Positions 1-48,045 of a stretch of DNA of 48,045 bases are shown in pieces. Positions within the stretch are counted from its first letter, which is position 1; every line of letters begins with the position of its first letter. Location of the stretch: positions 1 through 48,045 of the IMG/VR virus record IMGVR_UViG_3300006919_000091. The stretch is one strand, 5' to 3'. The DNA is from a virus. The notes beneath the pieces are model-generated. The model made no database searches, was not told the origin of the DNA, and saw only the letters and a list, made by a program, of their open reading frames with translations. The position numbers were made by a program, and so were the translations under genes.

Positions 1-1
1 A

Positions 2-484
2 ACGAGGGTGGATGAGAGTTTAGTGCAAGATAAGATGCCTACAAGTTTGTTTAATAAAAACGGAATGGCTTTTTATTTAGAATTAGAAGCACTTGCAAAT
101 GACAATGAAAGTAGGTCAATAACTATAAGCGATGATAGCAGTTCAGATAGGTTTGTATTCCAATTAAATTCAAGCAATGAGTTTTCTGTGTTTACAATTT
201 CAAATCTTGGAGTAACAGATTTTTCTATTGCAACATTAGGTGGAGATATTACTCAAAAAAGTAAAGTTGCAGCCTCTTTCGATGGGTCAAATGGTTATTT
301 ATATGTAAACGGAACACAGATAGGTGTTGATTCAATTAGTTTTGTTATAGGGGATAATTTAGATAAAATTAGCTTTGGTAATCATTCATTAACAAGTAAC
401 CCTTTTTATGGTAAAATAACGGATTATAGAATTTACAACAACGCATTAACAACATCAGAATTAGAAACATTAACAAGTAACTAA
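2..484 (+). CDS. Tail/adhesin protein, C-terminal part with LamG-like domain (5' truncated)
   Basis: The frame is open to the left edge of the window, so only the C-terminal ~160 residues are present and the GTG at 8 is not a reliable start. The visible part is rich in alternating polar/hydrophobic strands. It ends with the sequence YGKITDYRIYNNALTTSEL, which matches the last strands of concanavalin A-like/LamG lectin domains; the 'DYRIYNNALT' style ending is very common in phage and bacterial laminin-G-like modules. Such domains bind glycans, so the likely role is receptor or surface-polysaccharide binding on the virion. It sits immediately upstream of other tail-fibre genes, which supports a structural role. 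The stop codon overlaps the next start (TAATG). The exact fibre function is inferred. Confidence 0.6.
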   Translation, partial: TRVDESLVQDKMPTSLFNKNGMAFYLELEALANDNESRSITISDDSSSDRFVFQLNSSNEFSVFTISNLGVTDFSIATLGGDITQKSKVAASFDGSNGYLYVNGTQIGVDSISFVIGDNLDKISFGNHSLTSNPFYGKITDYRIYNNALTTSELETLTSN

Positions 485-1092
485 TGAATAATATTGGATT
501 TGTTTATAGGTGGAGCGATTCTTATAATGGAAAATATTATATAGGTTCTCATTGTGGGAATATAAATGATGGTTACATTGGTAGTGGCTATTATTTTAAA
601 AAAGCATATAAAAAAAGAAAAGAATGCTTTTCAAGAGAGATACTTTATATTAGTAAAGATTATATTGAGTTAGAGGAATTTATTCTGCAAGAGTTAGATT
701 GCAAGAATGATGTTAATTCATATAATTTAACAAACAATGCAAGAGGTGTATCAATGCACTCTGAAGAAAGTAAAAGAAAAATATCTGAATCTAAAAAAGG
801 AAATACATTTTTTAGTGAAGAACATAGACAAAAATTGTCTTTAGCAAAAAAAGGGAAATTACACCCTTGCTACGGAACTCAAGGATATGTAAAAGGAATG
901 AAACACTCTATTAATTCAAGATTGAAAATGTCTAAATCAAAGTCAAGAAAAGTGTTTTGCGAATTAAAAAATAAAACATATCAAAGTGTTAAAGAATCAT
1001 CTTTAGATTTAGGTGTTTCTGTATCACATATTAATAATATGATTAATGGGTATAAAGTAAATAAATATAAATTAACAATTACACACACGTAA
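484..1092 (+). CDS. GIY-YIG homing endonuclease with NUMOD3 repeats
   Basis: 202 residues. The N-terminus carries a GIY-YIG nuclease core: FVYRW (GIY position), YYIGS (YIG position), then YIGSGYYFKKA, a downstream Arg in FSREIL and Glu residues in ELEEFILQE. This is followed by two NUMOD3-type DNA-binding repeats (HSEESKRKISESKKG and FSEEHRQKLSLAKKG) and a C-terminal helix-turn-helix-like segment (YQSVKESSLDLGVSVSHINNM, NUMOD1-like). This domain order is the classic free-standing phage homing endonuclease (Seg/I-TevI-like). These enzymes cut intron-less or gene-less alleles to spread themselves. The gene starts on the last base of the tail-protein stop codon (TAATG), so it is wedged between two tail genes, a typical insertion place. 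No intron boundaries are visible. Full length and probably active. Confidence 0.85.
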   Translation: MNNIGFVYRWSDSYNGKYYIGSHCGNINDGYIGSGYYFKKAYKKRKECFSREILYISKDYIELEEFILQELDCKNDVNSYNLTNNARGVSMHSEESKRKISESKKGNTFFSEEHRQKLSLAKKGKLHPCYGTQGYVKGMKHSINSRLKMSKSKSRKVFCELKNKTYQSVKESSLDLGVSVSHINNMINGYKVNKYKLTITHT

Positions 1093-1153
1093 TAACCAAT
1101 AGTTATAACCAAAAGGGTAACAATTACACCTATAACAAAAACAAAAGTAAATT

Positions 1154-1477
1154 ATGGCAACTTTATTTAAAAAATACGAATTTGATTCAGAAGGACAAGC
1201 ACAGACTAAAATAGACGCTCTACCGCACGTTCAAGACGAGGATGGTAATAACGTACCAAACCACCGCCATACTATTGTTAAACTAGGCTATTTGTACACC
1301 ACAGAGCCTACTTATGATGAAGAAGGTAATGAACTAACAGCAGGAGTACAGAGCGATAAATATTCGGTAGATGTACTTTGGAAAGACTTAACAGCTTCTC
1401 CTGAAGGATGGGTTAGTAAAGAGGTAACGCCTGAAGGTAATGGAGTACATACTTTTGCAGGACACAACTTTAGTTAA
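1154..1477 (+). CDS. Small tail-associated protein, function unknown
   Basis: 107 residues, acidic, with no signal peptide or membrane segment. It contains the stretches HTIVKLGYL and SDKYSVDVLW followed by PEGW, a pattern I associate with small proteins encoded beside phage tail fibres. It lies 61 bases after the homing endonuclease and 2 bases before the repeat-containing tail fibre, so it is probably co-transcribed with the fibre. The leader is A-rich (AAAAGTAAATT before ATG) without a Shine-Dalgarno motif. A fibre-assembly or structural role is inferred from position only. Confidence 0.6.
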   Translation: MATLFKKYEFDSEGQAQTKIDALPHVQDEDGNNVPNHRHTIVKLGYLYTTEPTYDEEGNELTAGVQSDKYSVDVLWKDLTASPEGWVSKEVTPEGNGVHTFAGHNFS

Positions 1478-1479
1478 TT

Positions 1480-2583
1480 ATGGCAGATAAATTCATATTA
1501 GGTTTTCCAATATCTGAAAAAACAGCAAATTCTGTGCTGTATCAAGATGGTAGTAATATTGGTATTGGGACAAGTCCTTTTAACACTTTGTCTATTAAAG
1601 GTTCTGTGAACCAATTAGATATTGAAACAACTTTATCAGGCACAACGCTTGAAAGTATTGATAGGGCAGACTTAAGTAAACAATCGGACTTATCTTTTTA
1701 CGCAAGACACGGTAATCATAAGTTTTTTAGTGGGTCTTATGCCGAAAAAATGCGTATTACAAGCAATGGCAACGTTGGTATTGGAACTACTAGTCCTGCT
1801 CAGAATTTTGTGGTTGCTGACGCCACTAACGGTAACGGAGTAGAACTTGTTCCAGGAGCAACAGCCACAATTCAAACATATAATAGAGGCACTTCAAGTT
1901 ACAATGATCTAAACATAGATACTGCTCGAACACAAGTAAGGTCTATTGATTATATTTCTTTTCATAATGGCTCTGGTTTTCCAGAAAATATGCGTATTAA
2001 CTCAGCAGGCAACGTCGGTATTGGGACTACTAACCCCGTATACATGCTTGATGTTGCTGGTAATATAAACATTTCAGGAACAGGCGGTTTTTTACGATTT
2101 AATAGTGGAGATACTGCAATAAAAAATGAAGGAGGTTATAAACTTGGTTTTCAAACATATAATTCCACTTCCGCTACTATCAGTACTAAAATGGTACTAG
2201 ACACTGATGGCAACGTAGGGATAGGTACGACGAGTCCTAATTCAAATCTTGAAATAAACGCAACGGATGCTGAATTAAGACTTTCATCAACAAGCCAAAC
2301 AAGTAATGTTGCTAAGTTTAAAATTGAACCACTCAACAATAGAGTGGTTTTAGAAAGTTCTTCTTTACATGTTTTAGCTTTTGATGTTAATGGCTCGGAA
2401 CGTATGCGCATCGATTCAAGTGGCAACGTTGGGATCGGAACTACCTCGCCAGCTGCTAAACTTGAAGTAAATGGAACTATTAAAGCTACTGACATTAACT
2501 TCTCTGGACTACCAACTAGTTCTTCTGGATTATCTTCTGGTGACGTATGGAATGATGGAGGTACTCTAAAGATAGTGTCCTAA
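1480..2583 (+). CDS. Tail fibre with GNVGIGTTSP repeats
   Basis: 367 residues. Five copies of a repeat unit occur: one degenerate (SNIGIGTSPFNTLSI) and four strong ones of the form M-R-I-x-S-x-GNVGIGTT(S/N)P-x-x-x-L-x-V at roughly residues 90, 170, 245 and 310. Each is preceded by a 'seRMRI' type strand. This unit is widespread in fibre and adhesin proteins of Flavobacteriia and their phages, where it forms short beta-structured shaft segments. The protein ends with LPTSSSGLSSGDVWNDGGTLKIV, a common C-terminal tag of phage fibre proteins. It most likely forms a trimeric tail fibre for host recognition. The repeats share the peptide but use different synonymous codons. A strong hairpin with ten G follows the stop codon. 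Confidence 0.75.
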   Translation: MADKFILGFPISEKTANSVLYQDGSNIGIGTSPFNTLSIKGSVNQLDIETTLSGTTLESIDRADLSKQSDLSFYARHGNHKFFSGSYAEKMRITSNGNVGIGTTSPAQNFVVADATNGNGVELVPGATATIQTYNRGTSSYNDLNIDTARTQVRSIDYISFHNGSGFPENMRINSAGNVGIGTTNPVYMLDVAGNINISGTGGFLRFNSGDTAIKNEGGYKLGFQTYNSTSATISTKMVLDTDGNVGIGTTSPNSNLEINATDAELRLSSTSQTSNVAKFKIEPLNNRVVLESSSLHVLAFDVNGSERMRIDSSGNVGIGTTSPAAKLEVNGTIKATDINFSGLPTSSSGLSSGDVWNDGGTLKIVS

Positions 2584-2595
2584 TCAATTAACAAA

Positions 2596-2614
2596 CCCCT
2601 CTTCGGGGGGGGGG
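2596..2614 (+). terminator. CCCC/GGGG hairpin with G10 run after tail fibre
   Basis: CCCC at 2596-2599, loop TCTTC, then G at 2605-2614. A four to five base-pair GC stem sits 13 bases after the tail-fibre stop. It is followed by TATATTAAC rather than a clean T tract, so termination may be partial. The ten-G run is longer than the stem needs. Confidence 0.5.
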
Positions 2615-2642
2615 TATATTAACATTTTAAAAATAAATAAAT

Positions 2643-2978
2643 ATGGCAACCACTTACACTTGGAATGTATCAACTGTTGATACTTATCCTACACACACAG
2701 ATGACAACAGCAACACAGAAAGTGATGTAATTTTCAACGTTCACTGGCGTTTATCAGGAGATGACAGTACCAACACCGCTTCGGTTATTGGAACGCAATC
2801 TTTAGACGTTAGTGATATTTCAACCTTTACCGATTTTGACAGCGTAACATCTTCAGACGTTGAAGGATGGGTAACTGCTGAAATGGGTAGTGATAAAGTA
2901 CAGGAGCTAAAAAACAGCATCCAGGCACAACTTACAGAACTTGCAACACCAACAGTTGTTACTAGACAGATTTCTTAA
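2643..2978 (+). CDS. Tail-fibre-neighbour protein (small beta protein, DUF7936-like)
   Basis: 111 residues. The N-terminus reads ATTYTWNVSTVDTYPTHTD and is followed by SDVIFNVHWRLSGDD, SVIGTQSLDVS and a C-terminal helix with 'VEGWVTAEMGSDKVQELKNSI'. This architecture (a beta-sheet N-half with an NVHW strand, then a helix with GWV) is found in a small protein family encoded next to fibre genes in many phages; I recall it as DUF7936, from memory only. It starts 59 bases after the tail fibre, beyond the hairpin, with an ATTTTAAAAATAAATAAAT leader typical of Bacteroidota. The function is not established; a virion or fibre-accessory role is inferred. Confidence 0.65.
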   Translation: MATTYTWNVSTVDTYPTHTDDNSNTESDVIFNVHWRLSGDDSTNTASVIGTQSLDVSDISTFTDFDSVTSSDVEGWVTAEMGSDKVQELKNSIQAQLTELATPTVVTRQIS

Positions 2979-2980
2979 TA

Positions 2981-3394
2981 ATGAGTAAAAAAAAATTTAA
3001 AGATACTGACGTTGGAAAATTTTTATTAAAAAAAATTCCAAATGTTGTTGGGGCAATCGCTGGTAATACACCAGTTGGTTCTGTAATAGAGGCAATAATA
3101 GGGGGTAGTGATATGCCTCCTGAAGATAAAGAAGTAGCCCTTGAAAAACTAAGATTAGAAAGAGCTGAAATAGACGGGACTACAAGAAGATGGGTTGCTG
3201 ATGCTAGATCAGGAAATTGGCTCGCTGCTAACGTTCGTCCATTAATATTAATATTTTTAACTGTTTCCTATGTTTTGGGTTGGTATTTAAATTACCCGCT
3301 TGATGATATAACAGGATTACTTACAATAGTTATTGGTGGGTATTTTGGTTCACGAGGCGTTGAAAAGGTATTTGGCAATAATAAACACAAATAA
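2981..3394 (+). CDS. Holin of the 3TM / GTA-holin type
   Basis: 137 residues. The N-terminal part contains an amphipathic glycine-rich segment (VVGAIAGNTPVGSVIEAIIGG). A charged helix with EVALEKLRLERAEIDGTTRRWVADA follows, then NWLAANVRPLILIFLTVSYVLGW and a last hydrophobic segment ITGLLTIVIGGYFGSRGVEKV. The order 'charged helix, R-W-x-D, NWL..NVRP, two TM segments, GxYFGSRG' matches the 3TM holin family first described for gene-transfer-agent release. It would form inner-membrane lesions at the end of infection. No endolysin was found nearby; the gene sits between tail and packaging genes. It starts two bases after the previous stop (TAATAATG). Confidence 0.8.
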   Translation: MSKKKFKDTDVGKFLLKKIPNVVGAIAGNTPVGSVIEAIIGGSDMPPEDKEVALEKLRLERAEIDGTTRRWVADARSGNWLAANVRPLILIFLTVSYVLGWYLNYPLDDITGLLTIVIGGYFGSRGVEKVFGNNKHK

Positions 3395-3435
3395 TGCGTA
3401 ATAATCAAATATAACATTAACTTAAATTATATTTT

Positions 3436-3594
3436 ATGAAAAAAGTAGTAACACAAGAACAATTAAATCAAATCGTTGAAATTCTTAATGAATTACCTAT
3501 TAGTCAACTGAATCGGGTACAAACTATTATTAAGATTCTCAATGAAGCTGAAACATTAACTGAGAATCAAGATGAATCTGATACGGAAGATTAG
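3436..3594 (+). CDS. Small protein, 52 aa, function unknown
   Basis: An ATG at 3436 opens a 52-codon frame beginning MKKVVTQEQLNQIVEILNEL and ending in an acidic tail (ENQDESDTED). It is predicted to be largely helical. The leader (AACTTAAATTATATTTT) is the same A/T-rich type as the neighbours. It overlaps the next gene by 23 bases, consistent with translational coupling. There is no recognisable catalytic motif. Confidence 0.6.
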   Translation: MKKVVTQEQLNQIVEILNELPISQLNRVQTIIKILNEAETLTENQDESDTED

Positions 3595-3790
3595 CATTGG
3601 AAGAGATTATAAAACCGATGCAATGCACTACTCTACGGGCCAAGAAGTATTTGGTGGTCATAGAATAGTTGAAATTATTGAAGAAGACGAAAGCTATAAC
3701 ATATTTATTGAAAAAAATCAAGAAATTTTACCTTGGAAAACTTTTAATAAAAATATGGCGATAGCCGTTGAATACAATTTAGAATATTAA
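3572..3790 (+). CDS. Small conserved phage protein, 72 aa
   Basis: 72 residues with the core IRKISIGRDYKTDAMHYSTGQ, then VEIIEEDESYNIFIEKNQE and a C-terminal IAVEYNLEY. Short proteins with the pattern 'I(R/K)KISIG.DYK.AMHY..GQ' recur just upstream of terminase genes in marine phages as I remember them; no function is assigned. The ATG used overlaps the preceding frame by 23 bases and the stop overlaps the next start (TAATG), so it is part of one tightly coupled operon. A packaging-associated role is a guess from position. Confidence 0.65.
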   Translation: MNLIRKISIGRDYKTDAMHYSTGQEVFGGHRIVEIIEEDESYNIFIEKNQEILPWKTFNKNMAIAVEYNLEY

Positions 3791-4383
3791 TGAAACATTT
3801 ACATGCCTATTTAATAGAGCCTTTAGATGGAAGGTATACAAATAATAAAAAAGTAGGTGATTCTAATTTAATTTTAAATACGCAAATAGAAAATCATAAA
3901 TTTGTTAACAGAAAGGCTAAAATAGTTGAAACACCAATTAATAATCCTTTTTTGCAAAAAAATGATTTAGTAATTGTGCATCACAACGTTTTTAGAAGAT
4001 ACTTTAACGTTAAAGGCCAGGAACAAGATAGCAGCAGCTATTTTAAAGACGGGCTTTATAGATGTTATGATGATCAAATTTTCTTATACAAGCGCAATGG
4101 CAGGTGGTTTACCCCACCTGGCTATTGCTTTGTAAAACCACTAGAACAAGACAATAGCTTTTTAAATGATAAAGAAAGAGCTCATATAGGTGTTTTAAAG
4201 CACCTGGGGGACGATTTAAGAAGCTTTAACCTTAGTGGTGATGATTTAGTTGGTTTTACACCAAACAGCGAGTATGAGTTTGTTATTGATAGCGAAAGAT
4301 TATATAGAGTCCCTTTAAATTCTATAGCAATAAAATATGAAATACGAGGAACTGAGAAAGAATATAATCCAAGCTGGGTATAA
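3790..4383 (+). CDS. GroES-like co-chaperonin candidate
   Basis: 197 residues. The first 120 residues have the spacing of a GroES barrel: an N-terminal strand (HLHAYLIEPL), a flexible polar loop with LILNTQIENHKF, then AKIVETP, LQKNDLVIVHHNVFRR (the 'GD.V....' strand position) and a closing strand GYCFVKPLEQ. The C-terminal third has DDLVGFTPNSEYEFVIDSERLYRVP, a pattern common in phage-encoded GroES-like proteins. Phages use such co-chaperonins (T4 gp31 type) to fold capsid protein with host GroEL, which would fit its place just before packaging and head genes. The overall identity to GroES is low, so the call is from fold pattern only. It overlaps the next gene by 47 bases. Confidence 0.5.
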   Translation: MKHLHAYLIEPLDGRYTNNKKVGDSNLILNTQIENHKFVNRKAKIVETPINNPFLQKNDLVIVHHNVFRRYFNVKGQEQDSSSYFKDGLYRCYDDQIFLYKRNGRWFTPPGYCFVKPLEQDNSFLNDKERAHIGVLKHLGDDLRSFNLSGDDLVGFTPNSEYEFVIDSERLYRVPLNSIAIKYEIRGTEKEYNPSWV

Positions 4384-4612
4384 AGCTGTTGACGAATTAA
4401 TAAGAGTTGCAGAAGAAAAAATAATAATAGGTGACCCAGAAGAAGACTTGGCTGCTGATAGATTAAAAAATGCTGCCGCAACAAAAAAATTAGCAATATT
4501 TGATGCTTTTGAAATACTTTCAAGAGTTGAAAATGAAAAAAATATGCTTGACGCCTCTAAATTACAAGCCGGTACAGGTTTTAAAGGTTTTGCTGAAGGA
4601 AGATCCAAATAA
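4337..4612 (+). CDS. Small terminase subunit candidate
   Basis: 91 residues, helical, highly charged: MKYEELRKNIIQAGYKAVDEL, then AADRLKNAAATKKLAIFDAFEIL and ENEKNMLDASK. It ends at the base where the large terminase starts (TAATG overlap at 4612), the canonical terS-terL arrangement. It shows no clear N-terminal HTH. The helix-rich middle (residues 35-75) could be the oligomerisation core. Assignment rests on size, position and coupling to terL; there is no family match I can name. The 47-base overlap with the upstream gene is unusually long for this genome. Confidence 0.5.
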   Translation: MKYEELRKNIIQAGYKAVDELIRVAEEKIIIGDPEEDLAADRLKNAAATKKLAIFDAFEILSRVENEKNMLDASKLQAGTGFKGFAEGRSK

Positions 4613-6819
4613 TGTACGAACAAAATTTAATTAAATCAGTTAGCCCTATTCGTTTAAATACTATTAAAAGATTTAATAAGTTAAATAAATGGGAGTATGG
4701 TTATAATAAAGATTACGATGTTGTAATTATAAGCAAAACCGGTAAGATAGGAGAAATTGTAGAAATACAAAATTTAAAAATAGCATTACCGTTAGCTCCA
4801 AATAATATTAATAAAGAAAATAATAGATGGACAGCTGATGAATACCCAAAAGAATTAAGTAAAATAAAAACTAGATTTGATTGGGAAACTTACCCAGATG
4901 GTTTTAAAAATAAATGGTATGCGTATATTGACAGAGAATTTACCAGGCGTGAAGAAGGTTATTGGTTTTATAACAAAGACGTCATTACTTATATTACTGG
5001 TTCTCATTACATGTACTTGCAGTGGGCTAAAATTGATGTTGGGAAGCCAGACTTCAGAGAAGCTAATAGAATTTTCTTTATTTTCTGGGAAGCGTGTAAA
5101 GCCGATCCCAGGGCTTATGGAATGTGCTATCTTAAAAACCGCCGATCCGGATTTAGTTTTATGTCTTCAGCGGAATCAGTCAATTTGGCAACAATTACAA
5201 AAGATGCACGGTTTGGAATATTGTCCAAATCTGGAGCTGACGCTAAAAAAATGTTCACAGATAAGGTTGTACCAATATCCCTTAACTACCCGTTCTTTTT
5301 TAAACCAATACAAGACGGAATGGATAGACCAAAATCAGAGCTTGCATTTAGAGTACCAGCATCAAAACTTACAAAAAAATCAATAGTACAAGTATCTGAA
5401 GAAAACGAGTTAGAAGGATTAGATACAACCATTGACTGGAAAAACACTGGTGATAACAGTTACGATGGTGAAAAGCTTAGTTTACTAGTTCACGATGAAT
5501 CTGGAAAGTGGGAAAGACCAGATAATATATTAAATAACTGGCGTGTTACTAAAACAACATTGAGACTAGGTAGTAAAATTATTGGAAAGTGTATGATGGG
5601 TTCAACATCAAATTCGCTTGAAAAAGGAGGTTCTAACTTTCAAAAATTATATAATGATTCAGATGTCACAAGAAGAAACCGCAATGGACAGACTAGTTCA
5701 GGATTATATTCTTTGTTCATACCTATGGAATGGAACTACGAAGGATTCATTGATTCTTATGGACACCCTGTATTTGAAACTCCAGAAAAACCAATTAAAG
5801 GAAATGACGGGGCTGAAATAGAAACCGGTGTTATTGAGTTTTGGGAAAATGAAGTAGAAGGGCTAAAGCACGACAGCGATGGCCTAAATGAATACTACAG
5901 ACAGTTCCCAAGAACTGAAGAGCATGCTTTTAGAGATGAGGCAAAAAATAGTATATTTAATTTAACAAAAATATACGAGCAAATAGATTTTAATGAAGAT
6001 TTAATAAGAAAAGGATATGTAACAAAAGGATCTTTTTCTTGGGAAAATGGAATTAAAGATTCTAAAGTAATGTTTACACCTAATGCTAACGGCAGGTTTT
6101 TAGTATCTTGGACTCCTTCTAAGAACATAGAAAATAATGTAATATTTAAAAATGGCATCAAATACCCTGGAAATGAGCATATGGGGGCCTTTGGTTGTGA
6201 CTCGTATGATATATCAGGCACAACAGACGGACAAGGATCAAAAGGTGCATTACACGGTTTAACAAAATTTAGTATGGAGGATGCTCCAGCTAACACATTT
6301 TTTTTAGAATATGTTGCACGCCCACAAACTGCTGAAATGTTTTTTGAAGATGTTCTTATGGCTTTGGTTTACTATGGTATGCCAATTTTGGCAGAGAATA
6401 ACAAGCCACGGCTATTGTATCACCTTAAACGTAGAGGCTATAGAGGATTTTCAATGAATCGACCAGACAAAGTTTGGAACAAATTGTCGGTAACTGAAAG
6501 AGAAATTGGTGGGATTCCAAATACATCTGAAGATATAAAACAAGCTCACGCTGCGGCTATTGAGACATATATTAATAACCATGTTGGCGTCACCACTGAA
6601 GGTGGTGGTAATATATATTTTAATAGAACATTAAATGATTGGGCTAAATTTGATATAAATAAAAGAACAAAATTTGATGCTGCTATAAGTTCAGGCTTAG
6701 CGATTATGGCTTGTAACAGGCATTTATATCATCCTAAACCTAAAGTAGAAAAACAAGCATTAAATTTAAAAATTTCACGATATAATAATAAAGGATCGCA
6801 TTCAACAATAATAAAATAG
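4612..6819 (+). CDS. terL: Terminase large subunit (ATPase/nuclease)
   Basis: 735 residues. The DNA-packaging motor ATPase shows a deviant Walker A, KNRRSGFS (K175-S182), where the lysine sits at the start as in lambda gpA (KSARVGYS) instead of before the final S/T. Walker B plus catalytic Glu are LSLLVHDE (D295/E296), and the coupling motif is GSTSN (around 330-334). The RNase H-like nuclease half begins with AFGCDSYDISG (catalytic Asp ~530) and ends with FDAAISSGLAIMA near the C-terminus. The enzyme cuts concatemers and translocates DNA into proheads through the portal encoded next. It overlaps terS by one base and the portal starts 2 bases after its stop. It is longer than T4/T7 large terminases (about 590-610 residues), mainly in the N-terminal ~120 residues. 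Confidence 0.9.
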   Translation: MYEQNLIKSVSPIRLNTIKRFNKLNKWEYGYNKDYDVVIISKTGKIGEIVEIQNLKIALPLAPNNINKENNRWTADEYPKELSKIKTRFDWETYPDGFKNKWYAYIDREFTRREEGYWFYNKDVITYITGSHYMYLQWAKIDVGKPDFREANRIFFIFWEACKADPRAYGMCYLKNRRSGFSFMSSAESVNLATITKDARFGILSKSGADAKKMFTDKVVPISLNYPFFFKPIQDGMDRPKSELAFRVPASKLTKKSIVQVSEENELEGLDTTIDWKNTGDNSYDGEKLSLLVHDESGKWERPDNILNNWRVTKTTLRLGSKIIGKCMMGSTSNSLEKGGSNFQKLYNDSDVTRRNRNGQTSSGLYSLFIPMEWNYEGFIDSYGHPVFETPEKPIKGNDGAEIETGVIEFWENEVEGLKHDSDGLNEYYRQFPRTEEHAFRDEAKNSIFNLTKIYEQIDFNEDLIRKGYVTKGSFSWENGIKDSKVMFTPNANGRFLVSWTPSKNIENNVIFKNGIKYPGNEHMGAFGCDSYDISGTTDGQGSKGALHGLTKFSMEDAPANTFFLEYVARPQTAEMFFEDVLMALVYYGMPILAENNKPRLLYHLKRRGYRGFSMNRPDKVWNKLSVTEREIGGIPNTSEDIKQAHAAAIETYINNHVGVTTEGGGNIYFNRTLNDWAKFDINKRTKFDAAISSGLAIMACNRHLYHPKPKVEKQALNLKISRYNNKGSHSTIIK

Positions 6820-6820
6820 C

Positions 6821-9244
6821 ATGGCGGAAACAATATTAAAGTCTTCTTTCCCGAGCCAAATTGCTTCAGACGAAGAAAAAGCAAGCTCAGAGTACGGATT
6901 AAAAGTAGCCCGCGCTATTGAGCATGAGTGGTTCAAAAGAGATTCAGGCGCAACAAGATTCTACTCTAATAGAGATGAGTTTCACAGATTAAGATTATAC
7001 GCAAGAGGCGAACAGTCTGTAAAAAAATATAAAGATGAATTATCAATAAACGGTGATTTATCATATTTAAATTTAGATTGGAAACCAGTACCAATCATTC
7101 CTAAGTTTGTGGACATAGTTGTTAACGGGATGTCAGATAGAGCTTTTGACATTAAGGCTTTTTCGCAAGACCCATCATCTGTAAAACAACGCTCTGAATA
7201 TGTAGAAAGTATTACTCGTGACATGCAAACACGTGAGCTGAATGATGCAATACAAGAACAGCTCGGCATAAATGTGTATAGCAACGATAAAGATAAGTTG
7301 CCAGAAGATGAAAATGAGTTAGCATTGCATATGCAACTTGAATATAAACAAGCTATTGAAATTGCTGAAGAGCAAGCAATAAATTCTATACTAAACCAGA
7401 ATAACTATGAGTTAACAAAAAGACGTGTTAACTACGATTTAACAGTATTAGGTATAGCTGCGTTAAAAAACCATTTTAATAAATCAGAAGGGATTAAAGT
7501 TGAATATGTAGATCCCGCAGATTTAGTTTACTCTTATACTTATTCACCATATTTTGACGATGTATACTATGTTGGTGAAGTAAAAAGTGTTACAATAAAC
7601 GAACTTAAGAAACAATTTCCTGATTTAACAGACGAGGACTTAAGCAATATAACAAAACAAGGCGTACAAACAGCAGCGTCTCATAATAGGTATATTAATG
7701 AAGATTCAGTGTTAGATGCAAACACAATACAAATTCTTTATTTTAATTACAAAACTTATAACAATGAAGTTTACAAAATTAAAACAACAGCTACGGGAGC
7801 TTCAAAAGCGATTGAAAAAAATGATCAATTCAATCCGCCAAAAGATCCAAGATCTCTTTTTGAAAAAGTAAGTCGTTCTGTTGAGGTAGTTTATGATGGC
7901 GCGTTTGTATTAGGAACACAACAAATGCTTAAGTGGGAACTTGCTAAAAATATGGTACGTCCTAAAAGTGATACAACAAAGGTAATGATGAATTACAATA
8001 TTGTTGCTCCTAGAATATACAAAGGTAGAATAGAATCATTGGTTAGTAGAATTACAAGTTTTGCTGATATGATTCAACTTACGCATTTAAAACTTCAGCA
8101 AGTTATGTCAAGAATGATACCTGACGGTGTTTATCTTGATGCTGATGGACTAGCTGAAATAGATTTAGGTAATGGTACTAACTACAATCCACAAGAAGCA
8201 TTAAATATGTTTTTCCAAACAGGTTCTGTTATTGGTAGATCATTAACTGTGGACGGGGATATGAATCCAGGTAAAGTACCTATTCAAGAGCTAACATCCA
8301 ATGGTGGTAATAATAAAATAAGTTCTTTAATAAGTACTTATAATTATTACCTTCAAATGATTCGCGACGTTACGGGGTTAAACGAAGCACGTGATGGTAG
8401 TGTCCCAGATCAATATGCGTTAGTAGGCGTTCAAAAATTAGCAGCAGCAAACTCTAATACAGCAACGCGCCATATATTACAGTCAGGGTTATATTTAACA
8501 GCAAAAACAGCTGAGTCAATTTCATTGCGTATTTCTGATATATTAGAATATAGCCCAACTAGAGACGCATTCATATCTAGTATTGGAAGATTTAATGTGG
8601 GTACACTTGATGACATTAAAAACATGCACTTGCACGACTTTGGCATTTTTATTGAATTAGCCCCAGACGATGAAGAAAAAGCAATGCTTGAAAATAATAT
8701 CCAAGCAGCCTTAGCTAAGGATCAAATATATTTAGAAGATGCTATTGATATTAGAGAAATAAAAAATATTAAATTAGCAAACCAGTTATTAAAGGTACGT
8801 CGTAAGAAAAAATTCCAGCAAGATAGACAAGTGCAGCAGGAAAATATTCAAATGCAGAGCCAAAGCAACGCACAAGCGGCACAAGCAGCAGCACAAGCTG
8901 ATGTACAAAAGCAGCAAGCTATAACGCAACAAAAAGCAGAGTTAGCACAAATTCAGGCTGACTTAGAAATGCGAAAACTTCAAAATGAAAAAGAGCTTAA
9001 AAAAGAACTTATGAAATATGAGTTTGATCTTAATATGGCTATAAAAGATAAGGAAGCTGAAGCATTTACAAATAAAGAGAAGTATAAAGAAGACAGAAAA
9101 GATGAAAGAACTCGTATTCAAGCTACTCAACAATCTCAATTAATAGAGCAAAGAAAAGATAAAAAAGGCGAACAAGCATTTGAATCCGCAGGCAATGACA
9201 CAATGGGGAGTGGATTTAATTTAGAAATGTTTGAGCCCAGATAA
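6821..9244 (+). CDS. Portal protein
   Basis: 807 residues. The middle contains helix and strand segments typical of large (P22-like) portals: YVDPADLVYSYTYSPYFDD, a long stem/wing section, and GLNEARDGSVPDQYALVGVQKLA around residue 520, the conserved 'R D ... G' motif preceding the crown helices in podovirus portals. The C-terminal ~150 residues form a long Gln/Ala-rich coiled coil (AQAAAQADVQKQQAITQQKAE and following), resembling the P22 portal barrel. Dodecameric at the unique capsid vertex, it docks the terminase and the tail connectors. Position directly after terL and before scaffold and MCP agrees. The call is strong from context and motif. Confidence 0.88.
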   Translation: MAETILKSSFPSQIASDEEKASSEYGLKVARAIEHEWFKRDSGATRFYSNRDEFHRLRLYARGEQSVKKYKDELSINGDLSYLNLDWKPVPIIPKFVDIVVNGMSDRAFDIKAFSQDPSSVKQRSEYVESITRDMQTRELNDAIQEQLGINVYSNDKDKLPEDENELALHMQLEYKQAIEIAEEQAINSILNQNNYELTKRRVNYDLTVLGIAALKNHFNKSEGIKVEYVDPADLVYSYTYSPYFDDVYYVGEVKSVTINELKKQFPDLTDEDLSNITKQGVQTAASHNRYINEDSVLDANTIQILYFNYKTYNNEVYKIKTTATGASKAIEKNDQFNPPKDPRSLFEKVSRSVEVVYDGAFVLGTQQMLKWELAKNMVRPKSDTTKVMMNYNIVAPRIYKGRIESLVSRITSFADMIQLTHLKLQQVMSRMIPDGVYLDADGLAEIDLGNGTNYNPQEALNMFFQTGSVIGRSLTVDGDMNPGKVPIQELTSNGGNNKISSLISTYNYYLQMIRDVTGLNEARDGSVPDQYALVGVQKLAAANSNTATRHILQSGLYLTAKTAESISLRISDILEYSPTRDAFISSIGRFNVGTLDDIKNMHLHDFGIFIELAPDDEEKAMLENNIQAALAKDQIYLEDAIDIREIKNIKLANQLLKVRRKKKFQQDRQVQQENIQMQSQSNAQAAQAAAQADVQKQQAITQQKAELAQIQADLEMRKLQNEKELKKELMKYEFDLNMAIKDKEAEAFTNKEKYKEDRKDERTRIQATQQSQLIEQRKDKKGEQAFESAGNDTMGSGFNLEMFEPR

Positions 9245-9279
9245 TAAAACCCATTTTTTTAATTTTATAATATTTTATC

Positions 9280-10509
9280 ATGGCAGAAGAAACCCAAGAA
9301 CAAGAAGTAATTCAGGAGACCCAAGAAACAACTCCTGAACCACAAGAGTCATCTACAACAGCTACAGTTGATGATGATGGAACCATTAAGTTAGATTTAA
9401 GAAATTTTACAGAAGATGCCGTTCAAAAGCAAAGCACAGATGAGATTCCTGTACGCGACGAACCCGAAATTAGCGGAGAAGTACAAGAACAAAACATCGA
9501 AACAACAGATGAGCAACCTACCGGAGAAAGTGAGCCCGATAACGAAGAAGATGCGGTACTCGAGCTCATACAGGATGAAGAGGTAGAAAAACCAGCAACA
9601 TTAGCTGATAAAATAAAAGATATTCCAAATAAGCTTAAAGAAGAATCTGAAAGCGTAAATAATAATCAAGAGCCTGCTCGTGAGCTTCCTGAAAATATAG
9701 ATAAGCTAGTTAAGTTTATGGAAGATACAGGCGGGAGTGTTGAAGATTATGTAAATCTCAACAAAGATTATGAAGGAATGGCTGATATGGATTTGCTACG
9801 CGAATACTATCGCCAATCAAAACCACATTTATCGCCAGACGAAGTTGACTTTTTAATAGAAGATAACTTTTCTTATGACGAAGATGTGGACGAAGAGCGT
9901 GATATAAAGCGCAAAAAATTAGCATTTAAAGAATCAATTGCTGAAGCTAAATCAAATCTTAATAACCTTAAGGGTAAATATTACGAAGATCTTAAGTTAA
10001 GTTCTAAGTTAACCCCTGAGCAACGAGAAGCGGTTGAGTTTTACAACGATTATAAACAAGATCAAGAATCACGATCACAAATTGCAGAACAACAAAGATC
10101 TATATTTAAAGAAAAAACAAATGAATTGTTTACCAATGAATTCAAAGGTTTTGATTTTAAAGTTGGTGATAATAAATATAGATTTAAAGTTAAAGATGTA
10201 AATAGCGTAAAAGAATCCCAATCTGACATTAATACGCTTGTTAGCAAGTTTGTTAACGAAAGCAACGAAATGGAAGATGCTGCGGGTTACCATAAAGCGT
10301 TATTTACAGCTATGAATGCAGATGCAGTTGCAAACCATTTTTATGAGCAAGGACGTGCCGACGCGCTTAAAACGCAAATGGCTAAATCAAAAAATATTGA
10401 TATGAACCCACGCTCTAGCCATGAAAAAGTTACAACCACATCAGGTATGCAAGTTCGTGCAATAACTGGGGATAATCTTGATCGATTGAAAATTAAAATT
10501 AAAAAATAA
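9280..10509 (+). CDS. Capsid scaffolding protein candidate
   Basis: 409 residues, very acidic, especially the first ~130 (runs of E, Q, T: ETQEQEVIQETQETTPEPQE), with predicted coiled-coil helices from ~200 (DEERDIKRKKLAFKESIAEAK) and a basic C-terminus (NLDRLKIKIKK). Acidic low-complexity N-terminus, helical body and basic C-terminal capsid-binding tail are the hallmark of tailed-phage scaffolding proteins. It lies between portal and major capsid protein, exactly where scaffold is expected. No protease motif (Ser-His-Asp) was seen, so there is no evidence for a fused maturation protease. Confidence 0.75.
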   Translation: MAEETQEQEVIQETQETTPEPQESSTTATVDDDGTIKLDLRNFTEDAVQKQSTDEIPVRDEPEISGEVQEQNIETTDEQPTGESEPDNEEDAVLELIQDEEVEKPATLADKIKDIPNKLKEESESVNNNQEPARELPENIDKLVKFMEDTGGSVEDYVNLNKDYEGMADMDLLREYYRQSKPHLSPDEVDFLIEDNFSYDEDVDEERDIKRKKLAFKESIAEAKSNLNNLKGKYYEDLKLSSKLTPEQREAVEFYNDYKQDQESRSQIAEQQRSIFKEKTNELFTNEFKGFDFKVGDNKYRFKVKDVNSVKESQSDINTLVSKFVNESNEMEDAAGYHKALFTAMNADAVANHFYEQGRADALKTQMAKSKNIDMNPRSSHEKVTTTSGMQVRAITGDNLDRLKIKIKK

Positions 10510-10528
10510 CTTTTAAACCTAAAATAAA

Positions 10529-11971
10529 ATGGGATTATTTGAAACAGGTGGATCGTTTCCAGCAGGATTAACTCCATCACCAACCAAATCATTATTTGGT
10601 TCAAACTATTTAACTTTTGACTCTGCCTCTGGAGGTGGAACATTTGCACAACAATTTTTACCAGACGTATACGAAAAAGAAGTTGAGCGTTATGGAAATC
10701 GCTCTGTATCTTCTTTCTTGCGTATGGTAGGAGCTGAAATTCCTTCTGCTTCAGACCAAATAATTTGGTCAGAGCAAGGAAGATTGCACATCGCATATGA
10801 TGCTGCTGCTGCTAACACTGGAACTAACGTAATTACTGAAGCTGGACACGCTGTACGAGCTGGACAAACCGTAGCTGTTGCTGAGGGACTTGTAACTGTA
10901 AAAGCTGTTGTTATTTCTGTAACTACTGATACATTCACAGTTGCTCCTTACGCTGAACAAACTCTTGATGCTGCTGGTTTATCTACTGGTGCTGCTGTAG
11001 CTGTAAAAGTATTTGTTTACGGTTCTGAATTTGCTAAGGGAACTGCCGGTATGACAGGATCTGTAGATGCTGGTTTCCAACAATTTAGCAATTCACCAAT
11101 CATCATCAAAGATAAATATAATATCTCTGGTTCTGATGCTGCGCAAATTGGGTGGGTAGAAGTAACTACTGAAAACGGAGCTTCTGGGTACTTATGGTAT
11201 TTAAAATCTGAGCACGAAACTCGTTTACGTTTTGAAGATTATCTTGAAATGTCAATGGTTGAAGGTGAATTAGCTGCTACCGCTGGTAATGGTTCTGAAG
11301 CTAACGATCAAGGATATAAAGGTACTGAAGGTCTTTTTGCTGCTATTGAAAGCAGAGGAAATATCTATCAAAACTTTAATTCTGGTGAAGCTAGCTTAAG
11401 CAATGCTGGAGCTGATAGAACTGCATTACAAGATTTTGATGAAATTCTTAAAAATCTTGACAAGCAAGGAGCTATTGAAGAAAACATGTTATTCTTAAAT
11501 CGTGCAACTGCATTAGCTTTTGATGATATGTTAGGTGCTGTAAATGCTCACTATAACGGAGGTACTTCTTTTGGAGTATTTGACAATAGCGAGGACATGG
11601 CTATCAACTTAGGATTTAGCGGTTTCCGTAGAGGATCTTATGACTTTTACAAAACTGACTGGAAATACTTAAATGATGCTGCTACACGTGGACTTACTGA
11701 AGATATTGATGGTGTTATGGTGCCAGCTGGTACTTCAACAGTATACGATCAGCAACTAGGTAAGAACATTAAGCGTCCTTTCTTACACGTGCGTTACCGC
11801 GCTTCTGAAGCAGATGATAGAAAAATGAAGTCTTGGATCACTGGATCTGTAGGTGGAGTTTACACTTCTGATGTTGATGAAATGAACGTACACTTCTTAT
11901 CAGAAAGATGTTTATGTGTTCAAGGTGCTAACAACTTTGTATTATTCAAGTCTGTTACTCAAGGAGCATAA
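10529..11971 (+). CDS. Major capsid protein
   Basis: 480 residues. The N-terminal arm is followed by FAQQFLPDVYEKEVERYGNRSVSSF and IIWSEQGRLH, the long helix and strand arrangement of HK97-fold capsid proteins. The middle (residues ~90-190) is an Ala/Val/Gly-rich beta segment that may be an inserted domain. The C-terminal half has RPFLHVRYRASEADDRKMKSW, like an E-loop/P-domain strand. Codon choice is visibly different from its neighbours (GCT for Ala, GGA for Gly, AAC for Asn), as expected for the most expressed virion protein. A rho-independent-type hairpin lies 17 bases after the stop. The leader TTTTAAACCTAAAATAAA lacks a Shine-Dalgarno motif. Confidence 0.88.
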   Translation: MGLFETGGSFPAGLTPSPTKSLFGSNYLTFDSASGGGTFAQQFLPDVYEKEVERYGNRSVSSFLRMVGAEIPSASDQIIWSEQGRLHIAYDAAAANTGTNVITEAGHAVRAGQTVAVAEGLVTVKAVVISVTTDTFTVAPYAEQTLDAAGLSTGAAVAVKVFVYGSEFAKGTAGMTGSVDAGFQQFSNSPIIIKDKYNISGSDAAQIGWVEVTTENGASGYLWYLKSEHETRLRFEDYLEMSMVEGELAATAGNGSEANDQGYKGTEGLFAAIESRGNIYQNFNSGEASLSNAGADRTALQDFDEILKNLDKQGAIEENMLFLNRATALAFDDMLGAVNAHYNGGTSFGVFDNSEDMAINLGFSGFRRGSYDFYKTDWKYLNDAATRGLTEDIDGVMVPAGTSTVYDQQLGKNIKRPFLHVRYRASEADDRKMKSWITGSVGGVYTSDVDEMNVHFLSERCLCVQGANNFVLFKSVTQGA

Positions 11972-11988
11972 CAAATAATGTAAGATTT

Positions 11989-12018
11989 ACCCCTGATGGA
12001 TTTTCAGGGGTAGGTTTT
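11989..12018 (+). terminator. Intrinsic terminator after the capsid gene
   Basis: ACCCCTGA (11989-11996) pairs perfectly with TCAGGGGT (12004-12011) around a 7-base loop, followed by AGGTTTTACTTTT. It would cap or stabilise the abundant capsid mRNA. Since structural genes continue downstream, it is probably a partial terminator or followed by a new promoter in the T/A-rich stretch before 12047. Confidence 0.75.
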
Positions 12019-12046
12019 ACTTTTAACAATTTTATTATATTATATT

Positions 12047-12877
12047 ATGGCAAAAAAGAAAGAGGTTGTAGAAGCTTTAGAAGTTTCAGCAGCCCAAATA
12101 GTAGAAACACCAAAACCGATTAAACCTGTCCAAAAAAAAGATGAATGGACAATTAAGGATAGAACTTACGTCTTGAAAGGTAATAAAGCACCTATAACAT
12201 ATACGTTAGCTTCTAGGCATCATGGTAGGAACCCATTGATGTGGTTTGATGAAGGCAAAGGTTTAAATAGAGAATTGCGTTACGCTAGTAACCAAAATTC
12301 CCCGTTTAAAGATGAACAACAAGGATATTCAACTTTAAAACATATTGTTTTTAAAAACGGATCTTTATTTGTTCCAAAATCTGATCAAGCCTTACAAAAA
12401 TTATTATCATTATATCATCCGCAACGTAATAAAACATACTATGAAGTAGATAACGTTGCTGTTGCTAAATATGAATTACAAGATTTAGAACTAGAAATTG
12501 AAGCACTAAATTTAGCTAAAGGATTAGATGTTGATCATGCTGAAGCTGTTTTACGGGTCGAGCAAGGCTCAAGTGTTAGTAAAATGACTAGTCAAGAAAT
12601 TAGAAGAGACTTATTATTATTTGCTAGAAATAATGCAGAGTTATTTGTTGAGCTAGTGAATGATGATAATGTACAATTAAGAAACTTTGGAATTAAAGCG
12701 GCTGAAGCTGGCATTATTTCGCTGTCACAAGATCAAAGAACTTTTTCTTGGAGTAGCACAAATAGAAAGCTTATGACGGTGCCATTTGATGAAAACCCAT
12801 ACTCTGCACTTGCGGCGTGGTTTAAAACAGATGAAGGGACTGAAGTTTACAAATCAATAGAGAAAAAACTTAAGTAA
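12047..12877 (+). CDS. Virion structural protein, head or connector associated
   Basis: 276 residues with a basic Lys/Val/Glu N-terminus (AKKKEVVEALEVS), then WTIKDRTYVLKGNKAPITYTLASRHHGRNPLMWFDEGKG and a helical C-terminal half (ELQDLELEIEALNLAKGLDVD). The 'YVLKG..PlTytL.SRH....PLMWFDE' pattern occurs in proteins placed right after capsid genes in marine podoviruses as far as I recall. No enzymatic motif is visible. It sits between two hairpins (after the MCP and before the next gene), so it may be produced at an intermediate level. A capsid-decoration or head-completion role is inferred from position. Confidence 0.6.
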   Translation: MAKKKEVVEALEVSAAQIVETPKPIKPVQKKDEWTIKDRTYVLKGNKAPITYTLASRHHGRNPLMWFDEGKGLNRELRYASNQNSPFKDEQQGYSTLKHIVFKNGSLFVPKSDQALQKLLSLYHPQRNKTYYEVDNVAVAKYELQDLELEIEALNLAKGLDVDHAEAVLRVEQGSSVSKMTSQEIRRDLLLFARNNAELFVELVNDDNVQLRNFGIKAAEAGIISLSQDQRTFSWSSTNRKLMTVPFDENPYSALAAWFKTDEGTEVYKSIEKKLK

Positions 12878-12888
12878 ACCGTGGTGAT

Positions 12889-12920
12889 AAGGGTCACTTT
12901 GGTGGCCCTTATTATTATAA
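12889..12920 (+). terminator. Intrinsic terminator between structural genes
   Basis: AAGGGTCAC (12889-12897) pairs with GTGGCCCTT (12902-12910) with one G-T pair and a 4-base loop, followed by ATTATTATAAAT. It occupies the gap 12878-12928 and argues that the next gene starts at ATG 12929, not at the upstream in-frame GTG 12881. Confidence 0.65.
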
Positions 12921-12928
12921 ATATAGAT

Positions 12929-13615
12929 ATGGCAGTTAACATTAATACGGTATATAACAGAGTATTAGCAATTTCAAACAAAGAGAATAGGGGTTATATA
13001 ACACCGCAGGAATTCAATTTGTTAGCTAATCAAGCCCAATTAGAAATATTTGAGCAATATTTTTATGATCTTAACCAATTCAATAGGATGGGTGAGATTA
13101 ATAATGAGCATGCTAATATCATAAAAAATATAAAAGAAAAAATCAATCTGTTTAGAAAATCAACAGATTTGGCTTATTCTAATCCATTATTTGCAATGCC
13201 AACTGACTTATATAGGCTAGGAACAGTATTCTACAATAATGCAATAGAAATTGAGGAAATAGCTCAAAACGAATATTTATATATAAATGCTTCACCTTTA
13301 ACAAAACCCACAACAGCTAGACCTGTATTTATCAGAGAAGGAGGATATATTAATGTATACCCTACTACAATAACTTCAGCGGTAAAATGTTCTTATATAA
13401 AAATACCAGCTGAGGTAGGTTGGGGATATACAGATGTAGATAATGTTAGTTTATATGACTCATCTACTACAACTGATTTTGAGCTCCATGAAAGCGAAGA
13501 AACTGTTCTGGTATATAAAATATTAGCTTATGCAGGAATAGTCATTAGACAGCCTGAAATAAGCCAAATAGCGGATCAAAAAGACGCTTTAAAAGTACAA
13601 AAAGAAAAATCTTAA
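12929..13615 (+). CDS. Head-tail connector / adaptor candidate
   Basis: 228 residues from ATG 12929 (MAVNINTVYNRVLAISNKEN). A GTG in frame at 12881 would add 16 residues encoded by the terminator hairpin, so it was rejected. The N-terminal ~90 residues are helical (ITPQEFNLLANQAQLEIFEQYFYDL), followed by a beta-rich domain (YLYINASPLTKPTTARPVFIR, YINVYPTTI) and a C-terminal helix. This 'helical bundle plus beta-sandwich' arrangement and the YNRVL...NKENRGYITP start are typical of neck or ring proteins beneath the portal in podo- and crAss-like viruses. The precise homologue (P22 gp4-like adaptor versus ring protein) cannot be decided from sequence alone. Confidence 0.55.
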   Translation: MAVNINTVYNRVLAISNKENRGYITPQEFNLLANQAQLEIFEQYFYDLNQFNRMGEINNEHANIIKNIKEKINLFRKSTDLAYSNPLFAMPTDLYRLGTVFYNNAIEIEEIAQNEYLYINASPLTKPTTARPVFIREGGYINVYPTTITSAVKCSYIKIPAEVGWGYTDVDNVSLYDSSTTTDFELHESEETVLVYKILAYAGIVIRQPEISQIADQKDALKVQKEKS

Positions 13616-13619
13616 ATAA

Positions 13620-14504
13620 ATGGCATTAGGAACGCAAACACCAAAAGAATATTACGGAGGATCGGCTAATGGCGATTACCAGTATATAACAGCCACTGAT
13701 ATTATAAATAACTTTATTGTTTCTCAAGTTGGAGATGATAAGATTATTAAAAGTGCAAAACGTGCTGAGGTTGCATTCCACGCGCAGCGAGGTATACAAG
13801 AGTTAAACTATGATACTGTAAATAGTCTTAAAACTCAAGAAATTGAATTACCTCCGTCTTTATCTGTAGACTTGCCGCACGATTTTGTTAGCTATGTTAA
13901 AATAACATACGTAGATGACGCTGGAATTGAAAGAGCTATAAAGCCGGCACCTTTATCAACAGCCCCTGCTGCTATACTACAGGATGATAATTATAATTAT
14001 TTATTTGATGACCAAGGGAATTTGCTATTAGGTTCTGAGTCTACAACAGTAAGTAGGTTTCAAAAGTCTAGTTCTGACAATGTTCAACGAGACACCATAG
14101 ATAATTTAGAAGAAGGGTATGGTTATAATGTTGATTTTGGTAAACGTTATGGTTTAAACCCTCAATTAGCGACCAAAACCGGTTTTTTTATAATTGATGA
14201 TACTAATGGAATAATTAGCTTTTCAAGCGATTTAAAAGACAAAATAATTATTATAAAGTATATATCAGATGGTTTATTCGCTGAAGGTGATATGCGTATT
14301 CATAAATTTGCGGAAGAAGCTTTATATAAGTTTATAGCACACGGTATTATTACAGCAAAAGCAAATGTACCAGAATATCAAGTAAACCGACTAAAAAAAG
14401 AAAAGCGAGCGGCCATTCGATCGGCCAAGCTAAGATTAGCGAATGTTAGTATAGAAGATCTTACTCAAATAATGCGCGGAAAATCGCAACAAATTAAGCA
14501 CTAA
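13620..14504 (+). CDS. Head-tail connector / neck protein candidate
   Basis: 294 residues. The N-terminal half has ITATDIINNFIVSQVGDDKII, then AKRAEVAFHAQRGIQELNYDT and LPPSLSVDLPHDFVSYVKIT. The middle is a variable loop region and the C-terminus is basic and helical (VNRLKKEKRAAIRSAKLRLA). The 'FHAQRGIQELNYDT' helix followed by a 'LPxD(F/Y)V.YVKI' strand recurs in neck/tail-tube proteins of short-tailed phages. It is 4 bases downstream of the previous connector gene and 3 bases upstream of the giant hub gene, so these three are probably co-assembled. The function is inferred. Confidence 0.55.
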   Translation: MALGTQTPKEYYGGSANGDYQYITATDIINNFIVSQVGDDKIIKSAKRAEVAFHAQRGIQELNYDTVNSLKTQEIELPPSLSVDLPHDFVSYVKITYVDDAGIERAIKPAPLSTAPAAILQDDNYNYLFDDQGNLLLGSESTTVSRFQKSSSDNVQRDTIDNLEEGYGYNVDFGKRYGLNPQLATKTGFFIIDDTNGIISFSSDLKDKIIIIKYISDGLFAEGDMRIHKFAEEALYKFIAHGIITAKANVPEYQVNRLKKEKRAAIRSAKLRLANVSIEDLTQIMRGKSQQIKH

Positions 14505-14507
14505 TAA

Positions 14508-17500
14508 ATGGCAGAACTTAAGCATACATTTGTTAAAGGTCGAATGAATAAAGACCTTGACGAAAGACTTATACCTAATGGTGAATATAGAGACGCTTTA
14601 AACATTCAAATATCTAGTTCAGAAGGTTCTGATGCTGGTGCTATTGAGAATGTATTGGGTAATGAAAAAGTTTTTGATTTAGGTTTAACAAATGCGACTT
14701 GTATAGGGACAGCTAAAGATACTCTTAATAAAAAAATATATTGGTTTGTTACTTCTGAAGAATTAAATGGCATTTACGAATATGATATTGTTAATAATAT
14801 TATTGACCCAATATTAATAGATTTAAAAGCTTTTACCGAGGTAACTATTAATGGCTTAAGAATTGACCCATCTGATGACGGCCTTATTTTAAGAGGGCTG
14901 AGTTTGGATGAAAGAAAGGATATATTTTTTAATTTTAAACAAGACCCTCCAGTTTATGATCAAAGTCTTAAGCAATCCACCCAAGCTTTATGCCGTAATA
15001 GCATAAAAATATCTTCCGTATTACCTCCGCTAGAATTTAATGTGCCTAAAAATACAATAATAACTACTCCTAAAAATGATACTTCAAATTCTTTAATACT
15101 CAATAATGTTCCTTATACTGGCGAAATACAAGCGGGTGTTACTTTTACTTTTGAATATTTTAAAGAAAGTGTATTAAATTTTGATTCAAAATATTTTATT
15201 TTAGGCGCAAATATTATTGATGGCTTATTGTTTTTTACAGATGGATTAAATGAGCCAAAAGTTATTGATATAGAAAAGTTTAAGCACTATTCAAATAATT
15301 TAAAACAAGCCGACGGAACAATATTAAAACAAAATACAATTATAAGATTGTATGATGGATCTACAAGAAACATTTTAGAAGAAGATATATGTGTAGCTAA
15401 AAAAGCCCCTCAAAAATCTCCTGAATTAAGAATGTCAACTACACTTAGAGATAATGTAGTAGTTTCAAGTGGTACTTTTAATTTTTATAAAGATGGAGCA
15501 TTAGTATTACCTTCTAATGAAAATCCAACTATAACAGCAGGGCAAAATTTATCTCCGGCTGCTGGGTGGAAAGAAGGAGATATTATTATTTTTGATTTTG
15601 AAAACAATAACAAAACATATGAGGCTACATTAAAAATAAATAGTATAGCCTCTACAACTACAGTATTTCAAGTTATTTCTTATAGCGAGCAACCTGAAAA
15701 TATAGATTATAATGTTACTGCTACATTGCAGGAAAATGATCCTATATATGAATTAAAATTTCCAAGGTTTGCATATAGATGGAAATACTTAGATAATACA
15801 TATTCAACATTTTCACCATTTTCAATGCCTGCTTTTATCCCGGGTGAATTTGAATACGACGGAAAAAAAGGGTTTAATGAAGGCCTTGTAAATAATTTAA
15901 GAAGGTTAACATTATTAAACATTGATAAAGGTAATGATACTGTTAAATCAATTGATATTCTTTTAAAGTTTGATGATGACAATAATGTTTATATTGTTGA
16001 TACTAAAAAAAGAAAAGATGTTGAAGGAGTAAATTTATCTTTTGAGATAACAAAAGAAACAATAAAATCTACTGTACCAAATATTCAGTTACTAAGACAA
16101 TGGGACAATGTACCTAAAAAAGCACTTGCGCAAGAAATTGTTGGGAATAGAATAATATACGGTAATTATTATCAAAATTATGATATTCCATATGATCCTA
16201 AGTTTTCAGTAGCCCCTGTGATTACTGACGGGCTTTTTAAACGAAGTATTAAGTCTAATAGAAATTATGAGTTAGGTGTTGTTTATGTTGATAAATTTAA
16301 TAGGCAAACGCCTGTTTTGTCAAATAATTCTGGATCGTATTTTTTAGATAAATCATTTGCTAATAAAAATACAGCATTATCTGTTAAACTAAACAGCGTG
16401 CCTCCAGCGTGGGCCACACATTTCAAATTTTTTGTAAAAGAAACATCTGCAGAATATTATAATATAGCGGCAGACAGGGTATATTTTGATGATGATAATG
16501 GATTTGCTTTTGTTTCATTCCCTTCTTCAGAAAGAAATAAAATTAATGAAGATAGCTATATATTATTAAAAAAGAGCCACGGGAAAAATGAAGCTATTAA
16601 TAATCCTGATAATAGGTATAAAGTTATTGATATATTTAATGAGCCCCCAGAATTTGTTCACGAAAAAATTGAGCAAGTTGGTATTTTTGGTAATGTTTTA
16701 TTTTCTGCTTCTTATGGAGATCAAACATTAACGACTGTAAAAAAAGAAGGCTCTACTCCTGCTAAAGATAATACTACTATATTAATAAGTTCTATTAACT
16801 CAAAAGGAACTATTACTTCCCCACCTACTGCAACCGACGAGCAAGGCGTTGACGACGAGTCTAAAAAACAATTAGCTGTTGGTAGATACGTGAAATTTGC
16901 TAAAGATAATAAAAAATCAAAACTATATAAAATCGCTAGCATTAGATACCACTTAGATGGTGCCGATGAAGCGGAAATAAAATTTACTGAACCTTTTGGA
17001 GATGATATAGATTTTTTATATACCGGAACAAATGACACTATTAGACCCGGTATTGATATGCGTATATATGAGGATAGCGCTAATGCAGGTGACCCAGAGT
17101 TTAATGGAAGGTTTTTTGTAAAACTTGAATCAAACGGGCTATTAAAAAATGCTACAGAACAATCTGCCTTAAATGACGGTGATATAGAATATTATGCTAA
17201 ATACTCTGCTAGTTTTGATGGCCTTGATAGAAATCCCAGAAATCGAAACGAAATTAGGATTGTACCATTTTTTGTTCGATGGGGTGGAACACCTACAGCG
17301 GGTAGCGGTTCTCAAAATGGACAAAGACAAACATTTGGGGGAAAACAGTTCCATATTTCTTTAGAAGTGACCGGGCCAGCTGACGATAATATATTATTAC
17401 AAAATATAGAAACAGGTTCTAAAATACAATTTTCAAACCACGAAACAATATATAGAGTTGGTCAGGTTTATGTTCAAACTTTAACATCATTTCCCCAAAT

Positions 17501-20500
17501 TTATCACTTAAGATTTGAGAATGAGGACGGCAGCGAGCAAAATTTAACAGAAACGGTTACAACAAATGAAACAAAATTAGAACCAAATTTTATAACTTTA
17601 AGTTTATTAGCCGAAAGAGACGAAGAAGAAAAAGGTAGTTTTGTTTCAAACCCCGCTATTTTTGAAACCGAACCAGTTAGACAAAAAACAGAACTTGATA
17701 TTTATTATGAAAATGACATTGCATATCCAATATCAAAACATTATGACACGCATGTGCTGAATTGGTACAATTGTTTCAACTTTAACAACGGCGTTGAAAG
17801 CAATAGAATACGAGATGATTTTAATGCTCCTTTTATTAAAAATGGTGTTAAGGCATCTACTGTTTTAGAAGAAGGCTATCAAGAAGAACATAAATTTAAT
17901 GGGCTTATTTGGTCTGGAATTATTAATTCTAAATCTTCTATAAATAATTCTAATCAATTTATTCAAGCAGAAACAATAACAAAAGACTTTTTGCCCTCTT
18001 ACGGTAAAATACAAAAGTTGCATACATGGGACAATGCAATGGTTATATTTTTAGAAAATAAAGTAGTAAGAGTATATGCAAATAAGTCTCAATTATTTGA
18101 CGCGAATGGAAATGGCACTTTAACTTCTACCAATAGAGTTATTGGGGATGCACAAGAGTATAATGGTGAATACGGTATTTCAAATGACCCACAATCATTT
18201 GCTGCTTTCGGGTTTAGATGTTATTTTGTAGACAGAAAAAATGGTAAGGTTTTACGACTTTCAAAAGATGGATTAACACCTATATCAGATGTTAATATGA
18301 ACGATTTTTTTAGAGATCGTTTAGCAACTAACCAAAAAATATTTGGCTCGTTTAATGAAAGAGACGAAATATATAATATTTCTTTTGCTGATGATAATGA
18401 TACAGTTTCATTTTCAGAAAACGTTAATGGCTGGGTAACTAGAAAATCATTTGTTCCTCAAAATGCTATTTCAATTAATTCAAAATATTTTACATTTAAT
18501 AATGCAAATTTATGGAAGCATGCATCAAACTTATCTCCGAGAAATAATTTTTATGAAGTACAGGGCGAATCGTTTGTAGAATTTGAAATTAATGATGAGC
18601 CTTCTGCGATAAAAAGATTTAAAACAATTAGTTACGAAGGAACTAAAGACTGGATTGCAACCGTACAAACTGACCAAGAAAAATCAGCTGAAATATCTTT
18701 TATAAATAAAGAAAACAAATATTTTTCAAACATTAAAGGAGAAGCAAAGTTTGATTCTCAAACAGGGGGTAATCTTGATTTAAAAAAGTTTAATTTTCAA
18801 GGTTTAGGAAAATCTTCAGAGCAAGATGTTATAGAAGATAATAGAGTTAGAACAAACCTCATTTTTGGTATTGATTTAACAATAATAGAGGCTAGCCAAT
18901 ATAATGTTGGAATAACAACACAATCTAAAGTTTTAACCAATTTGTTGCCAGGAGAATTAATTCCAGCAAATAAAACTACCGTTTCTTTAAATATAACACC
19001 TCCAAATAATTATAAATTATTAGCTAGTGATTTTACAGGAACTAACTGCACCTTTGTTCAAAATGGAGATGGAGTTACTGTAACATACACCCACGGAATA
19101 ACATATCAACCAAATATAGATACAACAATACTAATACCTATAAGCGGGGGTAGACTGATACTAAAAGATATTGAGGTTACGGTTACTCGTGCTGTTGTAG
19201 CAAGTAATTGTGGTAGCTTGTTAGGTTTTCGAGAATTTATTATATCTGGAAGACCAGGAGAGGTTTATTTAATAACAAACGATCTTTTAACTGCTGATGC
19301 AGGATTTGAACTGTTGTCTGGTAATGTTACTATTAGTAATTCTAATATTAATGCTAATTCGCAAATATCTCAAATAGAGGGAAGCACAACAGAGGTAGCT
19401 ACTGCGGAATATATTTTAATAGAAAACGGCACAACTTCTATTAATTATACCGTAACTGCACGGGCTAGACGGGTAATTATTCCTAATAAAATTGTTCAAA
19501 GCAAAAATATAGATACTGGGCCTTTAGAAAATAATCAAGAGCAAAGAAGCTTAAGAATAATTGGTGAGCCTGGAGCTATTATCAAATATGTTTTAAGCGA
19601 TAGTGCATCTGATATACAAGAAGAAACATTAACAATTCCAAGTGGTGGTTTCGTAGATGTATTTTTAGATTTCACCGCTACTGATAGCAATTATAATATT
19701 GCAAAAACATATACATTAATATTTTCTGTAGGAGAAAAAACAGAGCTGGGAGAAAGTTTTGGCTCTAGAACAGTTACCTTCAATAGATTTGCTAAATCAC
19801 AAAAAACATTACAAATTAAAGCTTACCATGCGGACTCTGTTAATAATGCTGTTAAAACAAAAAGTTATATTGGTTTTGGCGGTGATGAAATAGACAATGA
19901 TGAAGTTGAATTTGAATTTACTTTAAACTCAAGTTATGATTATGACATAATTAGTCAACCCTCACCAAGCAATTTTGTATTTAGCAATGCTAATAAGAAT
20001 AATGTAACAATCAGTAATGTATCAATAAGTGTTGATACGGTCAATAAACATATAGTTACTTTAAATTTTACTGTTGACACTGATGCTATTAATTTTAATG
20101 AGTTAGTAACTATTAATTTAGATAGCTTTGTTAATAGAAAAATAACATTAACAATAAGTTATAGCGATGCAAATCAAGGCACAGATTACACTGGTTCATT
20201 TATAAATAGCTTATCAACAATTGAAGGAATTGCTGGTAGCACAAATAGTAGTCTAAATAGTATACAGTATAAAATACTAATGGCCGCTGGCAAACAACTA
20301 TTAGATGGAGTAGGGGAAAATGCTTTACAGCCTAATGAGTTTAAGCTATACGATGCTTCAGCCGGCGGTAATGATGTTACTGAAACATATGATGATAACA
20401 ACGAACTATATTTGACACTTAATGATGTAACAGTAGGTGCTACAATAACATTGCAGCCTAGTGCGTTTATTTTCCCAAATGCAGATGCAACCCTTTACAT

Positions 20501-21974
20501 AAGACCGTCAAGAGATATAACAGAGGATGTACCGGCGACTTTGCCAAATGACTTCATAGTGGAAGTAACAGGTATATCACCAAAGTCTGAGTTATATCCC
20601 CATGAAGGTGGAACACAACTTTGGCAAAAGCCAGTATTCCGCTATTCTGATATTGCCCCAATACTTTGGCCAAATGGGCATTTTTCTAGTAGAAGAAGTG
20701 ATGTGATCACAGAGGTGTCAAATGTAGTTAATACAAAAAGATTGGTGCAATTTGTTTATGAAATTGATAGAACTATTGTAGATGCTCGTAGTTTGCATGT
20801 CTCTAAATGGGCCCCCTATTCAAATAATAATTACAGTTTATTGCTTGTAAATAGTAATATTATAGAAGAAGCTGCAAGCGGCACGTACACGGCTATTGAT
20901 GGAAATAGTGTTACGGTAACTGGCCCTTATGTAATTACTAATAACGGTTTAACTTTAACTGTTAATTTATTGGTTGATATTGAATATGTAACAACAAACA
21001 GTGAAACCTTTACTAGCCTAACAATTAGAACAGCAATAGATCATAGAGCAAGTTCTTACCCAAGAAGCGGCACAGAAGGTGAGTCTGAGCAATTTGTTTT
21101 CAGCACTAAAAATGAGGCATGTAATGCAACAAGTGACCCACTTATATGGAAAGTATATAATACTGACGGAAAAACAGGTAATCCTAAAGTAGGTTCGTTT
21201 ATTTCTGGTAATTTGTCACCTGCCTCAAATAGTTCTGGTTCCCAAATCAAAATTTATACACCTCAATTAGGACAACATATAAGAGTTCCTTTAGAAAATA
21301 GATACTTTAAAGACTTTACAAATTCAAAAATATATAAGTTAGACAATAAAGGGGTTATTGAGGATATTATGGATTTATGTACTTCATCAGACGACTCTGC
21401 TGTCCCAATTAAAGGAAGAATAAGTCTTAACGCATTAGATATTCAAAGATGTAGTTTGGGGGCAAATGTTTCTGACGTTGATTTTGATTCTCAATCCCAA
21501 TTTCAAGGCATTTCAAAGCCTTTTTTTGAATATAGTATTAAAATGCAATTTGATGGGGAATATCCTTGGCAGTTAGGCACAGCTGCTGAAGATGTATTTT
21601 TTACAATTAGGCTTACATTACAAGATTTTACAGCACAAAATGATTCATTTTTTGATTGGTTTAATCCAATTCACGCATTTAAAGTTGAAAATGATAATAA
21701 CACTATACGAAGTTTTGATATAGTCAATTTTAATGACGATTATGTAGATATTAAAGTTACTTTTGCATCAAAAAATTTAAATCAAATTGATGACACGTTC
21801 AAATTATATGTTAATCCTAAAAAAGGCGCAATTGCTCCACTATTAGATAAAATTATTTTTAAATTATATGTTGATGTAGTTTTAGATTTTCCAGAAGAAA
21901 CAAACATGGAGACCAATCTATTTAACCCATATAATTTGGGAGCAATTTTGTATCGAGAAGGAGTAGGGTTTTAA
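14508..21974 (+). CDS. Giant tail hub / stabilisation protein (P22 gp10-like) with long C-terminal extension
   Basis: 2488 residues. The start (FVKGRMNKDLDERLIPNGEY, then RDALNIQ, GAIENVLGN) is a signature of the phage stabilisation/tail-hub family related to P22 gp10, which caps the head-tail junction with a beta-propeller. Around residues 1210-1270 the hub pattern returns (GEYGISNDPQSFAAFGFRCYF, then VDRKNGKVLRLSKDGL). Residues from about 1500 to the end are a series of beta-sandwich-like stretches with Ser/Thr/Asn-rich linkers, resembling Ig-like adhesin modules; this part has no counterpart in the ~470-residue P22 protein. It probably combines DNA-retention plug with surface-exposed attachment modules. 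There are no frameshifts along 7.4 kb, indicating strong selection. Confidence 0.75.
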   Translation: MAELKHTFVKGRMNKDLDERLIPNGEYRDALNIQISSSEGSDAGAIENVLGNEKVFDLGLTNATCIGTAKDTLNKKIYWFVTSEELNGIYEYDIVNNIIDPILIDLKAFTEVTINGLRIDPSDDGLILRGLSLDERKDIFFNFKQDPPVYDQSLKQSTQALCRNSIKISSVLPPLEFNVPKNTIITTPKNDTSNSLILNNVPYTGEIQAGVTFTFEYFKESVLNFDSKYFILGANIIDGLLFFTDGLNEPKVIDIEKFKHYSNNLKQADGTILKQNTIIRLYDGSTRNILEEDICVAKKAPQKSPELRMSTTLRDNVVVSSGTFNFYKDGALVLPSNENPTITAGQNLSPAAGWKEGDIIIFDFENNNKTYEATLKINSIASTTTVFQVISYSEQPENIDYNVTATLQENDPIYELKFPRFAYRWKYLDNTYSTFSPFSMPAFIPGEFEYDGKKGFNEGLVNNLRRLTLLNIDKGNDTVKSIDILLKFDDDNNVYIVDTKKRKDVEGVNLSFEITKETIKSTVPNIQLLRQWDNVPKKALAQEIVGNRIIYGNYYQNYDIPYDPKFSVAPVITDGLFKRSIKSNRNYELGVVYVDKFNRQTPVLSNNSGSYFLDKSFANKNTALSVKLNSVPPAWATHFKFFVKETSAEYYNIAADRVYFDDDNGFAFVSFPSSERNKINEDSYILLKKSHGKNEAINNPDNRYKVIDIFNEPPEFVHEKIEQVGIFGNVLFSASYGDQTLTTVKKEGSTPAKDNTTILISSINSKGTITSPPTATDEQGVDDESKKQLAVGRYVKFAKDNKKSKLYKIASIRYHLDGADEAEIKFTEPFGDDIDFLYTGTNDTIRPGIDMRIYEDSANAGDPEFNGRFFVKLESNGLLKNATEQSALNDGDIEYYAKYSASFDGLDRNPRNRNEIRIVPFFVRWGGTPTAGSGSQNGQRQTFGGKQFHISLEVTGPADDNILLQNIETGSKIQFSNHETIYRVGQVYVQTLTSFPQIYHLRFENEDGSEQNLTETVTTNETKLEPNFITLSLLAERDEEEKGSFVSNPAIFETEPVRQKTELDIYYENDIAYPISKHYDTHVLNWYNCFNFNNGVESNRIRDDFNAPFIKNGVKASTVLEEGYQEEHKFNGLIWSGIINSKSSINNSNQFIQAETITKDFLPSYGKIQKLHTWDNAMVIFLENKVVRVYANKSQLFDANGNGTLTSTNRVIGDAQEYNGEYGISNDPQSFAAFGFRCYFVDRKNGKVLRLSKDGLTPISDVNMNDFFRDRLATNQKIFGSFNERDEIYNISFADDNDTVSFSENVNGWVTRKSFVPQNAISINSKYFTFNNANLWKHASNLSPRNNFYEVQGESFVEFEINDEPSAIKRFKTISYEGTKDWIATVQTDQEKSAEISFINKENKYFSNIKGEAKFDSQTGGNLDLKKFNFQGLGKSSEQDVIEDNRVRTNLIFGIDLTIIEASQYNVGITTQSKVLTNLLPGELIPANKTTVSLNITPPNNYKLLASDFTGTNCTFVQNGDGVTVTYTHGITYQPNIDTTILIPISGGRLILKDIEVTVTRAVVASNCGSLLGFREFIISGRPGEVYLITNDLLTADAGFELLSGNVTISNSNINANSQISQIEGSTTEVATAEYILIENGTTSINYTVTARARRVIIPNKIVQSKNIDTGPLENNQEQRSLRIIGEPGAIIKYVLSDSASDIQEETLTIPSGGFVDVFLDFTATDSNYNIAKTYTLIFSVGEKTELGESFGSRTVTFNRFAKSQKTLQIKAYHADSVNNAVKTKSYIGFGGDEIDNDEVEFEFTLNSSYDYDIISQPSPSNFVFSNANKNNVTISNVSISVDTVNKHIVTLNFTVDTDAINFNELVTINLDSFVNRKITLTISYSDANQGTDYTGSFINSLSTIEGIAGSTNSSLNSIQYKILMAAGKQLLDGVGENALQPNEFKLYDASAGGNDVTETYDDNNELYLTLNDVTVGATITLQPSAFIFPNADATLYIRPSRDITEDVPATLPNDFIVEVTGISPKSELYPHEGGTQLWQKPVFRYSDIAPILWPNGHFSSRRSDVITEVSNVVNTKRLVQFVYEIDRTIVDARSLHVSKWAPYSNNNYSLLLVNSNIIEEAASGTYTAIDGNSVTVTGPYVITNNGLTLTVNLLVDIEYVTTNSETFTSLTIRTAIDHRASSYPRSGTEGESEQFVFSTKNEACNATSDPLIWKVYNTDGKTGNPKVGSFISGNLSPASNSSGSQIKIYTPQLGQHIRVPLENRYFKDFTNSKIYKLDNKGVIEDIMDLCTSSDDSAVPIKGRISLNALDIQRCSLGANVSDVDFDSQSQFQGISKPFFEYSIKMQFDGEYPWQLGTAAEDVFFTIRLTLQDFTAQNDSFFDWFNPIHAFKVENDNNTIRSFDIVNFNDDYVDIKVTFASKNLNQIDDTFKLYVNPKKGAIAPLLDKIIFKLYVDVVLDFPEETNMETNLFNPYNLGAILYREGVGF

Positions 21975-21989
21975 TAAAAAATATTAAAA

Positions 21990-22313
21990 ATGGCAAATAA
22001 AACAATAACATTCGCAAAACCGTTAAACACATCGTTGCAAGCAACAGATATTATATATTATTTAGACTTAAGCAAAGTTAAACAAAGGTTAGGTAAGTGT
22101 GTTAGTGTATCAGCCGATAGACTTTCTTTTGTAGTTGATGTTGAAACTACAGCTAAACCCCCTCAAGAAGATGCTTATTTTATGTTTAATAAAAACAATG
22201 TAATAAATAGTAATGGGCTTATTGGTTACCACGCAACAGTTAAAATAAAAAACACATCAACAGAATTTTGCGAGCTTTACGCGGTAAATTCCGAAGTAAG
22301 CTTTAGCAGTTAA
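21990..22313 (+). CDS. Small virion-associated protein, 107 aa
   Basis: 107 residues, predicted mostly beta (ITFAKPLNTSLQATDIIYYLDL, LSFVVDVET, LIGYHATVKIKNTS). There is no signal peptide or TM segment. It lies 15 bases downstream of the giant hub gene and 11 bases upstream of an internal-virion-type gene. Short proteins of this type between hub and ejection genes may be hub-capping or needle-like components, but no family was recognised. The A-rich leader (AATATTAAAA) suits Bacteroidota translation. Confidence 0.55.
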   Translation: MANKTITFAKPLNTSLQATDIIYYLDLSKVKQRLGKCVSVSADRLSFVVDVETTAKPPQEDAYFMFNKNNVINSNGLIGYHATVKIKNTSTEFCELYAVNSEVSFSS

Positions 22314-22324
22314 ATATAATAATT

Positions 22325-22978
22325 ATGGCAGAAGATATATCAGGTTTTGGTAAAGCTATGCAAGGCACGGCAAAAAGCGACCCTGGGGCTTTTGGACAAA
22401 TAGCTGAAGGATTAGCGGGTATGGCCGGTGGATTAATCGGTGGTAGAGCAAGAAGAAAGGAACAGCGTGCCGCCAGACAAGAACTTAAACAACAAAGACA
22501 AGCGTATGAAACTTTTGAGTTTAAGGATCCGTCTGCTAACTTAACTAACCCCTTTGAAGATTTAACAGTAAATCAACAACAAGCACAATTTGTGGCTCAA
22601 CAACAACAACAGGGTTTAGCTAGCACACTTGGCGGCTTGCAACAAGCGGCTGGAGGATCTGGCATTGCTGCATTAGCGCAAACTTTAGCGCAACAACAAT
22701 CTGCTAATTTACAGCAGGCTTCCGCTAGTATTGGTCAGCAAGAAGCTGCAAACCAAATAGCTAGAGCAAGAGGGCAACAAACTTTAGAACAGCAAAGAGC
22801 AGCTGGTACGGCTGCACTAGAAGCAAAAGAATTTGGTAGAACAGAAACATTATTCGGTATGGCTCAGCAGCGTAAAGCCGCAGCAGATGAAGCTAGGCGT
22901 GCCGCAACTGAAGGTTTAGTTGGGGGAGTGGCTAATATTGCTGTTGGTGCCGCAAGAGCAGCTGCAGGGGGAATGTAA
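22325..22978 (+). CDS. Internal virion / ejection protein candidate (gp14-like)
   Basis: 217 residues. It begins with an amphipathic glycine/alanine-rich segment (IAEGLAGMAGGLIGGRARRK) followed by a Gln/Ala-rich helical body (FVAQQQQQGLAS, ALAQTLAQQQSANLQQASA) and a second small hydrophobic segment at the C-terminus (GLVGGVANIAVGAARAAAGGM). Two membrane-active glycine-rich segments flanking an Ala/Gln helix are typical of small ejection proteins such as T7 gp14 and P22 gp7, which form the envelope channel during DNA delivery. It stands first in a three-gene set of 217, 435 and 1905 residues, mirroring the T7 gp14-gp15-gp16 order. Confidence 0.65.
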   Translation: MAEDISGFGKAMQGTAKSDPGAFGQIAEGLAGMAGGLIGGRARRKEQRAARQELKQQRQAYETFEFKDPSANLTNPFEDLTVNQQQAQFVAQQQQQGLASTLGGLQQAAGGSGIAALAQTLAQQQSANLQQASASIGQQEAANQIARARGQQTLEQQRAAGTAALEAKEFGRTETLFGMAQQRKAAADEARRAATEGLVGGVANIAVGAARAAAGGM

Positions 22979-22988
22979 AATATAAAAT

Positions 22989-24296
22989 ATGGCAAATCAA
23001 CAATTAATTAGAGGTGCGCGACAAGCAGCAGATAAATTTACTGACGTAACAGGGCAGGTGCGACAAGCTGTTCTCCGTGGGGAACAAGCTTTATTGCGTA
23101 GAAAAGCAGAAGAACAGAGATTACAAGAAAATAATGCTCGTGCTATTGCTCAACTACCACAGCTAGATGAAAGTCAAGTACCTATGCAAATGAGGGAATG
23201 GGCTACCGGAGAGGCAATGAAATTGCGAGATGAAGCTATTAACGCAATAAGTAATCCTGATTTAAGCCCTGTTGAAAAACAAATGGCAATTAGCCAATCT
23301 ATTGCTAAAATAAATGGTGTAGCCGCAAAAACAAATGATTTTAAGCAATGGATAGTAAATGTAGCGGACCTTCAACAAGAAGATTTAAGCAAACTAAACA
23401 GCGAAACTCTTTATGGCAGAATAAACGATATATATGAGGGCAATTTTAAGGTAGCTGACGGTAAATTTATATTTTCAGATGGGGAAGAAAAGGACTTTAA
23501 TTCTTTGGTAAACACAAGACCTATAACAAGAAGGTCAGATGCATACCAATCGCAAGTAAAAGCATTGGGCGAACAATTTGAAAAATATGCGCTTCAAGGA
23601 TGGAATGAAGATGAATTTAATTCTAAAATTGATCAGGTACTCAGTGATGAAAAATATACTGACGGAGATATTGCTAGTATTGCTGTTGACGAACTAGGTT
23701 TATCACCGGAGCTTGCTAAAAATATTCAAGATGACTTTGAAGATAATGGCCGCCTTGACAAAGTAAACAAAGAAGAATTAGTCTTTAAAATAAAAGAACA
23801 ATATAAAATAGCTGCAAAAACAGCATATGATAGGGCAAAAAGTTTATATGATCGCAAAACAGCTATTAAAAAAACAGAAAAACCGCCAAAACCTACGGAC
23901 CCTAATATTATTCTTGGGGCTGGAGAAGCTGCTAAGCTTTTAAATAACCCTTCTGAATATTTTAGATCTGTTTCAGGTGATAAAACTAATTTTAATGAAA
24001 CTACGCGTGAGTTTAGTCTTATTACTTATGACAAGGATGGCAATGAAGTGCCAATAGTATATGATTTATTAAATCAAAATGATATAACAAGACTGTTTAA
24101 CGAAATACAAACTAATAAATCGTACACAGCATCGGCCCGCGCAAAGCTTGAAGAGGGATTAAGAAGATTAATTGCAAGCCCTCAATTTGCAGAATATCAA
24201 AAAAAGGGCGAAGCGGAGAGAAGACCGACTACTGGGCCTATACAGGATGAATCAACAATAGATTATAATCAATTTTTAAGACCAAGCGAGCAATGA
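22989..24296 (+). CDS. Internal virion protein candidate (gp15-like)
   Basis: 435 residues, almost entirely helical and hydrophilic: RQAVLRGEQALLRRKAEEQRL near the N-terminus, NAISNPDLSPVEKQMAISQSI, FKQWIVNVADLQQED, and a Lys/Glu-rich C-terminus (KTEKPPKPTDP linker, then ARAKLEEGLRRLIASPQF). It has no membrane segment. It overlaps the start of the 1905-residue giant gene by 4 bases (ATGA), implying translational coupling and stoichiometric assembly. By order and composition it corresponds to the middle ejection protein of the T7 core; no sequence-level homology to T7 gp15 is visible. Confidence 0.6.
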   Translation: MANQQLIRGARQAADKFTDVTGQVRQAVLRGEQALLRRKAEEQRLQENNARAIAQLPQLDESQVPMQMREWATGEAMKLRDEAINAISNPDLSPVEKQMAISQSIAKINGVAAKTNDFKQWIVNVADLQQEDLSKLNSETLYGRINDIYEGNFKVADGKFIFSDGEEKDFNSLVNTRPITRRSDAYQSQVKALGEQFEKYALQGWNEDEFNSKIDQVLSDEKYTDGDIASIAVDELGLSPELAKNIQDDFEDNGRLDKVNKEELVFKIKEQYKIAAKTAYDRAKSLYDRKTAIKKTEKPPKPTDPNIILGAGEAAKLLNNPSEYFRSVSGDKTNFNETTREFSLITYDKDGNEVPIVYDLLNQNDITRLFNEIQTNKSYTASARAKLEEGLRRLIASPQFAEYQKKGEAERRPTTGPIQDESTIDYNQFLRPSEQ

Positions 24297-27200
24297 TTCC
24301 ATTTAAATTAAATAACGAAATATACGATATTCCGGAAGAGCTTGTAGAGCGATTTAAACTAGACAATCCAGACGCTCTTTTAGCTGAAGAACCGGGAAAG
24401 AAACAACCCACACCTCAACAGGGTGCAGAGACTGTGGATGTAACAGAAGCACCCGATACGGGATTACTTTCGGCAGATTTTTCTTTGGAATCACCCGCGG
24501 AAAAGTTTGTAGGAGAATGGGCTAGTAATCTAAAAGAAGGTTTCCTTAACAACATTGTAGGTAAGAATACAGTAGACAAGTTTAATAATATTGCTTATAA
24601 CCTTTTTGGAGAAGATGGAATTGGAGGTGATGCAGGACCCTCTGTACAGGCTGTTATAGATAAAATGGCTTCACTATATGCTACCTCTTTAAAGGCAATG
24701 CAGGAAAGCTCTTTAACTAAAAAAGTAGCCGACGCTCCCATCAGACCTGAACTAGGATATGACGTTGAAGAACGCGCAAAATTTATAGAAAAAGTAAACC
24801 AAAAAGATAAAGAGTTAGGGGAAAAAGCTATTCAAGCTTATTCAGATTTATTAGAAACTGAAAAAAAAATAAAGCCTATGCCATCCGTTATAGATGGCTC
24901 AGATTCGCTCGGAGAACTTATAGCAAATGTAGCTGGTGACGCAACAAACATAGGGCTTTCTGTTGTTCCGGCTTTAGCCGTAGGAGCAGGAACGACGCTA
25001 GTCACTAGAAATCCAGCCTTAGGAACATACGCTGGAATGGCAATGAGTAATTCTCAATTACTTTCTTACATGGTAACTGATTTTAATTTACAAAAAGCAA
25101 AATCACAAAATCCAGGTTTAACAGAAAAAGAAGCAATAAATAAGTTAATAAAAGAAGGAGAATTAGAGTTTGATCGCCCAGCGGCAGCAGCATTGCCAGC
25201 AATGGCTTTAGAGGCTTATGGTTTTGGGCAAATATCTAAATATTTAGCGGGTAAAACCGGACTAACAGGAAGTTTAGGTGGTTTAATGTGGGCTACAGCG
25301 GGTGAAACTGGAACGGAAGTTTTGCAATTAATACCGGAGGGGTATAATTTAGCAATAGCATCTGGAATGAACGAAGCTGATGCCATTATTGATGCTGGAG
25401 AATATTTTGCCGAAGGCGCTATTAATACTGCATTATCAACAGCAGCGGGTACTTCTGCTTTTTCATTATTAGGTAAAGCCGGCTCGGGTCTAGGTAGACA
25501 AACATGGAGATCAATGAGAAACATGCGTGTTGCCATTGATGAAAATAAAATGGAAACCGTTATTGATGAAATAGCAGATTTAAAAATAAAACAATATAAT
25601 GCTACAGACCCTGCTATAAAAGAGGCAATTGAAGAGCAAATAAAAACAAAAAATGCTGAACTTAGTGGACTTGTAACAAAGTCAGCGTCGGTATTTAATT
25701 TTGCTGAAGATACGGATTTTGACAGTATTGATGATTTAGAGGCTGTTAAAAAAGAATATATTAAAAAAGTAAAAGAGCTTCATGAAAAGAAAAATGATAT
25801 TGATGTTAATGAATATCAAGAAGCATTAAATATATATAAAGGTAAATATTTAGAAGCACAAAATAGAATAAAAGGTGTTGTTTCAAATATTTCTGAAAAA
25901 GCAAATAAATCGGCTCAACAAGTTGAACAGATATACCAAGAAAAAGGAAAAGAGGGAGAGGCTGAAATATTAGAGTTGTATAGACCAATGGCTGAAAAAA
26001 TTGCAGATAAATATCGCAATATTCCTGGATTTGATAAACAATTATTATCTGATGAAATACTAACTGGCAAGCGTGGAATATTTGATTTAATAAGATCATA
26101 TAGACCAGAAGAAAACCCAGGCGTACCCATTGCAGCCTACGTAAACAAATTTGCAAGAACAAGAGCAATTGAAGCCGCTAATAGAGTATTAGATACTGAA
26201 TTTACAGTTGATGTAACTGAAGCTAAAAAAGTTACTGCAGCAGAAACTGCAGATTCTACAATACAAGTGCAAGAAGAAACTAAGCAAAAAGTAAAAACTG
26301 CTTTAGCCGAAGACTTAAATCTTGATAAACAGACACAAAATGAGGTTATTGTGGCTGTTGAAAAAACTCTTGGTACTAAGCTTCCTGAGGTAACTGATAA
26401 AAAGTTCAAGCAAGCTTTAACTAAAAGTTTTAGAAATGAACTTACAAATACATTTAAAAAGTCTTTTGGTAGAACAGCCGCTTACGAATCTTTTTTAAGA
26501 AATAACTTTGAAAAAATATATTCAGCAATACCTCAAGAAACTATAAATAAAAAGTTTAAAGAATTTAATGAGCCTGTTATAGACTCTAAAACCGGTAAAC
26601 AGAAGCGCGAAAAAACAGCAGAGGGCAAAAAAATATTTAAAAAAAGAGACATTGCTAAGGCTGAATTTATAAAATATTTTACTGGTAGTGATGTTCCTGG
26701 TAATATAAAAGGAGCTCGTAAAAATTCACTGGCTGAAGTTTTGGCTGACGAAATAGGATTAGACAATGTTTTGTCAACTCTAGCTAAGTCAGAAGTGCTT
26801 GAAAAGTTTAAAGCGGTACAAGAGTTGCAGGGGCAAAAATTACCGGAAAACTTTTTTGAAATAATTTCTGAAAAAATTGACAGGGCTATTGAGTATTTAG
26901 ATGGTCTAAGAAAAGGAGATGTATTGTATTCTTCCTTAATAATACCAGAATTAAGTATTTCAGCTACTAAAGCTTTTTTACAAGGAGTTAAGTCCGCATT
27001 AAAAGCTGGCAATAGTTTTGCAAAAGCTTTACAGAAAGGAATTAAAGCTGCTCAAGAGCTTTTTAGAAATGACTCGGAAAAAAAGATAGTAGAAGATGTT
27101 ATAAAGAATAACATCAAATCAGAGCAAGATCTTACAAACGAAATTGTAGAAAAAATTACGATTGAAATTGATAAAAGGACTTTAGCGGAAAGAGTTCCCA

Positions 27201-30010
27201 ATGCTGTAAATACTCTTATTGAAAATTTAAAAGAAACTTATGAAAGCTCTTCTGACGCTGAAATAATTAAAAACGTTACTGATTTTATTGTTTTATACAG
27301 CAGAGCAACACGTACTGCGGCTAGCAGTTTTAAAGGCAGCAGCATTGCGACTATGTCTACCACTAAGGAACTTTTAGAATCACTTGACATACCTAAAAGA
27401 TTATATGGACCAAAAGGGTTTGCTATTAAGTCAAGAAGCATAGTGTTTAATGGTGAGAAGCTAATAAAAACGATAGACTTAACTACAAAATCAAGAATAA
27501 AACTAATTGAGAATCCTGATTCATTAATAGACCAACTTAATGACCAAGCAGATTTTTATAACAAAGCTTTAGTCTCAGAATTAATAAGATTAAAAAATAT
27601 AGATAAAAACTTAGCAAAAGATGCTCTAAAGCTATGGCAGGGTGACCAAAGATCGCCTTTTAGATTAGCAGCAAAAGTTGGGATAGTCTTTTCTCCTTTT
27701 AAGAATTTTGACAAAAAAGGAATGCTTATAAACGAGCATAATCCGCCTATTCAGCACATCGCAAGTATTGCAAATGATTTTATAGATGGAAAAGTTTCTT
27801 TAAATACATTAAAAAAAGAGCTAAATAATAGTAGACAAAATTTAGTTTCTAAAGAATTTGATAATTTAATACCTAATGAATTTAAAGATAAAGCGTCGCT
27901 CGATAGATACAATGTACCTTTAGGCAAAAATTTTAATTTTAAAGAATTTAATTTAAATAAAAAACAAAAAGAAAAGTCATTAAGTAGAGAATTTAACGAA
28001 GTTTTAGAAAAATCTACAGGTGTTGAATGGTATAAAACATATTCGCCAGTTAAAGCTAGATTAGTTGGCAAAGGCAAAGGTCGCAAGTTTTTTATACCTT
28101 ATTCCGCAGATGACTTTGTTGGTTTGCTATACGCAACACTAGGCAAAGGTAAAGTTGGTGACCAACAAATGGCTTGGTATGAAGAAAATTTATTAAGACC
28201 ATTTTCTCGCGGTATACAAAGATATGAAGCTGCCAAACAAAAAGCAATGCGTGATTGGGCTATTCTTAAAAAAGAAGCATCTAAAAGCGTTCCCGGCGGA
28301 TTAAATAAAACAAATGACTCTGGTTTTACAAATCAATCATCTGTTAGAATATATATTTGGAGTAAACAAGGAATGGAAATTCCTAACATGAGCAAACAAG
28401 ATCTAAACGAAAACTTAAAAGTTATTAGAAATAATCCTAAACTGAAAGAGTTCGCTGACAGATTAATTGCTTTAAATCCAGATGGTTACCCAGAACCTAG
28501 TAATAATTGGGACAGCGGAGATATAACTACAGATCTTGTTTCTTATATTAATGACGTTAGACGCGGAGAATTTTTAACTGAGTGGAAAGAAAATGTTGAA
28601 CAAATATTTTCTAATGAGAACAAGGACAAATTAAGAGCATTATACGGGGATAGATATGTTGAGGCATTAGATGATATGCTACATCGCATGCGTACCGGGC
28701 GTAATAGAAAAATAGGTACGAGCAAAGTGGAGCGCGTGTTTATGGACTGGACTAATAATTCAGTAGGAGCAATTATGTTCTTTAATGCAAGATCAGCTGT
28801 ACTACAAACCCTTTCATCTATAAACTTTATAAACTTTTCAGATAATAATCCTATTAATGCTGGTTTAGCTTTTGCAAATCAAAAACAATATTGGAAAGAT
28901 TTTGCAACTTTATTTAATTCAGACTTTTTAAAACAAAGACGCACGGGGTTACAAACAGATATTAATGCTGATGAAATTGCCAATGCAGCAGCTACTTCAG
29001 AAAATAAAGCAAAAGCAGCTTTAAGCGCAATTCTTAAATTTGGTTTTACACCTACTCAAATTGCAGATAGTTTTGCTATTGCTTCAGGGGGTGCTACAAT
29101 GTACCGCAACAGAATTAAAAAGTATTTAAAAGAAGGATTGGACCAAGAAGCAGCAGAAAAAAGAGCATTTACTGATTTTCAAGAAATTGCTGAAGAAACA
29201 CAACAATCTGCAAGACCAGACCGTATTTCTATGCAACAAGCGAGCAGTTTAGGCCGTCTTATACTAGCTTTTGGTAATACGCCTATGCAATATGCTCGTT
29301 TAACTAAAAAAGCAACACTAGATTTAGTTAATGGAAGAGGGGATTGGAAAACAAATATTAGTAAGATTGCGTATTATAGCGTAATACAAAATATTATATT
29401 CTCTGCTTTGCAACAGGGTCTTTTTGCTTTATTGTTTGACGAAGAAGATGATGATAAAGAAAAAGAAAGATATTTTAGAATTGGTAATAGTAGTATTGAT
29501 ACTTTGCTTAGGGGCACCGGGGTTTATGGTGCTGCAGCTGCTACTGTTAAAAATATGATAATGGAGATAGTAGATCAATCTAAAAAATCTAGACCAGATT
29601 ATACCCAAGTTGCAATAGAGGCCACTCAAATTTCTCCACCAATCAACTCTAAATTACGCAAGTTGGAATCAGCTGGTAAAACTTTTACTTATAAACAATC
29701 AAGAGAAAAAGTATTTACAGAAGGATTCAGCTTAGAAAACCCGGCATTTTTAGCGGCAGGGCGTGTTATATCGGCTGGAACAAATTTACCTGCGGATCGT
29801 ATTGTTCAAAAAGCTGATCATATTTATACGGCTATGCAACCAGAAGCAGAACTTTGGCAGGCTCTTGCTTTATCACTTGGATGGTCAGAATGGGATCTAG
29901 GTATGATTAAAAAACAAACTAAAAAATCCCCCAAGCCAAAACCCAAATCTACTTTTAAAACAAGTAACTATAAAAAAAGTTTTAAAACGAAGAAATTTAA
30001 AACAAAATAA
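24293..30010 (+). CDS. Giant internal virion protein (1905 aa) with membrane-active and sigma-like segments
   Basis: 1905 residues. The N-terminus (IYDIPEELVERFKLDNPDAL) is of a type often seen on large marine phage virion proteins. Residues ~205-395 hold glycine/alanine-rich hydrophobic helices (LSVVPALAVGAGTTLV, AAALPAMALEAYGFG, ATAGETGTEVLQLIPEG) likely to insert in the host envelope. Residues ~557-640 resemble sigma-70 region 2 (LYRPMAEKIADKYRNIPGF, GIFDLIRSYRPEENPG, AAYVNKFARTRAIEAANRVL). The C-terminal ~400 residues contain FFNARSAVLQTLSSINFINF and YWKDFATLFNSDF, as in polyvalent or ejected phage proteins. The last ~35 residues are Lys/Ser/Thr-rich and strongly basic, suggesting nucleic-acid binding. 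A transglycosylase motif was looked for and not found. Probably ejected with the DNA (gp16-like). Confidence 0.65.
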   Translation: MIPFKLNNEIYDIPEELVERFKLDNPDALLAEEPGKKQPTPQQGAETVDVTEAPDTGLLSADFSLESPAEKFVGEWASNLKEGFLNNIVGKNTVDKFNNIAYNLFGEDGIGGDAGPSVQAVIDKMASLYATSLKAMQESSLTKKVADAPIRPELGYDVEERAKFIEKVNQKDKELGEKAIQAYSDLLETEKKIKPMPSVIDGSDSLGELIANVAGDATNIGLSVVPALAVGAGTTLVTRNPALGTYAGMAMSNSQLLSYMVTDFNLQKAKSQNPGLTEKEAINKLIKEGELEFDRPAAAALPAMALEAYGFGQISKYLAGKTGLTGSLGGLMWATAGETGTEVLQLIPEGYNLAIASGMNEADAIIDAGEYFAEGAINTALSTAAGTSAFSLLGKAGSGLGRQTWRSMRNMRVAIDENKMETVIDEIADLKIKQYNATDPAIKEAIEEQIKTKNAELSGLVTKSASVFNFAEDTDFDSIDDLEAVKKEYIKKVKELHEKKNDIDVNEYQEALNIYKGKYLEAQNRIKGVVSNISEKANKSAQQVEQIYQEKGKEGEAEILELYRPMAEKIADKYRNIPGFDKQLLSDEILTGKRGIFDLIRSYRPEENPGVPIAAYVNKFARTRAIEAANRVLDTEFTVDVTEAKKVTAAETADSTIQVQEETKQKVKTALAEDLNLDKQTQNEVIVAVEKTLGTKLPEVTDKKFKQALTKSFRNELTNTFKKSFGRTAAYESFLRNNFEKIYSAIPQETINKKFKEFNEPVIDSKTGKQKREKTAEGKKIFKKRDIAKAEFIKYFTGSDVPGNIKGARKNSLAEVLADEIGLDNVLSTLAKSEVLEKFKAVQELQGQKLPENFFEIISEKIDRAIEYLDGLRKGDVLYSSLIIPELSISATKAFLQGVKSALKAGNSFAKALQKGIKAAQELFRNDSEKKIVEDVIKNNIKSEQDLTNEIVEKITIEIDKRTLAERVPNAVNTLIENLKETYESSSDAEIIKNVTDFIVLYSRATRTAASSFKGSSIATMSTTKELLESLDIPKRLYGPKGFAIKSRSIVFNGEKLIKTIDLTTKSRIKLIENPDSLIDQLNDQADFYNKALVSELIRLKNIDKNLAKDALKLWQGDQRSPFRLAAKVGIVFSPFKNFDKKGMLINEHNPPIQHIASIANDFIDGKVSLNTLKKELNNSRQNLVSKEFDNLIPNEFKDKASLDRYNVPLGKNFNFKEFNLNKKQKEKSLSREFNEVLEKSTGVEWYKTYSPVKARLVGKGKGRKFFIPYSADDFVGLLYATLGKGKVGDQQMAWYEENLLRPFSRGIQRYEAAKQKAMRDWAILKKEASKSVPGGLNKTNDSGFTNQSSVRIYIWSKQGMEIPNMSKQDLNENLKVIRNNPKLKEFADRLIALNPDGYPEPSNNWDSGDITTDLVSYINDVRRGEFLTEWKENVEQIFSNENKDKLRALYGDRYVEALDDMLHRMRTGRNRKIGTSKVERVFMDWTNNSVGAIMFFNARSAVLQTLSSINFINFSDNNPINAGLAFANQKQYWKDFATLFNSDFLKQRRTGLQTDINADEIANAAATSENKAKAALSAILKFGFTPTQIADSFAIASGGATMYRNRIKKYLKEGLDQEAAEKRAFTDFQEIAEETQQSARPDRISMQQASSLGRLILAFGNTPMQYARLTKKATLDLVNGRGDWKTNISKIAYYSVIQNIIFSALQQGLFALLFDEEDDDKEKERYFRIGNSSIDTLLRGTGVYGAAAATVKNMIMEIVDQSKKSRPDYTQVAIEATQISPPINSKLRKLESAGKTFTYKQSREKVFTEGFSLENPAFLAAGRVISAGTNLPADRIVQKADHIYTAMQPEAELWQALALSLGWSEWDLGMIKKQTKKSPKPKPKSTFKTSNYKKSFKTKKFKTK

Positions 30011-30166
30011 ATGAAAACAAGAATAATAACAAACGTAGCTAAAGAGCCTTTAATGAAAAAAGATGCATGCTACCAAAAAGCAAAAGCAAAGTATCGGGTA
30101 TTCCCATCTGCTTATGCATCTGGTTATATAGCTAAGTGCCGTAAACGTGGGGGAAATATAAAATAA
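30011..30166 (+). CDS. Small basic protein, 51 aa (cysteine-containing)
   Basis: 51 codons from ATG 30011, directly after the giant virion gene (stop TAA at 30008-30010). It is strongly basic with the motif KKDACYQKAKAKYRVFPSAY followed by ASGYIAKCRKRG. The 'CY.K.KA.Y.VFPSAYASG.I.KCRK' pattern recurs as short or C-terminal modules in cyanophage, marine phage and giant-virus proteins. It may bind nucleic acid in the virion; function unknown. It precedes a second basic protein by one base. Confidence 0.7.
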   Translation: MKTRIITNVAKEPLMKKDACYQKAKAKYRVFPSAYASGYIAKCRKRGGNIK

Positions 30167-30167
30167 A

Positions 30168-30455
30168 ATGGCTGTTAGTAAGACTGAAAAAGGAGCAAGC
30201 CTTAAACGTTGGTTTAAAGAAGAATGGACAGATGTTCGTACAGGTAAACCTTGTGGCAGAAGTAAAGAAGAAAGACGTGGCGTTCCATATTGCAGACCAA
30301 AAAAAAGAATATTTAGTAAAACGCCTAAGACTGCTGGGGAAATGACAGCATCAGAAAAAAGAAGTAAAATAAGAGAAAAAACTAAGCTAGGACAACCACC
30401 AGGAAAGCCAAAAAGAGTATCTCCTGTAACAAAAATGTCTTCTTGCAAATATTAA
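30168..30455 (+). CDS. Small basic protein, DUF5872-like
   Basis: 95 residues, highly basic, beginning KTEKGASLKRWFKEEWTDVR then TGKPCGRSKEERRGVPYCRP and KTPKTAGEMT. The 'KG.SLKRWFKE.W.DVRTGKPCGR' motif with paired cysteines matches a domain of unknown function I recall as DUF5872, present in phages and large DNA viruses. The Cys pair could bind zinc. Together with the preceding 51-residue gene (motifs that are fused in some viruses) it forms a two-gene basic-protein cassette right after the ejection genes, suggesting a virion DNA-associated role (inference). Confidence 0.7.
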   Translation: MAVSKTEKGASLKRWFKEEWTDVRTGKPCGRSKEERRGVPYCRPKKRIFSKTPKTAGEMTASEKRSKIREKTKLGQPPGKPKRVSPVTKMSSCKY

Positions 30456-30456
30456 T

Positions 30457-30603
30457 ATGGAATCATTAAAAGTTTACGCATTAAATATAACAGCATTAAT
30501 TTCAACATCTATGCCTTTAAATACATACTTGCAAACATTAGTATTGCTATGTACTTTAATCTACACAATATTACAAATAATTTCTAAAGTAAAAAGTAAA
30601 TGA
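30457..30603 (+). CDS. Small membrane protein, 48 aa
   Basis: 48 codons from ATG 30457, one base after the previous stop, ending in TGA that overlaps the next ATG (ATGA at 30600). It is nearly all hydrophobic (ALNITALISTSMPLNTYLQT, LVLLCTLIYTILQIISKV) with a short basic tail, giving one or two TM helices. Size and topology fit a holin-like or other lysis-cassette membrane protein; no family was recognised. Confidence 0.6.
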   Translation: MESLKVYALNITALISTSMPLNTYLQTLVLLCTLIYTILQIISKVKSK

Positions 30604-31019
30604 ATTTACCTAAAAACGGAGTAGCTAAAGAGATTCGCCACTATGCTGGCAGTTTGTTTATATTTTTATTAGTAATGTCAATTATATTTATTCTAATGAA
30701 ATACCCGGTTTTAGAAACTAATAAAGAGGTGGTAATGATGCTGATTGGTACAATTAGTGCATCGATAGGACTTGTAGTGAGTACTATTACAGGATCTAAG
30801 CCAGATGATATAAACGCATTGAAAGCGGCGTTAGAAAAGAAAGACTTTCAGATTGATCAGCTAGTTGCTGCAAAGGATAACTTAGAGGAAATGATCATTA
30901 ACTTACAGAAACAGATTCTTGAGAACCAGGATGACGTTATGGATAAAATTATTCTAAAAGCTGCATTGGATTATGACGACAGAAACGCAGCGTTAAAAGC
31001 GTTGCAAAATAAAAGTTAA
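30600..31019 (+). CDS. Membrane protein with C-terminal coiled coil, 139 aa (holin/spanin-like candidate)
   Basis: 139 residues with two predicted TM helices (SLFIFLLVMSIIFILMKYP and VVMMLIGTISASIGLVVSTIT), followed by a charged coiled coil (ALEKKDFQIDQLVAAKDNLEE, NLQKQILENQDDVMDKII). The start overlaps the previous stop (ATGA), so it is coupled to the small membrane protein. The second TM segment resembles the last helix of the 3TM holin family. Two TM helices plus coiled coil occur in holins and in spanin-like envelope proteins; which one cannot be decided here. Confidence 0.6.
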   Translation: MNLPKNGVAKEIRHYAGSLFIFLLVMSIIFILMKYPVLETNKEVVMMLIGTISASIGLVVSTITGSKPDDINALKAALEKKDFQIDQLVAAKDNLEEMIINLQKQILENQDDVMDKIILKAALDYDDRNAALKALQNKS

Positions 31020-31021
31020 AA

Positions 31022-31360
31022 ATGGCAAATATAGATATTGATGGGGACGGAACATCTGATATTCAAATTGATATTAAAACTCTAATAGCTATCGCTATGG
31101 GTTTGTTTTCTATAGCTGGAGTTTATTTTACACTGTTGTCTGAAATAAAAGCGTTAGAAGTATCTGTTATGCGTATGGAATCAGAAGTTAAAATGAACAG
31201 CGAATTTAGGATTAAATGGCCTAGAGGCGAAATGGGCGCTTTGCCAGATGACGCTGAACAAAACTTAAGACTATTATACATAGAAAAAAATACTAATAAA
31301 TATTTTTCTGATGTAGACGAAATGAAATTAAAATTAAAAGAGCTAGAAGATTGTAAATAA
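31022..31360 (+). CDS. Single-TM protein with coiled coil, 112 aa
   Basis: 112 residues. A short acidic N-terminus (IDIDGDGTSDIQIDIKT, calcium-loop-like D-x-D-G-D-G-T-S-D pattern) precedes one TM helix (LIAIAMGLFSIAGVYFTLL) and a hydrophilic helical C-terminus (IKALEVSVMRMESEVKM, DEMKLKLKELEDCK). It is the last gene of the rightward arm, 31 bases before the convergent terminator. N-in/C-out topology with a periplasmic coiled coil would suit an inner-membrane spanin or lysis accessory, but no lipobox partner was found. The function is inferred. Confidence 0.6.
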   Translation: MANIDIDGDGTSDIQIDIKTLIAIAMGLFSIAGVYFTLLSEIKALEVSVMRMESEVKMNSEFRIKWPRGEMGALPDDAEQNLRLLYIEKNTNKYFSDVDEMKLKLKELEDCK

Positions 31361-31390
31361 AAAATAATGTTGCAATAAGCAAAAATTAAA

Positions 31391-31430
31391 AAAGGGATGA
31401 TACCAATTACGGCGTCATCCCTTTGTTATT
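31391..31430. terminator. Bidirectional terminator between convergent arms
   Basis: AAAGGGATGA (31391-31400) pairs perfectly with TCATCCCTTT (31415-31424); A-rich upstream and TTGTTATTTT downstream make it usable from both strands. It lies exactly in the only gap between the rightward arm (stop 31360) and the leftward arm (stop 31431), so it insulates the two transcription units. Confidence 0.85.
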
Positions 31431-31628
31431 TTAAAATAATGCTATTACTAGTCCAGTAATAATACCAAGTATAGGCCCTAACCAAGCCCATATTTTTAAG
31501 AATTTAATCACATTATTTTCTTCAGTAGTATAAATGTGATCATCAGTGTTCAGATTAAAAGCTTCAACCTGTTCTTCTAGTTCTTTGATGCGTAGTTTTG
31601 CATCAGCAAATGTAAATCTTTTTCCCAT
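31431..31628 (-). CDS. Small coiled-coil plus TM protein, 65 aa
   Basis: 65 residues. An N-terminal helix with heptad pattern (FADAKLRIKELEEQVEAFNL), a short polar linker (TDDHIYTTEE), and a C-terminal TM segment (IWAWLGPILGIITGLVIALF) form a tail-anchored arrangement. It is the last gene of the leftward operon, 14 bases after nrdA. No family was recognised; it may be a membrane anchor or lysis accessory. Confidence 0.6.
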   Translation of the reverse strand: MGKRFTFADAKLRIKELEEQVEAFNLNTDDHIYTTEENNVIKFLKIWAWLGPILGIITGLVIALF

Positions 31629-31642
31629 AATATTTAATTAAA

Positions 31643-33391
31643 TTATCCATCGCAGCTTAAACAATCAGGATCCATTGCCGCTGCCGCAATATCTCCTCTT
31701 AATACACTTTCTGTACGCGTATAATATAATGTTTTAATTCCTTTTTTCCAAGCTTCAAAATGAACCTGATTCAACCATTTTGGAGTTGCCTCAGAAGGAA
31801 AAGCAAGATTCAAGCTAACAGATTGATCTATGTAATCTTGTCTTATACCGGCTTGATTAACTAATTCTAATTGATTAATTTCTTTAAATGTTTTAAACAC
31901 ATTTTTTACCGCTTCCCCGTTTTCATCTTCCTGGGTAAGTCTTCCTCTGTGATCAAAGTACCATCCGTCAAGTTCTTTAATGTCTTGTACGGATCCACCA
32001 TCTGCAAGAATTTTATCCCAAGTTTCTTTAGTATCAATCCCAATTTTTTTAAGTACTTTTCTAAGTTCATTGTTTTTTCTAATAAAAGTTCCTTTGGCGC
32101 TTTGCTCTGTAAACACGTTTGCAGCCCATGGTTCAATACCAGGTGAAACGTTGCCAGAAAGTTTTGAGTTTGATACAGTTGGTGCAATAGCTCGCAAATG
32201 TGTATTGCGCATTCCTGTACCTGCACACCAAAGTGGTTCCCCATAAATTTCCGCTAAAGCTCTGCTTGCTCTTTCTGTTTCTATTTTAATTTTTGAAAAT
32301 ATTTCTCTTGTTTTAAACTGAGCTAATAAACCTTCAAAAGCTATTCCGTTTTTTTGCAATAGACTATGCCATCCTAATACACCCAATCCTAAAGCTCTTC
32401 CTTTAACGGCTGATCTTACAGAATTATCAAAACCTCTTAATCCTTTAGCTCTTTGTATAAACTCTTCTAAAACGCCATCTAAAAACCATGTAGCATCATA
32501 TACTAAGTTTGTGTCTTTCCACTCTTCGTACTTTTCTAGATTTAATGATGATAAACAACAGACAAAACTATGAGACTCGTCGGTATGTAAGGTAATTTCT
32601 GAACAAATATTTGTCATATGCACCTTTAATCCATTCGTTTTGTAAGCCTCTGGATTATTTTTGTTTGTATTGCCTTTAAAAAGGATATATGGCTCACCAG
32701 TTGCTTTACGCTTTTGGAGTAGTTTTGACCATCTTTTCCTAGCTTCTTGATCTCCTGCTTCAAGTTTTCGCATAAACTTATCGCCAACGACAGCACACTG
32801 ATGTAGGTTAAGAGATTGTCTGTTGACGTCTCCTTTAGGTTCCCTAATTTCAAGCCAATCGAGGAAGTCATTGTGTTCAATATTGATATTAACTGATGCA
32901 GCTCCTCTTCTAACGCTACCTTGGTTGGTTGCGAGTATAGTTGAGTCGTAGATTTTGCAAAAAGGGACAACGCCGTCTGAAGTTCCATTACCCGTTATTT
33001 TAGCTCCGGCGGGTCTAATCATATTAATGCCAATTCCTACGCCACCACCGTGTTTAGCCAGGAGCATCATTTCTAAATTCTTTTGTCCAATATCTTGTAT
33101 TGAGTCAGCAACATCTATTCCAAAACAACTAATAGGTAAACCTCGATCTGTACCTGTGTTAGAGAGCACTGGGGAAGCCAAACATAGCCAACCTTGCCAA
33201 ATATACTCAAAAAACTTTTCGGCTAATTCTGGCTTATATAAACGCCTAGCGACTGTAGTTGCAACTCTATTGTAAGCGTCTTTTGGTGTTTCACCAGCCA
33301 ACAAATAGCCCCCTGCTATTGTTTTTTTGTAAACTTCTGTATCTCCCCATGCTGGATAATCAACACCTTTTTTCCATTCGTTATTCCACAT
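31643..33391 (-). CDS. nrdA: Ribonucleotide reductase, class I large subunit
   Basis: 582 residues. It reduces ribonucleoside diphosphates to deoxy forms for phage DNA synthesis. Catalytic features seen: redox Cys in PISCFGI (C89), the active-site triad N-x-C-x-E in NICSEI (N261, C263, E265), a second redox Cys in VCCLSSLN (C278/C279), the radical-transfer tyrosine pair in TLYYTRTESV (Y556/Y557) and the C-terminal thioredoxin/glutaredoxin-reducible CLSC (C577, C580). It lacks the ~90-residue N-terminal ATP-cone, so overall activity is probably not dATP-inhibited, as in many phage reductases. It is about 180 residues shorter than E. coli NrdA. It overlaps the upstream small gene by 11 bases; the partner nrdB is 0.7 kb upstream. 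Confidence 0.95.
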   Translation of the reverse strand: MWNNEWKKGVDYPAWGDTEVYKKTIAGGYLLAGETPKDAYNRVATTVARRLYKPELAEKFFEYIWQGWLCLASPVLSNTGTDRGLPISCFGIDVADSIQDIGQKNLEMMLLAKHGGGVGIGINMIRPAGAKITGNGTSDGVVPFCKIYDSTILATNQGSVRRGAASVNINIEHNDFLDWLEIREPKGDVNRQSLNLHQCAVVGDKFMRKLEAGDQEARKRWSKLLQKRKATGEPYILFKGNTNKNNPEAYKTNGLKVHMTNICSEITLHTDESHSFVCCLSSLNLEKYEEWKDTNLVYDATWFLDGVLEEFIQRAKGLRGFDNSVRSAVKGRALGLGVLGWHSLLQKNGIAFEGLLAQFKTREIFSKIKIETERASRALAEIYGEPLWCAGTGMRNTHLRAIAPTVSNSKLSGNVSPGIEPWAANVFTEQSAKGTFIRKNNELRKVLKKIGIDTKETWDKILADGGSVQDIKELDGWYFDHRGRLTQEDENGEAVKNVFKTFKEINQLELVNQAGIRQDYIDQSVSLNLAFPSEATPKWLNQVHFEAWKKGIKTLYYTRTESVLRGDIAAAAMDPDCLSCDG

Positions 33392-33596
33392 CTAATTTTT
33401 TTTCTTTATTTTGTTTTTCTTTCATTTCTTTTGCTAGTTCTTCAATTGCCTTTTCATAATCTGGAAATTTTTTAACTAGGCTCATTGTGCCAATAGATAA
33501 ATCTCTAAGATGTTCCATTTCTTTCAATGCACTTTGTATAAGCTGGCCAAGAGTTTCTACTCTATTCCATAACTCGATTAATTTACTTTCTTTCAT
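33381..33596 (-). CDS. Small coiled-coil protein between nrdB and nrdA
   Basis: 71 residues, helical, very charged: ESKLIELWNRVETLGQLIQSA, LKEMEHLRDLSIG, YEKAIEELAKEMKEKQNKEKK. There are no cysteines. Its stop lies 11 bases inside nrdA, so it is translationally coupled with the reductase. It could be a helical adaptor or a DNA-metabolism accessory; nothing more can be said. Confidence 0.55.
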   Translation of the reverse strand: MKESKLIELWNRVETLGQLIQSALKEMEHLRDLSIGTMSLVKKFPDYEKAIEELAKEMKEKQNKEKKLDVE

Positions 33597-33597
33597 T

Positions 33598-33738
33598 CTA
33601 TATATTTTTACTTAAAAAAACAGGGCTACCATCTTTTGTAAATACTTTAAAAAAATTATCTTCTTCTATTATTTCAATTTTTTTATTTTTAAATCTACTT
33701 GGGTATTTTTCTAAAACGTATTCTTTTATTCTATCCAT
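33598..33738 (-). CDS. Small protein, 46 aa
   Basis: 46 codons from ATG at 33736-33738 on the minus strand to TAG at 33598-33600: MDRIKEYVLEKYPSRFKNKK, then IEIIEEDNFFKVFTKDGSPV. It overlaps the end of the upstream zinc-ribbon gene by 8 bases and ends 1 base before the next start. The pattern 'Y..(F/Y)K.KKIEI.E.DN.FKV...G.SP.FLSK' reads like a short strand-rich domain. Function unknown. Confidence 0.55.
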   Translation of the reverse strand: MDRIKEYVLEKYPSRFKNKKIEIIEEDNFFKVFTKDGSPVFLSKNI

Positions 33739-34087
33739 TACTAAATAAATATATTAAATATCCTATTGTTACATTCAAATTAACGGCTACTAAGTTCCAT
33801 TGCTTAGCAACAAGAACTTGAGGTAATGATAATATTCCACCAATAACATAAGTTATTCCACCTATTGTTCCATATGACAATAAATATGGGGACATCATAA
33901 TAAACGCCGTCCCCATATATCCTAATCTATTGCTTAATCTTTCTGTTGGTGTTAGCCTTTTGTCAAGAACCATTGACCTAAGAATTCTTTGTTTAAATCT
34001 ATATTCACATTTTAAACAAGTTTTCTTTTTGCTGTGCTTAAACTTTTTTTCAGCTTTTTCTTTCCCGCATTTATTGCATTTTTTCAT
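33731..34087 (-). CDS. Zinc-ribbon membrane protein, 118 aa
   Basis: 118 residues from the ATG at 34085-34087, which overlaps the nrdB stop (TAATG); an ATG two codons upstream is possible but would reach further into nrdB. The N-terminus holds two CxxC knuckles (KKCNKCGKEK and KTCLKCEYRF, about residues 3-29), a zinc ribbon of the type used for nucleic-acid or protein binding. Two to three hydrophobic segments follow (GTAFIMMSPYLLSYGTIGGI, VAVNLNVTIGYLIYLF). A zinc ribbon tethered to the membrane inside a nucleotide-reductase operon is unusual. Confidence 0.6.
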   Translation of the reverse strand: MKKCNKCGKEKAEKKFKHSKKKTCLKCEYRFKQRILRSMVLDKRLTPTERLSNRLGYMGTAFIMMSPYLLSYGTIGGITYVIGGILSLPQVLVAKQWNLVAVNLNVTIGYLIYLFSNG

Positions 34088-35055
34088 TACCATATGTCTT
34101 CAAAATCTTCGCCTTCATTGGCTTTCGAATAATCAGTCGGGCGAACAGCAAAAAAATCAGTATGAGTATGCCCCCCGGTAAGATGATAGAACCAGTCAAG
34201 ATTTTCTGCTCCTTTTTCGTCAAACGCAAAGTATTGCCCGAGGTCGATGTAACCGAGTTCAGCCATTTTTTCATTGAGTCGTTTTCTAATGAATTGTTTA
34301 AGATCATAGGCTCGCAAGTTTTCAATGTCTCCAAGCTCAAACATTTTGTCAATATAGTTTTCTTCTGCATCTAACATTGTTTTAGCTGCTTCAATAACAT
34401 CTTCGCGGCAGGCCTCTAATAACGTATCATCTTCATCACACATATGCCTAAAAAGCTGGCATCCCATTTTTGAATGTAATGATTCATCTCTTACTGACCA
34501 TTTCATTTGCTGGCCAATTCCCTTTAGCAAATTGCGTAACTGAAAAGAATACAATACAGCAAAAGCACTATATAACGAAACACCTTCAGCGAAAGCTGAG
34601 AAAATTGCCAAGGAGCGACCAATAGACCTGGGACTATTATCAGTAGTAGCAACAAGATTGTCAAATCTTTCAGCAGTTGCAGGTTCGTGTAAAAACGCTT
34701 CAAAGTCTTCAAGTCCTAGTGTTTCATTTAAATAAGAATAAGCAACAGCATGTATTGTTTCTTGTGATCCAAACATCATAGCCATTTGTTGTATTTCATG
34801 CTTAGGAAACCAACTTACAACTTTTTGTGTCCAATAATCAGAAACGGCGCATTCTGTTTGTGCAAAACCTAATAATATGTTACCTACTAAGTTCTTTTCT
34901 TCTTTAGTTAATTTTTCGTTCCAATCCTTAACGTCACCTGACATAGGTATTTCGGTGTGCAACCAGAACGCTTGAGCTTGTTTAAGCCAGCCCTCAGTAT
35001 AGTATTCTGGGTATTCAAATGGTTTATATGCAATTCTTTCATTAAATAGCCCCAT
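34087..35055 (-). CDS. nrdB: Ribonucleotide reductase, class I small (radical) subunit
   Basis: 322 residues. It houses the dimetal site and tyrosyl radical that activate NrdA. By spacing against E. coli R2, ligands are E68 (TEC; position of Asp84), E99 and H102 (SQETIHAVAY), E157 (FAEGVSLY), E191 and H194 (RDESLHSKMG); the radical Tyr is Y106. The first ligand is thus Glu rather than Asp while the Tyr is kept. The C-terminus (EGEDFEDIW) is acidic with an aromatic end, as needed for docking on NrdA. Its stop overlaps the start of the downstream zinc-ribbon gene, and its start lies 14 bases inside the upstream small gene, so it belongs to one coupled operon. Confidence 0.95.
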   Translation of the reverse strand: MGLFNERIAYKPFEYPEYYTEGWLKQAQAFWLHTEIPMSGDVKDWNEKLTKEEKNLVGNILLGFAQTECAVSDYWTQKVVSWFPKHEIQQMAMMFGSQETIHAVAYSYLNETLGLEDFEAFLHEPATAERFDNLVATTDNSPRSIGRSLAIFSAFAEGVSLYSAFAVLYSFQLRNLLKGIGQQMKWSVRDESLHSKMGCQLFRHMCDEDDTLLEACREDVIEAAKTMLDAEENYIDKMFELGDIENLRAYDLKQFIRKRLNEKMAELGYIDLGQYFAFDEKGAENLDWFYHLTGGHTHTDFFAVRPTDYSKANEGEDFEDIW

Positions 35056-35197
35056 TATTTTCTTCTTTAAAAACTGTTAAAATAAATTCTACAAATGGAA
35101 AGTATAATACGTGTTCTGTATTATTGTCATTTGCGTATGTTCTAGCACCTATTAGTATACCAGGATATACTCCTATTTCTAATTGCCAATTTCTCAT
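35042..35197 (-). CDS. Small conserved protein upstream of nrdB, 51 aa
   Basis: 51 codons from ATG at 35195-35197: MRNWQLEIGVYPGILIGART, then HVLYFPFVEFILTVFKEE. The 'NWQ(L/V)EIG.YPGIL.G.RTY' start and 'HVLY.PF..(I/F).L' strand are familiar from short proteins near RNR genes in cyanophages and marine phages; function unknown. It overlaps nrdB by 14 bases and starts one base after the previous stop. Confidence 0.65.
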   Translation of the reverse strand: MRNWQLEIGVYPGILIGARTYANDNNTEHVLYFPFVEFILTVFKEENNGAI

Positions 35198-35368
35198 TTA
35201 ATAAATGTTAATGTTATATTTGTTATGTAATTCTACTATATCTTTATATTTTATATAGCCTTTATTTTCTATTGACCATTTAGTAAAACGATCTATTTGG
35301 CGTATAGCATAATTTATTCTAGCTACTTCTTTCGTTTTTCCTTTATTATCTCTATTACCCGATCGCAT
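35198..35368 (-). CDS. Small basic protein, 56 aa
   Basis: 56 codons from ATG at 35366-35368 (MRSGNRDNKGKTKEVARINY, then AIRQIDRFTKWSIENKGYIK). It is basic and helical. Its first 46 bases lie inside the end of the upstream endonuclease gene in another frame, and its TAA abuts the next ATG. A tight fit on both sides supports a real gene; no family was recognised. Confidence 0.5.
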   Translation of the reverse strand: MRSGNRDNKGKTKEVARINYAIRQIDRFTKWSIENKGYIKYKDIVELHNKYNINIY

Positions 35369-35769
35369 TCTTTTTGATTTTGTGGTTTAAATAAAACATA
35401 ATTAGGAAACTGTTCAGAAACCAGTTTTTTAAATAGTTTCCAACGTATAGGAAAGGCTTCATTAGCCCTTCCTTTTGTTTCAATAATAAAATCATCGCCA
35501 ATAAAGTCTGGGGTATACTTAATGGGTAATATTCTTTTTGACCCTCTGTTTGTAAAATCACCTTTGCCATTAGCTTGTTTTTCATATGATTCATTTGCTA
35601 AATGAAACCCATTAATTAAAACAAAGGTTTCTCCTTCGTAAGTTGCTTTAATTTTATTTTTACGTAATGCCATGTACATATACCTTTCTAACCCTGATGC
35701 AAAGTTTATCCCATCATAAGTTATTTTTTTAGCTTGTACCGGCCCTCTTTTTTTATATTTTCTTTTCAT
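35323..35769 (-). CDS. Endonuclease I-like Holliday junction resolvase (PD-(D/E)XK)
   Basis: 148 residues. The PD-(D/E)XK nuclease core is visible: SGLERYMY (E28), YTPDFIGDDFIIETKG with D88, E97 and K99 (the PD...E-x-K motif), then a basic helix IRWKLFKKLV. The order matches phage T7 endonuclease I and DUF1064-type resolvases, which cut branched DNA made during replication and recombination so that it can be packaged. The N-terminus is very basic (KRKYKKRGPVQAKK). The start overlaps the upstream MazG-like gene by 17 bases. It probably works with the ERF/exonuclease pair and ligase encoded upstream. Confidence 0.8.
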   Translation of the reverse strand: MKRKYKKRGPVQAKKITYDGINFASGLERYMYMALRKNKIKATYEGETFVLINGFHLANESYEKQANGKGDFTNRGSKRILPIKYTPDFIGDDFIIETKGRANEAFPIRWKLFKKLVSEQFPNYVLFKPQNQKECDRVIEIIKEKRKK

Positions 35770-36034
35770 TTATATAAATATCTCCAGGATATAAAGTTCT
35801 TGTAGATTCGTCTTCTTTAAAATCATTTAATATTTTTTCTTGAAGTTCTTCGCCAAGCGTCATTTTAAGTTTTTCAATATAATTAACTGCATCCATTAAT
35901 TCTTCTTGCAAATGTGTTAACCACTTTTGTATATTAGGTTCATCGTCATGTAGTGTTACACCGTATTTTTTATAACCTACGTCTGAACGCTGTTGAAATT
36001 TATCAACTACTTGCTGTATAATTTTGTCTCTCAT
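35753..36034 (-). CDS. MazG-like / dNTP pyrophosphohydrolase-type small protein
   Basis: 93 residues. The core DVGYKKYGVTLHDD, then WLTHLQEELMDAVNYIEKL, matches the all-alpha NTP pyrophosphohydrolase (MazG/dUTPase-like) pattern found in short phage proteins, with metal-binding acidic residues in QEELMDA. The C-terminus (DESTRTLYPGDIYIN) is extra. It could hydrolyse a non-canonical or excess dNTP. It overlaps the upstream GIY-YIG/MazG gene by 4 bases (ATGA), so two MazG-type genes stand side by side. Confidence 0.7.
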   Translation of the reverse strand: MRDKIIQQVVDKFQQRSDVGYKKYGVTLHDDEPNIQKWLTHLQEELMDAVNYIEKLKMTLGEELQEKILNDFKEDESTRTLYPGDIYINEKKI

Positions 36035-36792
36035 ATAGTTTTCTTTACAAATGTTCCATTAATCATTTCGCCACTTCTATTAGAAATTTCATCATAAGCA
36101 GACTGAACACAAGTTTCAATGGTAGTACCGGAAAGTTTGGCAAGATTAGTAAGAACAATAACACAATCACCAATAGCGTCGATAATCTCTTCTCTATTTT
36201 CTTTAAGTATTCCTTGTGATAATTCTCCGGCTTCTTCATATAATTTTATTAATTGAGTTTTAGGATCCCCTTTTTCATATATACCTCTTTTATTAGCCCA
36301 ATCCCTAATTTTATGATATATTGTTTCATCTTTAGGTGTATGAGATGTATTTAAAAATGCTTCATAAAAAGCTTTATTATATATATAACATCTTTTATCG
36401 TTATACATAGAGGATTTGGCATTAGCAGTTATCCAGTTAATAGTTTCATCAGAAAGAAAAAAGGTGCCAAATGAAGTTTTCCATTTGAGACCTTTGTTGT
36501 CCAATAAATTACCCTTTAACTTATTTAAAGGAACTGGGAATGTTGATGTTTGTTCTGTTGGATTTATTCTCATTTTATTAAATTTAATTAAGTCTGTATA
36601 TAGTTGGCGATCTGTTTTGTAGCCGTGCTTTTTTTGTAATATTAATTCCATCTCTGATGCTTCCCGTACATCTTCGGATGAAAATATAACCTCATATTCA
36701 CCAGGACTATAACCCTGCTGCTTATGGACACGTTTATTTAAATTACGTGTCATACCTATTTTTTTATCTGGAATATGGTAAATATAATACAT
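36031..36792 (-). CDS. GIY-YIG-like domain fused to MazG pyrophosphohydrolase
   Basis: 253 residues. Residues 1-65 (MYYIYHIPDKKIGMTRNLNK, RVHKQQGYSPGEYEVIF, then MELILQKKHGY) have GIY-YIG nuclease order: YIY strand, K-I-G-x-T loop, R in NLNKRV, Glu in EMELILQ, though the second motif tyrosine is missing. Residues ~70-165 form a linker domain (TTSFPVPLNKLKGN-type region, SMYNDKRCYIYNKAFYEAF). Residues ~175-250 are a MazG domain with the metal motifs EEAGE and EEIIDAIGD. MazG enzymes hydrolyse NTPs or alarmone-like nucleotides; phage MazG is thought to modulate host starvation signalling or the dNTP pool. The fusion's joint role is unknown. Confidence 0.8.
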   Translation of the reverse strand: MYYIYHIPDKKIGMTRNLNKRVHKQQGYSPGEYEVIFSSEDVREASEMELILQKKHGYKTDRQLYTDLIKFNKMRINPTEQTSTFPVPLNKLKGNLLDNKGLKWKTSFGTFFLSDETINWITANAKSSMYNDKRCYIYNKAFYEAFLNTSHTPKDETIYHKIRDWANKRGIYEKGDPKTQLIKLYEEAGELSQGILKENREEIIDAIGDCVIVLTNLAKLSGTTIETCVQSAYDEISNRSGEMINGTFVKKTI

Positions 36793-37200
36793 TTATTTGA
36801 ATTTAGCTACTACTATTATTTTTGAATTTGTTTTTGCAACCCCAATACCTAAATATCTATAATTTGGGTTTAAAATATTATTTAAAGATGATATATCTTC
36901 TGTGTCAATAGCCCAACCTATAGAGGCGTCTAAATATGGATTATAATTATTTGGCAAATATTCATCAATAGATATTATAAAAAGATTTTCACCTGATGTA
37001 GATTGAAAATCAAAAGTATTATTTATTGCTAAATGATTAGCCCATTGAGTTGCTTGCAATGACAAATTATCATCAAAAGATAAATTATCATGATAATAAT
37101 AAGTTCTTAGTGTATTCTGGAACTCTAAAGCGGCATTTTCATTGGCCTGTGCTGTTGCGAATATAGGCAAAAACATTAATATAAATATAATTTTATTCAT
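36793..37200 (-). CDS. Secreted CAP-domain (SCP/PR1-like) protein
   Basis: 135 residues. A clear signal peptide (MNKIIFILMFLPIFATAQAN), with cleavage near ATA-QA, is of Bacteroidota style. The mature part reads as a compact CAP domain: LEFQNTLRTYYYHDNLSFDD (CAP1-like helix), SLQATQWANHLA, the hallmark GENLF, DASIGWAIDTEDI, and LNPNYRYLGIGVAKTNSKII followed by VVAKF, matching the 'yr.iGvGva....i.vv..f' end of the family. CAP proteins are extracytoplasmic and bind lipids, peptides or act as effectors; a phage copy would act in the periplasm or outside. It overlaps the upstream 46-residue gene by 4 bases. Confidence 0.75.
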   Translation of the reverse strand: MNKIIFILMFLPIFATAQANENAALEFQNTLRTYYYHDNLSFDDNLSLQATQWANHLAINNTFDFQSTSGENLFIISIDEYLPNNYNPYLDASIGWAIDTEDISSLNNILNPNYRYLGIGVAKTNSKIIVVAKFK

Positions 37201-37337
37201 TTTTTTTTACTTTTAATTTTATTAATTATTTTTTTACTATTTTCAGATAAAAATTTAGACATATAATTAGTTTTTTTAAACCAATATTCATTAATATCCG
37301 ACTGAGAGTGGGGCTTTGATTGGTGGGTGTGGGTCAT
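37197..37337 (-). CDS. Small basic protein overlapping thyA, 46 aa
   Basis: 46 codons from ATG at 37335-37337 to TGA at 37197-37199: MTHTHQSKPHSQSDINEYWF, then KKTNYMSKFLSENSKK and a Lys-rich end (KSKKK). The first 47 bases lie within thyA in another frame. The stop overlaps the CAP gene start (ATGA), supporting translation. A His/Ser-rich N-terminus and Lys-rich C-terminus suggest a nucleic-acid or membrane-binding peptide; function unknown. Confidence 0.5.
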   Translation of the reverse strand: MTHTHQSKPHSQSDINEYWFKKTNYMSKFLSENSKKIINKIKSKKK

Positions 37338-38121
37338 AATCATTCAATTTTATCATATTATGTGTTGGTATTCTTAAATGTTGTCCCGCTCCTTCGAGAA
37401 TATCAATTCCAAAATCGACGCTGACATTAGGCAGGGACCGATAAGTACGCGATAAATACTCTGCAGCTTGATCATGATGATTATTATACAAATGACAATC
37501 ACCGAGTGAAGCAATAAGTCTATTGGGCATATAACCGAGCCCCTCAGCCAACATAACGAGTAATAAACCATAAATAGCAAAATCGTAAGGAAGACCGAGA
37601 AAAACATCAACTGATCGCTGACTCCACATAAGATCCATTTTCCCATCATTTATATATATTTGAAAATTATAGTGGCATGGAGGCAGAGCCATATCACCAA
37701 TATCAGATGCATTCCAAGCGTTAACCATAAGGCGACGGCTGGACGGATCTTTTTTGATGTTACGAATAAGTTCTCTAATTTGATCAACCCCATTAAAATC
37801 CCTCCATTGAACACCGTAAATACGACCAAGGGTTCCATCTGTTCTACCGGACCTTTCATAATCCGCATTCCAGTAATTAAGACCATTATCATTAAGGTAC
37901 TTAAGATCCGATCGTCCTTGAAGAAACCAAAGTAATTCTGTGATTGCATGTTTAAAGTATATTTTTTTACCTGTTAATAATGGGAATCCTCCTGCCATAT
38001 CATGCTTAAGCATTCTTCCAAAGACAGCTTTTGTCCCAGTTCCTGTTCTATCATCTTTAGGTACGCCTCCGTGGAGTACTGATGATAATAATCCTCTGTA
38101 TTCATCTTCTACGTTTATCAT
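37291..38121 (-). CDS. thyA: Thymidylate synthase
   Basis: 276 residues from ATG 38121 (MINVEDEYRGLLSSVLHGG). An upstream in-frame ATG at 38187 would overlap the preceding gene by 86 bases and add a non-conserved 22 residues. ThyA converts dUMP to dTMP with methylene-tetrahydrofolate. Signature elements: DRTGTGT near the N-terminus, the dUMP-binding SSRRLMVNAWN, catalytic Cys in LPPCHYNFQ (C149), QRSVDVFLGLPYDFAIYGLL, and GDCHLYNNHHDQ. It sits among other dNTP enzymes (nrdA, nrdB, MazG). It overlaps the upstream 87-residue gene by 20 bases. The call is very secure. Confidence 0.95.
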   Translation of the reverse strand: MINVEDEYRGLLSSVLHGGVPKDDRTGTGTKAVFGRMLKHDMAGGFPLLTGKKIYFKHAITELLWFLQGRSDLKYLNDNGLNYWNADYERSGRTDGTLGRIYGVQWRDFNGVDQIRELIRNIKKDPSSRRLMVNAWNASDIGDMALPPCHYNFQIYINDGKMDLMWSQRSVDVFLGLPYDFAIYGLLLVMLAEGLGYMPNRLIASLGDCHLYNNHHDQAAEYLSRTYRSLPNVSVDFGIDILEGAGQHLRIPTHNMIKLNDYDPHPPIKAPLSVGY

Positions 38122-38365
38122 AATAATATTTACACATTTCGTAATAACTAATCCATATAGTGTCTCTATCGTACTCATATGGCGCATAATGTATTGTTCT
38201 ATGGTTTTTTGCTATAGCAATACCTATTTTCCATTTATTATGCTCATTTTGAATACCAATAGGAGATATAATAATGTCATTTTGTACACAATACCTATGC
38301 CATTCTTGCTCATCATTAGAGGGAATGTAATTTGGCATTGGTACAGGTTTTTTCCACTTTGACAT
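38102..38365 (-). CDS. Conserved phage protein between primase-helicase and thyA, 87 aa
   Basis: 87 residues, basic and aromatic: WKKPVPMPNYIPSNDEQEWH, then YCVQNDIIISPIGIQ, KWKIGIAIAKN and a C-terminal MCKYYYDKRRR. The 'P.P.YIPSNE.E..RYC..N.I.ISPI....(N)KW.IGIAI' pattern is one I associate with small proteins in marine T7-like phage replication modules; function unknown. It overlaps the primase-helicase stop by one base and thyA by 20 bases, so it is embedded in the operon. Confidence 0.65.
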   Translation of the reverse strand: MSKWKKPVPMPNYIPSNDEQEWHRYCVQNDIIISPIGIQNEHNKWKIGIAIAKNHRTIHYAPYEYDRDTIWISYYEMCKYYYDKRRR

Positions 38366-40074
38366 TATTCCCAGGGCATTTTATCTGTTATAACCTCTGG
38401 CTCGTGTGGTATAAAGCAACCTGACTTTGGCTCCCATTTAAAATGAGCTTCAGCACCATTTTCACCTAAGTTTTGGAATTTTACTTTAAGTACTTTTGCC
38501 TTAACTGTCCTATTTTCATAATCACGATGTACGAGTATACCATGATAACTAGCATCATACCATTCGCCACCGCCTTTAATGTTATACATAGTTGGTTCTT
38601 CAATTTTGCCATCAGATCCTTTATACATTTTAGTTGGATGTGCTACAATAAAAACAAGTACGTCATACTTTTTTGCAAATATTTCTATTTTTTGTAAGTA
38701 TTCCATTGTGTATCTATTAACATCCTCTGTTTTACAATCAACGTCTCTAACCTTGTTAAAAGGATCTATTACTAAACATTTGATTCCTTTTCTTTTTACA
38801 AGTTCAGCCCCTTTTCTAAGTACCGAATCCAAAGTGTAGCGTTCCATGTCTATATGAAAAAAATTGTCGTTTACGTGGTCTGCTATAGCATTCCACTTAT
38901 CACTATGAATATCCCCAACAGACGGCATACCTTGCCATACTTTACGCATTATTTTATGTGCGTGCAAATATGTTGGTGCATTTTCAGGCGAAGCGAACGC
39001 TGTTTTCCAACCATATTTTTCATTATAGCCAACAACCATTTGGTCGACAAAATCACTTTTACCGGAACTCGGTATACCAGTGACAGTAATAAATTGACCA
39101 GTATAAGTTGAAAATATGTTGTCAAAATTTTGAAGGCCAATTTGAAATCCCGGCTTAAAGCCATTTTTAACAAAATCAGTAACCTCTGCTTCGACATCTT
39201 TAAAAGTTGTGACGTTCTCAAGCGGTACTGGTCTTGCTTGACTAACACACTGTGCCAATTCTTGTTTTCCATATTTAAGTAAAAATTCGTTAGCGTCTTT
39301 ACAGTCTGTAAAAGAAGCTAAATAACAGACTTCAGCTCCTAGTCTACGAACAAGTTCAGCTTGTAACGCTTGGCCAGGTTCGTCTTGGTCTACTGCTATA
39401 ATTATTTTTTCTTTATCTGAAAAATAATCAATGCAATTATCTAAATAATCTAAATTATTAGAATTTAAAGTTGCTCCGTTTGGAACAGATATAACATTAG
39501 TAATCCCGGCTTCATGAAAAGATAACACATCCATTTCTCCTTCCACAATAACACAATACTCAAATCCAATTATACTATTGATATTGTAAAATACTTTTTC
39601 AGCGCCTTTATATAGCTTAAAGTTTTTTCTTCCGTCTCTATATTTTACGTTTTTAAGTTTATCGCCAATATAATAATTAAAGTGTATAGCATTTTCTTGC
39701 TTACCAGTCTGCGGCATATACTCAAGACCCTCAGAAACTTTTAATTCGCTGAGGGTGTTTTGAGAAATACCACGTGATTCAAACCACTCCTGTACTTTTG
39801 TACTAGGAATATTAATGGTTTTGGGCACTGGTAAAATATATTCCTTTTGTGCTTCACCTTTTCTTTGATAACTATGCAATTGAAATGTACTATTGCAATT
39901 GTGACAAGTGCCGAGACCACGTTCCCAATCATAAGATGCGCATTTGCGCTTCTGATTCTCAGGCCTTCTATCAGAAGAGCAAAGAGGGCATATACCCTCT
40001 CGCTTTCCTTCTGGTAGATCATATTGATTGAAATTATCAATCAAAAAACCATTGATCTCCGTTGTGTTTATCAT
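38365..40074 (-). CDS. DNA primase-helicase (T7 gp4-like)
   Basis: 569 residues, close to T7 gp4 (566). Domains in order: zinc ribbon ICPLC...GTCHNC (C29, C32, C57, C60); RNA-polymerase/Toprim fold with YCVIVEGEMDVL (E178, E180) and IIIAVDQDEPG (D229, D231); and a RecA-like DnaB/SF4 helicase with Walker A TGIPSSGKS (G333-S340) and Walker B region KCLVIDPFNKV. One polypeptide thus unwinds the fork and primes the lagging strand as a hexamer. It is downstream of the SSB-like gene and upstream of thyA. A T7-type DNA polymerase, its usual partner, was not found in this window. Confidence 0.93.
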   Translation of the reverse strand: MINTTEINGFLIDNFNQYDLPEGKREGICPLCSSDRRPENQKRKCASYDWERGLGTCHNCNSTFQLHSYQRKGEAQKEYILPVPKTINIPSTKVQEWFESRGISQNTLSELKVSEGLEYMPQTGKQENAIHFNYYIGDKLKNVKYRDGRKNFKLYKGAEKVFYNINSIIGFEYCVIVEGEMDVLSFHEAGITNVISVPNGATLNSNNLDYLDNCIDYFSDKEKIIIAVDQDEPGQALQAELVRRLGAEVCYLASFTDCKDANEFLLKYGKQELAQCVSQARPVPLENVTTFKDVEAEVTDFVKNGFKPGFQIGLQNFDNIFSTYTGQFITVTGIPSSGKSDFVDQMVVGYNEKYGWKTAFASPENAPTYLHAHKIMRKVWQGMPSVGDIHSDKWNAIADHVNDNFFHIDMERYTLDSVLRKGAELVKRKGIKCLVIDPFNKVRDVDCKTEDVNRYTMEYLQKIEIFAKKYDVLVFIVAHPTKMYKGSDGKIEEPTMYNIKGGGEWYDASYHGILVHRDYENRTVKAKVLKVKFQNLGENGAEAHFKWEPKSGCFIPHEPEVITDKMPWE

Positions 40075-40088
40075 ATAAATAGTTTATT

Positions 40089-40406
40089 TTAAAAAGGTAA
40101 ATCTGGAACTACAGGTCCGGTATTTGTTGTTGGTGGCATATTTGGCGCAACTCCTTCGCGCGGTGGCGGAGATGGAAATTGACCATTAGTCCATACGACT
40201 TGAGCATTGCCAAGATATGTTTTAGCTTCTTTAGCCTCTCGTTCCTCTTTAGATTGTGAAACAATAACTGGGCCTTGGTTACCGTACTGATCAACTTCGT
40301 CGTTAATAGTAATAGTTATTGGCAAATACTGCCCTTTTTTCCCTGCAATAATTTTGTCCTTAGGGATTGCGCTTAAGTTAATACTTGTTTTTACTATTCC
40401 TGCCAT
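40089..40406 (-). CDS. Single-stranded DNA-binding protein candidate
   Basis: 105 residues. The N-terminal part looks like a small beta barrel (GIVKTSINLSAIPKDKIIAGK, GQYLPITITINDEVDQYGNQ, VIVSQSKEEREAKEAKTYLG). The C-terminal 30 residues are a Pro/Asn/Gly-rich linker ending in PDLPF, closely resembling the SSB C-terminal tip (DDIPF) that recruits replication partners. Small proteins with 'L.AI.K.K...G.KG.YL...I.I....DQYGN.G....S..EREA' lie beside replication genes in many marine phages. Position between helicase and exonuclease fits an SSB. Its start overlaps the upstream stop (TAATG). Confidence 0.65.
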   Translation of the reverse strand: MAGIVKTSINLSAIPKDKIIAGKKGQYLPITITINDEVDQYGNQGPVIVSQSKEEREAKEAKTYLGNAQVVWTNGQFPSPPPREGVAPNMPPTTNTGPVVPDLPF

Positions 40407-40573
40407 TAGTAAGTAGATAATTGATTAAACATTCTTTTTAATTGGTTTTTTGATGCACCGGTTGTGCGTCTCATATTGTCTACCGCTTTAACGTGACTTT
40501 GATTTTTGTAAAAGTTAGTTTCTGTGGTTTTCATTCCGGTTACATCGCATGTTCTTAATTTACGTCGTGCCAT
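40406..40573 (-). CDS. Small basic protein, 55 aa
   Basis: 55 codons from ATG at 40571-40573: MARRKLRTCDVTGMKTTETN, then FYKNQSHVKAVDNMRRTTGA and a C-terminal helix (KNQLKRMFNQLSTY). Strongly basic. Its TAA overlaps the SSB-like start (TAATG) and it begins 3 bases after the exonuclease stop. It could bind DNA as part of the replication-recombination cluster; no family was recognised. Confidence 0.55.
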   Translation of the reverse strand: MARRKLRTCDVTGMKTTETNFYKNQSHVKAVDNMRRTTGASKNQLKRMFNQLSTY

Positions 40574-40576
40574 AAT

Positions 40577-41317
40577 TTAAAGTGTTTTGGTTAAAAAAAA
40601 TTGGTTTGGGTCAAACCCGTCGGTTTTAAAAAATAACTCATAGTTTTCTGTAGCTTTCAAAACTTTATCACGTCCTGATTCATAGAAAGCGTCCGAGCAA
40701 TCAAATAATCCTATTTGATGAGTGTTCTTGTCAATCGCTATAAATACTAGATCATATCCAAATAATATACGATATATGTAAGCTTGGCTGTCGTAATTAT
40801 ATTTCTTTGCACTGTATCTAAAGCCTTCAAGATCATTTGTTGTTTTGAGATCAATAATTAGCTTTTCATCATGATTAACAATATCAGCCTTGCCTTTCCA
40901 CTTGTTACCCATTATCTCGGCAACACCAGGTAGCTCATATTCAATCTTAGCATTTTCTCTTTCTCCTCTTATATAGTCTCTGCAAATCTTATTTGCAAGC
41001 AATTTGTCTCGCATTAATCCTATCATATCTACTTCGTGTTGAAGTAAGCATAATTCTCCACCTGACAATTCTTTATACGTTTTTGTATTTCTTGTAGACG
41101 ATTCGATAATTCTATATTTATCTAATTTATCCGGTTCAAGAATACACGTATGAAAATAGCCACCAACTAAAAATGCACTCGTTTGTTTAGACGGTTTTTT
41201 AAAGTTTAAAGGATTTTTTATTAACGCGGAAATGTCTGAATTACTTAAAAATTGTTTTCCATATTCACCATAATAATGTTCATCATTTCTAAGTTTGTTT
41301 ATTGTTTCGTGATTCAT
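40577..41317 (-). CDS. RecE-like / PD-(D/E)XK exonuclease
   Basis: 246 residues. N-terminal helix motif 'LSNSDISALIKNPLNF' is the substrate-facing start of RecE/exonuclease VIII-type (DUF3799/PDDEXK_1) enzymes, followed by FLVGGYFHTCILEPDK (H56), then the nuclease core KGKADIV (D145), KLIIDLKTT (D156, K158) and YDSQAYIYR (Q178, Y180). It would resect double-strand ends 5' to 3' to provide single strands to the ERF annealase encoded immediately upstream. The two genes overlap by 29 bases, a typical exonuclease-annealase coupling. Complete and with all catalytic residues. Confidence 0.88.
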   Translation of the reverse strand: MNHETINKLRNDEHYYGEYGKQFLSNSDISALIKNPLNFKKPSKQTSAFLVGGYFHTCILEPDKLDKYRIIESSTRNTKTYKELSGGELCLLQHEVDMIGLMRDKLLANKICRDYIRGERENAKIEYELPGVAEIMGNKWKGKADIVNHDEKLIIDLKTTNDLEGFRYSAKKYNYDSQAYIYRILFGYDLVFIAIDKNTHQIGLFDCSDAFYESGRDKVLKATENYELFFKTDGFDPNQFFLTKTL

Positions 41318-41843
41318 AAGATTTTAATTCAGACTGGTCTTGTACAGACACATTGTATTTAGCCGTTATATTGGCAGTTGATCCTCCTGATGAAAGATAT
41401 TGTAAAGCCTTAGCCCATTCTTCTGATCCGTTACGCAATATAGGCTTATCTTTTCTGCCGTGCGTGTTTGTTGCGTCAGAGTCTTGGGTATCGTCAATTA
41501 ACAATAAATTACCAAGAGCATACTTTTTAGCATAGCTAGATGCTGATCCAAATTGTTGAGGTGTTTGCATACCTTTCTGATTAAGATCAACGCCGACTAC
41601 TGCAGTTGCTTTTATTTCATTTTTACCATCACTTATTTTAGCGGAAGTTAATATAAATGGTAATGCACCATCAATTAACTCTTCATTGATTGTAAAATAA
41701 ACTCCATACTTTTTGTTTATGGGTTTTAGTGCTTCTAGGATGTCTTCGGCAGATCGGAAGTTGTATTTGCCGAAAGAGTTATAGCGGGATTTTTTTGCTT
41801 TAAACTCTTCTTGTATTAAACTTAATTTTTCGTAAATTGTCAT
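41289..41843 (-). CDS. ERF-family single-strand annealing recombinase
   Basis: 184 residues. Motifs of the ERF superfamily: KKSRYNSFGKYNFRSAEDIL at residues ~17-36, then KYGVYFTI, and the conserved QQFGSASSYAKKYALGNLLL followed by DDTQDSDA (around residues 95-125). ERF proteins anneal complementary single strands during phage genome circularisation and recombination. The C-terminal ~50 residues are polar and may bind the SSB-like protein (inference). It is coupled to the RecE-like exonuclease by a 29-base overlap and preceded by a short A/T-rich gap after the sigma gene. Confidence 0.9.
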   Translation of the reverse strand: MTIYEKLSLIQEEFKAKKSRYNSFGKYNFRSAEDILEALKPINKKYGVYFTINEELIDGALPFILTSAKISDGKNEIKATAVVGVDLNQKGMQTPQQFGSASSYAKKYALGNLLLIDDTQDSDATNTHGRKDKPILRNGSEEWAKALQYLSSGGSTANITAKYNVSVQDQSELKSYESRNNKQT

Positions 41844-41871
41844 ATTATATATTACATATTAGGGTTAATAA

Positions 41872-42612
41872 TTACATTAAATCTGCTACTTGATTAGGGT
41901 CTACTGTCTCAATTAATTTATTAATAGCATCTCTTTTTATTTGTGATATTCTAACGTAAGCAGCTGCTCCTTCTATATTAAGTTTGTCTGCAATTTCTTT
42001 TGCTGACATTTTATCGCAATCTAATCCATAGCTCATTCTAAGTACATCATATTCTTTTATATTTAAATTACTTTCCATGATAGACAATAGATATTTATTT
42101 AATATATCAATATTATAGTCTTCAGTTTTATCTTCTATTTCCATTACCATATCATTTTCTAATGGCTCATCAATAGAATGAAAAATACTATTAAAAAACA
42201 TTTCAACTGTTGCTTTTTCTTTTTCAGAATTTTTTCGCATATCATTTAACTTATGCTCTGGTATACGAATATTTCCTCTATTAATATCTATAGCCCTTCT
42301 TATAGCTCCTTTTATTCTTTTAGATAAAAAAGATTTTAATGTTTTATCTGGATCTTCTGATTCTTGAACAACATTCCAATCAAGTTTATCAACAGCTTGT
42401 ATTAAACCAATATATCCTTCTTGAAGCATATCGTTTATAGTTAATACACCAGATGCTTGTTGGGTAGATGAAAATCTTCTTGCAATATTTTCCACTAGTG
42501 GCATCTCCGAGATGATAATATCTGTTCTTGGATCACCTGTGGGCAAGCGATGCTCGTAACTATCAATATCATTTTTATGTCTGATATAGTTTTGTACGTT
42601 ATATTTTTTCAT
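41872..42612 (-). CDS. Phage-encoded sigma-70 family RNA polymerase sigma factor
   Basis: 246 residues. Region 2: SEMPLVENIARRF, then LTINDMLQEGYIGLIQAVDK (core-binding/-10 melting), SFLSKRIKGAIRRAIDINRG (promoter -10 recognition helix). Region 3-like linker: IRIPEHKLNDMRKN. Region 4: NIKEYDVLRMSYGLD, MSAKEIADKLNIEGAAAYVR followed by ISQIKRDAINKLI, a helix-turn-helix for the -35 element. Such factors redirect host RNA polymerase to phage middle/late promoters. No phage RNA polymerase was found in the window, so this protein is the best candidate for the switch. It overlaps the upstream HTH gene by 14 bases. Confidence 0.9.
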   Translation of the reverse strand: MKKYNVQNYIRHKNDIDSYEHRLPTGDPRTDIIISEMPLVENIARRFSSTQQASGVLTINDMLQEGYIGLIQAVDKLDWNVVQESEDPDKTLKSFLSKRIKGAIRRAIDINRGNIRIPEHKLNDMRKNSEKEKATVEMFFNSIFHSIDEPLENDMVMEIEDKTEDYNIDILNKYLLSIMESNLNIKEYDVLRMSYGLDCDKMSAKEIADKLNIEGAAAYVRISQIKRDAINKLIETVDPNQVADLM

Positions 42613-43216
42613 TATTTAATATATTTTTTTCTTTATTAAGGTGATTATTCATGTTTCTGTAAACTGTTCTAGTTGATACACCAATAGCATCTGCTATCTT
42701 TTGTATTGTTATTTTTTCATTTTTATCACTTAGTAAAATCATAGCTTCATAAATATCTTCTTCAGTGCATTTTCTTGTTTTACCGATTAATTTGCCAACT
42801 ATACTTAATTTTTCATGTACATCTAATCCTGAAGTATCTTTAAATATTATTTTACGCTTTTTATTTTTTGGCGGAGATTCTAAATCGTACGTATATAGTT
42901 CGTCAATAATATTATCTATTAAATTCGTTGGTGCTACAAATGTAATAAAATTATTTGATATATTGGTTATAAACCGAGCAATTTTTTTCATATCTTCTTT
43001 TAATAAGTTAGGGTTTAAATACCAAAGAACTAATAAATGCCATTTTAAAGATTTGTAAGTATTTATTTTAGCCTTACTGCGAAACAGTTCATAACACTGG
43101 TATGTGCCATCCTCATAATACCAGCCCCAGTCGTATGTGCATGTAGGCATATCAGTCGTTGGATAAGCTCTGTATACAACGCGATTGTTGTTAAGCCATT
43201 TTAAATTATGTGACAT
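42599..43216 (-). CDS. HTH protein upstream of the sigma gene (regulator or replication initiator candidate)
   Basis: 205 residues. The C-terminal ~50 residues hold a helix-turn-helix: KITIQKIADAIGVSTRTVYR, followed by NMNNHLNKEKN, like resolvase or sigma region 4 HTHs. The N-terminal ~130 residues (KWLNNNRVVYRAYPTTDMPT, CTYDWGWYYEDGTYQCYELF) are aromatic-rich and unknown. The gene starts inside a two-box element (43209-43251) that recurs in the divergent region at 47897-47940, suggesting autoregulation or a shared promoter. It is coupled with the sigma gene by a 14-base overlap, so it may be an accessory or anti-sigma regulator. The function is inferred. Confidence 0.6.
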   Translation of the reverse strand: MSHNLKWLNNNRVVYRAYPTTDMPTCTYDWGWYYEDGTYQCYELFRSKAKINTYKSLKWHLLVLWYLNPNLLKEDMKKIARFITNISNNFITFVAPTNLIDNIIDELYTYDLESPPKNKKRKIIFKDTSGLDVHEKLSIVGKLIGKTRKCTEEDIYEAMILLSDKNEKITIQKIADAIGVSTRTVYRNMNNHLNKEKNILNNEKI

Positions 43217-43251
43217 TAGCGTGTTACTTATTATATTATAGGGTATTTGTC
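43209..43251 (-). promoter_or_regulatory. Two-box element, copy B (upstream of HTH gene)
   Basis: On the minus strand GACAAATACCCT (43251-43240) is followed after 19 bases by GCTAATGTCACA (43220-43209). The ATG inside the second box is the start codon of the HTH gene. The spacer includes TATAATATAATAAG, a good -10-like sequence. A near-identical pair lies at 47897-47940 on the plus strand. Confidence 0.6.
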
Positions 43252-43459
43252 ATGTATGCAATATACGCAATCTTCTTGAATATTTCTTTATAAGCGCTGC
43301 TTTTCTTTTTAAATCTTTTATTGGCATTCTATTTTTAGAGTGCCCAATTAAAACATCATCAATTATTTCATTTCTTAATTGATTTATAGATTTCCATAAA
43401 AACTCCGAATGCTCTTTCTTACGGCTTCGTCTTAGTCTTCTTATTATTTGCTTTATCAT
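43250..43459 (-). CDS. Small basic protein, 69 aa
   Basis: 69 residues, very Arg/Lys-rich: IKQIIRRLRRSRKKEHSEFL, then WKSINQLRNEIIDDVLIGHS and KKYSRRLRILHT at the end. It is helical, probably DNA- or RNA-binding. The last bases of the gene overlap the first base-pairs of the two-box element (stop TGA within ACATGACAAATACCC). The first 41 bases overlap the upstream small gene. Confidence 0.55.
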   Translation of the reverse strand: MIKQIIRRLRRSRKKEHSEFLWKSINQLRNEIIDDVLIGHSKNRMPIKDLKRKAALIKKYSRRLRILHT

Positions 43460-43538
43460 TTTTTCGATAATTTTTTGTTATTGTTGCAATATTTGCAAAG
43501 TTTGTGTATAGCAAATGTTTGTATTGTTTTCTGCTCAT
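43419..43538 (-). CDS. Small basic protein, 39 aa
   Basis: 39 codons from ATG at 43536-43538 (MSRKQYKHLLYTNFANIATI) to TAA at 43419-43421, ending with a Lys/Asn/Thr-rich tail (NNKKTKTKP). Its start overlaps the previous stop (ATGA), which supports translation; it overlaps the next gene by 41 bases. No family was recognised. Confidence 0.45.
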   Translation of the reverse strand: MSRKQYKHLLYTNFANIATITKNYRKNDKANNKKTKTKP

Positions 43539-43681
43539 AAATGTTGATTTAATAATGTTGTTATAATTTGTTTAGCTGTTCCTGCTACTGAAGTGTTTTC
43601 ACCGTATTTATCAATCCATTCTAATTTATAATATTGTGGCTTAAATTTTTCAGTGTGTGGATTGTATTTATTTCCTGCCAT
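43535..43681 (-). CDS. Small protein downstream of ligase, 48 aa
   Basis: 48 codons from ATG at 43679-43681 (MAGNKYNPHTEKFKPQYYKL), one base after the ligase stop. An upstream in-frame ATG at 43756 lies inside the ligase gene and was rejected. The body continues EWIDKYGENTSVAGTAKQII and ends in a short helix. Polar, no motif. Function unknown. Confidence 0.6.
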   Translation of the reverse strand: MAGNKYNPHTEKFKPQYYKLEWIDKYGENTSVAGTAKQIITTLLNQHL

Positions 43682-43682
43682 A

Positions 43683-44552
43683 TTATTCGTAATTACGTAA
43701 TGCTTTAGCTCGAGGAAAACGATACGCACCGGCTGGTGTACGCTCGAAGTACTCAAATGTTAATTTTTTGTTCATAAAGAAGCCGCGTGCAGCCCATATA
43801 TCTTTACGCTCTTGAATTGTAAGAGCAGGCCATGGAACTTCAACTACTCGATTGTCTGAATCAACGCCGATGAATTTACCAAGGCCACTTTCGAACTTAC
43901 CTTTGCCTTCGACGAAGCCAGTAATCGTAATCTCAGTGTCTGACCAGTCTTTGACTTTTTGTAAGTTGTTTGATCGTCGTTGGTCATATGCACCGTTTGT
44001 TCGTAAGATAGATCCTTCATAGCCGTTGTTTTTATTTATTGTGTGAAATGATTGTACTTCTTTATCGGAAAATACTACTTTAGTATCTACTTCTTGAATA
44101 GAGCGCCATTTATATAAACCTTGATAACCAGTTATTGCTAATGTACGGTCAATAAACGATAGCTTTGGTTGTTTACTATCGAAAAGGTCGTAACAGTGGA
44201 ACTGTAAAGAACTAGCCGCTTCGAACTTGTCAGCCTGCGTTGGTTTTTGTTTACGGACAAGAGAGATGATTTTATTAAAATTATCCCGATACTTATGATT
44301 GTACAATTCACCATCAAGAGTAACATTAGGATTGTCTTTAAAGAAAGGTTTAAGCTCAGTAAGAATGTGTATAGCATTGTAGAATGGTTTGTGATTGCGT
44401 GAAAATGCACCGTATTGATTAATGTAGCAACGAACGCCATCAAGCTTGGGTTGTACGAAATGTGTGTTAGGCCAGTTTATTTCACTTGCTACTGGCTTTG
44501 CAAGCATTACTGTGAACGCAGGTTTTGTATTTGTTTCATTATTTTTTCCCAT
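43683..44552 (-). CDS. ATP-dependent DNA ligase
   Basis: 289 residues. The nucleotidyltransferase motifs are present in order: motif I VQPKLDGVRC with nucleophile K36 (K-x-D-G), motif III TLDGELY, motif IIIa-like FHCYDLF, motif IV NGYEGSILR, motif V NLQKVKDW. The OB-fold follows (ITITGFVEGKGKFESGLGKF, GVDSDNRVVEVPW) and a short conserved end (TPAGAYRFPRAKALRNYE). It joins nicks during replication and recombination, using ATP like T7 ligase (359 residues), though more compact. Its start lies 46 bases inside the upstream gene's 3' end. Complete. Confidence 0.93.
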   Translation of the reverse strand: MGKNNETNTKPAFTVMLAKPVASEINWPNTHFVQPKLDGVRCYINQYGAFSRNHKPFYNAIHILTELKPFFKDNPNVTLDGELYNHKYRDNFNKIISLVRKQKPTQADKFEAASSLQFHCYDLFDSKQPKLSFIDRTLAITGYQGLYKWRSIQEVDTKVVFSDKEVQSFHTINKNNGYEGSILRTNGAYDQRRSNNLQKVKDWSDTEITITGFVEGKGKFESGLGKFIGVDSDNRVVEVPWPALTIQERKDIWAARGFFMNKKLTFEYFERTPAGAYRFPRAKALRNYE

Positions 44553-44860
44553 AATTCTTTAGATTTTTTGTATAATAAATATTCTTCTTGTTGCATGAAT
44601 TCTCTACCTGCTTTTTCTAGCTCAGCAGCACGTTGTTCAAGTTTTTCAATTTGAAGGTCTTTAACTGTAACGCTTTGGTGTGTAATGTTACCAAATTGAT
44701 CGTGAATAAATCTTTCTTCAACAACTTCACTTATTCCGTTAGCAAAACCATTTACTGAATTTTGCAATATATATTGCTCTGCTTCAATATATGCATCTCT
44801 CATTTTTAATATATTGTACTTTGATTTTATTTTATCAAATTTAATTATATTTATTTTCAT
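44507..44860 (-). CDS. Helical protein upstream of ligase, ~98-117 aa
   Basis: A frame of 117 residues starts at 44860 and overlaps the upstream gene by 20 bases. A second ATG at 44803 gives 98 residues (MRDAYIEAEQYILQNSVNGF) and follows a TATTAAAA leader, so it may be the true start. The body has VVEERFIHDQFGNITHQSVT, then a long coiled coil (LEQRAAELEKAGREFMQQEE and KSKELWEKIMKQIQNL). The 3' end overlaps the ligase by 46 bases. No family was recognised. Confidence 0.55.
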   Translation of the reverse strand: MKINIIKFDKIKSKYNILKMRDAYIEAEQYILQNSVNGFANGISEVVEERFIHDQFGNITHQSVTVKDLQIEKLEQRAAELEKAGREFMQQEEYLLYKKSKELWEKIMKQIQNLRSQ

Positions 44861-45062
44861 TATTAGTATTAATTAGGTCTTGCAATGTATTTCTAGACGT
44901 TATTTTAGGATTGTCTTCCCAATCAATTGGTACGTCTGGTGGGTAATCTCTTAAAATACTTTCAACCGCTTTATCCATTTGTAGATCGCTTACTTCAGTA
45001 TTAATAAGGTATTCATATTTTTTACCCTTGTAGGTAACAATCATTTTAGCAAATGTACTCAT
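44841..45062 (-). CDS. Small early protein, 73 aa
   Basis: 73 residues: STFAKMIVTYKGKKYEYLIN, then TEVSDLQMDKAVESILRDYP and DVPIDWEDNPKITSRNTLQD. A beta hairpin at the N-terminus followed by a helix; acidic middle. The gene starts 8 bases after the next upstream stop. Nothing identifies a function. Confidence 0.6.
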   Translation of the reverse strand: MSTFAKMIVTYKGKKYEYLINTEVSDLQMDKAVESILRDYPPDVPIDWEDNPKITSRNTLQDLINTNNENKYN

Positions 45063-45070
45063 TTATTATT

Positions 45071-45256
45071 TTAGTTGATTAAATTAAATATATATTTACG
45101 TTGAGATATTAATTCTTCTGCCCCTTCTAATAGCTCAGCTAAAGCTTGCGCTTCTCGGTCATTTAGTTGCCTGTCGTCATACTCTCCAGCAGAAATAGCG
45201 TGGATTGAATCCCATAATTCTGATACTGATTTTTCAAGTTTATATAAATTGTTCAT
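45071..45256 (-). CDS. Small acidic early protein, 61 aa
   Basis: 61 residues, helical and acidic (YKLEKSVSELWDSIHAISAG, then DRQLNDREAQALAELLEGAE). Located 7 bases downstream of the next small gene in the same strand. There is no motif; possibly a small host-takeover protein by location (inference). Confidence 0.6.
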   Translation of the reverse strand: MNNLYKLEKSVSELWDSIHAISAGEYDDRQLNDREAQALAELLEGAEELISQRKYIFNLIN

Positions 45257-45263
45257 TATATTT

Positions 45264-45473
45264 TTATTTATTTAATTGTAGTATTTGTTTCCAAATTTGT
45301 AGCTCACGACTATTAAATCTTATTTGATTGTCAATCATTTCTTGTGTATAAGATCCAGCGGCTATTTCTTTTTTTAAGGATTCTAATTCCATTTCAATAA
45401 AACTTATTTTTGAATAAGCTTTGTTGTGTATAGCAAAATACAATTCGTCGTCGGTCATTATGTTATCTTTCAT
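45264..45473 (-). CDS. Small early protein, 69 aa
   Basis: 69 residues (64 if the ATG five codons later is used): MTDDELYFAIHNKAYSKISF, then IEMELESLKKEIAAGSYTQE, helical with mixed charge. It lies directly downstream of early promoter-like box copy 1 (GGATAAT 17 bases before the start), so its 5' leader would be only about 10 bases. Function unknown. Confidence 0.6.
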   Translation of the reverse strand: MKDNIMTDDELYFAIHNKAYSKISFIEMELESLKKEIAAGSYTQEMIDNQIRFNSRELQIWKQILQLNK

Positions 45474-45485
45474 TCTTTTATTTTA

Positions 45486-45521
45486 TTATATTATCCTATT
45501 GTATTCGTATTTAGTTTGTCA
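45486..45521 (-). promoter_or_regulatory. Early promoter-like element, copy 1
   Basis: Minus strand: TGACAAACTAAATACG, nine bases, GGATAATATAA. It contains the TAA stop (45511-45513) of the upstream gene and lies 13 bases before the start of the 69-residue gene. Confidence 0.7.
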
Positions 45522-45669
45522 TATTTCTTTTAAAATAGTCGCGTACTTTTGTCATTTGTGATAACTCAAAGTTATAACCATTATATACGTAGTTTACTTT
45601 TGAATCAATTGTTTTTAATGATTTAATTCCGTTTACTCTGTCTAAGATTTTAATTTCTTTTGTTGTCAT
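45511..45669 (-). CDS. Small early protein, 52 aa
   Basis: 52 codons from ATG at 45667-45669 (MTTKEIKILDRVNGIKSLKT) through VNYVYNGYNFELSQM to TAA at 45511-45513. The start overlaps the previous stop (ATGA). The last codons ATG ACA AAC TAA are part of the downstream promoter-like element. Basic, with no known family. Confidence 0.6.
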   Translation of the reverse strand: MTTKEIKILDRVNGIKSLKTIDSKVNYVYNGYNFELSQMTKVRDYFKRNMTN

Positions 45670-45884
45670 TTTGTTACTCGTTTTATAAGGCTGAATAGCA
45701 CTTGTTGTTTTACTTTTAATTCTAGTTCATCAGTATATTCGATACTGTCATCATCAAGAGCCCAGTGTATTGTGTTATCAATGTGGTCGTCAATCTCTTC
45801 AATGATATGGCTTGCTATTGTTTCAATCATTTTATTCATATCAGGGCCGTAATTTTTTGCATTCATAATTTCTCTATCACTCAT
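45666..45884 (-). CDS. Small acidic early protein, 72 aa
   Basis: 72 residues: SDREIMNAKNYGPDMNKMIE, then ASHIIEEIDDHIDNTIHWAL, DDDSIEYTDELELKVKQQVL. The middle is strongly acidic (EEIDDHID, DDDSIEYTDE), reminiscent of DNA-mimic or inhibitor proteins, but no specific family is recognised. It starts one base after the previous stop. Confidence 0.6.
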   Translation of the reverse strand: MSDREIMNAKNYGPDMNKMIETIASHIIEEIDDHIDNTIHWALDDDSIEYTDELELKVKQQVLFSLIKRVTK

Positions 45885-45885
45885 A

Positions 45886-46218
45886 TTATTCTTGTAATTC
45901 TTTTTCTAATTCATAAAATGTTATTGTGTCAGGATGATCCATAAGATAATCATAAAGGCAAGCGTAAGCCGCTTGACCAATGTTTTCAGGTCGACCCCAC
46001 AATTCGTGCTCGTTGTAATGATATGCACTATTGTTTTCAAGTATAGCTTCGCAGTCATTATAGTAGATAACTGCATTGTCAATCCATTCGTGAAAGAAAT
46101 CATAAAAGTCGTCTTGGTCATTTATTTCGTCTTTGTGAAATGCATTCCATATATCATCAGATAATTCTTTTTCCATTTCTGTTAGCTTTGTGTTTTGTAA
46201 TGCTCTGTATAGTTCCAT
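45886..46218 (-). CDS. Acidic early protein, 110 aa (possible DNA-mimic)
   Basis: 110 residues, strongly acidic with many aromatics: MEKELSDDIWNAFHKDEIND, QDDFYDFFHEWIDNAVIYYN, HELWGRPENIGQAAYACLYDYL. The 'HEW(I/V)D.AV.YY.D...IL' helix followed by a Y/C-rich helix occurs in small phage proteins of unknown function. The charge and size would also suit an anti-restriction DNA mimic such as Ocr, though ArdA signatures are absent. First gene behind promoter-like copy 2, with a leader of about 13 bases. Confidence 0.6.
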   Translation of the reverse strand: MELYRALQNTKLTEMEKELSDDIWNAFHKDEINDQDDFYDFFHEWIDNAVIYYNDCEAILENNSAYHYNEHELWGRPENIGQAAYACLYDYLMDHPDTITFYELEKELQE

Positions 46219-46232
46219 AGTTTATTTGTTTA

Positions 46233-46268
46233 TTATATTATCCAGTTGTTATCGTATTTAGTTTGTAA
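46233..46268 (-). promoter_or_regulatory. Early promoter-like element, copy 2
   Basis: Minus strand: TTACAAACTAAATACG, nine bases, GGATAATATAA. 15 bases before the start of the 110-residue acidic gene; does not overlap the upstream stop codon (46275-46277). Confidence 0.75.
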
Positions 46269-46274
46269 CGTATT

Positions 46275-46388
46275 TTAAAAATTATTTAGTATACATTGAG
46301 CACATAAAGGCATTTCATTTACAAATTTATTAAAATAGTCGTACTCGTGTTCATTTAAGGGTTCATTGCAATAGCTACATTCTGTCAT
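46275..46388 (-). CDS. Tiny zinc-ribbon protein, 37 aa
   Basis: 37 codons from ATG at 46386-46388 (MTECSYCNEPLNEHEYDYFN) to TAA at 46275-46277. Two CxxC knuckles (ECSYCN and LCAQC) 26 residues apart form a minimal zinc ribbon. The start overlaps the upstream stop (ATGA), supporting translation. Such mini zinc proteins often bind RNA polymerase or other host proteins; the target is unknown. Confidence 0.65.
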   Translation of the reverse strand: MTECSYCNEPLNEHEYDYFNKFVNEMPLCAQCILNNF

Positions 46389-46597
46389 ATTACTACTTTT
46401 GTGTATTGGTGTTCTTTATTCCATGCTTTGCTGGTCATTGTTCCAGTGACGTGATAAGTATCATTTTCAAGGTGATATAATATTTCTTTGTATTCGGCAG
46501 TTCTTTCAGGGTCTTTGCATTGCTTTATTGCGTGGATAGTAGTAATGCCATTTCTATCTTTACCGTAGAATATCCAGGTTTGTGTTGTCTTTTTCAT
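46385..46597 (-). CDS. Small early protein, 70 aa
   Basis: 70 residues from ATG at 46595-46597 (MKKTTQTWIFYGKDRNGITT), one base after the upstream stop; an in-frame ATG at 46630 lies inside the upstream gene and was rejected. It continues IHAIKQCKDPERTAEYKEIL, YHVTGTMTSKAWNKEHQYTK. A beta-alpha-beta impression; function unknown. Confidence 0.6.
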   Translation of the reverse strand: MKKTTQTWIFYGKDRNGITTIHAIKQCKDPERTAEYKEILYHLENDTYHVTGTMTSKAWNKEHQYTKVVI

Positions 46598-46598
46598 A

Positions 46599-46913
46599 TT
46601 AGTATAGTTTATTTTCTCGTATGTATTCACCTAGCTTTAGTTGTGATTCGTGTATAGCAGATTTTTTCTTTTCAATATCTGTGACAAGCTCAATTGCTCG
46701 GTTTATATCGTCGCAGTATACTATTGTTGTTGAAGGTTCGTTGCGATTTTGATAATGAACAGTTACACCGGGCATTGTAGGATCTGGTAAGTATATTTGA
46801 TTTTTACCTTTGAAGATTGTGTAAAGGTGAGTTGATTTGAATGATCGGCTGAAGCTTGGGTATTTACCGCTTTCAACTTCTTTAATTATTGTTTTTATTG
46901 TTTTCATATTCAT
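46599..46913 (-). CDS. Small early protein, ~104 aa
   Basis: 104 residues (102 if the ATG two codons later, at 46907, is used): MKTIKTIIKEVESGKYPSFS, FKGKNQIYLPDPTMPGVTVH, then YCDDINRAIELVTDIEKKKS and a charged helix. A beta-rich N-half and helical C-half. It lies directly behind promoter-like copy 3. Function unknown. Confidence 0.6.
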   Translation of the reverse strand: MNMKTIKTIIKEVESGKYPSFSRSFKSTHLYTIFKGKNQIYLPDPTMPGVTVHYQNRNEPSTTIVYCDDINRAIELVTDIEKKKSAIHESQLKLGEYIRENKLY

Positions 46914-46922
46914 ATTATTTTA

Positions 46923-46958
46923 TATTATTATCCTACTTGTGACGTATTTACTTTGTAA
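46923..46958 (-). promoter_or_regulatory. Early promoter-like element, copy 3
   Basis: Minus strand: TTACAAAGTAAATACG, nine bases, GGATAATAATAT. Contains the TAA stop (46948-46950) of the upstream gene; 10-16 bases before the next start. Confidence 0.7.
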
Positions 46959-47184
46959 TTATATTTTGCTTAATTCTCGGTAACGTGTGAGCACTCCAAC
47001 GATTGCCTTTTGAATATACACGTCTTGTACGACTTTTTATTTTACTTGACTGTAGTTTTATAGACTCATTGAATTCTGCTTGCGTAAAGCCTTGTATTGT
47101 GCCATAACCAACTACTTTTCTATATTCTGCAGCTTTTTCTTTCTTCTTGTTAGCCGAATAAGCTAATAATTCTTTCATAGTCAT
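46948..47184 (-). CDS. Small basic early protein, 78 aa
   Basis: 78 residues (76 from the second ATG): MKELLAYSANKKKEKAAEYR, then VVGYGTIQGFTQAEFNESIK and a basic C-terminus (KIKSRTRRVYSKGNRWSAHT). Likely nucleic-acid binding by charge. It ends ACA AAG TAA inside promoter-like copy 3. It is preceded by a 134-base non-coding stretch. Confidence 0.6.
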   Translation of the reverse strand: MTMKELLAYSANKKKEKAAEYRKVVGYGTIQGFTQAEFNESIKLQSSKIKSRTRRVYSKGNRWSAHTLPRIKQNIITK

Positions 47185-47318
47185 ATTATATATTTTTTTA
47201 GTTAGTAAGTGCTGAGGACTATAGTCTAAGGGGTATTAGTTGTTTATTAGTTATTTTTAGTTAGTAGGGATAGTTCGCTAGTTCTGTACACTTTTTAAGT
47301 TATTTTAGCTAATATTTC
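47185..47318. other. Non-coding stretch with direct repeat and palindrome
   Basis: 134 bases without a supported gene. It holds a 13-base direct repeat TTTTTAGTTAGTA (47195-47207 and 47254-47266) and a perfect palindrome GACTATAGTC (47217-47226). No copy of the early promoter-like element is present. It may hold an operator or a regulatory leader for the 78-residue gene. Confidence 0.5.
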
Positions 47319-47456
47319 TTAACATTCTTCAACTTTTAGTATATTATTTAAACCAAAATGTTTTATTACTTCTTCAATTGTGTTTGCTTGTGCATACTTA
47401 ATCCAATTTTTTCCACACTTTCTAGTTTGTACTTTTGTTACTTTAAACATTTTCAT
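47319..47456 (-). CDS. Small early protein, 45 aa
   Basis: 45 codons from ATG at 47454-47456 (MKMFKVTKVQTRKCGKNWIK) through YAQANTIEEVIKHFGLNNIL to TAA at 47319-47321. Basic N-half; looks like a short beta-beta-alpha fold. It lies behind promoter-like copy 4. Function unknown. Confidence 0.6.
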   Translation of the reverse strand: MKMFKVTKVQTRKCGKNWIKYAQANTIEEVIKHFGLNNILKVEEC

Positions 47457-47477
47457 AATTTATACTTTTAATTACAC

Positions 47478-47513
47478 TTATATTATCCAGTTTGCTTCGT
47501 ATTTACTTTGTAA
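47478..47513 (-). promoter_or_regulatory. Early promoter-like element, copy 4
   Basis: Minus strand: TTACAAAGTAAATACG, nine bases, GGATAATATAA. Contains the TAA stop (47503-47505) of the upstream gene; 21 bases before the 45-residue gene. Confidence 0.75.
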
Positions 47514-47679
47514 GTTTAAGTAATTCTTTTTCACAAATCTTAATCTCTTCATTTAATTTGTTAGAAAGTAAATCTTTACCATCATTCATACTTTTAATAA
47601 ACTTCTTTTCCATTTCTCTTTTTCTTTGGTTGTAGAAAGTTATTTTGTTTTCTTTAGTAAATGTTTGTGGAAATCTCAT
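47503..47679 (-). CDS. Small early protein, 58 aa
   Basis: 58 codons from ATG at 47677-47679 (MRFPQTFTKENKITFYNQRK), continuing REMEKKFIKSMNDGKDLLSN and ending KELLKLTK. It is highly charged and helical. First gene of the leftward arm, 33 bases behind promoter-like copy 5. Its last codons ACA AAG TAA are part of copy 4. Function unknown. Confidence 0.6.
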   Translation of the reverse strand: MRFPQTFTKENKITFYNQRKREMEKKFIKSMNDGKDLLSNKLNEEIKICEKELLKLTK

Positions 47680-47712
47680 TTTTATATATTTAAATTTATA
47701 TTGTTTTTACAT

Positions 47713-47748
47713 TTATATTATCCAAACTAGTTCGTGTTTACATTGTAA
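47713..47748 (-). promoter_or_regulatory. Early promoter-like element, copy 5 (most upstream)
   Basis: Minus strand: TTACAATGTAAACACG, nine bases, GGATAATATAA. The most divergent first half, the same spacing. It would start the entire leftward arm. Confidence 0.7.
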
Positions 47749-47896
47749 TTAATTAAAATAAAAAGCTAAAAACTTTACATATTGTTGTAACTTATTGGTA
47801 CCCATGGGGTTAAAAAAATGGTTTTAGTTAAGTGGCTGGTTGTCAGATAGTTATGCGTAATACAAAATCTCTATATATCTCACAAAAATTTTATGT

Positions 47897-47940
47897 GACA
47901 AATACCCCATATATATACATAATAGCAGGCTAATGTCACA
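47897..47940 (+). promoter_or_regulatory. Two-box element, copy A
   Basis: GACAAATACCCC (47897-47908), a 20-base A/T-rich spacer, GCTAATGTCACA (47929-47940). The second box again contains ATGTCACA, but here the reading frame stops after five codons (MSHHP), so the copy carries no gene. It points rightward toward the gene at 48022. Confidence 0.6.
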
Positions 47941-48021
47941 CCACCCGTAAATAAACAAGTATACGTGCGATAAATATCATATGTACATGTATAAATAAGA
48001 TTAATCTTTAAAAACAAAATT

Positions 48022-48045
48022 ATGGGATACGGAAAGTCCAAACCT
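48022..48045 (+). CDS. Start of a rightward gene (3' truncated)
   Basis: ATG at 48022 opens MGYGKSKP and runs off the window. The preceding TAATCTTTAAAAACAAAATT is the same A/T-rich leader type seen before confirmed genes here. A 'MGYGK' start is familiar from small phage proteins, but eight codons cannot identify the product. It implies that another rightward transcription unit begins outside the window. Confidence 0.4.

Follow-up and report, generated by a model that had tools for sequence, protein, structure and literature searches.

Evidence for a rigidly spaced sigma-70-type promoter family in the replication arm of a phage group, probably read by the phages' own sigma factor

Comparative sequence data support the element described here, which we call M1 (TTACAAA(C/G)TAAATACG-N9-GGATAAT), as a real and widespread promoter family, and we consider it likely that M1 forms a sigma-70-type promoter regulon read by a sigma factor that the phage itself encodes. 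The window, by which we mean the whole stretch of DNA analysed, is a virus record of 48,045 bp (phage G000). Its rightward structural arm encodes the terminase large subunit and a virion structural protein. Its leftward replication arm encodes ribonucleotide reductase, a MazG-type protein, thymidylate synthase, a primase-helicase, an exonuclease, an Erf-type annealing protein, the sigma factor, an HTH protein and a ligase. A near-identity search in phage records returned no near-identical relative. Given that the closest annotated terminases are those of MW202828 (65% identity) and of Flavobacterium elemo and Cellulophaga phages, and that several M1 contigs have been binned in Flavobacteriaceae MAGs, the hosts of M1 phages are likely to be flavobacteria.

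A scan of both strands of the window returned exactly five copies of M1, all on the minus strand and all where the earlier note had placed them (Table 1), with no further copy on either strand; 100 dinucleotide shuffles of the window gave no match even with 3 mismatches allowed, and none is expected by chance. The spacer of nine bases between the two halves, described from the outset as strict, is exact in the window and measures 9 in 454 of 455 pattern matches among relatives. Each copy had also been said to lie 10-35 bases before a small leftward gene; ATG codons of minus-strand ORFs are located 13-37 bases 3' of the end of GGATAAT. The upstream half of M1 often shares bases with the stop codon that ends the preceding ORF, as in ACA AAG TAA.

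Table 1. Positions in the window of the M1 copies and of the associated genes and palindromes
Feature	Position	Strand	Inferred +1	Downstream ORF	Mismatches in 32-base core	Basis or remark
M1 copy 1, TTACAATGTAAACACG-N9-GGATAAT	47717..47748	-	47710	47503-47679	2	
M1 copy 2, TTACAAAGTAAATACG-N9-GGATAAT	47482..47513	-	47475	47319-47456	0	box overlaps preceding ORF's stop codon
M1 copy 3	46927..46958	-	46920	46599-46913	0	box overlaps stop codon of ORF 46948-47184
M1 copy 4	46237..46268	-	46230	45886-46218	0	
M1 copy 5, TGACAAACTAAATACG-N9-GGATAAT	45490..45521	-	45483	45264-45473	1	
Phage sigma-70-family factor, 246 aa, regions 2 and 4, proposed M1 reader	41872..42612	-				Pfam, PHROG 351, PDB profile search, AlphaFold/Foldseek, co-occurrence with M1
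HTH DNA-binding protein, 205 aa, overlaps sigma gene	42599..43216	-				co-conserved partner
M2 palindrome TGACAAATACCCTATAATATAATAAGTAACACGCTAATGTCA over HTH start codon, putative operator	43211..43252	-				sequence
M2-like palindrome TGACATTAGCC...TTTGTCA, head of divergent structural arm	47896..47938	.				sequence

IMG/VR viral contigs contain the exact motif in no fewer than 118 stretches. With up to 2 mismatches allowed, M1 was found in all 45 records searched, mostly in 3-9 copies on one strand, and a reversed-pattern control in the same 45 records found none. A weight-matrix scan of the phage and its relatives, as the earlier note had proposed, identified 171 sites. It covered 26 genomes or segments with M1, of which six are whole or near-whole records. 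Reversed and Markov controls gave no site, and neither did the opposite, structural strand of these 26 sequences; no M1 was found on the structural arm. The number of sites remains nearly constant between 12 and 25 bits, as for a motif that is either present or absent. Copy number ranges from 1 to 12 per genome, with nearly all copies on a single strand and in intergenic gaps, and the weight matrix found no M1 in MW202828 or in the elemo stretch. Comparative data from relatives support the initial description of M1 as a phage-specific promoter family.

According to the earlier note, a motif as frequent within genes, or in unrelated orientation, would have refuted the promoter reading; this check did not refute it. 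With the opposite strand empty, the centre of M1 falls within an ORF of at least 60 aa at 1% of sites, as opposed to 59% for random positions. An ORF begins no more than 60 nt downstream of the inferred +1 at 86% of sites, compared with 32% at random. In 97% of 471 M1 sites (up to 5 mismatches), A or G occupies the position 7 nt after GATAAT. In the 322 sites without an ATG near, the base there is a purine in about 96-97% (G 56%, A 40%, T 3%, C 0%) and is preceded by a pyrimidine in 74%. An ATG stands exactly at this base in 102 of the 471 sites and is far less frequent at offsets of one or two bases. Because the purine signature and the ATG peak fall on one and the same coordinate, transcription start is placed 7 nt after GATAAT, where the earlier note had expected it, and we infer from these signatures that M1 would indeed be transcribed. 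They further support GATAAT as a -10 element at -12 to -7 with a start 7 nt downstream, as in a sigma-70-type promoter. This half of the original -10/-35 proposal thus stood. The other half, a -35-like hexamer followed by a spacer, did not, and the upstream part of M1 is instead a single conserved box of about 17 bp at -38 to -22 held at fixed spacing. So highly conserved a stretch at -30 to -22 is, however, unusual for a sigma-only promoter and counts against the reading by sigma.

For about a quarter of genes (22-27%) the start codon would coincide with +1, making these genes candidates for leaderless expression; in a second set of sites this holds for 46 of 170. The arrangement of a -10 box, 6 nt and ATG in the 102 sites mentioned above resembles that of leaderless promoters (TAnnnT-N6-ATG), and the share, deduced from sequence, contrasts with only 5.5% of mapped mRNAs that are leaderless in F. 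psychrophilum (PMC9723704). The sigma-A consensus of Bacteroidota, the presumed host group, consists of a TAnnTTTG -7 box and an upstream TTG/TTTG (PMC9723704), yet M1 lacks TAnnTTTG and has GATAAT as its -10, exactly as had been remarked at first sight. Host-type promoters are not enriched in these phages either: TAnnTTTG boxes occur at Markov level in whole genomes, upstream of HTH/sigma and upstream of the arm.

The proposed reader belongs to a family in which Pfam Sigma70_r2 was detected in 38 of 40 members and Sigma70_r4 in 32 of 40. The phage protein matches sigma-70-family chains by PDB profile search, and its predicted fold also matches this family (pLDDT 78, pTM 0.51), with a match that is domain-wise and a poor long-range superposition. 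Its gene is present in 35 of 45 M1 records, among them all 21 whose length is at least 56 kb; many of the records without it are fragments in which the contig ends close to the M1 array. Conversely, where a sigma locus has at least 6 kb of upstream sequence, M1 is present in 49 of 50 cases, and all 43 loci that were selected by primase, independently of both sigma and M1, and that have enough flank contain sigma, HTH and M1. MW202828 and elemo, two more distant relatives, have neither the sigma gene nor M1. One phage, G249, is an exception that counts against this pairing, as it carries sigma and HTH and has no M1. The order of elements is conserved as well, with the M1 array usually followed by ligase, HTH, sigma, Erf, exonuclease and primase; occasional M1 sites stand before sigma, exonuclease or primase genes, and in G027 M1 lies immediately upstream of the sigma gene. 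Relatives of the phage sigma are encoded in 289 IMG/VR stretches and in none of 50,697 annotated phage records, and no report of either the motif or this sigma clade was found in the open-access literature. This points to a common group of phages, all uncultured, whose hosts are probably marine flavobacteria.

M1 comes in phage-specific versions, each common to the copies of one genome, for example ATATAAGTTTGACACGA in L327, TCGAAACTTAATACGA in L333, TTACAAACAAAATATAA in L307 and TTACAGTCTTAATACGA in L305. GATAATA is constant across these dialects, and the first G of GGATAAT varies between genomes, being G, A, C or T. The difference between copies within a genome, as compared with that between genomes, is 0.204 vs 0.255 for the -38 to -31 box, 0.166 vs 0.229 for the -30 to -22 box and 0.198 vs 0.625 for position -13, the largest contrast, while the spacer shows hardly any contrast (0.620 vs 0.652). 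Since the boxes are more uniform within a genome and the spacer hardly is, recent copying of sites is not the main cause; given that M1 varies between phages and is more uniform within each of them, a phage-encoded reader is the simplest explanation, and we infer that this reader would be the phage sigma.

A rival reading is a phage-encoded activator, HTH or other, that binds at -38 to -22 and assists the host RNA polymerase as MotA does in T4, leaving the sigma factor to serve other promoters. T4 middle promoters combine a MotA box centred near -30 with a TATAAT-like -10, and M1 likewise has a conserved box near -30 and a TATAAT-like -10. Its 17-bp upstream box moreover exceeds a sigma region 4 site in length, and the HTH gene is co-conserved with the sigma gene and overlaps it. 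However, the 63-kb phage G250 possesses sigma and M1 variants and no HTH homologue, implying that at least there the HTH protein would not be needed for M1, and GATAAT differs from the -7 box of host sigma-A; the host -10 is of another class than in T4. Natural recombinants, which separate sigma from HTH although HTH sits between sigma and the M1 array, also speak against HTH as the activator. In three pairs sigma differs by about 10% at most and HTH by 35-41%, and M1 is nearly the same (distance 0.05-0.07). Four other pairs, in which HTH differs by no more than about 10% and sigma by more than 20%, have M1 distances that average about background, with one exception. These swap pairs support the view that M1 identity follows sigma and mostly not HTH, and we regard the activator reading as unlikely, with some probability left for an activator other than HTH. 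A capped partial test given five neighbouring proteins also singles out sigma (r 0.136, 0 of 300 permutations), with a small effect; as the same test on the unconstrained M1 spacer, run as a control, yields r 0.131, we read this correlation as a sign of co-inheritance; it does not prove recognition and may reflect shared descent. Mutual information by column and plain Mantel tests of M1 against sigma or HTH were likewise confounded by descent and revealed no clear recognition residue.

Were M1 instead an immediate-early promoter recognised by an alternative sigma factor of the host within its unmodified holoenzyme, the first switching-on of the replication arm would be accounted for, and rare chromosomal copies of M1 do exist. 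Among 199 genomes from the presumed host family, however, no more than 8 match when 3 mismatches are allowed, with 1-2 sites each, and there is therefore no host regulon; in addition, variation of M1 from phage to phage would require equally many host specificities, which makes this reading very unlikely. To a single-subunit, T7-like phage RNA polymerase starting at GG we accord next to no probability. It draws on the resemblance of TAAATACGA-N8-GG to TAATACGACTCACTATAGG and on the few ATGs that stand directly after GGATAAT, upstream of the inferred start; these, apparent at about 1.5% of M1 sites, also count against our main reading. Nevertheless, PF00940 was found neither in the phage of the window nor in any M1 record tested, for 17 of them even at E 10, while the T7 control scored 1e-109; the first G is the variable one, and the purine signature falls 12-13 nt further downstream. 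On these grounds the idea drawn from TAAATACGA...GG is largely refuted. A virion RNA polymerase hidden in one of the large virion proteins was also considered and rejected: the 2488-aa protein matches a virion-structural PHROG only and the 1905-aa protein no confident family, and neither contains a polymerase family or a DxDGD-type motif, although a very divergent enzyme is possible. Finally, the position of M1 copies just upstream of start codons could suggest a post-transcriptional or other DNA element (an RNA leader, a replication or a packaging site) and no promoter at all. The rigid 9-base spacing, the overlap of the conserved half with upstream stop codons, the purine signature at the start site and the restriction to a single strand render this exceedingly improbable.

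If the phage sigma reads M1, the host RNA polymerase core carrying it would recognise the TTACAAACTAAATACGA box (-38 to -22) together with GATAAT and would begin transcription 7 nt after the latter. The M1 array of 1-12 copies would then drive the small genes that head the replication arm, giving rise to mRNAs with short leaders or, for about a quarter of genes, with none, and transcription would continue through ligase, HTH and sigma. Read-through into sigma would render the system self-amplifying by positive feedback, and since sigma lies downstream of the array, something else must start expression; a weak host promoter, sigma carried in the virion and the M2 palindrome are candidates. Under the same condition, M1 promoters would act as delayed-early or middle promoters and would not be simply early, as the earlier note had called them. 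A more far-reaching version, which we hold to be rather unlikely, is that a sigma of a new clade reads on its own an unusually long, near-continuous double-stranded box at -38 to -22, co-evolves with it into phage-specific dialects and enters with the virion, which would let the entire replication arm be transcribed independently of host-sigma promoters.

This arrangement is reminiscent of phiEco32 and Salmonella phage 7-11, in which structural and replication clusters are divergent and phage promoters that depend on the phage's own sigma lie also upstream of the sigma gene (PMC4331800). M1 phages share the divergent arms, the sigma-70-family gene and promoters upstream of sigma, and fixed spacing and a start signature are present as sequence signatures. 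In phiEco32 and 7-11, however, the sigma promoters also serve structural (late) genes, and their core is short, TAATGTATA being an example (PMC4331800), whereas M1, with about 30 bp, a 17-bp upstream box and often leaderless genes, was found only in the replication arm and at no structural gene. Host-type early promoters have been predicted in phage 7-11 (PMC4331800), in contrast to their lack of enrichment in M1 phages.

A motif so rigid and so easily scanned lets operons, leaderless genes and temporal classes be predicted across this phage group. Natural M1 dialects paired with their sigma sequences likewise make sigma-DNA recognition in Bacteroidota testable, and the two could possibly serve as an orthogonal promoter/sigma pair in a phylum where standard promoters fail.

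The HTH protein is probably a regulator. The M2 palindrome covers the HTH start codon in 63 of 104 cases and is found at the head of the structural arm in 30 of 75.

A second element, M2, an imperfect palindrome of 42-45 bp with the form TGACANTAGCC-N-TAGTAACAGGCTAATGTCA, recurs in the window and in related loci (L235-L254). In 63 of 104 cases M2 overlaps the start codon for the helix-turn-helix (HTH) DNA-binding protein; the structural arm has it at its head, in the opposite orientation, in 30 of 75. M2 may be an operator for the HTH protein, or may act as a second control site.

In many relatives, a conserved C-rich block (GCCCC...GGGCCCC) lies in the divergent intergenic region between M2 and the first copy of M1, the promoter-like element of the leftward replication arm. 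The block is a candidate origin, terminator or structured RNA.

Positions of M2 and of an example of the C-rich block
Feature	Location	Strand	Remark
M2 copy	window 43211-43252	(-)	imperfect palindrome
M2 copy	window 47896-47938		imperfect palindrome
C-rich block	L247, about 5800-6010		orientation as used in gene-layout comparison

Many M1 genes that are not leaderless carry GGATAATATAAATGTAA (e.g. loci L028, L035, L053 and L061), a start-stop ATGTAA that spans the inferred +1 of M1.

Perfect or near-perfect M1 copies also occur on host chromosomes, namely those of Flavobacteriaceae MAGs (L155, L156, L161) and L153. In two MAGs M1 precedes a duplicated, truncated ORF for a secreted protein (MKTKITIATLLFGFTVNAQ...), and in a third a gene whose product begins MGILDFFSGK; it is conceivable that a phage sigma factor would switch on such M1-bearing host genes during infection. 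One M1 copy lies on a 64-kb contig of a Prochlorococcus single-cell genome (L147), possibly a co-sorted phage contig.

The 63.6-kb relative G249 (L420-L423) has the sigma and HTH genes and lacks M1; structural-arm genes sit where the M1 array would be, and no gene for ligase, exonuclease or primase turned up in it. In G016 (L138, L141), the ligase-HTH-sigma-Erf-exonuclease block occurs twice on one contig.
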